A DNA stretch of 64,000 nucleotides from Streptacidiphilus melanogenes (GTDB taxonomy: Bacteria; Actinomycetota; Actinomycetes; Streptomycetales; Streptomycetaceae): assembly GCF_000787835.1 (NCBI RefSeq), contig NZ_BBPP01000027.1, forward strand, positions 39,094 through 103,093, in the 5' to 3' direction. Below the pieces are notes generated by a model. It had not been told where the DNA came from. It saw nothing but the letters and a program-made list of their open reading frames with translations, and did no database searches. Made by a program: the position numbers and the translations under genes. The number at the start of each line of letters is the position of its first letter. Position 1 is the first letter of the stretch. Shown piece by piece: positions 1-64,000 of this stretch.

Positions 1-25
1 GGCGCGGAGCCATCGGCTCCGCGCC
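1..25 (-). terminator. Hairpin terminator of lpd
   Basis: An 11-bp perfect stem (GGCGCGGAGCC pairing with GGCTCCGCGCC) with a 3-nt loop lies 33 bases past the lpd stop codon. It fits an intrinsic terminator of the poorly U-tracted kind usual in high-GC actinomycetes. Confidence 0.7.
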
Positions 26-57
26 CTCCGTGTCGGACCGTCCGCCCGCCTGACGGG

Positions 58-1461
58 TCAGAAGTTGATCATGTGCCCCGCCAGGCCGTGGATGGCCTCC
101 TTGACGGCCTCGCCCAGGGTCGGGTGGGCGTGGACGTTGCGCGCCACCTCGTTGACCGTCAGGTCCCACTGCTGGGCCAGGGTCAGCTCCGGCAGCAGCT
201 CGGTGACGTCCGGGCCGATCAGGTGGGCGCCGAGGAGCTCGCCGTACTTGGCGTCAGCGATGATCTTGACGAAGCCGCCCGGCTCGCCGATGCCGTGGGC
301 CTTGCCGTTGGCGGTGAACGGGAACTTGGCGACCTTGACGTCGTAGCCCTGCTCGCGCGCCTGCGCCTCGGTCCAGCCGAAGCTGGCGATCTGCGGCTGG
401 CAATAGGTGGCCCGCGGGATCATCACGTACTCCAGCTCCATGGTCTCCGCGTCGCCGATGGTCTCGGCGGCGATGATGCCCATGGACTCGGCCGCGTGAG
501 CCAGCATCAGCTTGGCCGTCACGTCACCGATCGCGAAGATGTGCGGAACGCTGGTGCGGCAGCGGGAGTCGATGTCGATGGCGCCGCGCTCGGTCAGCCG
601 CACGCCGGTGTTCTCCAGGCCGTAGCCGGTGACGCGCGGGGCGAAGCCGATGGCCTGCAGCACCTTGTCGGCCTCCAGCACCTGCTGGGCGCCGTCCTTG
701 CCGGTGACGGTGACGCGGACCTTCTCGCCGCTGTCGTCGATGGAGTCGACGCGGGTCGAGGTCAGCACCTGGATGCCGAGCTTGCGGTAGCGCTTGGCCA
801 GCTCCGCGGAGACCTCGGCGTCCTCGAGCGGGACCATCCGGTCGAGGAACTCGACGATGGTGACCTTGACGCCGTAGTTGTGCAGCACGTAGGCGAACTC
901 GACGCCGATCGCGCCGGCGCCGGCGATGATGATGCTCTCGGGCAGGGAGTCGCTGAGGATCTGCTCCTCGTAGGTGACCACGCGGCTGCTGAGCTGCGTG
1001 CCCGGCAGCAGGCGGGTGGTCGCCCCGGCGGCGATGATGCAGTGGTCGAAGGTCAGGGTCTCGGTGCCACCCTCGACGAGGGCGACCTGCAGGGTGTTGG
1101 CGTCGACGAAGGTGCCGCGGCCCTGGAGCTGCCGGATCTTGTTCTTCTTCATCAGGAAGTGGACGCCCTTGACGCGACCGTCCGCGACCTGGCGGCTGCG
1201 CTCGAACGCCGCCTTGTAGTCGAAGCTCACCTTGCCGTCGACACGGATGCCGAAGGTGTCGGCCTCCTGGGTGAACAGGTGCGCCAGCTCGGCGTTGCGC
1301 AGCAGCGCCTTGGAGGGGATGCAGCCCACGTTCAGGCAGACCCCGCCCCAGTACTTCTCCTCCACGATCGCCGTGGTCAGACCCAGCTGCGCGGACCGGA
1401 TCGCGGCCACGTAACCACCGGGGCCGGCCCCCAGCACCACCACATCAAAGTGCTCACTCAT
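58..1461 (-). CDS. lpdA: Dihydrolipoyl dehydrogenase (E3)
   Basis: This 467-aa flavoprotein reoxidises dihydrolipoamide with NAD+ in the 2-oxoacid dehydrogenase complexes. The N-terminal FAD motif GAGPGG is at residues 11-16. The redox-active disulfide motif [12 protein letters not shown] places Cys42 and Cys47, and a second nucleotide motif ([10 protein letters not shown]) marks the NAD domain. The C-terminal interface carries HAHPTLGEA with the catalytic His-Glu pair. Length is typical of the family. The reading frame stays open 39 codons upstream, but the Met at 1461 begins the conserved sequence, so I chose that start. The gene is followed by a hairpin terminator. No E1 or E2 genes lie nearby, so it may serve several complexes. 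Confidence 0.96.
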
Positions 1462-1519
1462 GCCCCGGACTCTACGCCCAACCGGGACCCTCCACCCGGG
1501 CTGTGATCGACGAAACAGC

Positions 1520-2230
1520 TCAGAGCTGGGAGTGCGACCAGTCGACGGACTGCGGGGGCACCACCGGCGTGCCGACATCCAGCTGGATGTCCTCGTGCGG
1601 CTGGAGCGTGATGGTCCGCGGGTCGCCGTTGAACACCTTGCCGTTCACGTAGGCGGTGACGTGTCCGCCGGCCGGCCCGACCTGGCCCGTGGACAGCGGC
1701 TGCTTCCAGATGTCGAAGAACTGGCCGAGCGTGTACTGCTTCTGCGTCGGGGACTCGACGTGGATGATGCCGTCCTGCGCATGGGTGTGCAGCCAGTAGT
1801 AGCACTGGCTCGCAGACACGAAGGTGCTCCCGCTCACGGTCTGCGGCACCGGTTCGACCACGCCGATGCCGTACGGGACGCTGCGCTGCTGCCCGTTCAC
1901 GTAGACCGCCAGGTGGGAGTGGATGTGGTAGGCCACCTGCTCGCTGGCGTCGCAGGAGATGCCGTCCACGGTCTGCCCGCTCGCGGCGGAGCTCACCGAC
2001 GCCAGCTGCTGCCCGCTCTGCAGGGCGATGCCCTCCGGGCCCAGCCCGGACGAGCTGGAGGAGCTCGGGAAGTTCACCACGATCACCGCGACGATCCCGC
2101 CCACGATGACCACAGCGCCCGCGGCGAGCAGCACCCTCCGCCTGCGCTCGGCACGCCGCGCGGCCGCCCGCTGCGCCTCGACCTTGGCCCGGACGCCGCG
2201 ACGGTCGGACCCACCTCCGCCCGTGGACAT
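1520..2230 (-). CDS. Membrane-anchored His-rich protein of unknown function
   Basis: This 236-aa protein has a basic N-terminus, one hydrophobic segment at about residues 31-54, a Ser-rich spacer, and then an extracytoplasmic domain. That domain holds the His pattern [12 protein letters not shown] and the second cluster [12 protein letters not shown], and ends with HEDIQLDVG. The spacing of His residues suggests a metal-binding fold, perhaps beta-rich, but I cannot name the family with certainty. The start at 2230 ([11 protein letters not shown]) is preferred over the one 12 codons upstream because the intervening residues look random. It stands alone, 58 bases upstream of lpd on the same strand. 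Anchoring outside the membrane is inferred from the single N-terminal segment. Confidence 0.75.
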
Positions 2231-2338
2231 ATCTCCAGCGTGGACGCCCCGCCCCCGCCCCGCCACCGCAGCCGCACCCGCCCACCGGGCGTCTGAGCCG
2301 CCGCACCGGCTCGCGCCCGGCCTGGTGGAAACACGTTG

Positions 2339-4030
2339 TCACACGACGACGAAATGGTAGGGCCCGATCGTCAGCTCGGCGCCGAAGTCGAGTTCGTACT
2401 CGCCGACGGTCAGCGGCTTGCCGCTCAGCGTGATGTTCTTCCCCAGGACGATCAGCCTGGCTTTGCCGGTCGCACCAAGACCGATTTCCGCTGCTTTGCG
2501 GGAGACCTTCGTGTGCTGGAGCTGCAGGTCCGCGTCCGCCGCCCGGCCGATCGTGACCGTGGTGCCGGAGAGGAGCTCGACCCGGACACGTTCCGGAGCG
2601 TCGCCGGCGTCATTCTTCACGTACTTGAGCATCACCGGGGGCGGAGGCGAGTAGGGCGGGCTCTGCGTCGGCGACGCGATCTCGGTCGAGTAGGAGTCCG
2701 CGTCGGCCAAGGCGTCCCAGAGCTTCACCGTGTGCGAGGCGACTCCCTCTTCCAGGCTGGTGATGTACTGCTCGAAGTCGTCGTCGTCCGCATACTGGAC
2801 CAACAGCGCCTTGACCTGCGTCTCGCTGTAGCCGAGCTTCTCGACGATGCGCTGTAGGCCGCGGTAGGTCGTACCGGCCCAGTAGCCGCCGAGGTGCTGG
2901 TTGAAGACGAGTTTGAATCCCGCGTTGTTCACCACGGTCAGCGTCATCCAGCAGGCGAAGCAGGGCCGCTTGCCACCGGCCACCTGGGCGCCGCCCTTGA
3001 ATCCGGACAGGACGAGCGTGTATGCCAGGTTCTGTTCGGCGTGCGAACACGTGGTGACGGTCTTGCCACCGCTCTCGTAGGCGTCCACCGCGATGATCCG
3101 CCCTCGGTAGGCGTCATCGTGGATGAGAGCGGCCACGTCGGCGGGCGCGCCACCCTTGACGATCTTCGTCTCCTCGACCATGGTGTCGCGCAGCGTCGCC
3201 AGGATGGCGGCGACGGCCTCGCTTTGGTCCGGATACTGGCTGACGTCCATGACGATCTGGGAGAGGCGCTTCATCCCGCGGACCTCCGCGTCGGACGCGT
3301 CGTCGGCGTCGTCGGCCGCGAGCGCGACCGAGACCTCGCCGATCCGGCGTTTCTTGGCGTCGAAGTAGCCGCTGTCCCCGTCCTTGGTTCGCTCCGCCTC
3401 CTTCGCGAGGACCTTGTCGAGCTCGAGGCTGCACAGCTGGGCGACGGCGGCGGCTTCGTTGGCGCTCACCAGGATCCGGCCGTTGACGACCATGGCCTCG
3501 ATCTCCTGGGTGTTGACCGTGACGGCGTCGATCAGCACCTGGGACAGCTGGCCGAGCAGCTGCATGGCCCGGTCACCCACCTTGATCCGGGAGCCGGACG
3601 CGGTGACCTCGTCCAGCCACCTGCCCTTCTGCTTGACGCTGCCCGGCTTCATTCCGAGGTCCTTCGCCTCGGTGTCCATACCGTCCTTGACCGACGCCAT
3701 GGTCGGCTTCTTCCTGCGCTTGCCCGTGTCCGGGGAGGGCTTCGGGGCCGGCAGGCTCGAACTCGAGGCCACGGTCCCGTAGGCCTGCGCGTAGGGGGCG
3801 AAACCCGGGCGACTGTCGGGGTCGTCCAGGTAACTCCTCAGGTCGTCGGCCAGCTTGTCGGCTCGTCGGTTGATGACGTCCATGACCGAGGAGGTCATGA
3901 CGGGCAGGATCCGCGGCACCCCTGACGACTCGTCGTCCGACAGGTCGTCCCCGGAGGGCCTGGCCGGTCGGGCGGCCGCTGATGACGTCCATTGCGACGC
4001 GTCGTCCGAGCCCTTGTCCTTGGGTTGCAT
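2339..4030 (-). CDS. Deaminase-fold protein fused to a C-terminal FHA-like domain
   Basis: This 563-aa protein is of unknown role. Its first 110 residues are polar and low in complexity. The centre contains a cytidine-deaminase-type zinc signature: His330-Ala-Glu332, then 23 residues, then Pro356-Cys357-x-x-Cys360, within the spacing of the classical HxE-X23-28-PCxxC pattern. The last ~95 residues look like a forkhead-associated domain: TIGRAADADLQL starts near residue 493 and VSRKAAEI follows, although the usual His after Ser-Arg is Lys. FHA domains normally bind phosphothreonine proteins. Such deaminases occur as toxin or conflict effectors and in nucleotide metabolism; here neither substrate nor partner is known. 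The ATG at 4030 has GAGGAG five bases upstream, better than the GTG at 4036. No signal peptide is seen. A frameshifted small gene lies directly upstream. Confidence 0.8.
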   Translation of the reverse strand: MQPKDKGSDDASQWTSSAAARPARPSGDDLSDDESSGVPRILPVMTSSVMDVINRRADKLADDLRSYLDDPDSRPGFAPYAQAYGTVASSSSLPAPKPSPDTGKRRKKPTMASVKDGMDTEAKDLGMKPGSVKQKGRWLDEVTASGSRIKVGDRAMQLLGQLSQVLIDAVTVNTQEIEAMVVNGRILVSANEAAAVAQLCSLELDKVLAKEAERTKDGDSGYFDAKKRRIGEVSVALAADDADDASDAEVRGMKRLSQIVMDVSQYPDQSEAVAAILATLRDTMVEETKIVKGGAPADVAALIHDDAYRGRIIAVDAYESGGKTVTTCSHAEQNLAYTLVLSGFKGGAQVAGGKRPCFACWMTLTVVNNAGFKLVFNQHLGGYWAGTTYRGLQRIVEKLGYSETQVKALLVQYADDDDFEQYITSLEEGVASHTVKLWDALADADSYSTEIASPTQSPPYSPPPPVMLKYVKNDAGDAPERVRVELLSGTTVTIGRAADADLQLQHTKVSRKAAEIGLGATGKARLIVLGKNITLSGKPLTVGEYELDFGAELTIGPYHFVVV

Positions 4031-4066
4031 CGCCACTCCTCGACTAGGAAATCGCCGTCGGGCACC

Positions 4067-4375
4067 TCAACCGGCCTGGCCGTCCATGCTCACCAGGACC
4101 CGCTGGTCGAACAGCCTCTCCACCTCGGCGTCCGGGACCTCCTCGGCAGGAACGCCCGCCGCCCTCAGATCCGGGATGGCTGCCCCCACCGCCGCCGCCC
4201 TGTCCCGGACCAACCGCGCCAGCTCCTGCTCGGCCACATCGACCACCGCACCACCCGGATCCGTGCCGTCCTGTCCGGCTCTACCGTCCGGCGCCCGGAC
4301 ATCCGGAATGGGCGGCGCCGCCGTCGACGAGCCACTCCCCGAGCACCTCGACGTTCTCGCGCTCCAAGGACATGC
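4067..4375 (-). pseudogene. Small gene interrupted by an apparent frameshift
   Basis: Two reading frames seem to form one ~100-residue gene. From ATG 4375 the first frame reads MSLERENVEVLGEWLVDGG and stops after 30 codons. A second frame takes over around 4315-4330 (PPIPDVRAP) and continues to the stop at 4067-4069, with a natural-looking acidic end containing VAEQELARLV and EVERLFDQRVLVSM. It ends 36 bases before the deaminase-FHA start on the same strand, so the two were probably one operon. It could be a true pseudogene, a sequencing error, or a gene that starts inside the second frame. I do not recognise the family. Confidence 0.45.
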
Positions 4376-4571
4376 GAGCCTCCCCTCCCCGTCCGGTCTC
4401 CTACGCCACGTTAGAACCCCGTCGGGGGCAGCGCTTTGCCCGATCCGGCAGGCTTTTACGCAGACCTCGCCGCAGCTCGCGGCCACGCCCCGCCCCCGCC
4501 GCCGGGGTGTGCAGCGGCCCCGTCGGCGGCGGGCCGGCGGGGCCGAGGAGCAGTCGTAGGAGGTTCCCCGG

Positions 4572-5165
4572 CTAGGCTCGGCTCAGGATCCAGACACCGT
4601 AGTCGTCATTCGCGGGGTGCAGTTGGTAGGTGCCGGACCGCAGGTCGACGCGCAGCCCGACGGCGGTCAGATCCGCTTCGAACTCCGCCACCGTGTACTC
4701 CCGGGCATGCGGAGGGCGACCCTTCAGGTGGAACCCGACCAGAATCCGGCCCTTCTCGGCGAGCACGTCACGCATGGCCGCCAACGCCACACGTTCCGTA
4801 CCCTCGGCCAGGTAGACCATGACGTTGCCAACGCAGACGACCAAGTCGAACGGGCCGTCGTCGGGGCCGAGGCCGAGGATGTCCCGTTCCTCGATCGGTA
4901 GGCCGGGGTAGGTCTCCCGGGCCTGTCGAACCAGCACCGCGTCAGGCTCGATCGCGACCACCCTGTGCCCACGCTGAAGAAGCGCAGCAGCCACCCGGCC
5001 CATGCCCGCGCCGGCGTCGAGCACACGGGCGCCACGCGGCAGGAGCGTGTCGGCGAGCCGGGCCTCACCCTCGACGTCCTCACCGGCCGCGATGAGTTCG
5101 GCGAACCGCATACCGTAGTTCGCACTGTGCCCCGACTCCTGCCAGCGGGTCGGCCGCTTCGTCAT
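4572..5165 (-). CDS. Class I SAM-dependent methyltransferase
   Basis: The 197-aa protein has the SAM-binding motif I VLDAGAGMGRVA at about residues 48-59. An acidic residue follows strand 2 (VVAIEPDAVLV), and motif IV FDLVVCVGNVMVYL comes later. It resembles the Methyltransf_25/11 families, which methylate small molecules; the substrate cannot be read from the sequence. The start at 5165 gives a full N-terminal helix. The next gene in the same direction begins almost 200 bases downstream, so it is probably transcribed alone. Base composition is like the core genes around it. Confidence 0.85.
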   Translation of the reverse strand: MTKRPTRWQESGHSANYGMRFAELIAAGEDVEGEARLADTLLPRGARVLDAGAGMGRVAAALLQRGHRVVAIEPDAVLVRQARETYPGLPIEERDILGLGPDDGPFDLVVCVGNVMVYLAEGTERVALAAMRDVLAEKGRILVGFHLKGRPPHAREYTVAEFEADLTAVGLRVDLRSGTYQLHPANDDYGVWILSRA

Positions 5166-5291
5166 GGGCGTGCGCCTTCCGTGCGGGGCACGGCGCGCCC
5201 GGGGCGATCATGGTTCATGCCTCGCATCCTACGGCGAGGCCGAACCCGGGCCATCGGTCGGCGAACCCCCACGCGGAGAGCAGGTCTGTCG

Positions 5292-5678
5292 CTAGAGGTA
5301 CAGGCCCGTGCTGGTGCCGTCCGCGTCGCTGACCCGCTCGGAGGCGACCGCGTGGATGTCGCGCTCGCGCAGCAGCACGTAGATCGTGCCGCGCACCTCG
5401 ACCTCCGCGCGGTCCTCCGGGTCGTACAGGACCCGGTCCCCCGGCTCGATGCTGCGCACGTTCTGGCCCACCGCGACCGCTTCCGCCCACGCGCATCGCT
5501 TGGAAAGCTCGGCGGTGGCCGGGATCAGGATGCCGCCGGTGGAGCGGCGCTCGCCCTCCGGGCCCTCGGTGCGGACCAGGACGCGGTCGTGCAGCATCCG
5601 GATCGGCAGCTTCTCGCCGAAGGATGAGTCGTGCTTCTTGCTCACAGTCCCGTCCGCCACAGTCTCGTCCGCGTTCAC
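5292..5678 (-). CDS. GroES-like (Cpn10 family) co-chaperonin paralogue
   Basis: This 128-aa protein carries a Cpn10 domain from residue ~24 (LPIRMLHDRVLVR). The mobile-loop region is GERRSTGGILIPA, followed by GDRVLYDPEDRAEVEVRGTIYVLLRERDI, the typical C-terminal strands. It differs from housekeeping GroES by a ~20-residue N-terminal extension and a C-terminal tail, and no groEL gene follows it. It is therefore probably the second, stand-alone GroES-like protein found in streptomycetes rather than the groES of the groESL operon. The start is a GTG; an internal GTG at 5645 is possible. Partner and clients are unknown. Confidence 0.85.
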   Translation of the reverse strand: MNADETVADGTVSKKHDSSFGEKLPIRMLHDRVLVRTEGPEGERRSTGGILIPATAELSKRCAWAEAVAVGQNVRSIEPGDRVLYDPEDRAEVEVRGTIYVLLRERDIHAVASERVSDADGTSTGLYL

Positions 5679-5705
5679 GCCTGAAACCGTACAGGCAGCC
5701 GATGG

Positions 5706-6047
5706 CTACTTCTTGCGGCGGATCAGCACGAGGCCGACCACGACCGCGCCGGCCACCGCCGCCACCGGGATGATCCGGTCCTTGCGCGGCTGCCCCTTCT
5801 CGTTCACGAACTGCGCCCGGAGCTGTTCGACGCCCCGGTTCACGGCGACGTAGGCCTGACCCACGGTCCGGTCCACCGTCGCCCTGGCCTGGGCCTTCGC
5901 CTGGTTCATGAGGGTGGAGGGGTGGACGGCCACGGCCAGCTCGTCGAGCGTGGCCGCGAGCTGCGCGCGCGTGCGGGCGATGTCCGCCTCGATCTGGGCC
6001 GCGCTCCGCCTGTCCCGGCTCTCGTCCCTGGTGCTGACCTCGCCCAC
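5706..6047 (-). CDS. DUF3618 membrane-anchored protein
   Basis: The 113-aa protein begins with the DUF3618 pattern AAQIEADIARTRAQLAATLD, followed by LAVAVHPSTLMNQAKAQA. An amphipathic helix comes next, and one C-terminal membrane segment (about residues 88-108) is closed by RRKK. This topology suggests a cytoplasmic coiled region tethered to the membrane by its tail. I chose GTG 6047 because GAGAGAGGG sits about 8 bases upstream; the frame is open to 6131 but the extra residues look non-coding. The role of the family is unknown. The gene is divergent from bcp and shares a 120-bp promoter region with it. Confidence 0.8.
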   Translation of the reverse strand: MGEVSTRDESRDRRSAAQIEADIARTRAQLAATLDELAVAVHPSTLMNQAKAQARATVDRTVGQAYVAVNRGVEQLRAQFVNEKGQPRKDRIIPVAAVAGAVVVGLVLIRRKK

Positions 6048-6167
6048 GAGGACACCCTCTCTCGCTCGCTCGCCGACTGCTACTGCTCTTGGACAGTCTG
6101 TCAGGTCGCGCGCGGCCGTGCGCAGCGGCACCCCGCAACAGAGGGCCCCGGGCGGTACCGTCGCCGT

Positions 6168-6635
6168 ATGAGTGCCCGACTTTCACCCGGCGACGCCGCT
6201 CCCGCCTTCACCCTGCCCGACGCGGACGGCAAGTCCGTCTCCCTCGCCGACCACCTCGGTCGCAAGGTCATCGTCTACTTCTACCCGGCCGCACTGACGC
6301 CGGGCTGCACCAAGCAGGCGTGCGACTTCACCGACAACCTGGACGTGCTCGCGGAGGCCGGCTACGACGTCATCGGCGTCTCCCCCGACAAGCCCGAGAA
6401 GCTGGCGAAGTTCCGCGAGAAGGAGCACCTCAAGGTCACCCTGGTGGGCGACCCCGAGAAGGAGGTGCTGCAGGCGTACGGCGCCTTCGGCGAGAAGACG
6501 ATGTACGGCAAGACCGTCACCGGCGTGATCCGCTCCACCTTCGTCGTCGACGAGCAGGGCAAGGTCGAGCACGCCTTCTACAACGTGCGGGCGACCGGCC
6601 ACGTCGCCAAGCTCATCAAGGACCTGAAGATCTGA
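6168..6635 (+). CDS. bcp: Thioredoxin-dependent peroxiredoxin, Bcp/PrxQ type
   Basis: This 155-aa peroxiredoxin reduces hydrogen peroxide and organic peroxides using thioredoxin. The peroxidatic Cys47 lies in YPAALTPGCTKQACDF and Cys52 is the likely resolving residue five positions on, the signature of the alpha/PrxQ class. The domain covers the whole protein and is of normal length. ATG 6168 starts the conserved N-terminus; the longer open frame upstream is non-coding in character. It is a single gene followed by a strong hairpin terminator and is divergent from the DUF3618 gene. Confidence 0.95.
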   Translation: MSARLSPGDAAPAFTLPDADGKSVSLADHLGRKVIVYFYPAALTPGCTKQACDFTDNLDVLAEAGYDVIGVSPDKPEKLAKFREKEHLKVTLVGDPEKEVLQAYGAFGEKTMYGKTVTGVIRSTFVVDEQGKVEHAFYNVRATGHVAKLIKDLKI

Positions 6636-6645
6636 TCGCGCACGC

Positions 6646-6677
6646 GGAAAGGCCCCGGCGGAAGCCGGGGCCTTCCG
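6646..6677. terminator. Bidirectional hairpin terminator between bcp and chitinase
   Basis: AAGGCCCCGGC pairs perfectly with GCCGGGGCCTT around a GGAA loop (6649-6674). It sits between the convergent bcp and chitinase genes, so it can end both transcripts. Confidence 0.85.
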
Positions 6678-6692
6678 TTCTTCGGCGCCTGG

Positions 6693-9050
<2,358 letters not shown>

Positions 9051-9164
9051 GGAGTGACTCCGTGGGTCGTGGGGGTGGGTGGTGCGTGGTGCTGTGCTGG
9101 CCACCCGCGCCGGGGTGTGGGGCCCTCCGGCGCGGGTGGGGACTCGTGACGGACTGAAGCGGCG

Positions 9165-10709
9165 TCAGCCGTTGTACTGCGTGAGGATCTTCGTGAAGTC
9201 GTAGGGGTTCTGCGTCACGCTGGAGCAGGCCCCGTCGGCCCAGTAGTGCACGACGCTCGGGTCGCAGGCGCGGTCGCGGTTGACGTCCCAGTAGGAGAAC
9301 GCGGCGGCGTGGTTGGCCTGGAGGTAGCCGAGCAGGTCGGTGAAGGTCGACTGCGTGTAGAGCTCGCTGGGCTGGTCGGTGTGACCGTTCATCAGCTGCA
9401 CCGACAGGTGTGCCCACGCGGTCGCGGCGCTCCAGCCGTACAGCGTCTGCAGCTGCTGGACGGTGTCGGCGGCGACGGTCTCCGCGGCGGCGGTCTGGGT
9501 GCCGCTGGTGAGGCCGAAGTCGAAGTCCATCAGGTTGACCCGGTCGATCCGGGCGCCGTCGTTGACGGCCTGCTGGATCTCGTCCCGCCCGGTGAGCGGG
9601 AGGCCGACGGTGGTTGCCGGAATGGTCAGCGTGACGCTCAGGTTAGGGTTCGCGGCCTCCAACTGCTTGATGGCGCCCCAGCGGACGGCCATGTTGGAGT
9701 CGAGCGCGGTGTTCTCCCAGTCGAGGTCGATCCGCTTCAGGTTGTACTTGGTGACGACCTGCTGGTAGGCGGCGGCCAGGGCGGAGCTGCTGCCGCAGGA
9801 CGAGCCGAGCTCGGTCCCGTTGTAGCCGCCGAAGGAGACGGCGACGTCGCCGCCGGCGGCCCGGATCGCGCTGATGTCGGCGGCCACGGCGGTGTCGGAC
9901 GAGACGGGCGTGCTCGCGTTGCCGCCCCAGGCGGGCGTGCAGCCACCGGAGTCGAGCACGAACGCGAGGTTGAACTGGTTCTCGCCGGAGCCGGAGAGGA
10001 TGTCGGAGATCGCCTGCGGCGAGTTGTCCAACGGCATGAAGTAGACCGGGTGGTGGAATCCCGTGTCGACGGGCGGCGGGGTGGTCCCGGTGCTGCTCGG
10101 GCTGGGGGTCGGGCTGGCGCTCGCACTCGCGCTGGGGCTGACGCTGGGGCTGGTGGAGGCGCTCGCGCTGGGCGAGGGGGTTCCGCCGCCGCTCGGCGCG
10201 GGGCCGGTCAGCGACAACTGATCGGCGCCGAAGGTGCCCTGGCCGTACCAGCCGTGGACCCACACCGTCACCGAGCTGGTGTTCGCGCCGGTGGTGAAGG
10301 TGGTCGACAGGGTGCTCCAACTACTCGCGCCCGGCGTCCAGGTGCTGGTGTCGGTGGTCCCGGTGCCGGTGTCGCCGAGGTAGACGTAGTTCCCCTCGAC
10401 CTGGCCGGACAGGGTGTACGTCGAGTTGGGGACGACGGCCACGGTCTGCGAGCACTGCGCGTCGTCCTGCCCCGCGGGCGTCCCGGAAAGGGCGTAACTC
10501 CCGGCGGCGACAGGGCTGCTGACCACCTTGTCGTTGGCGCTGCAGCTCCACCCGCTCAGATCGCCGGTCTCGAACCCGCCGTTCGCCACCAACTGCCCGC
10601 TCGCTGCCTGCGCGGCCCCGCCGACCAACGCCAGCCCACCGACCCCGAGCAGCCCGGCGGTACACGCCGCAAGCACGGCCTTGACTCGTATGGGACGTCT
10701 GTCTTCCAT
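9165..10709 (-). CDS. Secreted GH18 chitinase-type glycosidase with CBM
   Basis: A 514-aa secreted protein. A signal peptide (hydrophobic core VLAACTAGLLGVGGLALVGG, cleavage near AQAAS) is followed by a carbohydrate-binding module (VANGGFETGDLSGW) closely similar to that of the neighbouring chitinase. A Ser/Pro linker then leads to a catalytic domain. The GH18 signature is RIDLDWEN, preceded by the SFGG motif (AVSFGGYNG); the Glu is the expected acid. This catalytic domain differs from the neighbouring chitinase but is clearly related to the one at 28160-29647. A DasR-like operator lies 44 bases upstream of the start, so GlcNAc control is likely. The Met at 10709 is the first with a plausible signal peptide. 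Confidence 0.93.
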   Translation of the reverse strand: MEDRRPIRVKAVLAACTAGLLGVGGLALVGGAAQAASGQLVANGGFETGDLSGWSCSANDKVVSSPVAAGSYALSGTPAGQDDAQCSQTVAVVPNSTYTLSGQVEGNYVYLGDTGTGTTDTSTWTPGASSWSTLSTTFTTGANTSSVTVWVHGWYGQGTFGADQLSLTGPAPSGGGTPSPSASASTSPSVSPSASASASPTPSPSSTGTTPPPVDTGFHHPVYFMPLDNSPQAISDILSGSGENQFNLAFVLDSGGCTPAWGGNASTPVSSDTAVAADISAIRAAGGDVAVSFGGYNGTELGSSCGSSSALAAAYQQVVTKYNLKRIDLDWENTALDSNMAVRWGAIKQLEAANPNLSVTLTIPATTVGLPLTGRDEIQQAVNDGARIDRVNLMDFDFGLTSGTQTAAAETVAADTVQQLQTLYGWSAATAWAHLSVQLMNGHTDQPSELYTQSTFTDLLGYLQANHAAAFSYWDVNRDRACDPSVVHYWADGACSSVTQNPYDFTKILTQYNG

Positions 10710-10752
10710 GCCTGCTGCCTCCGCGAGGTATCGACTGCGCCCGCAGATAAAT

Positions 10753-10764
10753 TGGCCTGGACCA
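10753..10764 (-). promoter_or_regulatory. DasR-like operator (dre) upstream of chitinase
   Basis: On the minus strand the sequence TGGTCCAGGCCA matches the DasR consensus TGGTCTAGACCA at 10 of 12 positions. It is 44 bases upstream of the chitinase start. DasR is the GntR-family repressor of GlcNAc and chitinase genes in streptomycetes; binding here is inferred. Confidence 0.55.
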
Positions 10765-10870
10765 ACCCCGACCGTCAAGACCCTATTTGGCAACGTGTCA
10801 CTTAAGCGCACTTAAGGTTCACCGAACAGGCAGTTCAGAGCCATGGTGCCCAAAACTGGCCTAGTCCTAT

Positions 10871-10882
10871 TGGTCTCAACCA
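10871..10882 (+). promoter_or_regulatory. Second, weaker DasR-like site
   Basis: TGGTCTCAACCA keeps both outer half-sites of the dre consensus but departs from it at the two central positions. It lies ~160 bases upstream of the chitinase start and 86 bases before tRNA-Leu. Chance occurrence is possible. Confidence 0.3.
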
Positions 10883-10967
10883 CAGGGCGGCGGCCACGCC
10901 GGTGCGACCATCTGGAGCACGGCCTCGAAGACAGCGGCCACTGCGGATGAGTACCATGTCCCTGCAC

Positions 10968-11051
10968 GCGGCTGTGGCGAAGCAGGCAGACGCGCCAGGT
11001 TTAGGTCCTGGTGGTGGAGACACCGTGAGGGTTCGAATCCCTCCAGCCGCA
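10968..11051 (+). tRNA. tRNA-Leu (anticodon UAG)
   Basis: The acceptor stem GCGGCTG pairs with CAGCCGC. The anticodon stem CCAGG/CCTGG encloses the loop TTTAGGT with anticodon TAG, reading the rare Leu codon CTA. A long variable arm and the T-loop TTCGAAT are present. CCA is not encoded; the discriminator A is at 11051. A hairpin terminator follows. Confidence 0.95.
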
Positions 11052-11071
11052 CGGACGATTCACCTTCATAT

Positions 11072-11108
11072 CGAAGGCCCGCCCCGAGTCTCTCGGAGCG
11101 GGCCTTCG
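11072..11108. terminator. Terminator between tRNA-Leu and rdgB
   Basis: A long hairpin pairs CGAAGGCCCGC and CCGAG with CTCGG and GCGGGCCTTCG around a TCT loop. It lies between the convergent tRNA-Leu and rdgB genes. Confidence 0.8.
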
Positions 11109-11149
11109 CGCGTTGTGCGTCCTGCGCCGTTGTGTCGCGCGGTCGGGGC

Positions 11150-11752
11150 TCAGACCAGCAGGTCGCGGAGGATCGGGGTGAGGGCGCGGAAGGCCTCGCC
11201 GCGATGGCTGATGGCGTTCTTCTGGTCCGGCGTCAGTTCCGCGCAGGTGACGCTGTAGCCGTCGGGCTGGAGGATCGGGTCGTAGCCGAAGCCGAAGGAG
11301 CCGACGGGCTCGAAGCGGAGGGTGCCGCGGAGGCGGCCCTCGACGACGCGCTCCTCGCCGTTCGGGAGGGCGAGGGCCGCCGCGCAGGCGAAGTGGGCGC
11401 CGCGGTGGGGGTCCGCGATGTCGGAGAGCTGGGCGAGCAGCAGCTCCAGGTTGGCGCGGTCGTCGCCGTGGCGGCCGGCCCAGCGGGCCGAGAAGATGCC
11501 GGGGGCGCCGCCCAGGACGTCGACGCAGAGGCCGGAGTCGTCGGCGACGGCCGGCAGGCCGGTCGCGCGGGCGAGCGCGTGCGCCTTCAGCAGGGCGTTC
11601 TCCGCGAAGGTCACGCCGGTCTCCGCGACATCCGGCACCTCGGGGAACGCGTCCGCGCCGACGAGGTCGACCTCGAGCCCGGCCGCGCCGAGGATCGCCC
11701 GCAGCTCGCCGACCTTGTGGGCGTTGCGGGTCGCCAGGACCAGCTTGCGCAT
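11150..11752 (-). CDS. rdgB: dITP/XTP pyrophosphatase (Ham1 family)
   Basis: This 200-aa enzyme hydrolyses non-canonical purine nucleoside triphosphates (dITP, XTP) to monophosphates and so cleans the nucleotide pool. The N-terminal TRNAHKVGEL, the central LPAVADDSGL and the C-terminal SHRGEAF are family hallmarks. ATG 11752 has GGAGGGG 8 bases upstream. A GTG at 11761 overlaps the rph stop codon but has no usable spacing to that site. The frame lies 5 bases after rph, so the two are translationally linked, an arrangement common in actinobacteria. Confidence 0.95.
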   Translation of the reverse strand: MRKLVLATRNAHKVGELRAILGAAGLEVDLVGADAFPEVPDVAETGVTFAENALLKAHALARATGLPAVADDSGLCVDVLGGAPGIFSARWAGRHGDDRANLELLLAQLSDIADPHRGAHFACAAALALPNGEERVVEGRLRGTLRFEPVGSFGFGYDPILQPDGYSVTCAELTPDQKNAISHRGEAFRALTPILRDLLV

Positions 11753-11757
11753 GTCGC

Positions 11758-12483
11758 TCACCCCTCCAGGGCCTTGCGCTGGATCGCGTCCAGCTCGGCG
11801 CAGCCCAGCTGACCGAGGTCCAGCAGTTGGTTCAGCAGATCGCGGTCGAAGGGCGCGCCCTCGGCGGTGCCCTGGACCTCGACGAAGCTGCCGTCGCCGG
11901 TGCAGACGATGTTCATGTCGGTGTCGGCGCGGACGTCCTCCTCGTAGCAGAGGTCCGTCATCGGCACGCCGTCGATGATCCCGACACTGACGGCGGAGAC
12001 CGCGCCGACGATCGGCTCCGCCTTCGCCCGGGTGATCTTCTTGGCCTGCGCCCAGCGGACCGCGTCGACGAGCGCGACGTAGGCACCGGTGATCGCCGCG
12101 GTGCGGGTGCCACCGTCGGCCTGCAGGACGTCGCAGTCGAGGGCGATGGTGTTCTCCGACAGCGCGCGCAGGTCGATGACGCCGCGCAGCGAGCGGCCGA
12201 TCAGGCGGCTGATCTCGTGGGTGCGGCCGCCGATCTTGCCGCGGACGGACTCGCGGTCACTGCGGGTGTTGGTCGAGCGGGGCAGCATCGCGTACTCCGC
12301 GGTCACCCACCCCTCGCCGCTGCCGCGCCGCCAGCGCGGGACGCCCTCGGTGACGCTGGCGGTGCACAGCACCTTGGTGTCTCCGAAGGAGACCAGGACA
12401 GAGCCCTCGGCGTGCTTGCTCCATCCGCGTTCGATGGTGATGGGACGGAGCTGTTCGGGGCTGCGGCCGTCGATGCGAGTCAT
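11758..12483 (-). CDS. rph: Ribonuclease PH
   Basis: The 241-aa phosphorolytic 3'-exoribonuclease trims the 3' tails of tRNA precursors. Family motifs present include [16 protein letters not shown] near the start, the Arg-rich loop [19 protein letters not shown], and [25 protein letters not shown] 12483 gives the conserved N-terminus; the upstream extension of the frame is not conserved in character. It forms an operon with rdgB. Confidence 0.97.
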
Positions 12484-12548
12484 GGCACCGACCCTACCGA
12501 AAGCGGCGCTGCGAGATTTGACCGATATACGCCGGCCACCGGAAGACG

Positions 12549-12592
12549 CCGGTGGCCCGTCCCCGTGAGTGCGCACGGGGACGGGCCACCGG
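12549..12592. terminator. Strong hairpin terminator downstream of nagF
   Basis: A perfect 19-bp stem (12549-12567 with 12574-12592) and a 6-base loop lie between nagF and rph, both on the minus strand. It should stop nagF transcription before rph. Confidence 0.85.
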
Positions 12593-12662
12593 TGTTCGTA
12601 CCCCTCCGATCGGAGGAGCAGTCCCCGGACGGGCCGAGCGAGGCCGACGGATCGTCAGCGCG

Positions 12663-12896
12663 TCACATCATGTCCTCGATGTCGGCGGCGATCGGGTCGG
12701 CGTCGGTGCCGATGACGACCTGGATGGCGGTGCCCATCTTGACCACCCCGTGCGCCCCCGCGGCCTTCAGCGCGGCCTCGTCGACCAGGGAGGGGTCGTG
12801 GACCTCGGTGCGAAGGCGGGTGATGCAGCCTTCGACCTCTTCGATGTTGTCGATGCCGCCGAGTCCCGCGACGATCTTCTCAGCCTTCGTGGCCAT
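12663..12896 (-). CDS. nagF: PTS GlcNAc-specific EIIB component
   Basis: This 77-aa cytoplasmic phosphocarrier passes phosphate from EIIA to incoming N-acetylglucosamine through the membrane EIIC. The phosphorylation site is Cys24 in EEVEGCITRLRTEV, the usual EIIB context. Length matches stand-alone EIIB proteins. ATG 12896 has AGGAGAG just upstream. It is divergent from nagE1 across a ~196-bp region that contains a DasR operator, and is ended by a strong hairpin. The arrangement of one EIIB with two EIIC genes matches the S. coelicolor nagF-nagE1-nagE2 locus as I know it. Confidence 0.93.
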   Translation of the reverse strand: MATKAEKIVAGLGGIDNIEEVEGCITRLRTEVHDPSLVDEAALKAAGAHGVVKMGTAIQVVIGTDADPIAADIEDMM

Positions 12897-12955
12897 CTGG
12901 TCTCTCCTGTTCTGGGCGGGGAGCACCAGTTTTAGGGGTGCTGTCCCAATCTGTC

Positions 12956-12965
12956 GCGTTAACGC
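12956..12965. promoter_or_regulatory. Short palindrome in the nagF-nagE1 promoter region
   Basis: GCGTTAACGC is a perfect 10-base palindrome about 60 bases upstream of nagF. It is AT-richer than its surroundings and could be an operator or promoter part for nagF. No known binding protein is implied. Confidence 0.3.
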
Positions 12966-13042
12966 ACTAATGGCTTAACTTCGCGCGCGAAGATCACCAA
13001 GCCGTCCGAGGATGTGCACTGACGGGCACCCTCATACCTAAA

Positions 13043-13054
13043 TGGTCTACACCA
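13043..13054 (+). promoter_or_regulatory. DasR operator (dre) upstream of nagE1
   Basis: TGGTCTACACCA, extended as AATGGTCTACACCACTT, is a very close match to known dre sequences. It lies 39 bases before the nagE1 start and would block transcription until GlcN-6-P-type signals release DasR. Confidence 0.85.
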
Positions 13055-13092
13055 CTTGTCGGTCCTGGCCAAACGCGGGGAGAAGAGTCGCG

Positions 13093-14340
13093 ATGAGTTC
13101 GGCGCAGCCCGTCACGGGACCCACCGCCTGGCAGCGGTTCTACAGCGGTCTGCAGAAGATGGGCCGCAGCCTTCAGCTGCCCGTGGCGGTCCTCCCGGCC
13201 GCCGGGATCCTGAACCGCCTCGGCCAGCCGGACGTCTTCGGGGACCAGGGGCTGGACTGGGACAACGTCGCCAAGGTCTTCGACGCGGCCGGCGGCGCGC
13301 TGCTCGGCCCCTACATCGGCCTGCCGCTGCTCTTCTGCGTCGGCGTCGCCATCGGGATGGCCAAGAAGGCGGACGGCTCGACCGCGCTCGCGGCCGTAGC
13401 CGGCTTCCTGGTCTACCGTGCCGTCCTCGACGCCTTCCCGACCAAGGACGGCCTGGCCAACCATCTCCCCTATCCGGGCCAGAACCCGGGCGTCCTCGGC
13501 GGCATCCTGCTCGGCCTGTTCACGGCCTTCCTGTGGCAGCGGTACCACCGCACCAGGCTTCCGGACTGGCTCGGCTTCTTCAACGGCCGCCGCCTGGTCC
13601 CGATCATCATGTCCGGCGTGGGCCTGCTCCTGGCCGTCGTCTTCATCGGCCTGTGGCCGCCGATCGGCCGCGGCCTCGACCACTTCAGCACCTGGCTGAC
13701 CAGCCTCGGCTGGCTGGGGTCCGGCATCTTCGGCGTCGCCAACCGCCTGCTGCTGGTGATCGGCATGCACCAGCTGATCAACACCTACGTGTGGTACCAG
13801 TACGGCACCTGGCACTACCAGGGCCAGGTCTACCAGGGCGACATCCCGCGCTTCCTGCACCACGACCCCAGCGCGGGCATCTTCACCACCGGCTTCTTCC
13901 CGATCATGATGTTCGCCCTCCCGGCCGCCGCGCTGGCCATGGCCCACTGTGCCAAGCCGAGCCGCCGCAAGGAGGTGACCGGCATGATGGTCTCGCTGGG
14001 CCTCACCTCGATGATCACCGGCGTCACCGAGCCGATCGAGTTCTCCTTCGCCTACCTCGCGCCCGTCCTCTACGGCATCCACGCCCTGCTCACCGGCATC
14101 TCGATGGCCGTCACCTGGGCCCTCGGCGTGCACGACGGCTTCACCTTCTCCGCCGGCCTGATCGACTACGCGCTCAACTGGAACCTGGCCACCAAGCCCT
14201 GGCTGATCCTCCCGGTCGGCTGCGTCTTCGCGATCGTCTACTACGGCCTGTTCCGCTTCGCGATCACCAGGTTCGACATCAAGACCCCTGGTCGCGAGGA
14301 CGACGCCGACGAACTGGAGGCCGCCAACATCCGAGACTGA
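13093..14340 (+). CDS. nagE1: PTS GlcNAc permease EIIC (first copy)
   Basis: The 415-aa integral membrane EIIC imports and phosphorylates N-acetylglucosamine with EIIB (NagF). Features include the N-terminal SLQLPVAVLPAAGIL and the glucose-family EIIC motif ITGVTEPIEFSFAYLAPVLY. About ten hydrophobic segments are visible, along with GVHDGFTFSAGLIDY near the end. There is no fused EIIA or EIIB domain. An open frame begins at 13042 inside the DasR operator; ATG 13093 with GGGGAGAAGAG upstream is the better start. It is ~65% identical by eye to the second copy that follows 140 bases later. NagE2 is the proven main transporter in S. coelicolor; this paralogue's role is less certain. Confidence 0.93.
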   Translation: MSSAQPVTGPTAWQRFYSGLQKMGRSLQLPVAVLPAAGILNRLGQPDVFGDQGLDWDNVAKVFDAAGGALLGPYIGLPLLFCVGVAIGMAKKADGSTALAAVAGFLVYRAVLDAFPTKDGLANHLPYPGQNPGVLGGILLGLFTAFLWQRYHRTRLPDWLGFFNGRRLVPIIMSGVGLLLAVVFIGLWPPIGRGLDHFSTWLTSLGWLGSGIFGVANRLLLVIGMHQLINTYVWYQYGTWHYQGQVYQGDIPRFLHHDPSAGIFTTGFFPIMMFALPAAALAMAHCAKPSRRKEVTGMMVSLGLTSMITGVTEPIEFSFAYLAPVLYGIHALLTGISMAVTWALGVHDGFTFSAGLIDYALNWNLATKPWLILPVGCVFAIVYYGLFRFAITRFDIKTPGREDDADELEAANIRD

Positions 14341-14418
14341 CCCCCGCAGGACGGGGATTGCGCATAACATCACAACTCCGACACGGAATCCTTCACTCCG
14401 GTAAAGCCGTGCTAAGAA

Positions 14419-14444
14419 TGGTCTACACCACGTGGTCTAAACCA
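14419..14444 (+). promoter_or_regulatory. Tandem DasR operators upstream of nagE2
   Basis: Two dre sequences, TGGTCTACACCA (14419-14430) and TGGTCTAAACCA (14433-14444), lie 2 bases apart and 36 bases before the nagE2 start. A double site suggests tighter control than at nagE1. Confidence 0.85.
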
Positions 14445-14480
14445 CCGTGGGTGGGGACCATTACTTCGTTAGGGAACACC

Positions 14481-15734
14481 ATGAGCGCAACCACCGCTGT
14501 CCCGGTGGCCCCCGCAAAGAAGCGGGGCTCGGGCGTCTTCGCCGGCCTTCAGAAGGTGGGCCGCAGCCTCCAGCTGCCCGTGGCGGTGCTGCCGGCCGCG
14601 GGCCTGCTGATGAGCCTTGGCAACCTGACCAGCACCTACGGTCACGGTGCCTTCTGGACCAAGACCTCGGCCGTGCTGCTCGGCGCCGGCGGCGGCATCC
14701 TGGACGCGAAGCTCGGCCTGCCTCTGCTGTTCTGCATCGGTGTCGCGATCGGGTTCGCCAAGAAGTCGGACGGCTCGACCGCGCTCGCGGCGGTCGCGGG
14801 CTTCCTGGTCTACCACAGCACCCTGGCCGCCTTCCCGATCGACGGCTCGGTGACCGCGGCCAACCCGGCCGGCAACCCGCAGAACCCCGGCGTGCTCGGC
14901 GGCATCCTGATGGGCCTGATCACCGCCGTCGTGTGGCAGCGCTACCACCGCACCCGGCTGGTCGACTGGCTCGGCTTCTTCAACGGCCGCCGTCTGGTCC
15001 CGATCCTGATGGCCTTCATCGGCACCGCACTGGGCATCGTGTTCGGCCTGGCCTGGCAGCCGGTCGGCGACGCGCTGGGCAGCTTCAGCAGCTGGCTGAT
15101 CGGCCTCGGCGCGGTCGGCGCGGGCGTGTTCGGCGTCGCCAACCGTCTGCTGGTGCCGATCGGCATGCACCAGTTCGTCAACACCTTCGTCTGGTTCCAG
15201 GCCGGCTCCTACACCCACGGCGGGTCGACCTACCAGGGCGACCTGACCCGGTTCATGCACGGCGACCCGACAGCCGGTCAGTTCATGAGCGGCTTCTTCC
15301 CGATCATGATGTTCGGCCTGCCGGCCGCAGCGCTCGCCATCGCGCACTCGGCCCGGCCGGAGCGCCGCAAGGCCGTGATGGGCATGATGATCTCCGTCGG
15401 CCTGACCTCGTTCGTCACCGGCGTGACGGAACCCATCGAGTTCGCCTTCATGTTCCTGGCGCCGGTGCTCTACGTCATCCACGCGCTGCTGACCGGCCTG
15501 TCGATGGCCGTCACCTGGGCGCTGGGCGTGCACGCCGGCTTCAACTTCTCCGGCGGTCTGATCGACTACGTCGCCAACTACCACATGGGCCAGAAGCCCT
15601 GGCTGATCATCCCGATCGGCCTGTGCTTCGCCGTCGTCTACTACGTGGTGTTCCGCTTCGCCATCGCGAAGTTCGACATCAAGACGCCGGGCCGTGAGGA
15701 CGACGACGAGCTCGAGGAACTCACCAAGGCGTAA
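14481..15734 (+). CDS. nagE2: PTS GlcNAc permease EIIC (second copy)
   Basis: A 417-aa EIIC membrane permease for N-acetylglucosamine. It shares with its neighbour SLQLPVAVLPAAGLL, the long membrane domain, FVTGVTEPIEFAFMFLAPVLY and GVHAGFNFSGGLIDY. It ends in an acidic tail. AGGGA stands 5 bases before ATG 14481. Two DasR operators precede it. An 892-codon open frame in another phase runs across both permease genes and is a composition artefact. The tandem pair probably arose by duplication. Confidence 0.95.
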   Translation: MSATTAVPVAPAKKRGSGVFAGLQKVGRSLQLPVAVLPAAGLLMSLGNLTSTYGHGAFWTKTSAVLLGAGGGILDAKLGLPLLFCIGVAIGFAKKSDGSTALAAVAGFLVYHSTLAAFPIDGSVTAANPAGNPQNPGVLGGILMGLITAVVWQRYHRTRLVDWLGFFNGRRLVPILMAFIGTALGIVFGLAWQPVGDALGSFSSWLIGLGAVGAGVFGVANRLLVPIGMHQFVNTFVWFQAGSYTHGGSTYQGDLTRFMHGDPTAGQFMSGFFPIMMFGLPAAALAIAHSARPERRKAVMGMMISVGLTSFVTGVTEPIEFAFMFLAPVLYVIHALLTGLSMAVTWALGVHAGFNFSGGLIDYVANYHMGQKPWLIIPIGLCFAVVYYVVFRFAIAKFDIKTPGREDDDELEELTKA

Positions 15735-15750
15735 GCCGGGTGACCCCGCC

Positions 15751-16497
15751 TCAGATCTCGTACACCGCGCCCGGTCGAGCCAGCTCGACCGGGCCGTCGT
15801 ACGTCCCGGCGGCGTCGGCGGCATTGCGCTCCGGGTCCGTCCACGGCGGGATGTGGGTCAGCACCAGGCGGCGCACGCCCGCCGCCGTCGCCAGCTCTCC
15901 GGCCTGGCGGCCGTTGAGGTGGACGTCGGCGAACTCCTCCTTGCCGTGCGTGTACGCGGCCTCGCAGAGCAGCAGGTCCGTGCCCCGGGAGAGGTCGACC
16001 AGCTGGTGGCAGGGGCCGGTGTCGCCGGTGTAGACGAAGGAGCGGCCGTCGTGCTCGACGCGGAAGCCGTAGGCCTCGACCGGGTGGGCCACCTGGGTGG
16101 CGGTGATCGTGAAGGGGCCCAGCTCGAAGGTGCCCTCGACGAGTGTGCGGAAGTCGAAGACGCCCTTCATGCCGGGCTCCTCGTCCATGTCGTACGCGCG
16201 GGCCAGCCGCTCGGCGGTGCCGGCGGGGCCGTGGACGGGGAGCAGCTCGGGGCAGCCCTCGAAGCGGTAGTTGCGGGCGACGTAGTAGGCCAGCAGGTCG
16301 ATGCAGTGGTCCGGGTGCAGATGGCTCAGCACCACCGCGTCCACGTCGTAGAGCCCGGTGTGGTTCTGCAACGCGCCGAGCGCGCCGTTGCCCAGGTCGA
16401 TCACGACCTTGAAGCCCTCGGCCTCGACCAGGTAGCAGGAGCAGGCCGACTCAGCCGAGGGAAAGCTCCCGGAGCTCCCGACAACCGTCAGTTTCAT
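15751..16497 (-). CDS. Metallo-beta-lactamase-fold hydrolase
   Basis: The 248-aa enzyme has the zinc signature HLHPDH (VVLSHLHPDHCIDL) at about residue 60, a later His (ATQVAHPVEAYGF), the bridging Asp in YTGDTGP and a terminal LTHIPPW. The pattern is that of the RNase Z-like branch of the family, which includes phosphodiesterases and nucleases. Substrate is unknown. It ends 16 bases from nagE2 in convergent orientation. The start at 16497 opens with MKLTVVGSSGSFP, the normal first strand. Confidence 0.85.
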   Translation of the reverse strand: MKLTVVGSSGSFPSAESACSCYLVEAEGFKVVIDLGNGALGALQNHTGLYDVDAVVLSHLHPDHCIDLLAYYVARNYRFEGCPELLPVHGPAGTAERLARAYDMDEEPGMKGVFDFRTLVEGTFELGPFTITATQVAHPVEAYGFRVEHDGRSFVYTGDTGPCHQLVDLSRGTDLLLCEAAYTHGKEEFADVHLNGRQAGELATAAGVRRLVLTHIPPWTDPERNAADAAGTYDGPVELARPGAVYEI

Positions 16498-16577
16498 GCC
16501 GCGCCCTCCGCAAGCTCACATCCACGGCTCCGTTGCCGTGAGGTCGTGAGGTCGTGAGCTACGAGGGTACGGCGGGG

Positions 16578-16597
16578 GGCGGGCCCGAAGGTCCGCC
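16578..16597 (-). terminator. Probable terminator of the small HTH gene
   Basis: GGCGGGCC pairs with GGTCCGCC (one G-U) around a CGAA loop, about 55 bases beyond the HTH gene stop. Followed on the minus strand by no clear U-tract. Confidence 0.45.
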
Positions 16598-16650
16598 CGC
16601 CGGGCCGGTTGTGTTCGGAATCACCAGGAAGGGGGCCGCGGTTTTCGCGC

Positions 16651-16842
16651 TCATCGACGGTTGTGCGGACGGCGTCGCACCCACGCTCGGATCGTCTCGG
16701 GATACCACCGCGGCTGACCGAACGGGGTCACCACGTCCGGTGCCGGAAGAATGCCCTGCCGGCGGTAGGACTTGACCGTCTCTGGCTGCACACCGATGTG
16801 CGCGGCGATCTCCCGGTAGGACCACAGCTCCGTGGCGCTCAT
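16651..16842 (-). CDS. Small MerR/excisionase-like HTH protein
   Basis: The 63-aa protein is essentially one winged helix-turn-helix: YREIAAHIGVQPETVKSYRRQGILPAPD followed by RWYPETIRAWV. This is the pattern of small HTH_17/AlpA-like DNA-binding proteins common in streptomycetes. A canonical GGAGGAGG stands 6 bases before ATG 16842, which decides the start over the longer open frame. It is probably a transcriptional regulator; no integrase or prophage gene is near, so an excisionase role is unlikely. It lies between cysM and the MBL hydrolase on the same strand as both. Confidence 0.75.
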   Translation of the reverse strand: MSATELWSYREIAAHIGVQPETVKSYRRQGILPAPDVVTPFGQPRWYPETIRAWVRRRPHNRR

Positions 16843-17047
16843 GCGGGGCCTCCTCCGTCGTGCGCGGAACAGCGGCTGGACTGCGTGGAATCCAGCGTTT
16901 TCCGGCCCAACGAGAGGAAGCTCCCGGCATCGGGGGCTGTGGGCGTTCTGTAACGGTTTCATGGCAGGAAACGGACAAAGAATCCCGGACCATCACAGTC
17001 TTTGCAGACGGGGACGTCTTTGCCCGTCGTAGGCCGAGCCCCCCGGA

Positions 17048-18296
<1,249 letters not shown>

Positions 18297-18433
18297 GGCT
18301 GGGCTCCAGGAGTGGTCTCGGTGGGAGAGGCGAAGCAGGGCTGTGCGGCGGCGCGCGGTCTGCGGGGGCCGAGCGCGCTGGCGTCGGCGGTCGTCAGGTC
18401 GCGTTCGACCGTGGGACGACGCCGCGGCGGGGC

Positions 18434-18538
18434 TCAGGCGGCTGGACAGATGGCGCTGGCGAGGCGGCACAGGTCGACGTGCAGCCGCGCGACGAGGCGG
18501 ATGCCGGGCGCGTGAGGGCTCATGTCGACGGAACGCAT
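18434..18538 (-). CDS. Cys-containing leader peptide before cysO-cysM
   Basis: A 34-codon ORF begins MRSVDMSPHAPGIR and ends CPAA, with Cys codons at 24 and 31 in the block VDLCRLASAICP. Peptides with this RLHVDLxRLAS-type block are widely annotated as putative leader peptides before sulfur genes in actinobacteria. There is no Shine-Dalgarno sequence; instead TATACG, a good -10 box, ends 8 bases before the ATG, so the mRNA may start at or near the ATG (leaderless). It lies 138 bases upstream of cysO, after the mec terminator. Cysteine-responsive attenuation is the likely role, by analogy with leaderless Cys-rich ORFs of mycobacteria. Confidence 0.65.
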   Translation of the reverse strand: MRSVDMSPHAPGIRLVARLHVDLCRLASAICPAA

Positions 18539-18620
18539 GCAGGCATCGTATAGATTCCCGGCCCCCGAACGGGATCCCCGTCCCACAGCACGGACGAAAC
18601 CGTCCCGTATCCCGGAACAC

Positions 18621-18653
18621 CGGAGGGCCTGGCGGTCTCCGCCGGGCCCTCCG
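18621..18653 (-). terminator. Terminator of mec
   Basis: CGGAGGGCC and GGCGG pair with CCGCC and GGCCCTCCG around a TCT loop, 14 bases beyond the mec stop. It separates mec from the leader peptide and cysO-cysM. Confidence 0.75.
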
Positions 18654-18666
18654 CACCCCCGTCCGT

Positions 18667-19089
18667 TCAAGCCCCGACGACCTCGACGTCTTCCTCTGTG
18701 ATCACACCGTCCACAATGCGATACGAGCGGAACTGGAACGGCCCCTCCTCGTTGCCGCACTCGGCGGTGGAGACGAGCACGTAGTGGGCGTTCGGCTCGG
18801 ACGCGTAGGACACGTCGGTGCGCGAGGGGTAGGCCTCGGTCGCGGTGTGGGAGTGGTAGATCACGACGGGCTCCTCGTCGCGGTCGTCCATCTCGCGGTA
18901 CAGCTTCAGCAGGTCACCCGAGTCGAACTCGTAGAACGTGGGCGAGCGCGCGGCGTTGAGCATCGGGATGAAGCGCTCGGGGCGGCCGGCGCCGACGGGA
19001 CCGGCGACCACGCCGCAGGCCTCGTCGGGGTGGTCGGCGCGGGCGTGGGCGACGATCGCGTCGTGCAGTTCGCGGGTGATGGTCAGCAT
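18667..19089 (-). CDS. mec: JAMM/MPN+ metalloprotease acting on CysO
   Basis: The 140-aa zinc protease has the full JAMM motif: His79-Ser-His81, then Ser89 and Asp92 in YHSHTATEAYPSRTD, with the upstream Glu in HPDEACGVVAG. In mycobacteria Mec releases cysteine from the CysO-cysteine adduct. The neighbouring cysO and cysM support the same job, and it may also trim the CysO tail. It is separated from cysO by a terminator and the leader ORF, so it appears to be a separate transcription unit. Confidence 0.9.
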   Translation of the reverse strand: MLTITRELHDAIVAHARADHPDEACGVVAGPVGAGRPERFIPMLNAARSPTFYEFDSGDLLKLYREMDDRDEEPVVIYHSHTATEAYPSRTDVSYASEPNAHYVLVSTAECGNEEGPFQFRSYRIVDGVITEEDVEVVGA

Positions 19090-19133
19090 GGGCCCAAGGA
19101 TAGGCAGGGCGCCGGACCGGCTGGATCAGCCGG

Positions 19134-19700
19134 TCAGACCATCGTCTCCAGCAGGGACTCCTGGAGTCCCCCCAGCCACAGGTAGGCCATCACCATCGGC
19201 TTGCGCGGGTCCTCGTCCGGGAGGGCGTAGAGGGAGTCGTCGTCCTCCGAGACGTCCAGCCGGGTGCCCAGGGTGAGCCGGAGGTCGTTGAGTGCGCCGA
19301 GTGCCCTGCGGCAGCCCTCGGCGTCCAGGCGGACCACCGGGCGGCCCTTGCGGTCCTCCTCCGCCGCGTCGATGGCGCGGACCACCGCGAAGGCGTCGTC
19401 GCGCTTGCGGGCGCGCAGGTCGTTCTCGGTGTAGCGGCGGAACTCCGACGAGTGCTCCGCCGCCTCGGGGCCCTCGCCGTACGCGTCCGGGAACAGGCGC
19501 GCCAGCGCCGGGTCGGCCGGAGGTTTCGTGGGGCCCTCGGCGAACAGCGCGGCGAGCGGATCCTCGGGGGCGTCCTCCCCGGGGCCCGGGCCGATCAGTT
19601 CGAGCATCTGCACCATGAGGCTGCGCAGAATGGATGCCTCGACCGGGTCGAGGGTGAGCTGCGCGCCCCCGCCGTGGGCGCGCTTGAACAGACCGGTCAT
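19134..19700 (-). CDS. DUF2017 family protein
   Basis: This 188-aa protein has the DUF2017 pattern: VEASILRSLMVQMLELI near the start and a C-terminal region around RKPMVMAYLWLGGLQESLLE. Its function is unknown. The gene follows clpS by 10 bases, a pairing conserved through actinobacteria, which suggests a link to ClpS/ClpAP proteolysis. No membrane segments or catalytic motifs are visible. Confidence 0.88.
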   Translation of the reverse strand: MTGLFKRAHGGGAQLTLDPVEASILRSLMVQMLELIGPGPGEDAPEDPLAALFAEGPTKPPADPALARLFPDAYGEGPEAAEHSSEFRRYTENDLRARKRDDAFAVVRAIDAAEEDRKGRPVVRLDAEGCRRALGALNDLRLTLGTRLDVSEDDDSLYALPDEDPRKPMVMAYLWLGGLQESLLETMV

Positions 19701-19710
19701 CGATCGCCCG

Positions 19711-20013
19711 TCACTTGTCGTGCTGCAGCGTGGCCCAGAGCCCGAAGCCGTGCATCGCCTGGACGTCGCGCTCCATCTCCTCGCGGGTGCCGCTGGAGAC
19801 CGTCGCGCGGCCCTTGTGGTGCACGTCGAGCATCAGTTGACGGGCCTTCTCCTTGGGATAGCCGAAGTACGTCTGGAAGACGTAGACGACGTAGGACATC
19901 AAGTTAACAGGGTCGTTGTGCACGATCGTCACCCAGGGGACGTCAGGGTCGGGCACCTGGAAGGGCGCCGACTCCGATTCGGTGCGCTCGATCTCCACCG
20001 GCGCGACGCTCAC
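19711..20013 (-). CDS. clpS: ATP-dependent Clp protease adaptor ClpS
   Basis: This 100-aa adaptor delivers N-degron substrates to ClpAP/ClpCP. The family core PWVTIVHNDPVNLMSYVVYV and the region KARQLMLDVHHKGRATV are intact, including the Asn-Asp of the substrate pocket. GTG 20013 is preferred to upstream Met codons because GAGGGG stands 8 bases before it and the conserved region follows at the right distance. It is the first gene of an operon with DUF2017. Confidence 0.93.
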   Translation of the reverse strand: MSVAPVEIERTESESAPFQVPDPDVPWVTIVHNDPVNLMSYVVYVFQTYFGYPKEKARQLMLDVHHKGRATVSSGTREEMERDVQAMHGFGLWATLQHDK

Positions 20014-20150
20014 GACTGCAACCCCTCGACGACGACCACTCCTGTCCATGTCCATGCTGCCATCCGGGCGACCCCGAAGCGATCCGGAACCCGTCCGGGT
20101 GATCGTGTCCGAAGAGAAATCGTCAAAGTGACGAGATGGGGGATACGATG

Positions 20151-21470
20151 ATGTCCATGGATGCTGCAACGGCGTCGACCGCCCTGCTCACCGACCGCTA
20201 CGAGCTGACCATGCTGCAGGCTGCCCTGCGCAGCGGTGCGGCGCAGCGGCACTCCGTCTTCGAAGTCTTCACCCGCCGCCTGCCGGACGGCCGCCGCTAC
20301 GGGGTGACCGCCGGCGTCGGGCGCGTGCTGGACGCGGTCGAGAACTTCCGCTTCTCCCCCGCACAGCTGGGCTGGCTCGCCGACCAGCAGGTCGTCGACG
20401 AGGAGACGCTGCGCTGGCTCGCCGACTACCGCTTCCGCGGCGACATCCGCGGCTACGGCGAGGGCGAGTGCTACTTCCCGGGCTCCCCGATCATGGTGGT
20501 CGAGGGCAGCTTCGCCGAGGCGGTGATCCTGGAGACGGTCGTCCTGTCGATCCTCAACCACGACTCCGCGATCGCCGCGGCGGCCTCGCGGATGGCCGCG
20601 GCCGCCGGGGACCGTCCGGTGATCGAGATGGGCGCCCGGCGCACCCACGAGCGCGCCGCCGTGTCCGCGGCCCGCGCCGCCTACGTCGCGGGCTTCGGCG
20701 CCACCTCCGACCTGCAGGCCGGCTTCGAGTACGGCATCCCGACCACCGGGACGGCCGCCCACGCCTTCACCCTGCTGCACGACACCGAGCGGGACGCCTT
20801 CACCGCCCAGATCGAGTCCATGGGCCGCGGCACCACCCTCTTGGTGGACACCTACGACCTGACCGAGGCGGTCCGCACCGCGATCGAGGTGGCCGGGCCG
20901 GATCTGGGCGCGGTCCGGATCGACTCCGGCGACCTGCTGATGCTGGCCCACCGGGTCCGCCGCCAGCTGGACGAGCTGGGTGCGGTGAAGACCCGGATCG
21001 TGGTCACCAGCGACCTGGACGAGTACGCCATCGCCGCCCTGGCGGCCGCACCCGTCGACGCCTACGGGGTCGGCACCTCGCTGGTCACCGGCAGCGGTCA
21101 GCCGACCTGTTCGATGGTCTACAAGCTGGTCGCCCGTGCGGGCGCAGGCGATCCGGACGCGCCGCTGGTGCCGGTCGCCAAGCGCTCGGCCGGTGCCAAG
21201 GCCAGCCGCGGCGGCGCCAAGTGGGCGGCGCGGCGGCTGGACGCCGACGGCGTGGCCGAGGCCGAGGTCGTCGGCACCGGCCCCGTCCCGCCGGAGCTGC
21301 GGGAGAACCTGCTCCACCGCGAGCTGGTCCGGGGCGGCGAGGTCGTCGGCCGCGAGCCGCTGACCGGAGCCCGCGAGCGTCACCTCCGCTCTCGCGGCCA
21401 ACTCCCGCTGTCCGCAACGCAGTTGTCACGCGGAGAGCCGGTCGTGCCGACGGAGTACGTCAGCGGCTGA
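20151..21470 (+). CDS. pncB: Nicotinate phosphoribosyltransferase
   Basis: The 439-aa enzyme makes nicotinate mononucleotide from nicotinate and PRPP with ATP, in the Preiss-Handler salvage route. TDRYELTMLQAALRSG near the start, EMGARRTHERAAVSAARAAY and IRIDSGDLLMLAHRVR are family motifs; the phosphorylatable His (GARRTHE) is present. Four Met codons (20136-20157) are in frame; GGGGGA at 20138-20143 favours 20148 or 20151. It is divergent from clpS. Nicotinamidase (pncA) follows 125 bases later on the same strand, so the pair converts nicotinamide to NaMN. Confidence 0.94.
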   Translation: MSMDAATASTALLTDRYELTMLQAALRSGAAQRHSVFEVFTRRLPDGRRYGVTAGVGRVLDAVENFRFSPAQLGWLADQQVVDEETLRWLADYRFRGDIRGYGEGECYFPGSPIMVVEGSFAEAVILETVVLSILNHDSAIAAAASRMAAAAGDRPVIEMGARRTHERAAVSAARAAYVAGFGATSDLQAGFEYGIPTTGTAAHAFTLLHDTERDAFTAQIESMGRGTTLLVDTYDLTEAVRTAIEVAGPDLGAVRIDSGDLLMLAHRVRRQLDELGAVKTRIVVTSDLDEYAIAALAAAPVDAYGVGTSLVTGSGQPTCSMVYKLVARAGAGDPDAPLVPVAKRSAGAKASRGGAKWAARRLDADGVAEAEVVGTGPVPPELRENLLHRELVRGGEVVGREPLTGARERHLRSRGQLPLSATQLSRGEPVVPTEYVSG

Positions 21471-21595
21471 GGGCACGGACGGGGCGCGCGAAGGTTGACA
21501 CGCGAACATTGCGTCGCGGCCACCCCTCGCGCAATCCCCCGCCCCATCCCTACGCTGCTGCCAACACAGGGGAAACGCCGAGGAGAGTCACCGCC

Positions 21596-22189
21596 ATGCG
21601 CCGGGCACTGATCATCGTGGACGTGCAGAACGACTTCTGCGAGGGCGGCAGCCTGCCGGTCGGCGGCGGCGCCGAGGTGGCGGCCGCCATCACCGACCTG
21701 GTCGCAGAGAGCACCGGCGGCTACGACCACGTGATCGCCACCCGTGACCACCACATCGACCCCGGCGCGCACTTCTCCGCGAACCCCGACTTCCGCGCCA
21801 GCTGGCCGGTCCACTGCGTCGCGGGCACCGAGGGCGTCGGCTTCCACCCCAACTTCGCACCCGCCGTGACGTCCGGCGCGGTCGAGGCGGTCTTCGACAA
21901 GGGCGCGCACGCGGCCGCCTACAGCGGCTTCGAGGGCTTCAACGAGAACGGCGTCGGGCTCGCCGACTGGCTGCGCGCCCACCAGGTGACCGAGGTCGAC
22001 GTGGTCGGCATCGCGACCGACCACTGCGTGCGCGCCACCGCGCTGGACGCGGCGCGCGAGGGCTTCACCACTCGAGTGCTGCTCGACCTGACGGCGGGCG
22101 TGGCCAAGGCCACGACGGAGACGGCGCTCACCGAACTCCAGGCCGCGGGTGTGGCGTTGACCGGCACGCCGGTCGTCCTGCCCGGCTGA
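21596..22189 (+). CDS. pncA: Nicotinamidase/pyrazinamidase
   Basis: The 197-aa enzyme deamidates nicotinamide to nicotinate. The catalytic triad is visible: Asp9 in IIVDVQNDF, Lys in VFDKGAHAAAYSGF, and Cys in IATDHCVRATALDA. Metal-binding RDHHIDPGAHF is present. GAGGAGAG stands upstream of ATG 21596. It lies downstream of pncB, and co-transcription is likely since no hairpin separates them. Confidence 0.95.
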   Translation: MRRALIIVDVQNDFCEGGSLPVGGGAEVAAAITDLVAESTGGYDHVIATRDHHIDPGAHFSANPDFRASWPVHCVAGTEGVGFHPNFAPAVTSGAVEAVFDKGAHAAAYSGFEGFNENGVGLADWLRAHQVTEVDVVGIATDHCVRATALDAAREGFTTRVLLDLTAGVAKATTETALTELQAAGVALTGTPVVLPG

Positions 22190-22520
22190 GCCGAGGCGGA
22201 CCCGCGACGACGGGTCCGCCGCCAAGGCTGACCGAAGGTTGAGCCAGGCTTAAGGACAGGCGGACAGCATCCCAACTCCGGGCCGCGTCAGTGTGCGTGA
22301 GCCCGTGCGCCCCCCTGTGCTCCCTCCCCGGTGGTTAGGCTGGGCTAACCGGCACATGCACCGGGTATCTGCCGTACCGGGGCAGCTCTGCGAGCACGAA
22401 CCGCCCCACCGCACCGCACAGTTCGACACCCGACAACGAGTCCCCGCTCGAACTCTCCCCCGGCGGGCCCCGATCGATCCGTGGCTGGCCCGCAGTCCCG
22501 AAGCGAAGGACGGAACAGCC
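22190..22520. other. Intergenic region between pncA and a small membrane-protein gene
   Basis: No gene is supported here; open frames are composition shadows. It holds one clear symmetric element, GGTTAG (22333-22338) and CTAACC (22345-22350) with a 6-base spacer, about 170 bases upstream of the next start. This is the likely promoter/operator area of the small gene at 22521. Confidence 0.5.
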
Positions 22521-22778
22521 ATGCCACGTCTGACGGTATCCCAGCTCGCCCTCGGCACCGCGGCCGTCGTCGGCGCCACGGTCGCCCTGCTGGCCCTCTC
22601 CGGCGCGCGGAGCACGCCGGAGATCCTGCTGCTCGCCATGGTCGCCCTCGCGGCCGGCGTCTTCGCCGCGATCCGACGGGTGCGGCCGCGCGGTGCGGCG
22701 CGCACGTCCCGCGTGGTGGCCAAGGGGCAGGCTCCCGCGATGGAGACCCTCCCGGAGCCGGAGCGCGTGCCACGTTGA
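22521..22778 (+). CDS. Small two-helix membrane protein
   Basis: The 85-aa protein has two hydrophobic segments (about 8-27 and 33-52) followed by a basic stretch (RRVRPRGAARTSR) and a short polar tail. Nothing identifies a family. ATG 22521 follows GAAGGACGGAACAG; a Shine-Dalgarno-like GAAGGA is at a usable distance. It is followed by a strong hairpin shared with the convergent RDD gene. Existence as a gene rests on the clean hydrophobic pattern and G/C third positions. Confidence 0.55.
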   Translation: MPRLTVSQLALGTAAVVGATVALLALSGARSTPEILLLAMVALAAGVFAAIRRVRPRGAARTSRVVAKGQAPAMETLPEPERVPR

Positions 22779-22810
22779 CCCTTGCGCCGCGGCGCCCGCA
22801 CGCCGCACGG

Positions 22811-22872
22811 CGATGTGATCACGAAGGCGCGGCGCCCCCTGCCCGGGACGCCGCGCCTTCATGATCACATCG
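22811..22872. terminator. Large bidirectional terminator hairpin
   Basis: Two 24-base arms (22811-22834 and 22849-22872) pair at 23 of 24 positions around a 14-base loop, between convergent genes. It is one of the longest stems in the window. Confidence 0.85.
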
Positions 22873-22885
22873 CCGCAGCCCGCTC

Positions 22886-23404
22886 TCAACGGGCCTCGAC
22901 CACCACCGTCTTGGCGGCCTTGTCGTGCAGCGCCTGCCGGTAGGGCTGGTCCCAGGTGACCCAGACGCCGTCGATCGCCCACCACAGACAGCCGCAGATG
23001 ATCACCCCGGGCAGCCCCCAGACGGCGGCCCGCGTCCACCCCGGCGAGCCCTCCGGCACGCTGCCGTCGGCGAGCACCGCGACGCGCAGGTTCATCAGCT
23101 TCTTGCCGACCGTCTGGCCGCGCGACCGGGTCAGCATCAGCCCCTCGTAGACGAAGGCGACCAGCAGGGCGGCGATCGAGAAGACGAAACTCACCAGTCC
23201 GGCGTCGTGCCGGTCGGAGAAGTAGGCGATCAGACTGAGCAGGAACGCGATGACGACCACGATGCCGATGTCGATGGTCCGGGCCGTCAGCCGCCGCCCC
23301 AGCGGCGCGAGCGGCGGCGTCCCGCCGACCGCGTCGGCCGGTTCGGTCGCGTGCGGCGGGTGGTCGTACGGCCCGCCGCCGCCCGGGGGTTGAGGAGTCG
23401 TCAT
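22886..23404 (-). CDS. RDD family membrane protein
   Basis: The 172-aa protein starts with a Pro/Gly-rich cytoplasmic segment and then an RDD domain. LGRRLTARTIDIGIVVVIAF supplies the Arg and Asp-type residues of the first helix, and the GQTVGKKLMNLRV motif lies between helices 2 and 3. Three or four membrane segments are visible. RDD proteins are of broad function; some are Na+/H+ antiporters. ATG 23404 is chosen because the conserved Pro-rich start follows. A second RDD gene precedes it by 87 bases on the same strand. Confidence 0.88.
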   Translation of the reverse strand: MTTPQPPGGGGPYDHPPHATEPADAVGGTPPLAPLGRRLTARTIDIGIVVVIAFLLSLIAYFSDRHDAGLVSFVFSIAALLVAFVYEGLMLTRSRGQTVGKKLMNLRVAVLADGSVPEGSPGWTRAAVWGLPGVIICGCLWWAIDGVWVTWDQPYRQALHDKAAKTVVVEAR

Positions 23405-23451
23405 AGCCAGCAGTGAACCACCCACCCCGGGCATTACGTCGGATTCCGTGG

Positions 23452-23487
23452 TGTTTCTCGTGTTTCTGGTGTTTATGGAGTTTCTGG
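23452..23487. repeat. Four tandem copies of a 9-base T-rich repeat
   Basis: The unit TGTTTCTGG (with variants TGTTTCTCG, TGTTTATGG and AGTTTCTGG) repeats four times without gaps between the two RDD genes. It is strikingly AT-rich for this genome and lies 48-83 bases upstream of the smaller RDD gene's start. Confidence 0.8.
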
Positions 23488-23491
23488 CAGT

Positions 23492-25909
23492 TCATCCCTT
23501 CTGGCGGGCGACGAAGGTGCGTCCGAGGCGGTCGTGCCAGCTCTGACGCAGCTTGCGGTCGGTGGCGCAGGGGACGAGTTCGAAGATGCCGAGCAGCAGG
23601 AAGACCAGCGTCTGGCACATCGCGGTCCGCAGGAACGTGCGCCCCAGCTTCGGCCGGGCCTTGCTCCGGGCGTCCAGGACGGTCAGCCCGAAGATCGCCT
23701 TCCCCAGCGTGCGGCCCCACACCGCGAGCGGGATCGTCTCGTAGACCAAGCCCACCGCCAGCAGCGCCGCCAGCAGGAGCCCCGCGTCGGCCAGCACGGT
23801 CCCGTCCACCAGCCACACCGTCTGCGGCACGCCACTCGCCTGCGCGGCGTCGATCTTCGCCTGCAGATGCAGCGTCACCCGCTGCACGAGGACCACCCCG
23901 AGCACCGCGACCAGGGCGTAGGTCACGGCCGTGTCCACGAGCCGCGCCCCGATCCGCGGCCCGAGCAGCGCGGGCCGCACCGTCCTCGCCCGCTTCTGCC
24001 CCACCCCCGACGCCGCCCGGCCGCTGCGCGTCGCGGCACCGCCGACACGCGTGGCCCCGGACGAGAGTCCATCGCCGCTGGGCCTCTCGTTCGCCGGCGC
24101 AGCCTGCGGGGCTGCGCCGCTCCCCCGCTGCGCCCGTGTCGGGGGCGTGCTCCCGCCGTACGGCTCCGGGCCCGCGGGCGCGGCCTGCGGACGCGGAGCA
24201 GCGCTGCCGCTGCCAGGCGCCCCGGGCACGACGGTGTCACCACCCAGCGGCCCCACCTGCACGTGCGTCACGCTCGGCGCAGGCGCGGTCCGCGCGGGCC
24301 GGGTGGCACTGCGGCCGCGCTGCACCCCGGGTGCCGTGTCACCCTCCAGCGGCGTCACCTGCAAGGGCTGCGCGGCCGAGGTGGCGCTGCCGTACACCCC
24401 GGGGGGAGTGCTGTCCGCACCCAGCGGCCTCCCCTGCCCCTCCCGCACGGGCGCGGTCTGCGCGGGCGGGACAGCACCGCGGCCGAGCCGCACCCCGGGC
24501 GCGGTGTCGCCGCCCAACGGCCTCACGTCCACAGGTTGCCCGGCTGCGGACGCGGCCTGAGGACGCGAAGCGGCGCTGCGGCCGCCAAGCGCCCCAGGCA
24601 CGAAGGTGCCATCATCCGGCGACCCGGCGTTCGCGGGCGGCGCGGTCGGCGCGCCAGGCAGGCCGCCGCCACCAAGCGCCCCGTGCACGAAGGTGCCATC
24701 ATCCAGCGGCCTGTCGTTCGCGGGCGGCGCGGAGGGCGCGCCAGGCAGGCTGCCGCCACCAAGCGCCCCAGGCACGAAGGTGCCATCACCCAGCGCCCCG
24801 GCGTTCGCGGTCGGCGCGCCAGGCCGGCTGCCGCCACCAAGCGCCCCATGTGCGAGGGTGTCGTCGCCCAGCGGCCCTGCGTTCGCGGGTGACGCATAGG
24901 CCTGCGCGGAAGGCAGCCTGCCGCCGCCAAGCGCCCCGGGCACGAAGGTGTCGTCGCTCAGCGGCCCTGCGTTCGCGGGCGGCGCGGGCGGCGCATAGGC
25001 CTGCGCGGCAGGCACGTTGGCTGCCGTGTCAGCGCCCTGTGGGGGCGGGGTGGCCCCCGAGTCGCGTTGCCTGCCAGGGGCGAGGGTGTCGTTGCCGGGC
25101 CTCGCCCAGGACATCCGGGGCTCCTGTGCCGGTGCGATCGCCGCGGGGGAGCCGCCTGCGGGCGGCTCGGCCCGGGGTGCGTCGACCGGGTCTCCGGAGG
25201 CGGCCGACCGACCCGCACCGGTCTGGAACGCCCACGGGTCGGCGACCTCGCTCTCGCGCGGCTCGTGCGCAGCGAAACCGCCGTCCGGCCTCGCCCACTC
25301 CGTCCCCGTGTGCTGCGCCTGTCCCGCGCCCGAGGGCGGATCGGCCGGGGCTCCGGCGTCGTCGGTGTCGGCGTGGCCGGGGTGCGGCTCGGACCAGTCG
25401 TCCGACTCGTAGCGGGTGGGCGGCGGGAGCTGGGCGCGGCGGGTCTGGGAGAGGGCGAGCCGCAGGGCGGAGGCGAGTTCGTCGTCCGCGTCGGTCTCCG
25501 CCACGGGCCCGGACGCCGGCGGAGCGGGAGCCGGAGGCGTGGGGACGCCCCAGGAGACGTGCTGGGGGACGGAGTCCGTGTCCAACAGGCCCGGCTGGGC
25601 CTGTGCACTGGCACCCCAGACCGACGGCTCCGGCGGCGTCGGGACGATGAGCCGTGCCGCGCCCGTCTCGTCGAGGAAGACGGGGCCGGTCTCCTCCACC
25701 GTGGCGGGCCGCGGCGGCGGGGGCGGGGCCACGCGGACGCCGCCGCGGGCGGCGCGCGGCGGTGGCGGGAGCGGCGCGCCGTCCTCGGGAGCCGGACGCG
25801 CGCTACCGGGAGTCCACGCGTCCCCGTCCCAGTAGCGGACGAAACCGGGGATCGAGGGGTCGGGGTAGTAGCCGGGCGCGGGTCGCTCCGCCGGGGGCTG
25901 AACCGTCAT
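23492..25909 (-). CDS. DUF2510 - long repeat region - RDD membrane protein
   Basis: An 805-aa protein in three parts. Residues ~10-35 form a DUF2510 domain (GYYPDPSIPGFVRYWDGDAW). Residues ~40-640 are Ala/Pro/Gly-rich and include about eight degenerate repeats of 25-30 residues built on the core LGDDTFVPGALGGG. The last ~165 residues form an RDD domain with PRIGARLVDTAVTYALVAVL and the motif GRTLGKAIFGLTVL between membrane helices. The RDD domain probably anchors the protein, leaving the disordered part in the cytoplasm. ATG 25909 starts the DUF2510 domain. Function is unknown; the tandem RDD pair suggests they act together. Confidence 0.82.
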   Translation of the reverse strand: MTVQPPAERPAPGYYPDPSIPGFVRYWDGDAWTPGSARPAPEDGAPLPPPPRAARGGVRVAPPPPPRPATVEETGPVFLDETGAARLIVPTPPEPSVWGASAQAQPGLLDTDSVPQHVSWGVPTPPAPAPPASGPVAETDADDELASALRLALSQTRRAQLPPPTRYESDDWSEPHPGHADTDDAGAPADPPSGAGQAQHTGTEWARPDGGFAAHEPRESEVADPWAFQTGAGRSAASGDPVDAPRAEPPAGGSPAAIAPAQEPRMSWARPGNDTLAPGRQRDSGATPPPQGADTAANVPAAQAYAPPAPPANAGPLSDDTFVPGALGGGRLPSAQAYASPANAGPLGDDTLAHGALGGGSRPGAPTANAGALGDGTFVPGALGGGSLPGAPSAPPANDRPLDDGTFVHGALGGGGLPGAPTAPPANAGSPDDGTFVPGALGGRSAASRPQAASAAGQPVDVRPLGGDTAPGVRLGRGAVPPAQTAPVREGQGRPLGADSTPPGVYGSATSAAQPLQVTPLEGDTAPGVQRGRSATRPARTAPAPSVTHVQVGPLGGDTVVPGAPGSGSAAPRPQAAPAGPEPYGGSTPPTRAQRGSGAAPQAAPANERPSGDGLSSGATRVGGAATRSGRAASGVGQKRARTVRPALLGPRIGARLVDTAVTYALVAVLGVVLVQRVTLHLQAKIDAAQASGVPQTVWLVDGTVLADAGLLLAALLAVGLVYETIPLAVWGRTLGKAIFGLTVLDARSKARPKLGRTFLRTAMCQTLVFLLLGIFELVPCATDRKLRQSWHDRLGRTFVARQKG
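24565..24990. repeat. Tandem coding repeats inside the RDD protein gene
   Basis: Units of roughly 75-90 bases, each encoding a variant of GDDTFVPGALGGG plus a Pro/Ala spacer, repeat about five times with high nucleotide similarity. More degenerate copies continue to ~24190. Such tracts can expand or shrink by slippage or recombination. Confidence 0.75.
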
Positions 25910-26168
25910 AGATCGCTTTCCCGCTTCATCTGCTGATCGGGTGCCTGGTCGGCGGCACGCCGACGGAGGGCGGCCACAGGCCTGCCCAGTCCGAACACAA
26001 CGCGTCCCCGCCGTGTCACAAAGCGTAGTACCGCAGTCCCGTGACACACGCGAAAAACGTCGCGAAACCGGTGTAAGAACGGGAACCCGGACCTCTCTCT
26101 CCCAGTGGAGCCCGCCCGCAGGGGCGTGCGCACGACCGAGAGATCGAGAGATCGAGAGAGGGAATCCC

Positions 26169-26675
26169 ATGGCCGCCGCCGACCGCAACGAGCGTCACGA
26201 CGACTACACCACCGACCTCCGCGCCGAGCAGCTCGCGCACGACGAGCACGCGCACCTCGACGGGCCCGGCTGCGTGCAGCAGGAGCTCTCCGTCGAGCTG
26301 GTGCTCTCCCCCGAGCGGAGCCTGCCGGTGCCGGTCCTGCTGGCCTACTGCCCGCAGGACCCGTTCGCCGTGCACGTCACCTTCCACCTCGGTCAGGACT
26401 CGCCGGTGACCTGGGTGTTCGCCCGGGAGCTGCTGGTCGAGGGCGTCTTCCGCGCCTGCGGCACCGGCGACGTGCGGATCTGGCCGACCCGCGCGGACGG
26501 GCGGAGCCTGATCTGCCTGGCGCTGAGCTCGCCCGCAGGCGAGGCGCTGCTGGAGGCGCCCGCGGCGCCGATCGCCGCCTGGCTCGAGCAGACGCTGCGG
26601 GTGGTGCCGACGGGCACCGAGTCCGCCGTCATGGACCTGGACGCGGAAATCGCCGCCCTGCTGGGCGGCGAGTGA
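26169..26675 (+). CDS. SsgA-like sporulation/cell-division protein
   Basis: The 168-aa protein belongs to the SsgA-like proteins, which steer septum placement and spore maturation in sporulating actinomycetes. The family core reads VPVLLAYCPQDPFAVHVTFH, then VTWVFARELLVEGVFRACGTGDVRIWP. It has a ~40-residue charged N-terminal extension not present in SsgA or SsgB. By position it may match ssgG of S. coelicolor, but I cannot prove orthology. GAGAGAGGGAATCCC precedes ATG 26169, in a short direct repeat (GAGATCGAGA twice). It is divergent from the DUF2510-RDD gene. Confidence 0.9.
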   Translation: MAAADRNERHDDYTTDLRAEQLAHDEHAHLDGPGCVQQELSVELVLSPERSLPVPVLLAYCPQDPFAVHVTFHLGQDSPVTWVFARELLVEGVFRACGTGDVRIWPTRADGRSLICLALSSPAGEALLEAPAAPIAAWLEQTLRVVPTGTESAVMDLDAEIAALLGGE

Positions 26676-26708
26676 AGGGCCGCGCGTCCGCCGCGCCGCC
26701 GAGGGGGC

Positions 26709-28022
26709 TCAGGGACGCGCCGTGGCGCGGGGCCGGTCGCCGATCGCCGACGCCCCGTGCCCGACCGTCAGGTCCGCGGGGGCCGGAAGCGGCCGCCTCC
26801 AGCGACGCACCCGCACCGCGACCAGGCCCAGGAAGGCCAGCCCGAACAGCGGGTAGACGGACGCGGCGGGCTCGAACCAGTACGACATCTGCACGCCGTG
26901 CCACGCCTTGTGCGGCACGAACCACATCGCGAAGGAGCAGAAGCACAGCGCGGTGGCGGCCAGCACGACACGCCAGCGGCGGCCTGCCCACCCCGGTCGG
27001 CCACGACGGCGCTCGGTGCGCGCCTCCGCGGCGAGCAGCACCAGCAGGGGCACGCACCAGACCCAGTGGTGGGTCCAACTGATCGGGGAGACCAGCACCA
27101 TGGTGATCGCCACCGTCATCCCCGCCCAGGCGTGCGCCCGCGGCATGCCCGCGCAGCGCCGCTCGATCAGCGTCGCCAGTGCCAGACCGGCCACCGCCAC
27201 GAGGGCGACCAGGAGCAGCGTCGAGGCGCCCGTGTGGGTGCTGTGCAGCAGGCGGTCGGCCATGCCGCGCAGGGACTGGTTGTCGACGATGTACTCCTTG
27301 CCCACCCGGGTGGTGTCGTACAGGTCCTTGGTCCAGAAGTCCCAGCTCGCACCGGGCAGCACCAGGAGGCCGACGAGCACCGTGAGCGCACCGGTCGCCG
27401 CGGCCGTGGCGGCGGCGCGGAAGCGACGGGTCAGCAACAGGTAGACCAAGAAGAAGCCGGGGGTCACCTTCAGCCCTGCCGCCAGGCCGATCCCCACGCC
27501 CTTGAGCCGGCTGCTCTCGGGCAGGGTCAGGTCCCAGAGCACCAGCGCGAGGATCAGCAGGTTGATCTGCCCGTAGCGCAGTGTCGTCCACACCGGCTCC
27601 AGCCAGACGCCGAGGCCGGTCACCAGCAGCACGGCCGCGGGCCGCAGCGGTCGGCTCGGCCAGCCGGCCAGCCTGCACGCGAGGGCGGCGACGACCGCCA
27701 GCTCGACCAGGTTGACCAGGGTCACCGTCACGCGCAGCGCGCCGAAGGAGAGGAACGCGGCGGGCGCGAAGAGCATCGCGGAGAACGGCGGGTAGGTCGC
27801 AGGCAGCGCGTAGGAGCCGACCCGCAGCTCGTAGAGGTCGCGGCCGTGTGCCACCGCGGCGCCCTCGGCCTGGTAGACCATGGCGTCGACCATCGAGACG
27901 TGCGAGAGGTGCCGCAGCGCGGCATAGGCGAACAGCGAGACGAGCGCGACGGCGGCCGCCGAGACAGTGGTACGCCGCGGCGCCGCGCGCACGGCGCCGA
28001 TCACCCTGTTGACGGTGGTCAC
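26709..28022 (-). CDS. GT87-type polytopic glycosyltransferase (DUF2029)
   Basis: The 437-aa protein has about ten membrane segments. Near the N-terminus it carries the acidic/aromatic motif DAMVYQAEGAAVAHGRDLYE, followed by LPATYPPFSAMLF, typical of GT87 polyprenol-phosphate-sugar-dependent mannosyl/arabinosyl transferases. WTTLRYGQINLLILALVLWD is a second family block and SPISWTHHWVW a third. The likely site is the outer membrane face, glycosylating lipid-linked glycans; the acceptor is unknown. GTG 28022 has AAGGAG 8 bases upstream. Confidence 0.88.
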   Translation of the reverse strand: MTTVNRVIGAVRAAPRRTTVSAAAVALVSLFAYAALRHLSHVSMVDAMVYQAEGAAVAHGRDLYELRVGSYALPATYPPFSAMLFAPAAFLSFGALRVTVTLVNLVELAVVAALACRLAGWPSRPLRPAAVLLVTGLGVWLEPVWTTLRYGQINLLILALVLWDLTLPESSRLKGVGIGLAAGLKVTPGFFLVYLLLTRRFRAAATAAATGALTVLVGLLVLPGASWDFWTKDLYDTTRVGKEYIVDNQSLRGMADRLLHSTHTGASTLLLVALVAVAGLALATLIERRCAGMPRAHAWAGMTVAITMVLVSPISWTHHWVWCVPLLVLLAAEARTERRRGRPGWAGRRWRVVLAATALCFCSFAMWFVPHKAWHGVQMSYWFEPAASVYPLFGLAFLGLVAVRVRRWRRPLPAPADLTVGHGASAIGDRPRATARP

Positions 28023-28159
28023 GCAAGAACTCCTTATCCCCTACCCTGCGTGACACTAGCCCAAAGCACACGCCCTCCACAGGACGAGGCCGAAGCATCC
28101 CGAGTTCCCTCGGTTTGCTCCGGCCTCGGCCGTCACTCCGTACTCGGCCTTTCCGCGTC

Positions 28160-29647
28160 TCAGCCGGCGTAGGCGCCGAAGGCCCGGCTGAAGTCCAGCG
28201 GCTGCTGCGCGATGCTGCTGCAGGTGGCGTCGGCGTAGGACTTGGCCCCGCCGGAGCACGGCTTGTCCCGGGTCGCGGACCACATGGAGAGCCAGCCCAG
28301 GTGCTTGCCGCTCGCGAACTGCGCGAGCTGGGTCGCGTCGGCGACGGTGAAGACCTCGGTGTTGGTGTCGTTGACTCCGATCATCGGAGTCACCGCGACG
28401 TGCTTCCACGCGGTGGCGTCGTCCCAGCCGAAGATGGACTTGACCTGCGCCTCGGTCGCGGTCGCGGAGTCGATCGCGTACTGGCCCATCTTGCCGCTCG
28501 GGCTCGGCGCGGCGCCGTCGCCGAAGTCCATCGCCATCACGTTGACGGCGGAGACCACCACGCCCGCACTCTTGGCGTTCTGCAGCAGGTCCGTGCCGGT
28601 CTGCACCAGACCGGAGGGCAGGACTGGCAGGGTGAAGGAGACGTCGAGCGTCTTCCCCTTCGCCTTGGCGGTCTGCTGGAGCTGGGCGATCGCCTGGTCA
28701 CGGCGGGCGATGCCGGCGGTGTCGGACGTGGCGGCGCCCTCGACGTCGAAGTCGATCTTCGTCAGCCCGTAGGCGTCGATCACCTTCTGGTACGCGGCGG
28801 CGAGCGTGCTCACGCTGCCGCAGGACTCGGCGAGCTCGGTGCCGTTCGCCCCGCCGAAGGAGACCCGGACGTCCCCGCCCATCGCGCGCAGCGCGCCGAT
28901 CTGGCCCGGCACGCCGTCGTTGGTCAGCGGGGAGACGCCGCCCCACTCGGGGTTGCAGCCGCCGCCGTCGGTGATGAAGGCGAGGTTGAAGTTCTTCACG
29001 CCGGACGCCTTGGCGGTGGCGATCAGGTCATACGCGGGATAGAGGGAGGTGTCCACGTAGGGCGAGAAGCCAGCGCCGGAGGTCGAGCCCGTGCTGGGCG
29101 CGGACGGCGTCGGCGTAGGGGTCGGCGTCGTGGTCTTCGTGGCCGTGGGCGTCGGGGTCGGCGTGGCCGAGTGGGTCGGCGTCGGGGCCGGCGTGGTCGG
29201 CTGGCCGGACGGCGTCGGCGCGGAGCCGGTGGAGCAGTTCACGCCGTTGATGGAGCAGTTGGCCGGCGCGCCGGAGCCGTTGACCACGAACCCGACGACC
29301 GCGTGCTGGTTCGCCGCGAGGGTGCTGTCCCAGGACGCCGGGGTGACGGTGATGTGCCCGCCGCTGGCGGTGTACGTGGCGTTCCACAGCGAGCTGATCT
29401 TGGCACCGGCAGGCAGGTCGAACGTCAGCTTCCAGTTGCTGATCGTGCTGGACGTCGGGTTGCTGACGTCGTACTGGCCGCTGTAGCCGCTCCCCCAGTC
29501 ACTGGTAGTCGAGTAGACGGCGCCCACACCGGCCGCGTTCGCGCTCACCGCGAGGGCGGTCACCCCGCCGGCGAGCAGGACGGTGGCGACTGCGGAAGCC
29601 CCGAGGACCGCGCGACGGCGCGGCGCTCGGCGGGCGTGGTTCGACAT
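28160..29647 (-). CDS. Secreted CBM2-GH18 chitinase
   Basis: A 495-aa secreted enzyme: a signal peptide with twin Arg-like basic start (ARRAPRRRAVLGAS), cleavage near ANAAG; a CBM2 module (YDVSNPTSSTISNWKLTFDL, with paired Cys residues CSINGVNC at its end); a Thr/Pro linker (~165-205); and a GH18 domain with KIDFDVEGAA supplying the DxDxE motif and VSFGGANG. The catalytic domain is paralogous to that at 9165-10709 (both share NFNLAF and a GGGC or GGC segment). GGAGG precedes ATG 29647. A histidine kinase-response regulator pair lies directly upstream on the same strand. Confidence 0.93.
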   Translation of the reverse strand: MSNHARRAPRRRAVLGASAVATVLLAGGVTALAVSANAAGVGAVYSTTSDWGSGYSGQYDVSNPTSSTISNWKLTFDLPAGAKISSLWNATYTASGGHITVTPASWDSTLAANQHAVVGFVVNGSGAPANCSINGVNCSTGSAPTPSGQPTTPAPTPTHSATPTPTPTATKTTTPTPTPTPSAPSTGSTSGAGFSPYVDTSLYPAYDLIATAKASGVKNFNLAFITDGGGCNPEWGGVSPLTNDGVPGQIGALRAMGGDVRVSFGGANGTELAESCGSVSTLAAAYQKVIDAYGLTKIDFDVEGAATSDTAGIARRDQAIAQLQQTAKAKGKTLDVSFTLPVLPSGLVQTGTDLLQNAKSAGVVVSAVNVMAMDFGDGAAPSPSGKMGQYAIDSATATEAQVKSIFGWDDATAWKHVAVTPMIGVNDTNTEVFTVADATQLAQFASGKHLGWLSMWSATRDKPCSGGAKSYADATCSSIAQQPLDFSRAFGAYAG

Positions 29648-29967
29648 GCGGGGGTACCTCCACGATGGGGGACATCTGTCGATGGACCGCGAGCCGGCGC
29701 CTTGGCCCCTGGTGGGGACAGCGGCCACAGGAAGCCCACGGGCACGGTTGGTTGACACCCGGTCACCACCGGCTTCGCGGTCCGTCGGAAGGGACGCTAG
29801 CCGTTCCGGATTCGCCGATCAGCCCTGCTCAGACGGAGGTAGATCCCACTTAGGGCCCTATTAAGGAACAGGTCCGGTTGCCCACACGTCAGGGGCGCGC
29901 AGAGCCATCCGGACGGGGTGGTCGCTTGCGCAGTTCCCCGCGACCCTGAGGGGTTGCCACTGGCTGT
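29648..29967. other. Promoter region of the CBM2 chitinase, with a dispersed repeat
   Basis: No gene is supported in these 320 bases. The region contains the perfect palindrome TAGGGCCCTA at 29851-29860, within an AT-richer stretch, and near the kinase end a repeat copy (29921-29962) with the core GCGCAGTTCCCCGCG that recurs elsewhere in the window. I find no DasR-like site here, unlike the other chitinase. Confidence 0.5.
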
Positions 29968-31326
29968 CTAGCCCTTGGCCCTGCGCCGTTGCCTGGGGAC
30001 CGGAGCTCGCCTGTGCAGCAGGCGCACGCGGACTTCCGTGCCGCCCAGGACGGATCGGCCGATGGCGACGTCGCCGCCCGTGCTCTCGGCGACGCGGCGG
30101 ACGATGTCCAGGCCCAGGCCCGTGGAGCCGTCGCGTTCCGCGCCGACGCCGCGGCGGAGCGCCAGCTCTGGGTCGGCGATGCCCGCGCCGGCGTCGGAGA
30201 CCATGATGATGACGCCGTCGGGGGTGCCGTGGACATCGACGGCGAAAGCCGTCCCTTCGGGGGTGTGGCGGAAGACGTTGCCGAGCATCGCGTCCAGCGC
30301 CGCGGCCAGCTCGGGCGCGGCGACGGGGACGGCGACCGGGCGCTCCGCGCCCGCGAGCTGCCAGGGGCGGGACTCGTCCTCCGCGAGCGCCGACCAGAAC
30401 TCGGCGCGGTCGCGGATCACCTCCGCCGCGTCGCAGGAGACGGGCGCCGCGTCGGCGGCGGCCGGGGAGGCGCCGCGGCCGCGGAAGGCGCGGATGATCT
30501 GGTCGACCTCGCGTTCCAGCTGCGCCACCGCGTGGCGCGTCTGCTCGGCCGCATCGCCCTGACCGAGGGACGCGGCGTTCAGGCGCAGCACGGTCAGCGG
30601 GGTGCGCAGGCGGTGGGAGAGGTCCGCGGCCAGCTCGCGTTCCGAGGCGAGGAGCCGCACGACGCGGTCGGCCATGGCGTTGAACGCCTCCGCGGCCTCC
30701 CGCAGTTCGCGTGGGCTGTCGGGGACCTCGGGGACGCGGACCTCGAGGTCGCCCTCGCCCAGCGCGCGGGAGGCGCCGGCGAGGCGACGGGCCGCGCCGA
30801 CCATACGGGTGCCTAGGCGGTCGGCGACCGCGACGGAGATGAGGACCAGCACCACGGCGACGCCGCTGAGGACCAGCCAGGCCGAGGCGACGCCGCGGGA
30901 CAGCTCGGCGTCGGGGACGAAGACCTCGATGACGGCCACTCGGCCGTCGTTGACGGCGACGGGCTCCAGATACGCGAAGCCGCCGTGGACGCCGGTGGTG
31001 CCGCTGCGGCCGTTCGCGGCGGTCGCCGTCAGCGCGGCGGCGCCGACCCGTTCGCTGCCCAGGGTGTCGAAGCCGCCGCCGCTTCGCGGCAGATGGATGG
31101 CGATGAGTCCGGCCGCGCCGTCCTGCGTGCTGGCCAGGGCGCGTTGCAGCGCCTGCTGGTCGGTGGTGATGGCGAGCGCGGGGCCGAGCGTCGCGGCCTG
31201 CCGCTCCGCCGCGGTGAAGGCCCGTTCGCGGGCGGTCTCGCGGACCATCAGGCCGAGGGGGATCAGGAAGGCCAGCGCCACCATGGTGGTGACGGCGACG
31301 CAGACCTTGAACAGTGCGCCTCTCAC
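29968..31326 (-). CDS. Two-component sensor histidine kinase
   Basis: The 452-aa kinase has membrane helices at about residues 8-28 and 150-172 enclosing an extracytoplasmic sensor domain. A HAMP-type region (GTRMVGAARRLAGASRALGEGDLEVRVPE) follows, then an H-box with the phosphorylated His in ELAADLSHRLRTPLTVLRL, and an HATPase domain with an N-box variant (LDAMLGNVFRHTPEG), DAGAGIAD and GLGLDIVRR. Its GTG start overlaps the regulator's stop codon (GTGA). Signal is unknown; position next to a chitinase gene allows a role in chitin sensing. Confidence 0.92.
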   Translation of the reverse strand: MRGALFKVCVAVTTMVALAFLIPLGLMVRETARERAFTAAERQAATLGPALAITTDQQALQRALASTQDGAAGLIAIHLPRSGGGFDTLGSERVGAAALTATAANGRSGTTGVHGGFAYLEPVAVNDGRVAVIEVFVPDAELSRGVASAWLVLSGVAVVLVLISVAVADRLGTRMVGAARRLAGASRALGEGDLEVRVPEVPDSPRELREAAEAFNAMADRVVRLLASERELAADLSHRLRTPLTVLRLNAASLGQGDAAEQTRHAVAQLEREVDQIIRAFRGRGASPAAADAAPVSCDAAEVIRDRAEFWSALAEDESRPWQLAGAERPVAVPVAAPELAAALDAMLGNVFRHTPEGTAFAVDVHGTPDGVIIMVSDAGAGIADPELALRRGVGAERDGSTGLGLDIVRRVAESTGGDVAIGRSVLGGTEVRVRLLHRRAPVPRQRRRAKG

Positions 31327-32027
31327 CTCGCGTCCCCGCCGGGAGTCTCGGCCGGTATGTCGAGCCGGACGCCGACGCCACGCACGGTGTGCAGGTAGCG
31401 CGGCTGCGAGGCCGTCTCGCCGAGCTTGCGGCGCAGCCAGGACAGGTGCACGTCGATCGTCTGGTCGGTGCCGTACGGCTGGCGCCAGACCTCGGCGAGC
31501 AGCTCGCGGCGGGGCACGACGACGCCGGGACGGGCGGCGAGGTAGGCGAGCAGGTCGAACTCGCGCCGGGTGAGGTCGAGTTCCCTGCCGTCGAGGGTGG
31601 CCTCGCGACGTTGGAGGTCGATCCGCAGGCCGCCCGTCTGCAGCAGCTGCCCGGTCGGGCCCCCGGCCCCGGCACGGCGCAGCACGGCGGCCATCCGGGC
31701 GGTCAGGTGCTCCACCGAGAAGGGTTTGACCAGGTAGTCGTCGGCGCCGTCGTTGAGCAGGCGGATGATCTCCGACTCCTCGTCACGGGCCGTGGAGATG
31801 ATCACGGGGGTGTCGGTGAGCCCGCGGATCATCTTCAGTGCCTCGCCGCCGTCGAGGTCGGGCAGGCCGAGGTCGAGGATCACCAGGTCGCAGCCGACCT
31901 GGGCGACCTCGCGCAGCGCTTCCAGCGCCGTGCCGACGCTGCGGACGGCGTGGCCGGCGTCGGTGAGATGACGAATCAGGGCAGAGCGAACAAAGGGATC
32001 GTCCTCGACCACGAGCACTGTTGCCAT
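31323..32027 (-). CDS. OmpR/PhoB-type response regulator
   Basis: The 234-aa regulator has a receiver domain with acidic pair EDD (8-10), phospho-acceptor Asp52 in LVILDLGLPDLDG, Thr in IISTARDE and Lys in DYLVKPFS. A winged-helix domain follows (ELDLTRREFDLLAYLA, DVHLSWLRRKLGE). It overlaps the kinase gene by 4 bases, so the pair is translationally coupled. ATG 32027 starts at the conserved first strand MATVLVVEDD. Confidence 0.94.
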   Translation of the reverse strand: MATVLVVEDDPFVRSALIRHLTDAGHAVRSVGTALEALREVAQVGCDLVILDLGLPDLDGGEALKMIRGLTDTPVIISTARDEESEIIRLLNDGADDYLVKPFSVEHLTARMAAVLRRAGAGGPTGQLLQTGGLRIDLQRREATLDGRELDLTRREFDLLAYLAARPGVVVPRRELLAEVWRQPYGTDQTIDVHLSWLRRKLGETASQPRYLHTVRGVGVRLDIPAETPGGDAR

Positions 32028-32135
32028 GGCCGTGACGGTAGCTCATGAGGGCCGGTGGTCTGTACCTCCTGACCGCTCCGGACTCGGCTCCGGACTCCGC
32101 TCCTGGGCTCCGGGCGGGGCGTGCATACTGGCCCG

Positions 32136-32660
32136 GTGCGAAGAGTACTGGTGCAGACGGCGGCCTGGGCCGCGGCCACGGGGGCGGCCGTCGCCGTGTC
32201 CTGGTACGGGGTGCACCGGGTGCTCTCCGACGACGGCTACCAGCAGCCCGGCGCTCTCGCCCTGACCGTCGCCGGCTCCGCCTCCGTCACGCCCGCGCCG
32301 CTGCCGACGACGACCGAGGCCCCGACGCAGGCGCCGCTGCCGCCGGCCGCCTCGACGCACCGGGCCTCGCCCGGGCCCAGCCGGGACGCCTCGCCCAGTC
32401 CCTCGGCGTCGCCCGCCGGTCCGAGCGCCACCGGCGACGTGCACAGTTACACGCCCACCGGCGGCCGGATCGTGGTCTCCATGGGTGCGACCTCCGCCGA
32501 CCTGGTCTCGGCCACGCCGAACAGCGGCTGGTCCATGCACGTCTACACCGGCGACGAGTGGCTGCGGGTCGACTTCACCCAGGGCAGCACGGACTCGATC
32601 TTCTACGTCACCTGGAACGGCCACCCGCCCATGGTGCAGACCTGGCTGATGAACCAGTGA
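32136..32660 (+). CDS. Secreted or membrane-anchored protein of unknown function
   Basis: The 174-aa protein has a basic N-terminus and one hydrophobic segment (about 6-26, uncleaved anchor or signal), followed by a Thr/Pro/Ala/Ser linker of ~60 residues. A compact C-terminal domain of ~75 residues starts at GGRIVVSMGATSADLVS and ends NGHPPMVQTWLMNQ. I do not recognise the domain. No Shine-Dalgarno is seen; CATACT seven bases before GTG 32136 could be a -10 box of a leaderless mRNA. An ATG 5 codons upstream is an alternative. It is divergent from the two-component genes and may be under their control. Confidence 0.75.
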   Translation: MRRVLVQTAAWAAATGAAVAVSWYGVHRVLSDDGYQQPGALALTVAGSASVTPAPLPTTTEAPTQAPLPPAASTHRASPGPSRDASPSPSASPAGPSATGDVHSYTPTGGRIVVSMGATSADLVSATPNSGWSMHVYTGDEWLRVDFTQGSTDSIFYVTWNGHPPMVQTWLMNQ

Positions 32661-32689
32661 TCAGGGCCGTACCAGTACAGCACCCGTGA

Positions 32690-34054
32690 TCAGAACAGCT
32701 TGCCCGGGTTCATGATCCCCAACGGGTCGAAGACCGCCTTGACCTGACGCTGCAACTGGACCCCGACCGGGCCGAGCTCGCGGGCCAGCCAGTCCTTCTT
32801 CAGCAGCCCCACGCCGTGCTCGCCGGTGATGGTGCCGCCCAGCTCCAGCCCCAGCGACATGATCGCGTCGAAGGAGGCGCGGGCCCGCGCCGACTCGTCC
32901 GCGTCCTCGGCGTCGAAGACGACCACCGGGTGGGTGTTGCCGTCCCCGGCGTGCGCGCAGACGCCGATGGTGAGGTCGTAGTCCTCGGCGATCCGGGCCA
33001 CCCCGGACAGCATCTCCCCGAGTCGTGAGCGCGGCACGGCCACGTCGTCGATCATCGTGGTGCCGAGCCGGTCCAGCGCGGGCAGCGCCAGCCGACGGGC
33101 CTCCAGCAGCAACTCCGACTCGCCGCTGTCGGCGGCCGGGACCACCTCCGTCGCCCCCGCCTCCCGGCACAGCTCGCCGACGGCCTCCAGGTCCGAGGTC
33201 GGGTCGAGACTGTCGAAGCCGACCAGCAGCAGCGCGGCGGTCGAGTCCGGCAGGCCCATCTGCGCCATCGCGTTGACGGCCCGGACGGTCGTGGTGTCCA
33301 TCAGCTCCATCAGCGAGGGCACGTGTCCCGCGGCCATCACCGCGCAGACCGCCGCCCCGGCGGCGTCCGTGGAGGGGAACTCCGCCGCCAGCACCAGCTG
33401 CGGCGGCGGCGCGGGCCGCAGCGCCAGCACCGCGCCGACGACGACGCCCAGCGTCCCCTCCGCGCCGACGAAGAGCCGCGTCAGGTCGTACCCGGCGACG
33501 CCCTTGGCGGTGCGCCGACCTGTCCGCAGCAGCCGCCCGTCGGCGAGCACGACGTCCAGCCCGAGCACGTACTCGGCCGTCACCCCGTACTTGACACAGC
33601 ACAGGCCGCCCGCGCCGGTGCCGATGTTGCCGCCGACCGTGCACGACTCCCAGCTGGACGGATCCGGCGGGTAGCTGAGCCCGTGCCGGGCCGCGGCACG
33701 GGAGAGCTCGGCGTTGACCACGCCCGGCTCGACGACGGCGATCCGGTTGACCGGATCCAGCTCCAGGATCCGGTCCATCCGCACCAGCGACAGCGCGATC
33801 GCTCCCGCGACCGCGTTGGCCGCACCGGACAGCCCCGTCCGCGCGCCCTGCGGCACGACGGGCACCCGCAGCCGCGTGGCCGTCCGCATGACGTGCTGGA
33901 CCTCGTCCACCGTCCGCGGGAAGACCACCACCTCCGGCGGGGCGGAGTCGCAGAACCCGGCCATGTCCTGCTGGTACGCCGCGGTGACGTCCGGATCGGC
34001 CACGACGGCCGCCTCCGGCAGGCCCTCGCGCAACAGGTCGACCAGATCGCTCAT
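32690..34054 (-). CDS. FAD-linked oxidase, GlcD/D-lactate dehydrogenase type
   Basis: The 454-aa flavoprotein oxidises a 2-hydroxyacid such as glycolate or D-lactate. The PCMH-type FAD-binding domain shows VPVVPQGARTGLSGAANAV and the middle motif VGGNIGTGAGGLCCVKYG. The C-terminal domain ends TGEHGVGLLKKDWLARELG and FDPLGIMNPGKLF, the family signature. Partner subunits GlcE and GlcF are absent nearby, so it may act as a single-subunit dehydrogenase. ATG 34054 follows GAGGGGG. Confidence 0.92.
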   Translation of the reverse strand: MSDLVDLLREGLPEAAVVADPDVTAAYQQDMAGFCDSAPPEVVVFPRTVDEVQHVMRTATRLRVPVVPQGARTGLSGAANAVAGAIALSLVRMDRILELDPVNRIAVVEPGVVNAELSRAAARHGLSYPPDPSSWESCTVGGNIGTGAGGLCCVKYGVTAEYVLGLDVVLADGRLLRTGRRTAKGVAGYDLTRLFVGAEGTLGVVVGAVLALRPAPPPQLVLAAEFPSTDAAGAAVCAVMAAGHVPSLMELMDTTTVRAVNAMAQMGLPDSTAALLLVGFDSLDPTSDLEAVGELCREAGATEVVPAADSGESELLLEARRLALPALDRLGTTMIDDVAVPRSRLGEMLSGVARIAEDYDLTIGVCAHAGDGNTHPVVVFDAEDADESARARASFDAIMSLGLELGGTITGEHGVGLLKKDWLARELGPVGVQLQRQVKAVFDPLGIMNPGKLF

Positions 34055-34079
34055 CCGCCAGGCCCCCTCAGCTCGTGGC

Positions 34080-35474
34080 TCACATCTTCGTCGGTTTTCC
34101 GGCGGAATACAGCCAGGTGGCGAAGAGCGCGTCGAGGTTCTTTCCGGACACGCCCGCGCTCAGCGCCTCGAACTGGGCAGTGGTGCCGTGCCCGTGCCGG
34201 TGGGCGGCGGTCCACTGCTTCAGGATTCCGAAGAAGGCCTGGTCGCCGACGGCCTCGCGCAGCTCCTGCAGCGCCATCGCGCCGCGCGCGTAGCTCGGCA
34301 CCCCGAAGAGGCGTGACAGCTGCCCCGGGTCGCCCGGCGGGTAGGCCCAGAGCTGGTCCGTCGCGGGCCTGGCGTACAGCTGCGCCAGCCGGGCGTGGAG
34401 GCCGGTGCCGCCGTGCGCGGCGTCCCACATCCACTCGGCGTAGGTGGCGAAGCCCTCGTTGAGCCAGATGTCCTTCCACTGGGTGATCGTCACCGAGTCC
34501 CCGAACCACTGGTGGGCGGTCTCGTGCACCAGGGTGTCCATGTCCGGCGCCTCGTCGTACAGCGGCCTGGTCTGCGTTTCCAGGGCGTAGCCGATGGCCT
34601 TGTCGTGCATGACGATCGCCCCGGCCGCGTCGAACGGGTACGGTCCGAACAGGCTCGACTCCCACGCGATGACGGCCGGCAGCCGGGCCAGCACGCCGTC
34701 GGCGTCGTTCTTCTCCGCCGGGTCGACGGCGGTGTACACCGGCAGCCGGCCGCTCCAGTACTGGCGCACGTCGAAGCGCCCGACGCTGGCGGTCGCCAGG
34801 TAGGCGGCCATCGGCGCGGTCTCGTGCCAGTGGAAGGTCGAGTGCCCGGCGGCGGTGTGCTGGGTGCGCAGCACGCCGTTCGACACCGCCGTGTACCCCT
34901 GAGGGACCGTCACGGTGACGTCGTAGGTGGACTTGTCGCTCGGGTGGCCGTTGCAGGGGAACCACGTCATCGCGCCCTGCGGCTCGCCGGCCACGAAGGC
35001 GCCCTGGTCCCCCGGCAGTGCGGTCCACCCGTCGGAGGTGCCGTCCGTGTCGATGACCGGGTGCGGCGTCCCGCCGTAATCCACGGCGACGGTGAAGTCC
35101 GCGCCGTCGGCCACGGTGTCCGCGAGGGAGATCTGCAGTTTCTGCCCGTCCCGGGAGAAGGGCACGGCCTCACCGTCGACGGTGACGTGCCGGACGTCGA
35201 GCCCGGCGAGATCGAGATCGAACCCGGACAGGTCCTGCGTCGCCGTAGCGGACAGGACGGCGGTGGCCTCCAGGTGCTGGGTTGCGGGCTGGTACGCGAG
35301 CGTCAGCGCGTAGTGGCGGACGTGCAGCCCTCCGTCCCCGGAGAGCGGCAGCAGCGGATCCCCGGCCCCGGCGGCGCCCTTCGTTCCCACAGGCGTCGCC
35401 GGGGCCGCGGCCCCGAGCAGTCCACTGACCGCGAGCACGGTCGCGGCGGTCGTAAGAAACAGACGGTTCGTCAC
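34080..35474 (-). CDS. Secreted M1-family metallopeptidase
   Basis: The 464-aa zinc aminopeptidase-like protein has an N-terminal signal peptide (hydrophobic LFLTTAATVLAVSGLLGAA), a beta-rich domain, and the HExxH-18-E zinc site in VHETAHQWFGD followed by WLNEGFATYAEW. The substrate-binding GxMEN motif reads poorly (GAMTWFPCNG only), as in other short secreted M1 proteins. The C-terminal helical part is short, so it lacks the ERAP-like domain of full-length PepN. The start is GTG 35474. It probably trims peptides outside the cell. Confidence 0.9.
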   Translation of the reverse strand: MTNRLFLTTAATVLAVSGLLGAAAPATPVGTKGAAGAGDPLLPLSGDGGLHVRHYALTLAYQPATQHLEATAVLSATATQDLSGFDLDLAGLDVRHVTVDGEAVPFSRDGQKLQISLADTVADGADFTVAVDYGGTPHPVIDTDGTSDGWTALPGDQGAFVAGEPQGAMTWFPCNGHPSDKSTYDVTVTVPQGYTAVSNGVLRTQHTAAGHSTFHWHETAPMAAYLATASVGRFDVRQYWSGRLPVYTAVDPAEKNDADGVLARLPAVIAWESSLFGPYPFDAAGAIVMHDKAIGYALETQTRPLYDEAPDMDTLVHETAHQWFGDSVTITQWKDIWLNEGFATYAEWMWDAAHGGTGLHARLAQLYARPATDQLWAYPPGDPGQLSRLFGVPSYARGAMALQELREAVGDQAFFGILKQWTAAHRHGHGTTAQFEALSAGVSGKNLDALFATWLYSAGKPTKM

Positions 35475-35548
35475 CTGACCAACCGTAGGTTCGACGCACC
35501 GTCACCGCCGTGGCGGAGTAGTCCAAAAGGTGAGGTGGATCACACCGA

Positions 35549-36778
<1,230 letters not shown>

Positions 36779-36840
36779 CTACGGGCGGTCCTCAGCTGTG
36801 CAGACTGCCTAGCTGGGGCCATGCTGGTTCAGCAGGCGGA

Positions 36841-37659
36841 TCAGCACGAGGGAACGGCCGCGCCGCCGCCCTGCAGCGCCTCCAGCGCCTTCACCGCCTG
36901 GTCCAGGGTGTTCACCGGCACGAGGCGGAGCCCCTTCGGGGTGTTCACCTCGGCGTCGGTGCACTCGCTGCGCGGGACGAGGAAGACGGTCGCGCCGTCC
37001 CTGGCGGCCGCCTTGGTCTTCAGCGCCACGCCGCCGACCGCGCCGACGTCGCCGCTGTCGTCGATCTCACCGGTACCGGCCACGACCGCGCCGCCGGTGA
37101 GGTCGCCGGCCGCGCCGGGCTTGCCGGAGCCGTTGCCGTGCAGCTCGTCGATGATCCCGAGGGTGAACATCAGGCCCGCGCTGGGGCCGCCGACGTCGGC
37201 GAGCTTCAGGTCGACCTTCACCTGGGAGGAGGAGAGCCCGAGGTAGTCGAGCGCGGCCGTCGTCGCGGCCTCCTGCGACTGCTGCATGGCCTGCTGGTTG
37301 ACCTGGTTCGCCTGGCTGACGGACTGCCCCGAGGGGTAGACGGAGTTGCGCGGGACGACGGCCTTGTTCGGGTTCCCCCAGGCGCTGACGACCTCCGACA
37401 GCGGCGGGCTGTAGTTCGGCAGCGTCGCGGCGATGGTGGTCATCCGCAGCTGGCCCTCGGTGTGCCGGGTGGGGTGACCGGTGATCGTGATCACCTCGGC
37501 GCCCTGGTAGCTGCCGAGCGTGTTCACCGAGATCCCGGGCTCCAGCACGGTGAACGGCAGCGGGGCCCCCACCGCCACCGCGATCGGGGCGGCCACCAGC
37601 ACCGCGCACAGAATCAGCCGGTTACGGCGCGGGGCGAGCCAGGAGCGATAGGAGGACAC
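36841..37659 (-). CDS. YlbL-like Lon-fold (S16) protease lacking the PDZ domain
   Basis: The 272-aa protein has an N-terminal membrane anchor (about 13-34), the conserved stretch EVITITGHPTRHTEGQLRMTT, a helix rich in Gln (QVNQQAMQQSQEAATTAALDYL), and directly the S16 domain with catalytic Ser in LADVGGPSAGLMFTLGIIDE and Lys in GGVALKTKAAARDGA. Usual YlbL proteins (~340-360 residues) have a PDZ domain between the helix and the protease domain; here that segment is gone although the flanks are well conserved. TAGAAT ends 6 bases before GTG 37659, suggesting a leaderless mRNA. It probably cleaves membrane-associated substrates outside the cytoplasm. Confidence 0.85.
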   Translation of the reverse strand: MSSYRSWLAPRRNRLILCAVLVAAPIAVAVGAPLPFTVLEPGISVNTLGSYQGAEVITITGHPTRHTEGQLRMTTIAATLPNYSPPLSEVVSAWGNPNKAVVPRNSVYPSGQSVSQANQVNQQAMQQSQEAATTAALDYLGLSSSQVKVDLKLADVGGPSAGLMFTLGIIDELHGNGSGKPGAAGDLTGGAVVAGTGEIDDSGDVGAVGGVALKTKAAARDGATVFLVPRSECTDAEVNTPKGLRLVPVNTLDQAVKALEALQGGGAAVPSC

Positions 37660-37737
37660 GCCCGAATTCTAGGCAGAGGCGGATCACATCCGGACAACGG
37701 ACCGCTCCGGCCGGCGGACGGCACCCCGCCTCGGACC

Positions 37738-38394
37738 CTAGCGGAGGGCTTCGGAGACCTCCGTTGCGGCCTCCAGGACCCTGGGGCCGACGCGCTCGGG
37801 CACCACGCCGGCCAGCATCAGCACCCCGACGCTGCCCTCGATGCCGATCAGGCCGCGCAGCGGGGCCGCGACGCTGTTGGCGCCGGAGCGCTCCTCCGTG
37901 GCGGCCACCCACTCCTGCTGCTGCTCCGGCCGCGGCTGCCCGTACGGGGTGGCGCGGGCGGCCAGGATCGCCTGCCCCGCGGCGTTCTCCGCCAGCGAGT
38001 GCCGCACGCCCGTGCGGTAGGCGACGTGGAAGTCGGTCCAGCTCGGCTCGACGACCGCGACGACCAGCGCCTCGCTGCCGTCCACCAGCGTCAGGTGGGC
38101 GGTGGCGCCGAGGTCCTCCGCGAGGCTGCGGAGGGCCGGCAGGGCCGCCTCCCGCAGCAGCGGATGCACCCGGTGGGAGAGCCGCAGCACGCCGAGCCCG
38201 ACCCGGGCCCGTCCGCCGACGTCGCGCCGCACCAGTCCGTGCTGCTCCAGGGTGGCCAGCAGCCGGTAGACGACGGTCCGGTTGACCTCCAGGCGCGAGG
38301 CCAGTTCGGTGACGGTCAGCCCGCGCTCCGCGTCGGCGAGCAGCTTCAGCACGCGCACGCCGCGATCGAGCGTCTGCGAGGTCTCAGCGGTCAC
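37738..38394 (-). CDS. IclR-family transcriptional regulator
   Basis: The 218-aa regulator has an N-terminal winged helix (SQTLDRGVRVLKLLADAERGLTVTELASRL..., recognition helix VNRTVVYRLLATLEQHGLV) and a C-terminal effector-binding domain. GTG 38394 has GGGAG 6 bases upstream. In S. coelicolor an IclR protein, SsgR, controls the neighbouring ssgA; here an SsgA-like gene is divergent across a 430-bp gap, so control of that gene is plausible. Effector unknown. Confidence 0.9.
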   Translation of the reverse strand: MTAETSQTLDRGVRVLKLLADAERGLTVTELASRLEVNRTVVYRLLATLEQHGLVRRDVGGRARVGLGVLRLSHRVHPLLREAALPALRSLAEDLGATAHLTLVDGSEALVVAVVEPSWTDFHVAYRTGVRHSLAENAAGQAILAARATPYGQPRPEQQQEWVAATEERSGANSVAAPLRGLIGIEGSVGVLMLAGVVPERVGPRVLEAATEVSEALR

Positions 38395-38824
38395 GCACGT
38401 CTCCCTTCCGAAAGCCATCCGTGCGGGTTCCGTGAGGCGTCATTGCGGCGCGGTCCAGCTCGGGCGAGTGCGAGGAACCTAATGAGAGTGCACCGCTCTG
38501 CGGAAGTACTCGTCCAGATTTCGGTCACCATTCGTTATGCAGCGCGACGCCAGAAATGGACGAATCACCCTCTTCAGGGCGCCTGCCGACCGCCTCCAGC
38601 GACTCTCCCACAGCCCAAGGGGCGGGCAACTGTCCGAAATGGAACAGACCTTCGGTCGAGTACCAGGAACCAAAGCCGTCTGTCCAGACTCCTTCAGTTG
38701 GGTTTCTGCACCCCTTCAGCCCGGTTTGAACCCGACCAGGAGGGGATGAAGCTACGTGAACGATCAGTAATGATCGAATCACGCCCAGTGATGACGAGGC
38801 CTAGGAAAGGTTCGGACAAGCACG
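38395..38824. other. 430-bp intergenic region between the IclR and SsgA-like genes
   Basis: No gene is supported; it is AT-richer than average. It contains the inverted repeat CGATCA (38761-38766) and TGATCG (38771-38776) with a GTAA spacer, about 50 bases before the SsgA-like start, and an AGGAAAGG stretch that may serve as ribosome-binding site. The size and composition suggest a regulated divergent promoter region. Confidence 0.55.
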
Positions 38825-39250
38825 ATGAACGACACTCTGCGCGGCCAGATCATCATGGAGCTGGCGACCACGGCGGGGCTCAGCTACCAGATCCCGGTCT
38901 GCCTCACGTTCCGTCAGGCTGCCTCGTGGGGAATCGAGTTGACGTTCTTCCTGCCCGGTGACGCACCGGTGCGCTGGACCGTCTCCCGGGAGTTGCTGCT
39001 CGACGGGCTGAGCACGGTCGCCGGCGAGGGCGACATCCAGGTCCGGCCGCTGGAATGGCACGACGCCGACCTGGTCGCCATCAGACTTCGCTCGCCCGAG
39101 GGCGAGGCACAGCTGATCGCACCGCTGGCGGCACTCCACGCCTACCTGCTGCGGACCGACATGATGACGCCGTTCGGCGAGGAGTTCAGCGAAGAATGGC
39201 TCGAAAGCGGCATCGCCCGCCTGCTGACCGACACCGGGACGCTCCGGTGA
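38825..39250 (+). CDS. SsgA-like protein (second in window)
   Basis: This 141-aa SsgA-like protein shows the core LTFRQAASWGIELTFFLPGD, VRWTVSRELLLDGLS and GEGDIQVRPL, nearer in length to SsgA/SsgB than the copy at 26169. Its C-terminus is more acidic (EEFSEEWLESGIARLL). Family members recruit FtsZ or position septa during sporulation. The position opposite an IclR regulator resembles an ssgR-ssgA-like locus. It ends 28 bases before the convergent helicase gene. Confidence 0.9.
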   Translation: MNDTLRGQIIMELATTAGLSYQIPVCLTFRQAASWGIELTFFLPGDAPVRWTVSRELLLDGLSTVAGEGDIQVRPLEWHDADLVAIRLRSPEGEAQLIAPLAALHAYLLRTDMMTPFGEEFSEEWLESGIARLLTDTGTLR

Positions 39251-39277
39251 GCGGCGCCGTCCCGGGGTCGTGATCCG

Positions 39278-41098
39278 TCAGTCGATCCTGGTCGCCCACT
39301 CGCGGATCTTGCCGATCCGCGCCTGGAGTTGATGCGCCGTCGCCTGCGCGGTCAACGGGCCGCCGCAGACGCGGCGCAGCTCGTTGTGGATCGTGCCGTG
39401 CGGCTGACCGGTGCGGTGGTGCCAGGCGCCGACCAGGCCGTTCAGCTCCTTGCGCAGCTCCTGCAACTGCTGGTGGGTGACGACCGGCCGCTTCTCGGCC
39501 TCCAGCTCCAGCAGGTCCGCCTCCTCGGCGGGCTTGGTCTTGCTGCGCTGGATCTGGCGCGTCTGGCGGCGGTGCAGCAGCAGCCGCACCTGGTCCGGCT
39601 CCAGCAGACCGGGGATGCCGAGGTAGTCGGACTCCTCCTCGGACCCGGCATGCGCCTGCATGCCGAACTCCTTGCCCTCGTAGAGGACCCGGTCGAAGAT
39701 CGCGTCGGACTCCAGCGCCTCCCAGGGCGCGTCGTCGAGACCGCCGTCGCCCTCGTCCTTGGCCCGCTCCGCCTCCGCGAGCAGCGCGTCCTCCTCCGCG
39801 AAGAGGCTGTCCTCCTGGCCCTTCTTCTGCTTGTCCAGGATGTGGTCGCGCTGCAGCTCCATCTCGTTGGCGAAGGAGAGCAGCGTGGGCACCGTCGGCA
39901 GGAAGACCGAGGCGGTCTCGCCACGGCGCCGGACACGCACGAAGCGCCCGACGGCCTGCGCGAAGAACAGCGGGGTGGAGATCGAGGTCGCGTACACCCC
40001 GACGGCGAGGCGCGGCACGTCGACGCCCTCGGACACCATCCGCACGGCGACCATCCAACGGTCGTCCGAGGCGGAGAAGTCGGTGATGCGCTGGGAGGCC
40101 TCCGCCTCGTCGGACAGGACGAGGGTGGCGCCGTGCCCGGTGATCTCGCGCAGCATCTTCGCGTACGCGCGGGCCGACTCCTGGTCCGAGGCGATGACGA
40201 GCGCGCCCGCGTCCGGAATGGACTTCCGCACCTCGGTCAGCCGCTGGTCCGCCGCGCGCAGCACGTTCGGCATCCACTCGCCGTGCGGCGACAGCGCGGT
40301 GCGCCAGGCCTGCGCGGTGGCGTCCTTGGTCATCGGCTCGCCCAGCCGCGCGGCGACCTCGTCACCGGCCTTGGTGCGCCAGCGCATGTTGCCGCTGTAG
40401 GAGAGGAAGATCACCGGCCGGACGACGTGGTCCTGCAGCGCGTTGCCGTACCCGTAGGTGTAGTCGGCGACGCTGCGGCGGATGCCGTCGCCGCCCGCGG
40501 CGTAGCTGATGAACGGGATCGGGTTGGTGTCGGAGCGGAACGGCGTCCCCGTGAGGGCGAGCCGCCGGGTGGCCGGCTCGAACGCCTCCAGGCAGGCCTC
40601 GCCCCAGGACTTGGAGTCGCCCGCGTGGTGGATCTCGTCGAGGATGATCAGCGACTTGCGGTTCTCGACCCGGTTGCGGTGCAGCATCGGGTTGACGCCG
40701 ACGCCCGCGTAGGTGACGACCACGCCCTGGTAGTCACGGGAGAGCGGCCCGCTGCTGTAGGCCGGGTCCAGCCTGATCCCTATCCGTGCGGCGGCCTCGG
40801 CCCACTGCTTCTTGAGGTGCTCGGTGGGCGCGACGACGGTGAGCTGCTGCACGACGTGGTTGTGCAGCAGGTAGGACGCCAGGGTCAGCGCGAAGGTCGT
40901 CTTGCCGGCGCCCGGCGTCGCGACCGCGAGGAAGTCGCGCGGCTGCGTCTCGACGTACTTCTCCATCGCGGCCTGCTGCCAGGCGCGCAACTTACCGGCC
41001 GTGCCCCACGGGGCACGGCCGGGGAATGCGGGCGACAGGTGATGCGGTGCGTGGGAGGAGCTGGCGGTACTCACGGTCTCCGGCGGGGTCGACGTCAC
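39278..41098 (-). CDS. DEAH-box helicase of the XPB/RecG-like SF2 group
   Basis: The 606-aa helicase has Walker A ATPGAGKTTFALTLA, motif Ia (VVAPTEHLKKQW), motif II DEIHHAGDSKSWG, motif III ALTGTPFRSD, and later motif VI (QAVGRFVRVRRRGE). The C-terminal ~170 residues are charged and possibly DNA-binding. Such proteins are typical of streptomycete core genomes; substrate and pathway are unknown, with DNA repair the usual guess. The start is GTG 41098, and no clear Shine-Dalgarno is visible. Confidence 0.9.
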   Translation of the reverse strand: MTSTPPETVSTASSSHAPHHLSPAFPGRAPWGTAGKLRAWQQAAMEKYVETQPRDFLAVATPGAGKTTFALTLASYLLHNHVVQQLTVVAPTEHLKKQWAEAAARIGIRLDPAYSSGPLSRDYQGVVVTYAGVGVNPMLHRNRVENRKSLIILDEIHHAGDSKSWGEACLEAFEPATRRLALTGTPFRSDTNPIPFISYAAGGDGIRRSVADYTYGYGNALQDHVVRPVIFLSYSGNMRWRTKAGDEVAARLGEPMTKDATAQAWRTALSPHGEWMPNVLRAADQRLTEVRKSIPDAGALVIASDQESARAYAKMLREITGHGATLVLSDEAEASQRITDFSASDDRWMVAVRMVSEGVDVPRLAVGVYATSISTPLFFAQAVGRFVRVRRRGETASVFLPTVPTLLSFANEMELQRDHILDKQKKGQEDSLFAEEDALLAEAERAKDEGDGGLDDAPWEALESDAIFDRVLYEGKEFGMQAHAGSEEESDYLGIPGLLEPDQVRLLLHRRQTRQIQRSKTKPAEEADLLELEAEKRPVVTHQQLQELRKELNGLVGAWHHRTGQPHGTIHNELRRVCGGPLTAQATAHQLQARIGKIREWATRID

Positions 41099-41226
41099 GG
41101 ACGGCGCCGGTCGAGCCCCACAGGGCCCGAGTCCGACAACCCGGCAAGCTTACCGGCGCGACCGCCGGCCTCTCGGCTCCCACACGCGGTGGCACCCCCA
41201 GGCCGTCGCTCCCGCGCGAGGTTGCC

Positions 41227-41345
41227 GGGGCCCCAGGGGCGGGAGGAACTGCGCGGACAACCACCGGCGGGCGGATGGCCCCGCGCGCTCGATGACCCAC
41301 CAATTCGGGTGGCTTGTCGCGCGGTTCCCCGCGCCCCTAGTGGGG
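41227..41345. repeat. Inverted pair of a dispersed intergenic repeat
   Basis: Two copies of a GCGCxGTTCCCCGCGCCCCT-type element face each other: one reversed at ~41227-41265, one forward at ~41310-41345. They are complementary at about 25 of 31 positions, so the transcript between the MFS and helicase genes can fold into a long hairpin with a ~45-base loop. Related copies lie at 29921-29962 and 49284-49318. Confidence 0.6.
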
Positions 41346-42722
41346 GCGGGCACGGCGGCAGATCAGCGTGCCGCAGAGCATCACGATCGCCATCGCGGCG
41401 AAGACCGCCGTGAAACCCCTGGTGGTGCCGGTGCCGAGGGAGGTGAAGAGCAGTCCCCCCAGGGCCGTGCACACGATGTTGCCGAGCGCGTCGCTCACCT
41501 GCAGGGACGCGGAGTTGGCGCCGGCCTCCCCCGGCTCGGAGAGATTGAAGAGCAGGACGCTGATGCTGGCGATCGCCAGCCCCATGCCGCAGCCGCCCAG
41601 GGTCCAGGCCGTGGCGACGAGGAAGGCGGGGGCGGAGGGCTGGGCCGCAACGCCGACCAGGGCGATGGCGACGGTTCCGGCCGCCAGGCCGGCCTGGACG
41701 AGGCGGAGGCGGTACGCCTCGGCGAAGGGGCGGCCCTGGAGCCAGCTCCCCACGGCCCAGAAGACGCCACCGCCCGAGAGCGAGAGCCCGGCCAGCGTCG
41801 GGGAGAAGCCGTGCTGGGTGACCAGCATCAGCGGGATGAACGCCTCGGCGGAGATGAACCCGCCGGCCGCGACGCCGCGCAGCAGGATCACCGTCGGCAG
41901 GCCGCGCCCCGCGCGGAACGTGCCGCGCGGGAGGAGGCGGAGCGCCGCCGGCACCAGCAGCGCGGCGCCCGCCGCCGCGGGCACGAGGGACCACAGGTCG
42001 AGTCGCTGCGAGGCGTACTGCAGCAGGCCCGCGCCGACGGCGAGGCCGAGCGCCAGCCACAGGCGGCGCCGGTCCAGCGGCCGGCCCGCCGCCTCGCCCG
42101 CGCCGATGCCGCGCAGCTGCGGCAGCATCAGCACCAGCGGCGCGACGATCAGCGCGGGGATCGAGAGGAAGACCCAGCGCCAGCCGAGGTGCTGGGTGAC
42201 CGCGCCGGAGACCAGTGGTCCGACGACCGAGGGCAGCACCCAGGACGCGGCGAAGGCCGCGAACACCTTGGGCCGCAGCCGCTCGGGATAGCGCAGGCCG
42301 ACGACGACGTAGAGCGCGACGATGACCAGTCCGCCGCCGAGGCCCTGGGTGACCCGGCCTGCGACGAAGGTCCACATCGTGGTGGCGGTCCCGGCCAGCA
42401 CCAGGCCCACGCCGAAGACCGCGATGCCCGCGCCCAGCGGGACCAGCGGACCGCGTTTGTCGCACCACTCCCCCGAGACGACCATGGCCAGCAGGCTGGA
42501 GGTGAAGAACCCGGTGAAGGCGAAGGCGTAGAGCCCGACCCCGTGCAGGGCCCGTGCGGCGACGGGCATGGCCGTGTTGACCGCGGTGGCCTCGAAGGCG
42601 ATCAGCAGGACGCACGCCACGATGCCGATCGTGAGCATGCGGTAGGGCCGGCGGAGGATGCCGGCCGTCTCATCGGCTTCACTGAGTCCGGTCGTCCTGG
42701 CGAGGGTGGTCACCGGCCCCAT
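41337..42722 (-). CDS. MFS drug/metabolite exporter-type transporter
   Basis: The 461-aa major-facilitator protein has about 14 hydrophobic segments. The motif-A-like loop WCDKRGPLVPLGAGI follows helix 2, and GRVTQGLGGGLVIVALYVVV matches the drug:H+ antiporter (DHA2-like) pattern. VLPSVVGPLVSGAVTQHLGWRWVFL is close to motif C, which marks exporters. The substrate is unknown. No regulator is adjacent. ATG 42722 begins the polar N-terminal segment. Confidence 0.88.
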   Translation of the reverse strand: MGPVTTLARTTGLSEADETAGILRRPYRMLTIGIVACVLLIAFEATAVNTAMPVAARALHGVGLYAFAFTGFFTSSLLAMVVSGEWCDKRGPLVPLGAGIAVFGVGLVLAGTATTMWTFVAGRVTQGLGGGLVIVALYVVVGLRYPERLRPKVFAAFAASWVLPSVVGPLVSGAVTQHLGWRWVFLSIPALIVAPLVLMLPQLRGIGAGEAAGRPLDRRRLWLALGLAVGAGLLQYASQRLDLWSLVPAAAGAALLVPAALRLLPRGTFRAGRGLPTVILLRGVAAGGFISAEAFIPLMLVTQHGFSPTLAGLSLSGGGVFWAVGSWLQGRPFAEAYRLRLVQAGLAAGTVAIALVGVAAQPSAPAFLVATAWTLGGCGMGLAIASISVLLFNLSEPGEAGANSASLQVSDALGNIVCTALGGLLFTSLGTGTTRGFTAVFAAMAIVMLCGTLICRRARPH

Positions 42723-42865
42723 GGTAAGGGGTCGTCCTTGAGTTTGCCCCTGTCAATGATGGAGCCGGATGTCGCTTCCGTTGCGCCCCGTGAACACTGC
42801 CCGGTTGCCGTTGACGGTCCCCGGGCGCCGCCGCGTAACGTCATCCGTGTTGGAGGAAACACCCC

Positions 42866-42937
42866 GCCCGTGTGCCCGAGTGGTTGAGGGAACCGCCTGC
42901 AAAGCGGTTTACACCGGTTCGATTCCGGTCATGGGCT
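42866..42937 (+). tRNA. tRNA-Cys (anticodon GCA)
   Basis: The acceptor stem GCCCGTG pairs with CATGGGC (one G-U). The anticodon stem ACCGC/GCGGT holds loop CTGCAAA with anticodon GCA. The T-loop is TTCGATT in stem ACCGG/CCGGT. CCA is not encoded. The last 29 bases overlap, on the other strand, the end of the NuoF-like ORF. Confidence 0.93.
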
Positions 42938-43841
42938 CTGCCGCACCACGCTCCACCCCGCAGCACGGCTCCGCCGTGCATCGCCGTGCCGCGTGCGCCT
43001 CGAACGCGTCGGGGAACGCCGCGAGCGCGCTCAGCAGCAGCCGCGCGGCCGCGTGCGTCGCGGTGTCGTCGCCGCGCTCCGCCGACTGGGTGGACCAGCG
43101 CACCACGGAGTCGAACGCGCCGGGTGCGGCGAGGTCGTCCAGAGCCGCGACGATCCGGTCCACCTCACCACCGCGGCAGCGCGGCGCCGCGAGGCGCAGC
43201 ATCCGGGCCGTCTCCGCAACCCCGCAGCGACCGCGCGGCAGCGCGGCGATCACGCGTGCGCCCTCGTCGCGCGGTTCCCAGCGCGCCTCCAGCGCGCGGG
43301 GAGAGGGCAGCCAGACGCCCGTCACCCCGCCGAGCAGAACCGCCTGCGCCGCGCGGGCGTGGTCGGGGCCGAGGAGGGTGCGCACCGGCGTGCCGACGGC
43401 CGTCTCCACCACCTGCGGCAGGCCCGTCCCGGTGTGGACGGTGCACAGCACGCTGCCCGGTGCTGCCGGGGTTCCGATCGCCCGGAACCAGGCCGGGCCG
43501 TGACGGGCGATCAGCGCGATCTGGGCGAGCGTCTCGGCGGCCACCGCCAGCGGCGGCGCGAACGGCGTCTGCCGCAGCACCGCGTCGACGTGCCGCAGGC
43601 CCTCCTCGACGAGTCGGGGGGCGCGGCGCAGGACCGTCTCGTTGTTGTGACAGGTCGGGTCGCCGTCCCCGCTGATCACCAGCACCCGGCCGGCGGGAGT
43701 CCGGAGCCGCTCGGAGAGCTCCCCCAGCCCGGCGTCGGTGAGCAGGGCGTGCAGGTCCACGTCGACGGGCGAGGGGCCCGGGGCGGCGTCCTGCGCGAGG
43801 ATCCGGGGGAGCGTGAGCCGGTGCACGGCGGTCGTGGTCAC
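42909..43841 (-). CDS. Degenerate NuoF-like protein running into tRNA-Cys
   Basis: This 310-aa ORF resembles the C-terminal half of NuoF-family proteins: AAETLAQIALIARHGPAWFRAIGTPAAPG, then GGVTGVWLPSP and CGVAETARMLRL. Two functional sites are missing. The FMN/NADH-binding GRGGAGFP segment of normal NuoF does not occur, and the [4Fe-4S] motif ESAGQCGPC is reduced to a single Cys (APRCRGG). The frame ends inside the antisense of tRNA-Cys, the last residues (MTGIEPV) being a translation of tRNA sequence. It is either a decaying gene or a non-redox derivative. It lies 227 bases downstream of the molybdenum-subunit gene, with a 31-codon ORF just before it. Confidence 0.6.
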   Translation of the reverse strand: MTTTAVHRLTLPRILAQDAAPGPSPVDVDLHALLTDAGLGELSERLRTPAGRVLVISGDGDPTCHNNETVLRRAPRLVEEGLRHVDAVLRQTPFAPPLAVAAETLAQIALIARHGPAWFRAIGTPAAPGSVLCTVHTGTGLPQVVETAVGTPVRTLLGPDHARAAQAVLLGGVTGVWLPSPRALEARWEPRDEGARVIAALPRGRCGVAETARMLRLAAPRCRGGEVDRIVAALDDLAAPGAFDSVVRWSTQSAERGDDTATHAAARLLLSALAAFPDAFEAHAARRCTAEPCCGVERGAAEPMTGIEPV

Positions 43842-43849
43842 GGGGATCG

Positions 43850-43945
43850 CTACTTCTTCCGCGCGACCACGACGGTGCCGGACGTGGGCTTCAGCCGCCG
43901 CAGAGGGGCTTCGCCCGGACGCCTGCTGGCTGCGGTGAGGATCAT
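43850..43945 (-). CDS. Possible 31-aa small protein before the NuoF-like ORF
   Basis: ATG 43945 has GGGAG 6 bases upstream and opens a 31-codon frame that is basic and ends TSGTVVVARKK. Its stop lies 8 bases before the GTG of the NuoF-like ORF, so the two could be translationally coupled. There is no recognised family. It may also be chance. Confidence 0.4.
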   Translation of the reverse strand: MILTAASRRPGEAPLRRLKPTSGTVVVARKK

Positions 43946-44068
43946 GTCGCGCTCCCGTCGTCGTGTGTGATCTCCGACTACGGGTTCCACGGTGCTCCCG
44001 CGTCATGAGAGCACCATGAGCGAACCGTCCCTTTTGCACTAAAGCTGCGACGGCACGGCCCCACCGCC

Positions 44069-46549
44069 TCAGACGGCCGCGTCCTCCGGCGGGATCGGGA
44101 GACGGGTGATCGGCATGCCCGTCGCCGCGCGGACCGCCGCCGCGATCGCGGCCGGGGCCACGACGGCGGGCGCCGCGCCGACGGCCTTCGCACCGAACGG
44201 GGCCACGACGTCGCGGTCCTCGATCAGGGCCGCCACGCGGATGTCGGGGGCGTCCAGGGCCGTCGGCAGACGGTAGCCGACCAGGGAGGGCGCAAGGATG
44301 TGGCCCTCGGCGACCGTCAGGTCCTCCATCAGGGCCAGGCCGAGGCCCTGGGTGACGCCCGCCTCGATCCGCGCCTCGATCTGGCGGGGGTTGAGCGCGC
44401 GGCCCACGTCCTGGGCGGCGGTGACCTCGACGACCCGGACCGTGCCGAGGTCGATGTCGACGTCCACGACGGCGCGCATCGCACAGAAGCCGAGGCCGAC
44501 GAAGGCGTCGCCCTGGCCCGTCTCGGGGTTCAGCGGCTCGGTGGGGTGAGGACGGCACTGGGCCGTGGCCCACAAGTCCTTGCCCTCCAGCGCCTCCAGC
44601 ACCGGCATGCCCAGCACCCCGTCGTAGGAGGTGATCCGGCCGTCCTTGATGCTGAGCAGCTCCGGGGACATGGCGAACCGCGCCGCCAGCGGCTGGAGCA
44701 GCTGCTGGCGCACCATCAGCGCCGCGCGCTCGATCGCGCCGCCGGCGACCCAGGTCTGGCGGCCGCGCGCGGACGGGCCCGAGGCCGGCTGGTCGGTGTC
44801 GACGGGGGCGATGTAGACGTCGTCGACACCCAGGACCTCCTGGACGATCTGCTTGGCCAGGGTGGCGAAGCCGGTGCCCGGGTCCACGGCCGCGCAGATG
44901 ACGGACGCCTGCGAGCCGGTGACCCGCACCGACGCCGTCGCGACCTCGTCCGAGCCCTCGACGCCCAGCATCGGGACCATGCCGACCGCGTAGCCGATGC
45001 CGCGCCGCACCGCGGCCGGTTCGCCCGCGCCGCCGGGGCCCTCGGGGAGCAGCCACTCCGCGTCCGGCCGGTCGACGGGCAGCGGCGGCAGCGGCTCGTC
45101 CGCGACGGCATCGAGCAGCTCCCGCACGGGGGCGGGGCAGGTGACGGCCTGTCCGGTCGGCAGCAGGTCGCCGGTGGCCATGACGTTGCGGCGGCGCAGC
45201 TCCAGCGGGCTGAGGTCCAGGGCCGCCGCGAGGCGGTCGAGCTGGGACTCGTAGGCGAAGCAGGCCTGCAGCGCGCCCTCGCCGCGCATCCGGCCCGACG
45301 GCGGGTTGTTGGTGCGCACCGCCCAGGCGTCGACGAAGACGTGCGGGACGACGTAGGGGCCGGCCGCCAGCGCCGCCGCGTTGGCCAGCACCTCGCTGGA
45401 GACGTCCGCGTAGGCGCCGCCGTCCAGCAGGATCTGCGCCTCGACCTTGACCAGGCGGCCCTCGGCGTCGGCGTGGTGGCGGTAGCGCAGCAGCGCGGGG
45501 TGGCGGTGCGGGTGGGAGAGGAAGGACTCCTCGCGGGTCAGCACCATCTTGACCGGGTGGCCGGTCCGCGCCGCGAGCAGTGCGAGGGTGGCCTGGAAGC
45601 CGAGGTCGTCGCGGTCGGCGGTGGCACCGGGCACACCGCTGACGACGAGCCGGACCCGGTCCGGTTCGATGCCGAGGCAGGAGGCGATCCGGTCCCGGTC
45701 GCCGTGCGGGTCCGTCGTCGCGACGTGCAGCTCCACGCCGCCGTCCGGGCGCGGCACGGCCAGCCCGGCCTCCGCTCCGATGGGCGCCGGATCCTGACGG
45801 CCCACCTGGTACATGCCCTCGACGACGACCTCGCCGACGACCTCCGGGTCGCCGAAGCGGATCGGCAGCTGGCGGAAGATGTTGCCGTCCGGGTGCAACG
45901 GCGGCGCCTGGAACGCCTGGTCGGGATCGGTGAGCGCGGGCAGCGGCTCCCACTCGACCGTGATCGAGGCCGCAGCCAGCCGGGCGGTGTCGGGGTGGTC
46001 GGCGGCGACGGCCGCGAAAGGTTCGCCGTGGTGGCGCACCACGCCGGCGGCGAGGATCGGCCGGTCGGCGATGCAGGGCCCGGTCGGCGCGCCGTTCGGC
46101 GTCCCGTCGGGGCCCGGCGGCAGGTCGTCGGCGGTCAGCACCGCGTAGACGCCGGGGATGGCCAAGGCTGCGCGGGTGTCGATCGAGACCATGCGCGCGT
46201 GCGCGTACGGCGAGCGGGCCAGGGCGCCCCACAGCAGGCCCTCGGCCCACAGGTCGGCGGCGTAGGGGTAGACGCCCATCGCCTTCGCGGGCGCGTCCTC
46301 GCGCAGCGCGGACACGCCGATCCCGGAACGCTGCGCCCGGATGGCCGCCGCGGTCTCGGTGCCCGGCGTGTCGACGGGCGCGGGGGCGGTCGGCGTCGCG
46401 CCGAGCAGCCCGCCGAGGGCCGCGCCGGTGGCGCTGCCGGGGGCGCCCTCGCGCACGGTGGCGAGGTTGGTCAGCGTCGTCTCGCCCGAACCGGGGTTGC
46501 CGCCCAAGTGGCCGCCGGTCGCGTCGGTCGAGTCGGAGGGGGTGGTCAC
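44069..46549 (-). CDS. Molybdenum-binding subunit of a xanthine dehydrogenase-family enzyme
   Basis: The 826-aa large subunit of a molybdenum hydroxylase, acting on purines, aldehydes or related heterocycles. After a ~70-residue unusual Gly/Thr-rich N-terminus comes the a/b-hammerhead region (DAPAKAMGVYPYAADL, LARSPYAHARMVSID). Moco-binding segments follow: RTNNPPSGRMRGEGALQACF, with the cofactor-contact Arg-Gly region, and FGAKAVGAAPAVVAPAAIAAAV, where the usual catalytic GE(S/P) Glu region reads FGAKAVGAAP, i.e. no clear Glu. The substrate is therefore uncertain. GTG 46549 overlaps the 2Fe-2S gene stop by 4 bases (GTGA). Confidence 0.88.
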   Translation of the reverse strand: MTTPSDSTDATGGHLGGNPGSGETTLTNLATVREGAPGSATGAALGGLLGATPTAPAPVDTPGTETAAAIRAQRSGIGVSALREDAPAKAMGVYPYAADLWAEGLLWGALARSPYAHARMVSIDTRAALAIPGVYAVLTADDLPPGPDGTPNGAPTGPCIADRPILAAGVVRHHGEPFAAVAADHPDTARLAAASITVEWEPLPALTDPDQAFQAPPLHPDGNIFRQLPIRFGDPEVVGEVVVEGMYQVGRQDPAPIGAEAGLAVPRPDGGVELHVATTDPHGDRDRIASCLGIEPDRVRLVVSGVPGATADRDDLGFQATLALLAARTGHPVKMVLTREESFLSHPHRHPALLRYRHHADAEGRLVKVEAQILLDGGAYADVSSEVLANAAALAAGPYVVPHVFVDAWAVRTNNPPSGRMRGEGALQACFAYESQLDRLAAALDLSPLELRRRNVMATGDLLPTGQAVTCPAPVRELLDAVADEPLPPLPVDRPDAEWLLPEGPGGAGEPAAVRRGIGYAVGMVPMLGVEGSDEVATASVRVTGSQASVICAAVDPGTGFATLAKQIVQEVLGVDDVYIAPVDTDQPASGPSARGRQTWVAGGAIERAALMVRQQLLQPLAARFAMSPELLSIKDGRITSYDGVLGMPVLEALEGKDLWATAQCRPHPTEPLNPETGQGDAFVGLGFCAMRAVVDVDIDLGTVRVVEVTAAQDVGRALNPRQIEARIEAGVTQGLGLALMEDLTVAEGHILAPSLVGYRLPTALDAPDIRVAALIEDRDVVAPFGAKAVGAAPAVVAPAAIAAAVRAATGMPITRLPIPPEDAAV

Positions 46550-48246
46550 GAGCCGCTCTCCTGGCCGTGCTGGTGGGGCAGGACGTACACACCGGTCGCC
46601 GGGTCGAGCCCGCCGGGCACCCCGGTCGCACCCTCGTAGGGCAGGTCCGACGGCGAGGCCGTCCCGTCGGCGTCCGCTGCGGCAGCGGACAGCGTGCCCA
46701 CGTGGAACGAGCCGGTGACGTCCGTCGGGAGCCCGGCCGCGCTGGTGGCCGCGCCGCCGAAGGACACCGGGGCCTTCGGCGGCGTCGAGCCCGCGCCCGG
46801 GCCGGCGGCTACGGGGTCCTGGTCGCCGCTCGTCCCGCCACCCGCGAGACGCCGCGCGGCGACCTGGGCCCGCATGCCGGCCCCGAGGCCGGCGCCCAGC
46901 CCCGAGCCGAGGCGCAGCTCGCCGGTCTGCCCGGCCTGACCGCCCTGCTCGGGGACGGTCGGTGCCACCTGGTCGGCCGTGTACTCGCCGGCCGCGAACT
47001 GTGCGGTGTCGAACTGGCCGGTCGCGAACTGTGCGGTGTCGAACTGCCCCGTCGCGAACTGGCCCGTGTCGAACTGGCCGGTCGCGTACTCGCCGGTGTG
47101 GAACTCCCCGGTCTGGAACTCGCCCGTCACGTGGTCGTCCGTCGCATAGCCCGCGGACGGGTGGTACTCCCCCTGTGCGGCGTCCACGACCGGGAGTTCC
47201 TGGGAGTCGCCCGGCTCCGTCACCAGCAGCGTGCCGACCGCCTGCCCGACGGCCCGGCCCGAGGCCGAGCCGTCGGACTGGCTCGGGAAGCGCCCGCCGA
47301 ACGGACCGCCCGGGTAGGGGCCGTCCCCGTAGGGCTGCTCGTACGACTGGCCGTAGGTGCCGGTGGCGTAACCCTGCTGCGGGTAGCTCTCCTGCTGCGG
47401 GTAGCCCGGCTCCTGGGTGCCGTAACCCGGCGTCCCGTAGTTCTCGTAGTTCTCGTAACCGCCGTGCTGCGGCGGCACGTCGACGTAGACGGGCAGCTCC
47501 GCCTCCACGTCGTAGCCCTCGTCGCCGGCCTGTTCCCCGCCCTCGAACGCCTCGTCGTACTCGTAGTCGTAGCCCTCGACGTGCTCGACCGGCCCACCCT
47601 GGGCCGGGACGGCGGGCCCGGCCATCGGGACCAGCTCCTCGACCGGCGAGGTGACCTCCAGCAGGCCGTCCACCGGACCGTCGCCGAAGTACGGCGTCGT
47701 GACGACGTCCTCCGGCGACTCGTCCTCGTCCGCTCGCGCGGCGGCGACGGCCTGGACCGCGGCGAGGGCGCCCCGGTAGCCGGTGCAGCGGCAGAGGTTG
47801 CCGCAGAGCGCCTGACGGGCCTCCAGATCGCTCGGGTGGTGGTTGCGTTCCAGCAGGTCGTGCACGGCCATCGCCAGACCGGGCGCACAGTAGCCGCACT
47901 GGACCGCGCCGCTCTCGGCCAGCGCCTGCTGCACGTCGGAGGGCACGCCCTCCTCAGCCAGGCCCTCGACCGTGCGGATCTCGACGCCCGCCGCGAGCGC
48001 GGCCGGCACCAGACAGGCGGCGGACAGCTGGCCGTCCACCTGGACCGAGCAGGCGCCGCACTCGCCCTGCTCGCAGCCGCCCTTCGCGCCCGCGAGCCCC
48101 AGCCGCTCGCGCAGCACGTACAGCAGGCTCTCGCCGATCCACGCGTCCGCGACCGGCCGGTCCACGCCGTTGACCCGCAGCGTGTACGAGGTGCGCGGCG
48201 AGTCGTCCGCGCCGAACCCCAGCGGGGAAGTCAGAAAGTCCGTCAC
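46546..48246 (-). CDS. 2Fe-2S subunit of xanthine dehydrogenase family, with long repeat-bearing extension
   Basis: The first ~175 residues form a standard electron-transfer subunit. A plant-type ferredoxin cluster has Cys58, Cys63, Cys66 and Cys78 (GGCEQGECGACSVQVDGQ), and an alpha-helical second cluster has QCGYCAPG and CGNLCRCTGYRG. The remaining ~390 residues are an unusual tail, acidic and Gly/Tyr/Gln-rich. They include a block of about ten 5-residue repeats of the form (A/D/H)TG(Q/E)F at ~370-425, then Ala/Gly-rich sequence. Normal family members are ~160-180 residues. The GTG start at 48246 overlaps the FAD-subunit stop. Confidence 0.88.
   Translation of the reverse strand: MTDFLTSPLGFGADDSPRTSYTLRVNGVDRPVADAWIGESLLYVLRERLGLAGAKGGCEQGECGACSVQVDGQLSAACLVPAALAAGVEIRTVEGLAEEGVPSDVQQALAESGAVQCGYCAPGLAMAVHDLLERNHHPSDLEARQALCGNLCRCTGYRGALAAVQAVAAARADEDESPEDVVTTPYFGDGPVDGLLEVTSPVEELVPMAGPAVPAQGGPVEHVEGYDYEYDEAFEGGEQAGDEGYDVEAELPVYVDVPPQHGGYENYENYGTPGYGTQEPGYPQQESYPQQGYATGTYGQSYEQPYGDGPYPGGPFGGRFPSQSDGSASGRAVGQAVGTLLVTEPGDSQELPVVDAAQGEYHPSAGYATDDHVTGEFQTGEFHTGEYATGQFDTGQFATGQFDTAQFATGQFDTAQFAAGEYTADQVAPTVPEQGGQAGQTGELRLGSGLGAGLGAGMRAQVAARRLAGGGTSGDQDPVAAGPGAGSTPPKAPVSFGGAATSAAGLPTDVTGSFHVGTLSAAAADADGTASPSDLPYEGATGVPGGLDPATGVYVLPHQHGQESGS
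46975..47135. repeat. Tandem coding repeat in the 2Fe-2S subunit extension
   Basis: A 30-base unit encoding FDTGQFATGQ-like decapeptides is repeated about five times with near-identical DNA, each decapeptide itself being two 5-residue halves. Confidence 0.8.
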
Positions 48247-49112
48247 GAAAGCGCCCTCCCGAGTGCGCGGCGGGCCAGTACGGACACGGTACGCCGAAGC
48301 CGTGCCGTCGTGGGAGCGGCATCCGTTCTAGCAGCCGCGGCCTCGGCTCCGGCGTCGGGTACGCACGCGGAGGCGACGTACTCGCCGAACGCCTGCGCCA
48401 CGCCCGGGTCGACGGTACGCTCCCCGTCCCAGTCGATGCAGCCGGCCACCCATTGTTCGGCCTCCAACGGCCGCAGCGGGACGGGCGCGACCGCGCCGAC
48501 CGCACAGCGCACGGCCCTGCGGGCGGGGTCCAGCACCAGGGCGACGGACGCGACGGCACGGGAGGGGCCGGTGCGGCCGCCGGACTTGAGGAAGACCTGG
48601 GGCGCGTGCAGCAGCGGAACTCGGACATATGCGAGCAACTCGCCCGAACGCAATGGGTCCAAGCCGGTCAGCAGGTGACTGACCGCCACCTCTCGTCCAC
48701 CCTCCGGACCCACCAGCGTCACCGTGGCTTCGAGCGCGGCGAGCACCGGCAGGGTGTCCCCGGCCGGGTGGGCGCTGACGATGTTGCCGCCGAGCGTCCC
48801 GACGTTGCGCACCTGCGGCGGCCCGACGGTCGCCGCGGCCTCGGCGAGGGCGGGGATCAGCGCGGCGAAGTCCGGTCGCGCCATGCGGGCGTGGGTGAGC
48901 CCCGCGCCCAGCAGGGCCGCCCCGTCCTGGTACTGCCAGCCGCGGAGCTCGGCGACCCGCCCCAGCCCAAGCAGCGCCATCGGGCGCAGCAGCCCGGCGT
49001 TGACCGCACCCATCAGGTCGGTCCCGCCCGCGACCGGCACCGCGCCCGGCGACTCCGCCATGGCGCTGACGGCCTCGTCCAGCGAGGCCGGGAGCATGAT
49101 CGTCTGGTTCAC
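48243..49112 (-). CDS. FAD-binding subunit of xanthine dehydrogenase family
   Basis: The 289-aa medium subunit carries FAD by a PCMH-type fold: VPVAGGTDLMGAVNAGLLRP binds the pyrophosphate and VGPPQVRNVGTLGGNIVSAHPAGD is the second FAD motif. The C-terminal CO_dehC-like domain is shortened and Ala-rich. GTG 49112 is the first gene of a three-gene operon (FAD, 2Fe-2S, Mo), each overlapping the next by 4 bases, which favours equal synthesis of the three subunits. No maturation factor of the XdhC type is seen nearby. Confidence 0.9.
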   Translation of the reverse strand: MNQTIMLPASLDEAVSAMAESPGAVPVAGGTDLMGAVNAGLLRPMALLGLGRVAELRGWQYQDGAALLGAGLTHARMARPDFAALIPALAEAAATVGPPQVRNVGTLGGNIVSAHPAGDTLPVLAALEATVTLVGPEGGREVAVSHLLTGLDPLRSGELLAYVRVPLLHAPQVFLKSGGRTGPSRAVASVALVLDPARRAVRCAVGAVAPVPLRPLEAEQWVAGCIDWDGERTVDPGVAQAFGEYVASACVPDAGAEAAAARTDAAPTTARLRRTVSVLARRALGRALS

Positions 49113-49283
49113 TCGTGTCCCACCGTGCTCGGGCCGCTCACGCCGCCACCCTCCTGGCCGTACGGTACGTGGAAACGCACCTGCTGCGCACCCTCCTGGT
49201 GTGGCGTGGAAGCACAACGATTGCACACGGTGTGTGAAAGCCAGGGCGGGGGCCTTTTTCCGAGCGCAGGAACCCGGCAGCCT

Positions 49284-49318
49284 CCAGGGGCGCCGGGAAC
49301 TGCCCCTTTTGCGAAGAA
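49284..49318 (-). repeat. Dispersed intergenic repeat copy
   Basis: On the minus strand the element carries GGCAGTTCCCGGCGCCCCTGG, abbreviated GCAGTTCCC..GCGCCCCT, matching the copies near 29921 and 41227-41345. It also contains a small hairpin AGGGGC/GCCCCT next to the end of the hexosaminidase gene. Confidence 0.5.
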
Positions 49319-49320
49319 GG

Positions 49321-50925
49321 TCAGGGTCGTCCGTCGACGGGGCGGCCGAGGACGCCGGGGCGGGTCTGCCAGGGGCGGGGGCCGCCGGGGTGGCGGTATT
49401 CGACACCCATCGCGTCGAGGCGCGCGTAGTGGGTGGTCATGCGGGCGGCGAAACCCTCCCAGTCGCGGGCCTCCGGCTCGCGGGGCAGGTCCGACCAGGC
49501 CACCTCGGCGAACGCGGCCAGGCGCGGGAACGCGTGGTAGTCCACGGAGCGGGCGTCGTCCATGAACTCCGTCCAGACGTTGGCCTGAGTGCCGATCACG
49601 TGCGCTGCCGCCGCCGCGTCCTGGCGCAGCGTCGGCGGGAGGGGCTCGTACCGGTAGACGTCCTCCAGGGTCCGCACGTAGCCGACGGGGATCGGCTCGT
49701 CCGCATCCGCCGACTCCCGGTGGTCCAGGTACACGTGCTGCTCGGGACACATCACCACGTCATGTCCCGCCCGCGCGGCGGCGATTCCGCCCTCGTACCC
49801 GCGCCACGACGAGACCGCGGCCCCCACGGCCAACCCGCCCTCCAGAATCTCGTCCCACCCGATCAGCCTGCGGCCCCGCTCCGCGAGCCAGCGGTCGAAG
49901 TGACGGATGAACCAGCTCTGCAGCTGGTCCTCGTCGGCGAGGCCCAGCTCCTTGATGCGCGCCTGCGCGGCCCCGCTCGCGCGCCACTGCTGCTTGGGGC
50001 ACTCGTCGCCGCCGAGGTGGACGAAGGCGGAGGGAAAGAGCTCCAGCACCTCCTCCAGCACGTGCTCGTAGAACCGCAGCGTGCCGTCCTCGACGTTCAG
50101 CACGTTGGGGTTGACGCCCCAGTCGGTGAAGGTCCGCAGCGCCGTCGTGTCGACGACGTCGTGGTTGCCGAGTTCGGGGTAGGCGGCGATCGCCGCCTGC
50201 GAGTGGCCGGGGATGTCGATCTCGGGGACGACGGTGATGTGCCGGGCGGCGGCGTAGGCGACGATCTCGCGCAGGTCGTCCTGGGTGTAGTAGCCGCCGT
50301 GGGGGCGGTCGTCGCGGCGCCCGCCGTCGCGGAAGCCGACCATGGAGCGCTCGCGCCAGGAGCCGACCTCGGTGAGCCGGGGATAGCGGCGGATCTCGAC
50401 GCGCCAGCCCTGGTCGTCGGTCAGATGCAGGTGCAGCACATTGAGCTTGTGCGCGGCCATGAGGTCGAGGTAGCGCAGCACGTCCGCCTTGGGCAGGAAG
50501 TGCCGGGCGACGTCGAGCAGCAGACCGCGCCAGCCGAAGCGGGGGGCGTCGTCGACGACGACGTGAGGGAGCGACCAGCCGTCCGGCGTGACCGCGCCGC
50601 GGCGGTAGGCCCGCGGGCCGAGCAGCTGGCGCAGGGTCTGCGCGCCCCAGAACAGCCCGGCGGCGCTGCCGCCGCTCAGGCGGACGCCGTCGGCGTCGAC
50701 GACGAGCCGGTAGCCCTCCGCGGCGAGGCTCCCGTCCAGGGCCAGGGTGATGCCGGCCGGGCCGGGCAGCAGCGGCAGGCCCGTGGCCGCACCGAGCTCC
50801 GCGCGCAGCCAGGCCGCGACGGACTCGGTGCCCGCGCCGCCGTCCAGAGCGGTGGCGGTGGTGAGGTCGTAGGCGGCGGATCCGTCGGGCTGGGCGAGGG
50901 ACAGCGGTGCGGGGATGAGGTCCAT
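49321..50925 (-). CDS. GH20 beta-N-acetylhexosaminidase
   Basis: The 534-aa enzyme releases GlcNAc from chitin oligosaccharides, completing extracellular or cytoplasmic chitin breakdown. A GH20b N-terminal domain (~1-120) precedes the barrel. The catalytic Asp-Glu pair is in HLGGDECPKQQW, and HLHLTDDQGWRVEI is the preceding family motif. No signal peptide is visible, so it may act in the cytoplasm on imported chitobiose. A DasR-like site lies 29 bases upstream. ATG 50925 begins the conserved first strand (LIPAPLSL). Confidence 0.95.
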   Translation of the reverse strand: MDLIPAPLSLAQPDGSAAYDLTTATALDGGAGTESVAAWLRAELGAATGLPLLPGPAGITLALDGSLAAEGYRLVVDADGVRLSGGSAAGLFWGAQTLRQLLGPRAYRRGAVTPDGWSLPHVVVDDAPRFGWRGLLLDVARHFLPKADVLRYLDLMAAHKLNVLHLHLTDDQGWRVEIRRYPRLTEVGSWRERSMVGFRDGGRRDDRPHGGYYTQDDLREIVAYAAARHITVVPEIDIPGHSQAAIAAYPELGNHDVVDTTALRTFTDWGVNPNVLNVEDGTLRFYEHVLEEVLELFPSAFVHLGGDECPKQQWRASGAAQARIKELGLADEDQLQSWFIRHFDRWLAERGRRLIGWDEILEGGLAVGAAVSSWRGYEGGIAAARAGHDVVMCPEQHVYLDHRESADADEPIPVGYVRTLEDVYRYEPLPPTLRQDAAAAAHVIGTQANVWTEFMDDARSVDYHAFPRLAAFAEVAWSDLPREPEARDWEGFAARMTTHYARLDAMGVEYRHPGGPRPWQTRPGVLGRPVDGRP

Positions 50926-50953
50926 GACCTCATCCTGCCCGCCGTCCCACCTG

Positions 50954-50965
50954 AGGACTAGACCA
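50954..50965 (-). promoter_or_regulatory. DasR-like operator upstream of hexosaminidase
   Basis: On the minus strand TGGTCTAGTCCT, preceded by AG, matches the dre consensus at 10 of 12 positions. It lies 29-40 bases upstream of the start codon, where a repressor would block RNA polymerase. Confidence 0.6.
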
Positions 50966-51007
50966 CTGAGCCCGTCACCGCCCGGACGGAGGGACTGGAC
51001 GGAGGGA

Positions 51008-51289
51008 CTACTTGTCCTTGCCGCCCTTGTCCTTGCCCTTGCCGTCCATGCCCTCCCAGATCTCCTTGCAGAGGGGGCAGACCGGGTACTTCTTCGGGTC
51101 GCGGCTGGGCACCCAGACCTTGCCGCAGAGCGCGACCACGGGCGTGCCGCTCAGCGCGCTCTCCATGATCTTGTTCTTGTCGGCGTAGTGCGCGAACCGC
51201 TCGTGATCGCCGTCGCCGTGGGAGGTCTGCGGGACCTCCTCGATCAGGGTGCCGGTACCGGTCGCGCGCTCGGGCTCAAGGGTGCTCAT
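51008..51289 (-). CDS. DUF3039 family protein
   Basis: The 93-aa protein has the DUF3039 core HYADKNKIMESALSGTPVVALCGKVWVPSRDP and ends with a zinc-ribbon-like pair in PVCPLCKEIWEGM plus a Lys-rich tail. The first Cys pair partner is the ALCGK Cys. It is conserved and small in actinobacteria, with unknown function; a zinc site is likely. ATG 51289 begins MSTLEPERA; the longer frame upstream is non-coding. Confidence 0.88.
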   Translation of the reverse strand: MSTLEPERATGTGTLIEEVPQTSHGDGDHERFAHYADKNKIMESALSGTPVVALCGKVWVPSRDPKKYPVCPLCKEIWEGMDGKGKDKGGKDK

Positions 51290-51383
51290 GCCGGCCAAGT
51301 CTAGTTCGGGCCGTTGCGGAACGGTCCAGCCCTCCGACGTGATTCCGGTCGCCGGCGAAATCACGGCAGCGACCGCGCCGAGG

Positions 51384-51962
51384 TCAGTTCAGGCTGGGGT
51401 CGTCCGCGTACGTCGCCACCAGTGCCAGCTCGCCCCGCTGCCGGCGCAGCACCGCGCGCCACAGGCGCTCCGGGGCCGGCGCCGAGACGTCGCCGGGCTC
51501 GGAGTCCACCAGGAACCAGGCGCCCTGGCGCAGCTCGTCCTCCAGCTGGCCCGGGGCCCAGCCCGCGTAACCGGCGAAGACCCGCAGCCCGCCCAGCTCT
51601 CCGACCAGCAGCTCCGGGGGCGCCTCCAGGTCCACCAGGCCGATCGCCCCGTGCACCCGGCGCCAGCCCAGCACCTCGTCCTCGCCCTGCTCCCCGGGGA
51701 CGACGGCCAGCGCGAGTGCGGAGTCCAGGCCGACCGGTCCGCCCTGGAAGATCACCGACGGCTCCCCCGCGAGATCGGCCCAGGACTCCAGCACCGCACC
51801 CACCTCGACCGGCGTCGGCCGGTTCAGCACGACCCCGAGCGAACCCTCCGTGTCGTGGTCGAGCAGCAGGACCACGGCACGGTCGAAGTTGGGATCGGTC
51901 ATGGCCGGAGTAGCCACGAGCAGACGTCCGGTGAGCGAGACGGGCACCGTCATGCCAGACAT
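51384..51962 (-). CDS. YqgE/AlgH family protein (UPF0301)
   Basis: The 192-aa protein has the family hallmarks LTGRLLVATPAMTDPNFDRAVVLLLDH near the start, then GSLGVVLNRPT and FQGGPVGLDSALAL. The biochemical function is unknown. ATG 51962 is followed three codons later by another ATG (51953); either could be the start. It stands between murA (divergent) and DUF3039 on the same strand as the latter. Confidence 0.92.
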   Translation of the reverse strand: MSGMTVPVSLTGRLLVATPAMTDPNFDRAVVLLLDHDTEGSLGVVLNRPTPVEVGAVLESWADLAGEPSVIFQGGPVGLDSALALAVVPGEQGEDEVLGWRRVHGAIGLVDLEAPPELLVGELGGLRVFAGYAGWAPGQLEDELRQGAWFLVDSEPGDVSAPAPERLWRAVLRRQRGELALVATYADDPSLN

Positions 51963-52187
51963 GATCCCGCACCGGGCCCGCGTAGGGCACTCGAACGCGC
52001 GCGTACGCGCGGCCTCCCGTGACCTTGCGCACAGCCCGCCACCCCGCATCCGCCGTCCGGCCAGGGGCGAAGGGTTTCGGGGGCGGAAAGGAACCGTGGG
52101 CAGGACCATTACCATCTCTCAGGGTGCGTGCACCCATGCGCACTCTTCGACCATCCGACTCCCCAGACCCCCCAGGATCGCGAGAAC

Positions 52188-53519
52188 ATGACCGACGACG
52201 TCCTGATCGTCCACGGCGGAACGCCGCTGGAGGGTGAGATCCGTGTCCGCGGCGCGAAGAACCTCGTGCCCAAGGCCATGGTGGCGGCCCTGCTGGGTCA
52301 CGAACCGAGCCGGCTGCGCAACGTTCCGGACATCCGCGACGTCAAGGTCGTGCGCGGCCTGCTCCAGCTCCACGGCGTCACCGTCCGCGTCGGCGAGGAG
52401 GAGGGCGAGCTGGTGCTCGACCCGACCTACGTCGAGCGCGCGAACGTCGCCGACATCGACGCGCACGCCGGCAGCTCGCGCATCCCGATCCTGTTCTGCG
52501 GCCCGCTGCTGCACCGGCTCGGCCACGCCTTCATCCCGGGCCTGGGCGGCTGCGACATCGGCGGCCGGCCGGTCGACTTCCACTTCGACGTGCTGCGTCA
52601 GTTCGGCGCGGTCATCGAGAAGCACCCGCAGGGCACCGAGCTGAGCGCTCCCCAGCGGCTGCGCGGCTGCAAGATCGAGCTGCCGTACCCGTCGGTGGGC
52701 GCGACCGAGCAGGTCCTGCTGACCGCCGTGCTGGCGGAGGGCGTCACCGAGCTGCGCAACGCGGCCATCGAGCCGGAGATCGTGGACCTGATCTGCGTGC
52801 TGCAGAAGATGGGCGCGATCATCTCCATGGGCACCGACCGCACCATCCTCATCACCGGTGTGGACCGCCTCGGCGGCTACAACCACCGCGCCCTGCCGGA
52901 CCGCCTGGAGGCGGCCTCCTGGGCGTGCGCGGCGCTGGCGACGCACGGCGACATCTACGTGCACGGCGCGCGGCAGCTGGAGATGATGACCTTCCTCAAC
53001 ACCTTCCGGAAGGTCGGCGGCGCGTTCGCGGTCGACGACGAGGGCATCCGCTTCTGGCACCCCGGCGGCGAGCTCAAGGCCATCGCCCTGGAGACGGACG
53101 TCCACCCCGGCTTCCAGACCGACTGGCAGCAGCCGCTGGTCGTCGCGCTGACGCAGGCCTCCGGCCTGTCCATCGTCCACGAGACGGTCTACGAGTCCCG
53201 CCTCGGCTTCACCTCGGCGCTGAACCAGATGGGCGCGCACATCCAGCTCTACCGCGAGTGCCTGGGCGGGACGCCGTGCCGCTTCGGCCGGCGCAACTTC
53301 CTGCACTCCGCGGTCGTCTCCGGCCCCTCCAAGCTGCAGGGCGCGGAGCTGGTCATCCCGGACCTGCGCGGCGGCTTCTCCTACCTGATCGCCGCGCTGG
53401 CGGCGCAGGGCACCTCGCGCGTCCACGGCATCGACCTGATCAACCGCGGTTACGAGAACTTCATGGACAAGCTCCGGGCGCTGGGCGCCCAGATCGAGCT
53501 CCCGGCGACGGCGGCCTGA
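52188..53519 (+). CDS. murA: UDP-N-acetylglucosamine 1-carboxyvinyltransferase
   Basis: The 443-aa enzyme transfers enolpyruvate from PEP to UDP-GlcNAc, the first committed step of peptidoglycan synthesis. Lys24-Asn25 (GAKNLVPK) and Cys122 (GLGGCDIGGRPVD), the residue attacked by fosfomycin in sensitive enzymes, are both present. Substrate-loop GGYNHRALPDRLEAASW is intact. ATG 52188 starts the conserved N-terminus, and the upstream 20 codons look random. Two hairpin terminators follow. This may not be the only MurA, as streptomycetes often carry two. Confidence 0.96.
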   Translation: MTDDVLIVHGGTPLEGEIRVRGAKNLVPKAMVAALLGHEPSRLRNVPDIRDVKVVRGLLQLHGVTVRVGEEEGELVLDPTYVERANVADIDAHAGSSRIPILFCGPLLHRLGHAFIPGLGGCDIGGRPVDFHFDVLRQFGAVIEKHPQGTELSAPQRLRGCKIELPYPSVGATEQVLLTAVLAEGVTELRNAAIEPEIVDLICVLQKMGAIISMGTDRTILITGVDRLGGYNHRALPDRLEAASWACAALATHGDIYVHGARQLEMMTFLNTFRKVGGAFAVDDEGIRFWHPGGELKAIALETDVHPGFQTDWQQPLVVALTQASGLSIVHETVYESRLGFTSALNQMGAHIQLYRECLGGTPCRFGRRNFLHSAVVSGPSKLQGAELVIPDLRGGFSYLIAALAAQGTSRVHGIDLINRGYENFMDKLRALGAQIELPATAA

Positions 53520-53522
53520 CGC

Positions 53523-53544
53523 GGGCCGTCCGGACGGACGGCCC
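53523..53544. terminator. Hairpin just after murA
   Basis: GGGCCGTCC and GGACGGCCC pair around a 4-base loop immediately after the murA stop. Confidence 0.65.
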
Positions 53545-53573
53545 GACAGGTTCTCGACGACCGCCCCTTCGAC

Positions 53574-53614
53574 GCGCCGCTGCGCACGTACTGCCCGTAC
53601 GTGCGCAGCGGCGC
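53574..53614. terminator. Second, stronger hairpin between murA and GNAT gene
   Basis: A perfect 18-bp stem (53574-53591 with 53597-53614) with a 5-base loop separates convergent murA and the acetyltransferase gene and can serve both. Confidence 0.85.
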
Positions 53615-53624
53615 TTCGGCGTCG

Positions 53625-54386
53625 TCACGCCCGGCGCGTGAAGACGTGGATGTGCCCGACCGGCACGAAGCCGCTGCGTCCGTACCACTGCTGCGGCCAG
53701 TCGTCCGGCTCCGCGATGAGGAAGAAGGTCGTCGCGTCGGCCGCGCGGTGCAGTGCGGTGGCGAGGACGGTCCCGGCGTGGCCCGCCCGCAGGTGGTCGT
53801 CGGCGGTGACGAGGTCCTCCAGCTGGGCGACGCCGGCGGCGCGGTCCTGGTAGAGGTCGGCCCAGGAGGCCACCGCGCCGTCGTCGGCACGGGCGGCGAG
53901 GAAGAGGACCTCGGGCGCGCCGCCCAGGCGCGCGGCGCGGCGGGCGGCGAGGTGGGCGATGGTCTCCTCGTCCGCGTGCGGCATCCAGCCGCGCAGCTGG
54001 CGCTCCAGGGGCTCGCGCAGGTCGTCCAGGGCCACGGACTCGGCAGGCACGGCCGGTGCGGGGCGCGGGCCGCGGTGGACCATCACCAGCTCGGGGGCGT
54101 GGTCGTATCCGACGGCGGTCAACGCAGGCGCGCAGGCCCTCGCCTCGGCGTCCGTCAGCACGGTGATCCTGCGGTGGTCGAGGCCGTCGAGCAGCGCGTC
54201 CGCGCGGGCCGCCAGCAGGGCGGGCTCGGTCGCGGAGTCGACGAACAGCTGGTTGTTGTCGTGCGAGCGCGCGTACGCGCCGTTGCGGACCGCGAATCCG
54301 CCGGGGAAGTCCTCCGTCCATGCGGCCTGACGGCGGGCGAACGAGGACAGGAAACGCACGATCGACGCGAACTCGTCGGATGACAT
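53625..54386 (-). CDS. GNAT-family N-acetyltransferase
   Basis: The 253-aa protein has a less conserved N-terminal half and a C-terminal GNAT domain. That domain carries VAQLEDLVTADDHLRAGHAGTVLATALHRAA, the acetyl-CoA-binding loop pattern (Q/R-x-x-G-x-A variant), and WYGRSGFVPVGHIHVFTRR at the end, typical of the last strands. The acceptor is unknown. GGGAGGGG precedes ATG 54386 by 7 bases. Confidence 0.85.
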   Translation of the reverse strand: MSSDEFASIVRFLSSFARRQAAWTEDFPGGFAVRNGAYARSHDNNQLFVDSATEPALLAARADALLDGLDHRRITVLTDAEARACAPALTAVGYDHAPELVMVHRGPRPAPAVPAESVALDDLREPLERQLRGWMPHADEETIAHLAARRAARLGGAPEVLFLAARADDGAVASWADLYQDRAAGVAQLEDLVTADDHLRAGHAGTVLATALHRAADATTFFLIAEPDDWPQQWYGRSGFVPVGHIHVFTRRA

Positions 54387-54509
54387 CCGAGACCCCTCCC
54401 GGGCTGGACCGGCCCTGAGGCTCCTCGGGCCGGGGACCAGTCAACCAGCGCCTTGAACGAGGCGAGCCGGCCGCCCCGCAGCTGCGGGGTGACCGGCTCG
54501 GCGACACGG

Positions 54510-54542
54510 CGCCGGGCCCCCTTGGTGGTGGGGGCTCCGGCG
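54510..54542 (-). terminator. Terminator of hupA
   Basis: CGCCGG and CCCCC pair with GGGGG and CCGGCG around an 8-base loop, 7 bases beyond the hupA stop codon. Confidence 0.7.
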
Positions 54543-54548
54543 TCCGGA

Positions 54549-54830
54549 TCACTTGCCCTTGGCGGCATCCTTCAGCTTCGAGCCCGCGGAGACCTTGACG
54601 CTGTAGCCGGCCGGGATCTGGATCGGGTCGCCGGTCTGCGGGTTGCGGGCGGTACGAGCGGCACGGTGGGTGCGCTCGAAGGTCAGGAAGCCGGGGATGG
54701 TGACCTTCTCGTCGCCCTTGGCGACGACGTCGCCGACGATGTCGGCGAAGGCCGCCAGGACGGCGTCGGCGTCCTTGCGGGTCACCTCGGCGCGCTCGGA
54801 GAGAGCGGCCACCAGCTCACTGCGGTTCAT
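54549..54830 (-). CDS. hupA: HU-type nucleoid protein
   Basis: This 93-aa histone-like protein bends and compacts DNA. It has the HU fold: MNRSELVAALSERAEVTRKDADAVL helices, and the DNA-binding arm GFLTFERTHRAARTARNPQTGDPIQIPA. It lacks the Lys-rich C-terminal tail of the second actinomycete HU (HupS), so it is the short vegetative type. A terminator follows. Confidence 0.95.
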   Translation of the reverse strand: MNRSELVAALSERAEVTRKDADAVLAAFADIVGDVVAKGDEKVTIPGFLTFERTHRAARTARNPQTGDPIQIPAGYSVKVSAGSKLKDAAKGK

Positions 54831-55228
54831 GTGTACTCCATTGTGGTCTGTCGCGTTGCGATCCTCGGCTGCCCCGGAGGACCGCCGCCTCGGCTGCCGA
54901 GCCGAGCCATCGAGCAGCCTGCGCTGGCTGCGATGGCGTCCCGACAGGCGATGGGGGTGTGCCTGAGCACGAATCCTGCCCCCACTCCCGCCGGGAAAGC
55001 GAATCCGGCACCCGCGAGAGTCACACGAACAGCGCCACGCTCCCGCGTGCGCTCATGGGACTCCCGCCGGTCACTCTAGGCGGACGTTTCCGGAAGTGTC
55101 GTAAACGACGCGCCGGGGCACACCGTATCGGTTGCGGTCCGGTGGCCCCAAACGCAGGTCAGCCTGTCGTCGGACGCTGCTCCACCCGGGTAGAGGTGAA
55201 CGCTCGGCGGGCCGGTCGGGCGCCGGAC
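54831..55228. other. Upstream region of hupA
   Basis: About 400 bases with no supported gene. Contains the inverted repeat GTCGT/ACGAC at 55098-55109 and the palindrome TTCCGGAA close by (55088-55095), with TAGAGT on the minus strand as a possible -10 box. The long leader is compatible with growth control of hupA. Confidence 0.45.
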
Positions 55229-56680
55229 TCAGCCCGAGATGATCGGAAAGGTCCCGGTCTCGCTCGCGCCGCTGCTCGGGGCCTGGCCGGTGCCCGCCGC
55301 GATCGCCGCGTCGCGGACCGCCGCGGCGACGGTCTTGGCCACGTCGGCGTGGAAGACGGACGGGATGATGTAGTTCGCGTTGCGCTCCTCCGCGCCCACC
55401 GTCGCCGCCAGCGCACGGGCCGCGGCCAGCATCATCTCGGTGTTGACGGTGCGGCTCTGCGCGTCCAGCAGGCCGCGGAAGACGCCGGGGAAGACCAGCA
55501 CGTTGTTGATCTGGTTCGGGAAGTCGCTGCGGCCGGTCGCGACGACGGCGGCGGTCTGCCGGGCGACGGCCGGGTCGACCTCCGGGTCCGGGTTGGCCAG
55601 CGCGAAGACGATGGCGTCGTCGGCCATGGCGGCGATGTCCTCGCCGTCGAGCACGTTCGGCGCGGAGACGCCGATGAAGACGTCGGCCCCGCGCACGGCC
55701 TCCTTGAGCGAGCCGGTCCGGTTGCTGCGGTTGGTGTTCTCGGCGATCCAGCGCAGCGAGTCGTTGAGGTCGTCGCGGCCGAGGTGGACCACGCCGCGCA
55801 CGTCCGCGACGGTGGCGTGGCGGATGCCGGCCGCCATCAGCAGCTTGAGGATCGCGGTGCCGGCCGCGCCCGCGCCGGACATCACCACGCGGACGTCGCC
55901 GATGTGCTTGCCAACCACCTCCAGCGCGTTCATCAGCGCGGCCAGGACGACGATGGCGGTGCCGTGCTGGTCGTCGTGGAAGACGGGGATGTCGAGGGCC
56001 TCGCGCAGGCGGGCTTCGATCTCGAAGCAGCGCGGCGCCGAGATGTCCTCCAGGTTGATCCCCGCGAAGCCGGGGGCGATGGCCTTGACGATGGCGACGA
56101 TCTCGTCGCTGTCCTGGGTGTCCAGGCAGATCGGCCAGGCGTCGATGCCGGCGAAGCGCTTGAACAGGGCCGCTTTGCCCTCCATGACCGGCAGCGCGGC
56201 CTTGGGGCCGATGTTGCCGAGCCCGAGCACGGCGGAGCCGTCGGTGACGACGGCGACGCTGTTGCGCTTGATGGTGAGGCGGCGGGCGTCGTCGGGGTTC
56301 TCCGCGATGGCCATGCAGACCCGGGCGACACCGGGGGTGTAGATCATCGACAGGTCGTCGCGGTTGCGGATCGGCAGCTTCGAGGACATCTCGATCTTGC
56401 CGCCGAGGTGCATCAGGAAGGTCCGGTCGGACACCTTGCCGATGGTGATGCCCTCGATCGTGCGCAGCTTCTCGACGATCTCCTCGGCGTGCGCGACGGA
56501 GGTGGCGGCGATGGTGACGTCGATGCGCAGCGACTCCAGGCCGGAAGCGGTGACGTCGAGGCCGGTCACCGTGCCGCCGGAGGACTCCACCGAGGTGGTG
56601 ATCTGGCTCACCGCGTTGCCACGGGCCGGGACCTCCAGCCGCACCGTGATCGAGTTGGAGACACTGGGAACCGCCGTCAT
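55229..56680 (-). CDS. Malic enzyme (malate dehydrogenase, oxaloacetate-decarboxylating) with ACT domain
   Basis: The 483-aa enzyme converts malate to pyruvate and CO2 with NAD(P)+ reduction. An N-terminal ACT domain (about 8-80) precedes the catalytic part. The latter has SMIYTPGVARVCMAI with the conserved Tyr, KAALPVMEGKAALFKRFAGIDAWP with the Lys, metal ligands in FHDDQHGTAIV, and GAGAAGTAILKLL for NAD(P). FALANPDPEVDP is a late family motif. AGAAGG precedes ATG 56680 by 9 bases. The ACT domain suggests allosteric control by a small molecule. Confidence 0.95.
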   Translation of the reverse strand: MTAVPSVSNSITVRLEVPARGNAVSQITTSVESSGGTVTGLDVTASGLESLRIDVTIAATSVAHAEEIVEKLRTIEGITIGKVSDRTFLMHLGGKIEMSSKLPIRNRDDLSMIYTPGVARVCMAIAENPDDARRLTIKRNSVAVVTDGSAVLGLGNIGPKAALPVMEGKAALFKRFAGIDAWPICLDTQDSDEIVAIVKAIAPGFAGINLEDISAPRCFEIEARLREALDIPVFHDDQHGTAIVVLAALMNALEVVGKHIGDVRVVMSGAGAAGTAILKLLMAAGIRHATVADVRGVVHLGRDDLNDSLRWIAENTNRSNRTGSLKEAVRGADVFIGVSAPNVLDGEDIAAMADDAIVFALANPDPEVDPAVARQTAAVVATGRSDFPNQINNVLVFPGVFRGLLDAQSRTVNTEMMLAAARALAATVGAEERNANYIIPSVFHADVAKTVAAAVRDAAIAAGTGQAPSSGASETGTFPIISG

Positions 56681-56790
56681 CGACGCTGCCTTCTTCCTGT
56701 ACCGCGCAACATATGGAGTCGCTCCGATGGTCGCACCTACTTGTCAGTAGGCGGAAATACAGTTCCACGGAGCGGCTTCTTCGCCGGAGG

Positions 56791-56816
56791 GGAATGCGTT
56801 CCAGGAGGCGTTTGTT
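56791..56816 (+). promoter_or_regulatory. Candidate sigma-R promoter for a small RNA
   Basis: GGAAT (56791-56795, itself preceded by GG) is followed by exactly 18 bases and GTT (56814-56816). This is the sigma-R consensus GGAAT-N18-GTT of Streptomyces. Transcription would start near 56822-56828, the first base of the structured region. No protein-coding gene lies downstream on the plus strand. Confidence 0.6.
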
Positions 56817-56825
56817 ACTCTGGCT

Positions 56826-56972
56826 GTGCGACACCGGCTCGATCCAAGCCCCCGGGCCCAACCTTCGTCCCTCAGAGGGACCACTTGCCGCGAGGCGAGC
56901 ATGGCGGGTCGGTGTCGCACTGAACGGAACATCAGAAGGGGCTCCCCACCGCACCGGTGGGGAGCCCCTTCT
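56826..56972 (+). ncRNA. Candidate structured small RNA ending in a strong terminator
   Basis: A closing stem of 11 bp (GTGCGACACCG at 56826-56836 with CGGTGTCGCAC at 56910-56920) encloses at least two hairpins: GTCCCT/AGGGAC with a CAG loop (56867-56881), and CTTGCC/GGCGAG with a GCGA (GNRA) loop (56884-56899). Thirteen bases later an 18-bp perfect hairpin (56934-56951 with 56955-56972) ends the unit, which would also stop helR transcripts from the other side. A sigma-R-like promoter precedes it. The GNRA loop on this strand supports plus-strand transcription. The ~147-base transcript is inferred, not known. Confidence 0.5.
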
Positions 56973-56995
56973 GCATGATTGCCCGTCAGACGGTG

Positions 56996-59338
56996 TCAGC
57001 CGTGCAGCAGCGCCGGGACGCCCGCCGCGTCCGGCAGGTCCAGCGGACCGCTGAGGACGGTGAGCCGCTGCGTCGCACGGGTCAGCGCCACGTACAGGAC
57101 CCGCAGGCCGGCCTCCGACTCCCCCGCGATCCCGGACGGGTCGGCGACGACCGTGGCGTCGTACTCCAGGCCCTTGGCCTCCAGGCTGCCGAGCGCGACC
57201 GCGCGCTCGCCCAGACCCGTGATCCAGGCCCGCGCCTCCTCGCGCCGGTCCATCGGCACGACGATGCCGACGGTGCCCTCGACCTCGTCCAGCAGCCGCC
57301 GCACCTCCGCGCGGGCGGCGTCGCCGAGCCCGTCCTCGACCGCGACCGCGGCGAAGCGCGGCTGCACGCCCGTGGAGCGCACCGCGACCGGCGGCTCCGT
57401 CCCGGGGGCGGCCTGCGCCAGGATGCGCGAGGCGACGTCGGCGATCTCCGCCGGGTTGCGGTAGTTGGTGGTCAGCGTGAACCGGCGGCGCGGCTTCCCG
57501 GCCAGCGTCTCGTCCATCGCGGCCTGCGCCTCGGCCGGGTCGATCCACGAGGACTGCGCCGGGTCGCCGACGATGGTCCAGGTCGCGTTGCGGGCTCGGC
57601 GGCCGACCATGCGCCACTGCATGGGCGTCAGGTCCTGCGCCTCGTCCACGATGACGTGCGCGTAGTCGCGGCGCTCGGCGGCCGCGGCGGCGCGCTGCTC
57701 CTGCTCGCGGCGCTGTCGGTCCCCGTAGACGGTGACCTCGTCCAGGCCGGTCAGCAGGTCCGTCGGGTCCACCTCGCGCACCCGCGGCCGATAGGGCTCG
57801 CCCAGCAGCGTGTTCAGCTCGTCCAGCAGCGCCACGTCGGCGACGGAGACGCCGCCGCGACCCTGCCGGTCCAGGTGCTTCCAGGAGTCGGAGAGCAGCC
57901 GCAGCTCGGCGCGGCTGAAGGCGCCGCGGGCGAGGCCGCCCAGCCGCCGCTGGTCGGCGAGGACGGCGAGCACCCGGCGCGGAGTGACCGCGGGCCACCA
58001 GGCGTCCAGGAAGTCGAGGAAGGCGTCCTCGTCAGCCACGTACTCGTCGAAGCTCTCGCGCTGCCGCTGGAGCTCCTCGCGTTCGTAGCGGTCGGCGGGC
58101 GCCGGGCGGCCGCGCAGCAATCGCGTCCACAGCGCGTCCAGAAGCGACCGCCGGGCGCGCGGGCGCAGCAGGTTGACAGGGGTGGTGCCGCCGAGGACGG
58201 TGCGGCGCAGGTTGCGCAGCGCGTCCGCGTCCAGCCGCAGCACCTCGCCCTGGGCCACGACGCGCAGCCCGGACGGGGTGTCCGGGCCGTCGAGGCCGGC
58301 CCGGGCGGCGCGGCGCAGCAGCGGCAGCATCCGCGAGGAGCCCTTGATCCGGGCCGTCTCGGGGGTGTCGTAGCGGTCGGCGTCCTCGCCGTCGAGCAGG
58401 CCGCCGATGGCGCGGATGGCGACCTGGCCCTCCTCGCCCAGCGCCGGCAGCACGCCCTCGGTGTAGGAGACGAGCAGCGGGGTCGGGCTGACCACGAGGA
58501 TGCCGCCCGCGTAGCGGCGGCGGTCGTGGTAGAGCAGGTAGGCGGCGCGGTGCAGGGCCACGGCCGTCTTGCCGGTACCGGGACCGCCGGTGACCAGGGT
58601 CGCCCCGGCGGCCTGGGCGCGGATGACCTCGTCCTGTTCCTGCTGGATGGAGGAGACGATGTCGCGCATGGAGTGCCCGCGGGCCCGGCCGAGCGTCGCC
58701 ATCAGCGCGCCGTCGCCGACGACGGCGAGGGGCTGCCCGTCGATACGCGGCTCCAGGTCGGGGCGGAGCAGGTCGTCCTCGACGCCCAGCACCTTGCGGC
58801 CGCGCGAGCGGATGACGCGGCGGCGCACGACCCGTCCCGGCTGGCGCGGAGTGGCCCGGTAGAACGGCGCGGCGGCCGGCGCGCGCCAGTCGATGACCAG
58901 GGGCCCGTACTCGGCGTCGAGCACCCCCATCCGGCCGACGTGCAGGGTCTCCGCGATGTTCGGATCCGCCGGGTCGAGCGGGGTCTGCGAGGGGAAGCCG
59001 TCCTCCTCCGGACGGTCCGGCTGCTGCAAGTCGATCCGCCCGAAGAGGAAGTCCTCGAACTCGTTCGTCAGCCGCTGGAGGTGCCGTCCGGCCTGGTAGA
59101 CCTGCGCGTCGCGCTCGGCCAGCGCGCCCGGCGTGCCGGCCATGAACTTGCGGTTGGCGTCGTCGAGCAGGAACTCCGCCTCGGCGAGCTTCTCGCCGAG
59201 GCGCCGGTAGACCGTGTCGAGGTGCGCCTGCTCCACCGCGATCTCCCTGGCGAGCAGGGTCGCGTGGTCGGTCGGCGTCGGGTCGGCTCTGTGGTCGCTC
59301 GACTGGGACTCGGCGGTCGGGCGGGTGGGCGAGGCCAA
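56996..59338 (-). CDS. helR: HelD-family RNA polymerase recycling ATPase
   Basis: The 780-aa SF1 helicase-like motor has an N-terminal coiled-coil arm (~25-95, AHLDTVYRRLGEKLAEAEFLLDDANRK), a conserved IDWRAPAAAPFYR segment, Walker A GGPGTGKTAVALH, motif II VDEAQDLTPMQWRMVGRRA, and later TTNYRNPAEIADV and ALTRATQRL. HelD proteins bind RNA polymerase, and the HelR branch frees polymerase from rifamycin; ATG-less start TTG 59338 has GAGGGGAACCC directly upstream. The rifamycin-associated element described for helR promoters is not apparent. The operator-like inverted repeat at 59372-59393 overlaps the probable transcription start. Confidence 0.9.
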   Translation of the reverse strand: MASPTRPTAESQSSDHRADPTPTDHATLLAREIAVEQAHLDTVYRRLGEKLAEAEFLLDDANRKFMAGTPGALAERDAQVYQAGRHLQRLTNEFEDFLFGRIDLQQPDRPEEDGFPSQTPLDPADPNIAETLHVGRMGVLDAEYGPLVIDWRAPAAAPFYRATPRQPGRVVRRRVIRSRGRKVLGVEDDLLRPDLEPRIDGQPLAVVGDGALMATLGRARGHSMRDIVSSIQQEQDEVIRAQAAGATLVTGGPGTGKTAVALHRAAYLLYHDRRRYAGGILVVSPTPLLVSYTEGVLPALGEEGQVAIRAIGGLLDGEDADRYDTPETARIKGSSRMLPLLRRAARAGLDGPDTPSGLRVVAQGEVLRLDADALRNLRRTVLGGTTPVNLLRPRARRSLLDALWTRLLRGRPAPADRYEREELQRQRESFDEYVADEDAFLDFLDAWWPAVTPRRVLAVLADQRRLGGLARGAFSRAELRLLSDSWKHLDRQGRGGVSVADVALLDELNTLLGEPYRPRVREVDPTDLLTGLDEVTVYGDRQRREQEQRAAAAAERRDYAHVIVDEAQDLTPMQWRMVGRRARNATWTIVGDPAQSSWIDPAEAQAAMDETLAGKPRRRFTLTTNYRNPAEIADVASRILAQAAPGTEPPVAVRSTGVQPRFAAVAVEDGLGDAARAEVRRLLDEVEGTVGIVVPMDRREEARAWITGLGERAVALGSLEAKGLEYDATVVADPSGIAGESEAGLRVLYVALTRATQRLTVLSGPLDLPDAAGVPALLHG

Positions 59339-59371
59339 GGGTTCCCCTCTGGTCCATCGTGGGCTGGTGCG

Positions 59372-59393
59372 GTTCCCTTCCGAAAAAGGGAAC
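59372..59393. promoter_or_regulatory. Inverted repeat at the helR promoter
   Basis: GTTCCCTT (59372-59379) and AAGGGAAC (59386-59393) are separated by 6 bases. TAGGAT on the minus strand ~10 bases upstream looks like a -10 box, so the repeat lies at the start of the transcript. It could be an operator or a hairpin in the 5' leader. Confidence 0.5.
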
Positions 59394-59420
59394 TGTTGAT
59401 CCTACGCCCTGTACCCCGCC

Positions 59421-60557
59421 TCAGTGGAGGTGCACCTCCCCTGCGGACGCCTCCGGGGTGAGGAAAGTCAGCAGGTCGGCGGCCTCCGCCTCGACCTGGT
59501 CCCGTACCTCGCCCGGCACCCGGACACCCCCGCGGGCGAAAAGCTCGACGTCCAGGACCGCCGGGTCGTCCTTGCGTCGGCCCTTGACGAGGGACCACGC
59601 GCCGGCGACCCGCCCGTCGACCAGGACCGAGGGCCGGTAGCCGTTGTTGTTGACGAACAGCCGTACCCTCGCCTCGTCGTCCAGCACCCGGGCCCGGTTC
59701 TCGTGCCCGATGAGCACGTTGTCGTAGTCCGGCAGGAAGCGCGGCGGCGCGGGCGTCTCCGGGTCGGGCCGCGGCGCGTCGGGCAGGTCGAACAGCTCGC
59801 GGCCGGTCGTCGCGTCAGCGAGGACGACGAGGTCCGGCCGCAGCCGCTCGAAGACCTCCCCGAGCCGGGTGACCCCGCACCAGGCCTGCATGTCCTGGAC
59901 GCTCGCGGGCCCGAAGGCGGCGAGATACCGCACCACCAGGGCCTCGACGGCGGTCGCGTCCGGGGTCCGTTGGGGGCGTCCGAGCCACGCCTCGACGGTG
60001 GTCAGCGTCGGCGCCTGGCTGCGCCCCCACTCCCCACGCGGAGTGACCTGCACCAGGGACAGCTTGTACCGGACGGCGGTGCTCAGCGCGCTCGGCTCGT
60101 ACCCGGGGAACCGCTCGGCCAGCGCCTTCCCCAGCGCGGCGGTCGTCCGCGGCGCCTCCTCCAGCAGCGCGCGCCCCGCCGCCCACAGCTCCTCCGGCTC
60201 GATCCCGGCGAGCTGTCTGCGGAAGACCACCCGCTCCCCGAACGGGGTCGCCTCGTGCACGCCCTGGCAGAAGGCGCGCAGCTGCAGGGCGTCGTCCACG
60301 TCGTGGAGGTGGATCGTCCCGCGCAGCGTCGAGAGCCGGACGGTCTCCCGCCCGGCGAGCAGGGCCGAGGCCTCCGCCGCGTCGAAGCCGGTGAGGCGGG
60401 ACCACAGGGCCGTGTAGGGGTTGAGCGGGATCTGCGACTGCATCCCGACCAGGTGCCGGACGACCTCCAGCACGGAGCGCTCCTCGCGCGCCAGAAGAAG
60501 TTGACGCGCCATCAATGCCCGATTGAGAGCGCGGTCGTTGAGCTTAGGGGTCGCCAT
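59421..60557 (-). CDS. Winged-helix DNA-binding protein, AlkZ/YcaQ-like glycosylase family
   Basis: The 378-aa protein has the HTH_42 architecture: three winged-helix repeats and a C-terminal beta-barrel. The catalytic Gln-x-Gln of AlkZ-type glycosylases appears in HLVGMQSQIPLNPY. HLHDVDDALQLRAFC and NGYRPSVLVDGRVAGAW are further family segments. AlkZ-type enzymes unhook interstrand crosslinks or remove alkylated bases; the exact substrate here is unknown. ATG 60557 gives a complete first helix (ATPKLNDRALNRAL). Confidence 0.85.
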   Translation of the reverse strand: MATPKLNDRALNRALMARQLLLAREERSVLEVVRHLVGMQSQIPLNPYTALWSRLTGFDAAEASALLAGRETVRLSTLRGTIHLHDVDDALQLRAFCQGVHEATPFGERVVFRRQLAGIEPEELWAAGRALLEEAPRTTAALGKALAERFPGYEPSALSTAVRYKLSLVQVTPRGEWGRSQAPTLTTVEAWLGRPQRTPDATAVEALVVRYLAAFGPASVQDMQAWCGVTRLGEVFERLRPDLVVLADATTGRELFDLPDAPRPDPETPAPPRFLPDYDNVLIGHENRARVLDDEARVRLFVNNNGYRPSVLVDGRVAGAWSLVKGRRKDDPAVLDVELFARGGVRVPGEVRDQVEAEAADLLTFLTPEASAGEVHLH

Positions 60558-60608
60558 GGATTCCACCCTAGGTGCGCCGGACGACGGCGCTACTCGCAAC
60601 GCCAGTAG

Positions 60609-60638
60609 TTGACAAGAAACTAGTTTCAGTGCGACTAT
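60609..60638 (+). promoter_or_regulatory. Promoter with palindromic operator before the monooxygenase
   Basis: TTGACA (60609-60614) and GACTAT (60633-60638), 18 bases apart, form a good -35/-10 pair. Between them lies the perfect 12-base palindrome GAAACTAGTTTC (60616-60627), typical of a TetR-type operator. The start codon at 60645 is at the expected transcription start, so the mRNA is probably leaderless. Confidence 0.65.
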
Positions 60639-60644
60639 CAATCC

Positions 60645-61862
60645 ATGGACACCAAGACTGGCAAGGTTCGCTCCGCACTGGTCGTCGGCGGCGGTATCGC
60701 CGGCCCCGTCACCGCGATGGCCCTCGAGCAGGCGGGCATCAAGGCGACGATCTTCGAGGCCTACGACGGTCCGGCCGAGAACGTCGGCGGCGGCATGGGT
60801 CTGTCGCCCAACGGCGTCCAGGCCTTCGACGCGATCGGCGTCGGCGACGCGGTCCGCGCCGTCAGCACGCCGACCAACGGCCTCGTCCTGCACAGCTGGA
60901 ACGGCAAGACGCTGGCCCGCTTCGGCACCCTGCCCGGCATCGACCCAACCCGCTTCGTGATGCGTGCCGAGCTGTTCGGCGCGCTGCGGCGGGCCGCCGA
61001 GGAGCGCGGCATCAGCACCGTCTACGGCAAGCGCATCGTCGACGCGAGCGAGGACGCCGACGGCGTCACCGCCCGGTTCGAGGACGGCAGCACGGCCACC
61101 GCCGACGTGCTGATCGGCGCCGACGGCCTGCGCTCCACCGTCCGCCGCCTCATCGACCCGGCCGCCCCCGCACCGCAGTTCGCCGGCACCGCCGGGTTCG
61201 GCGCCATGGTCACCGTCACCGACGTCCCGGCCACCGAGGGCTGGATGCACATGACCTTCGGCAAGCGCTGCTTCTTCGCCTGGCAGGTCTTTCCCGACGG
61301 CACCGGCATCTGGTTCATCAACCTGCCCGTGCCGCAGCCGCTCTCGGTCAGCGAGCAGCGCGAGCGCGGCGCGGCCTACTGGCTGGAGCACCTGCGGCAG
61401 ATGTGCGCGGACGACAACACCCCGGCCGCCCGGATGCTCGCGGCCACCGACCCGGAGACGATGCTCTTCGCCGGCAGTGCGGAGAACATGCCGCTGCCGA
61501 CGAAGACCAGCCGGGTCGCCTGGAGCCGCGGCCGGATGGTCCTGACCGGGGACGCCGCGCACGCTCCCTCCTCCAGCTCCGGCCAGGGCGCCTCGCTGGC
61601 CGCGGAGAGCGCGGTCCAGCTCGCCCGCTGCCTGCGCGACCTGCCGCTGCCGCAGGCGCTCGCCCGCTACGAGGAGCTGCGCCGCCCGCGGGTGGAGCGG
61701 ATCATCAAGGAGACCGCCCGCACCAACTCCCGCAAGGCCGCGGGCCCGGTCGCACGGGTGATCCGCGACGCGCTGCTGCCGACGATGTTCAAGCTGGCGA
61801 AGCCCGAGAGCCGCGCCTGGCAGTTCCGCTACCCGATCGACTTCGACGCCCCCGTGGCCTGA
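60645..61862 (+). CDS. FAD-dependent monooxygenase of the PHBH group
   Basis: The 405-aa enzyme hydroxylates an aromatic or related substrate with NAD(P)H. GGGIAGPVTAMALEQAG is the FAD Rossmann motif, IGADGLRSTVRRL the DG motif, and LTGDAAHAPSSSSGQGASLA the GD motif. The C-terminal residues lack a thioredoxin-like domain, so it is the short type. The operator palindrome upstream implies control by a TetR-family regulator not in this window. The HFCD-type flavoprotein gene follows 84 bases later on the same strand. Confidence 0.92.
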   Translation: MDTKTGKVRSALVVGGGIAGPVTAMALEQAGIKATIFEAYDGPAENVGGGMGLSPNGVQAFDAIGVGDAVRAVSTPTNGLVLHSWNGKTLARFGTLPGIDPTRFVMRAELFGALRRAAEERGISTVYGKRIVDASEDADGVTARFEDGSTATADVLIGADGLRSTVRRLIDPAAPAPQFAGTAGFGAMVTVTDVPATEGWMHMTFGKRCFFAWQVFPDGTGIWFINLPVPQPLSVSEQRERGAAYWLEHLRQMCADDNTPAARMLAATDPETMLFAGSAENMPLPTKTSRVAWSRGRMVLTGDAAHAPSSSSGQGASLAAESAVQLARCLRDLPLPQALARYEELRRPRVERIIKETARTNSRKAAGPVARVIRDALLPTMFKLAKPESRAWQFRYPIDFDAPVA

Positions 61863-61946
61863 ACCGGTGGCGTGCACCTCGGGCCGGAGCGGCGGGAGCT
61901 CCGGCCCGCTTGCACGTTGCACCTGTTCCCCTGTTGGGTGAGGGCC

Positions 61947-62492
61947 ATGACAGGCGATCAACCCGTCCTCTATCTCTTCGGTACCGGCGCGCAACCCGTG
62001 CTCACCATCACCTCGGCCGTCGAGCAGGCCCAGGCCGCCGGCTGGCGGGTGTGCCTCGGGCTCACCCCGACCGCCGCCGGCTGGCTGCACCCGTACCTCG
62101 CGGGCCTGGAGGCGCTGACCGGCGCCCCCGTCCGCGCGCACTACAAGCTGCCGGGCCAGGAGGACGTCTGGCCCACCGCCGACGTGGTGCTGCTCGCCCC
62201 GGCCACCTTCAACACGATCAACCGGTGGGCGCTCGGCCTCACCGACTCCTTCGTCGTCGGCTACGCGGCCGAGGCCCTCGGTCGGGGCATTCCCACCGTC
62301 GCCCTCCCCTGCGTCAACTCCGCACTGGCCGCGCACCCGCAGTACGCGCGCTCCCTGGAAACCCTGCACACGGCCGGCGCGCGCATCGTCGTGCCGGAGA
62401 GCACGACCGCGCCGGGCCAGGACGACACCCCGGGCTTCGACTGGCCCCTCGCCCTGAGTGAGGCCCGCCAGGCGCTGACACGGCAGACCTGA
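61947..62492 (+). CDS. Flavoprotein of the HFCD/phosphopantothenoylcysteine decarboxylase-like family
   Basis: The 181-aa protein resembles HFCD flavoproteins: VLYLFGTGAQPVLTITSAVEQAQ is the N-terminal nucleotide region, ADVVLLAPATFNTINRWALGLTDSF holds the substrate-binding PAT/N stretch, and ALPCVNSALAAHP is late. Flavin-dependent Cys decarboxylation is the class activity, but the substrate is not deducible. GGTGAGGG precedes ATG 61947. A strong terminator follows; with the monooxygenase it may form an operon. Confidence 0.8.
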   Translation: MTGDQPVLYLFGTGAQPVLTITSAVEQAQAAGWRVCLGLTPTAAGWLHPYLAGLEALTGAPVRAHYKLPGQEDVWPTADVVLLAPATFNTINRWALGLTDSFVVGYAAEALGRGIPTVALPCVNSALAAHPQYARSLETLHTAGARIVVPESTTAPGQDDTPGFDWPLALSEARQALTRQT

Positions 62493-62513
62493 GATTCCGG
62501 ACCCGGAACGCAG

Positions 62514-62543
62514 AAAAGCCGCCCGTCGGAACGGGCGGCTTTT
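62514..62543. terminator. Strong terminator between flavoprotein and tmRNA genes
   Basis: AAAAGCCGCCCGT and ACGGGCGGCTTTT pair perfectly (13 bp) around CGGA, with A and T tracts on both sides, so it works in both directions between convergent genes. Confidence 0.9.
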
Positions 62544-62580
62544 CCTACACATGGGTCGCATCTTTTGGTGATGCGTGGTG

Positions 62581-62948
62581 TGGAGGTGGCGGGAATCGAA
62601 CCCGCGTCCTGTGGTGCGGAACCAGAGCTTCTCCGAGCGCAGTCTGCTGTGATTTTCTCGGCCCCGGCAGTCACGCAGACAAGCTGTCCGACGGGCTCAG
62701 TCACTGTTGGATTTTCCGCACGACCCCGTGACCGGGTCGGACGGTGGAGTCCCCTAGATTATGCCAGGATCCGGGACGGGGACGCGCCCGGTCTGACACC
62801 TTCGGTACTCGCTCAGGCGGCGAGCGCGAAGGACTCGCGCTTAGAGTTGGCGATTATTTTTTTGCGGCCCGTGGTTAACGAGATCATTGCCGCGTTCCTC
62901 GGCTCGCTTCCTCTGCCTCGACATCCCCAGTCGAAACCGATCACCCCC
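62581..62948 (-). ncRNA. ssrA: tmRNA
   Basis: This 368-nt RNA rescues stalled ribosomes with SmpB. The 5' end GGGGGTGA and the 3' end CACCTCCA form the tRNA-Ala-like acceptor stem; the T-arm GGGTTCGATTCCCG is complete and CCA is not encoded. The resume frame reads ANSKRESFALAA and stops at 62813-62815, giving a tag ending in the protease signal ALAA. smpB lies upstream on the same strand. Confidence 0.93.
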
Positions 62949-62974
62949 ATGTGGGTGTGCTCTTCAGTTGTCAA

Positions 62975-62990
62975 GGCCTCCTTCGAGGCC
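62975..62990 (-). terminator. Short hairpin between smpB and tmRNA
   Basis: GGCCTC and GAGGCC pair around a 4-base loop, 82 bases past the smpB stop. On the minus strand TTGACA follows it, 20 bases before the mature tmRNA 5' end, possibly a promoter part. Confidence 0.45.
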
Positions 62991-63072
62991 ACTCCGGAGC
63001 GGTGGGGACCGCCCTGAGCAGTGTCCATGGTACGGCTACCGCGACACCACGGTCCAGTTCATTACGCCGTGC

Positions 63073-63558
63073 CTACCCCTGGCGACGTCGGGCGGCCGCC
63101 AGCGCGCGGTCGGTCTCGCGGCGGTCCTGCTTCTCGCGCAGCGTCTGCCGCTTGTCGTGCAGCTTCTTGCCCTGGGCCACGGCGAGGTTGATCTTCGCGC
63201 GCCCGTCCTTGAAGTAGATGGAGAGCGGGACCAGGGTGAAACCCGTCTCCTTCAGCTTCTGCTCCAGCTTGTGGATCTCGTAGCGGTGCAGCAGCAGCTT
63301 GCGCTTGCGGCGGGCCGCGTGGTTGGTCCACGTGCCCTGCGCGTACTCCATGATGTGCACGTTGTGGAGCCAGACCTCGCCGCCGCTCACCTCGGCGAAG
63401 CCGTCGACGAGGGAGGCCCGCCCCTCCCGCAGGGACTTCACCTCGGTGCCCATGAGGACCATGCCGCACTCGTACTCGTCGATGATGTTGTAGTCGTGCC
63501 GCGCCTTCTTGTTGGAGGCGATGAGCTTGTTGCGCGGGTCGTCTTTCTTCTTCGCCAT
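63073..63558 (-). CDS. smpB: SsrA-binding protein SmpB
   Basis: The 161-aa protein binds tmRNA and places it in the A site of stalled ribosomes. The OB-fold core reads [35 protein letters not shown], and [17 protein letters not shown] and [23 protein letters not shown] are hallmark segments. The basic tail [21 protein letters not shown] is complete. ATG 63558 begins MAKKKDD; an in-frame ATG four codons upstream is possible. tmRNA and the S41 protease flank it, as in other streptomycetes. Confidence 0.95.
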
Positions 63559-63643
63559 AGTGCCGGACATTCTCGCACTTCGGCCCGCCCTTCGGCACAG
63601 CCTTATCCGGCAGGCCACGCCCGGGGCTGCTGCCCGGACGACG

Positions 63644-64000
63644 CTACGGCCCGTTCCCGCCGCCGAGATCGTTCAGCACCGTCAGCGCGGTGTCCTCGGC
63701 CGCCTGCGGGCTCGCCGCCGGCGGGACCACGACGTCCGGCTGGATGCCCTGGCCCTCGGGCGAGGCGCCGGAGGGGGTGAGGTAGTGGCCGACGGTGTGC
63801 TCCTGGACCACGCCGTCCGTCAGCGTCTGCGGCTCCTGCACCGCGCCCTTGCCGAACGTGGGCTGGCCGACGACCACCGCGCGCCCGCGGTCCCGCAGCG
63901 CACCGGTGACGAGCTCCGCCGCGCTCATCGTGCCGCCGTCGACCAGGACCACCAGCGGCGTCGTGGTGTCGCCGCCCGGCGCGGCCGTGAGCGTCTGCTC
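63644..64000 (-). CDS. S41-family C-terminal processing peptidase (partial)
   Basis: Only the C-terminal ~118 residues are in the window; the gene continues past position 64000. The catalytic Ser is in [18 protein letters not shown] and the Lys in [16 protein letters not shown], with the final [17 protein letters not shown] and GIQPDVVV typical of CtpA-like proteases. Such enzymes cleave secreted or membrane proteins from the C-terminus. Upstream parts (signal peptide, PDZ) cannot be judged. Confidence 0.9.

Follow-up and report, generated by a model that had tools for sequence, protein, structure and literature searches.

The window analysed here is a stretch of 64,000 nt (64 kb) from Streptacidiphilus melanogenes. 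Within it, a putative small RNA gene lies on the plus strand between a malic enzyme gene, from which it diverges, and a helD gene, with which it converges. The malic enzyme gene is of the SCO2951 type, its function being assigned by position and by the name used in the literature. The right-hand neighbour had been called helR in the first-pass annotation; by position it is instead a class II HelD gene of the SCO2952 type, the rifamycin-resistance HelR of the literature (SVEN_6029 of S. venezuelae) being another paralogue. A tmRNA gene is found approximately 3 kb beyond the helD gene (62578-62948, minus strand). The features of the locus are as follows.

55229-56680, minus strand: malic enzyme gene, divergent neighbour
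56791-56795, plus strand: GGAAT, -35 element of SigR/SigH type
56814-56816, plus strand: GTT, -10 element, 18 nt past GGAAT
56816-56821, plus strand: TACTCT, an overlapping TAnnnT and possible housekeeping -10
56826 (+/-2 nt), plus strand: predicted transcription start, first base of P1, placed from the distance to GTT and the start of P1
56826-56841, plus strand: closing helix P1, 5' arm, predicted to pair with 56905-56920
56842-56863, plus strand: C-rich junction strand AUCCAAGCCCCCGGGCCCAACC, 22 nt
56867-56881, plus strand: hairpin P3 (stem 56867-56872 / 56876-56881)
56884-56899, plus strand: hairpin P4, with GNRA tetraloop (GCGA) at 56890-56893
56905-56920, plus strand: closing helix P1, 3' arm
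56934-56972, plus strand: 18-bp hairpin, presumed bidirectional terminator for the RNA and helD
56996-59338, minus strand: HelD class II gene, convergent neighbour

Predicted folding energies are -111 kcal/mol for the region 56791-56990 (z -6.8) and -52.8 kcal/mol (z -4.65) for the RNA body, which spans 56826-56920 and begins about 10 nt after the GTT; no shuffled sequence was equally stable in either case. The predicted shape consists of a long closing helix and two main hairpins, one of them capped by a GNRA loop, so that the multibranch fold with a GNRA loop proposed from the first reading is borne out. The junction strand is mostly unpaired in this fold. Its core, CCCCGG, is retained across the class Actinomycetes, and the P4 loop reads GNGA in almost every class member. 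The downstream hairpin (arms 56934-56951 and 56955-56972, 3-nt loop) had been described as an 18-bp terminator. The hairpin itself is present, and 133 of 148 family members have one with at least 12 matched pairs in its arms downstream of the RNA, compared with none in shuffled tails; however, it lacks a T-run, and a simple terminator scan of the window calls no terminator there. Contrary to the initial statement that no ORF is present, open frames do cross the region. Single-nucleotide indels in the invariant core, together with the compensatory changes described below, nevertheless argue against a coding role.

A 196-base query recovered the RNA from 149 of 150 Streptomycetaceae genomes, covering 16 of 17 genera. 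The body is almost frozen across 129 distinct family sequences while the flanks diverge, nearly all columns of the junction strand being invariant. A covariance model built from the Streptomycetaceae alignment matched 165 of 297 genomes of the class Actinomycetes, and a second model, retrained on 101 diverse sequences, matched 181 of the 297 (68 of 115 genera). No match came from the sampled genomes outside the class. Named hosts identified by a pattern scan include Mycobacterium, Mycolicibacterium, Nocardia, Gordonia, Williamsia, Rhodococcus, Arthrobacter, Microbacterium and Nocardioides, as well as Cellulomonas, Georgenia, Geodermatophilus, Modestobacter, Kocuria, Rothia and others. Several class genomes carry 2 or 3 copies, and no plasmid copies were found. 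One locus (L199:4001-4290) contains a tandem pair 184 nt apart, each member preceded by GGAA-N18-GTT. Members of one sub-family, in which P3 is far longer (L366:1026-1156, minus strand; L367:956-1089, plus strand; L368:1033-1164, minus strand), occur in family f37 and as a second copy in one Streptomycetaceae genome (L366), where GGAAC-N18-GTT lies directly upstream.

The first-pass annotation had proposed a covariance search in related sequences, and had held that a lack of compensatory base changes would speak against the RNA. Such changes are present. In alignments of 80 and 62 class sequences, compensatory changes affect every one of the 12 modelled pairs of P1 and 94 percent of cells pair, although these counts lean towards the model structure because the class alignments were fitted to it. 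The covariation score is 0.448, compared with 0.131 for shuffled and at most 0.09 for slid alignments. A free MAFFT alignment of the Streptomycetaceae family also contains compensatory changes, in P1 and P3. Beyond its covarying pairs P3 is near-fixed in sequence across the class, as is P4, paired bases included. The top mutual-information pairs of the class alignment are the predicted ones; a pseudoknot or additional tertiary pairing was considered and rejected, as mutual information returned essentially the predicted pairs alone.

The RNA sits between the malic enzyme and helD genes in 139 of 149 Streptomycetaceae loci. Relative to these genes it is inverted in 39 of the 149, mostly in genus g9. 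The inversion takes in the RNA, its promoter and its terminator (for example in loci L019-L025, L027, L030 and L031) and apparently arose more than once. Outside the Streptomycetaceae, BLASTP found neither malic enzyme nor helD beside the RNA. The neighbours there vary, and include hydantoinase, AIR-synthase-like, kgd-type, ApbE, DUF349 and nitroreductase genes, among others; with such unrelated genes adjoining the RNA, a conserved neighbour was rejected as a guide to function, and no neighbour hints at a target common to the family. The suggestion that the RNA acts on malic enzyme or on the gene then named helR finds no support in these observations. Because the orientation inverts, the flanks diverge and a hairpin of its own follows, the Streptomycetaceae RNA looks autonomous, and on sequence evidence it has a promoter and terminator independent of its neighbours, as would be expected of a trans-encoded RNA.

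Two further kinds of neighbour were observed. In many Micrococcales and Propionibacteriales, a conserved family of approximately 200-residue proteins with LPGALWRLYxLREWV and AAAFCRVVA motifs is encoded directly upstream of the RNA (L189:4179-4778, minus strand; L217:2028-2687, minus strand; L232:3360-3992, plus strand; L241:3316-3906, plus strand); searches with representatives found nothing in Pfam or NCBIfam. In two deep lineages, small proteins with weak matches to sigma-factor region 4 adjoin the RNA (L193:2925-3281, minus strand; L185:4123-4536, plus strand).

The RNA is very probably scr2952 of S. coelicolor, an identification made by position and name. SCO2952 is a HelD gene (PMC8655204), and an SCO2952-type helD adjoins the RNA both here and in the 139 loci above; the naming rule, by which an scr RNA takes the number of the adjacent SCO gene, was inferred from scr4677. 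The RNA scr2952 (Vockenhuber et al. 2011) is Northern-confirmed, and one of five such RNAs conserved in most (more than half) of the Streptomyces tested (PMC8388888). The texts consulted ascribe to scr2952 neither a function nor an Rfam entry nor a link to SigR, and do not describe its class-wide spread, covariation-supported structure or SigR/SigH-type promoter. They likewise contain no matching report of a relative dependent on SigH or SigR. Both the structured family, as one that spans the class, and the conservation of its ECF promoter appear to be new.

No Rfam 15 family, including 6C, 6S, tmRNA and SRP, overlaps the RNA at or above its gathering score. Permissive thresholds were also tried, and returned chance matches only, nearly all of them on the terminator hairpin. 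Like the actinobacterial 6C RNA, the RNA is small and has a C-rich sequence proposed to be exposed; in contrast, it consists of a junction closed by one long helix with a GNRA hairpin. The sigma-E-dependent RNAs of enterobacteria are small RNAs under the control of a stress sigma factor, and resemble the present RNA in being small, intergenic and linked to an alternative stress sigma factor, but differ in structure and taxa, whereas the RNA described here is conserved at class level. Most of these actinobacteria are not known to have an Hfq. Ms1 and the 6S-like scr3559 are also structured actinobacterial small RNAs, yet the window RNA is much shorter and has no Rfam match to such families, and they are described separately (PMC9130861, PMC8539372). 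In M. tuberculosis, ncRv13596A is predicted to be SigH-linked (PMC4109619); the mycobacterial neighbourhoods viewed by eye revealed no obvious link between it and the RNA.

Upstream of the RNA body, GGAAT is followed after exactly 18 nt by GTT, precisely as first reported, in agreement with the SigR/SigH-type (ECF thiol-stress) pattern of GGAA(T/C) with 18-19 nt to GTT. Taken singly, such a match is weak evidence, since the window contains 2 copies (the other at 9619-9644, plus strand) against 0.23 expected. It becomes strong at this locus because the motif is conserved. Among 147 Streptomycetaceae loci, GGAA lies 18 or 19 nt before GTT in 96 (79 at 18 and 17 at 19); the remaining spacings between 14 and 22 gave none. 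In other families GGAAN-N18/19-GTT was found in 62 of 141 loci, compared with a mean of 0.55 and a maximum of 3 in shuffles that permuted single bases rather than dinucleotides; 52 of these sequences have the spacing of 18 and 10 that of 19, with at most 5 at every other spacing. Carriers include named mycobacteria, Nocardia, Gordonia, Williamsia, Rhodococcus, Georgenia, Microbacterium and Nocardioides, and among the Mycobacteriales loci listed nearly every one has the motif. GGAAT-N18-GTT also precedes the sigR-rsrA operon of the S. melanogenes genome, which was located via RsrA. In mycobacteria GGAAY-N18-GTT cannot tell SigH from SigE.

Comparative evidence supports the existence of the gene, the fold of its RNA, its independence of the neighbours and a conserved ECF-type promoter. 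We favour, with a probability of roughly 0.78, a stand-alone gene encoding a compact, trans-acting small RNA some 150 nt long, transcribed from a SigR/SigH-type promoter and belonging to a structured family of the class Actinomycetes. Transcription would start at approximately 56826 and end at the 56934-56972 hairpin. Disulfide stress would raise the level of the RNA through SigR, and the RNA would then act in trans, its fold being recognised by one conserved partner, either a protein or a ribonucleoprotein. Recognition by a single partner is suggested by how little P3, P4 and the C-rich junction strand vary in sequence. That the family belongs to the core of the SigR/SigH response to disulfide stress throughout the Actinomycetes, mycobacteria included, with one partner reading these three elements, is a more tentative proposal, to which we would give somewhat less than even odds.

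An antisense small RNA would share the same promoter story and differ in the last step only: the C-rich strand (CCCCGGGYYCCAAC) would pair with stress-related mRNAs at their G-rich ribosome-binding regions. This strand is C-rich, predicted to be largely single-stranded and conserved more strongly than any other part of the RNA, all of which would suit pairing with mRNAs. However, P3 and P4 are just as invariant in their paired bases, which antisense action would not require. We consider antisense pairing possible, if rather doubtful, and recognition by a conserved partner slightly more likely.

A different reading concerns the promoter, as the -10 region also reads TACTCT and a housekeeping component is therefore possible. 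The RNA could be a constitutive structured RNA under HrdB/SigA control through the TAnnnT -10, with GGAAT an accessory or lineage-specific addition. In the Streptomycetaceae a TAnnnT overlapping the -10 is all but universal, GTTAnnnT being present at 147 of 149 examined loci, and the GGAA element is missing from several lineages. In one large Streptomyces clade (g14), none of the 37 loci has it; most carry a TTG-type -35 followed by GTTACATT, with TACATT as the -10, which suggests a switch to housekeeping control in this clade. Genera g2, g3 and g4 likewise lack GGAA, as do, at the 18/19 spacing, 79 of the 141 loci outside the Streptomycetaceae. Most of the named negatives belong to the Micrococcales and Propionibacteriales, several with TTGACA-like or TAnnnT elements. 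SigR control is thus not universal, and in the lineages devoid of GGAA expression would be of the housekeeping type. Against a constitutive role for the family stand the sharp 18/19-nt spacing between GGAA and GTT across unrelated spacers in many families, the presence of GTTG rather than TAnnnT in several Mycobacteriales, and the occurrence of the same motif before sigR itself; we regard it as unlikely. Of the sigma-R-dependent small RNA first proposed, a structured, independently transcribed RNA with a SigR-type promoter is strongly supported on comparative grounds, with the qualification that the -35 element is absent from the g14 clade. Finally, a cis element or a 5' or 3' UTR of malic enzyme or helD, which the location between both genes in most Streptomycetaceae might suggest, is highly improbable, since the RNA is reversed in orientation between the two in 39 loci, since in the window it diverges from one gene while converging on the other, and since BLASTP found neither beside it outside the family.

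Few actinobacterial small RNAs have known functions. The stand-alone, SigR/SigH-linked RNA favoured here would give the SigR/SigH response an RNA arm open to direct testing, in antibiotic producers as well as mycobacteria, and the covariance models allow existing transcriptomes to be reread. If the more tentative proposal is true, thiol-stress control would be exerted by an RNA through one conserved partner, a mode that has not been described before. The recurrence of both fold and promoter throughout a bacterial class suggests an overlooked, ancient part of its thiol-stress response.
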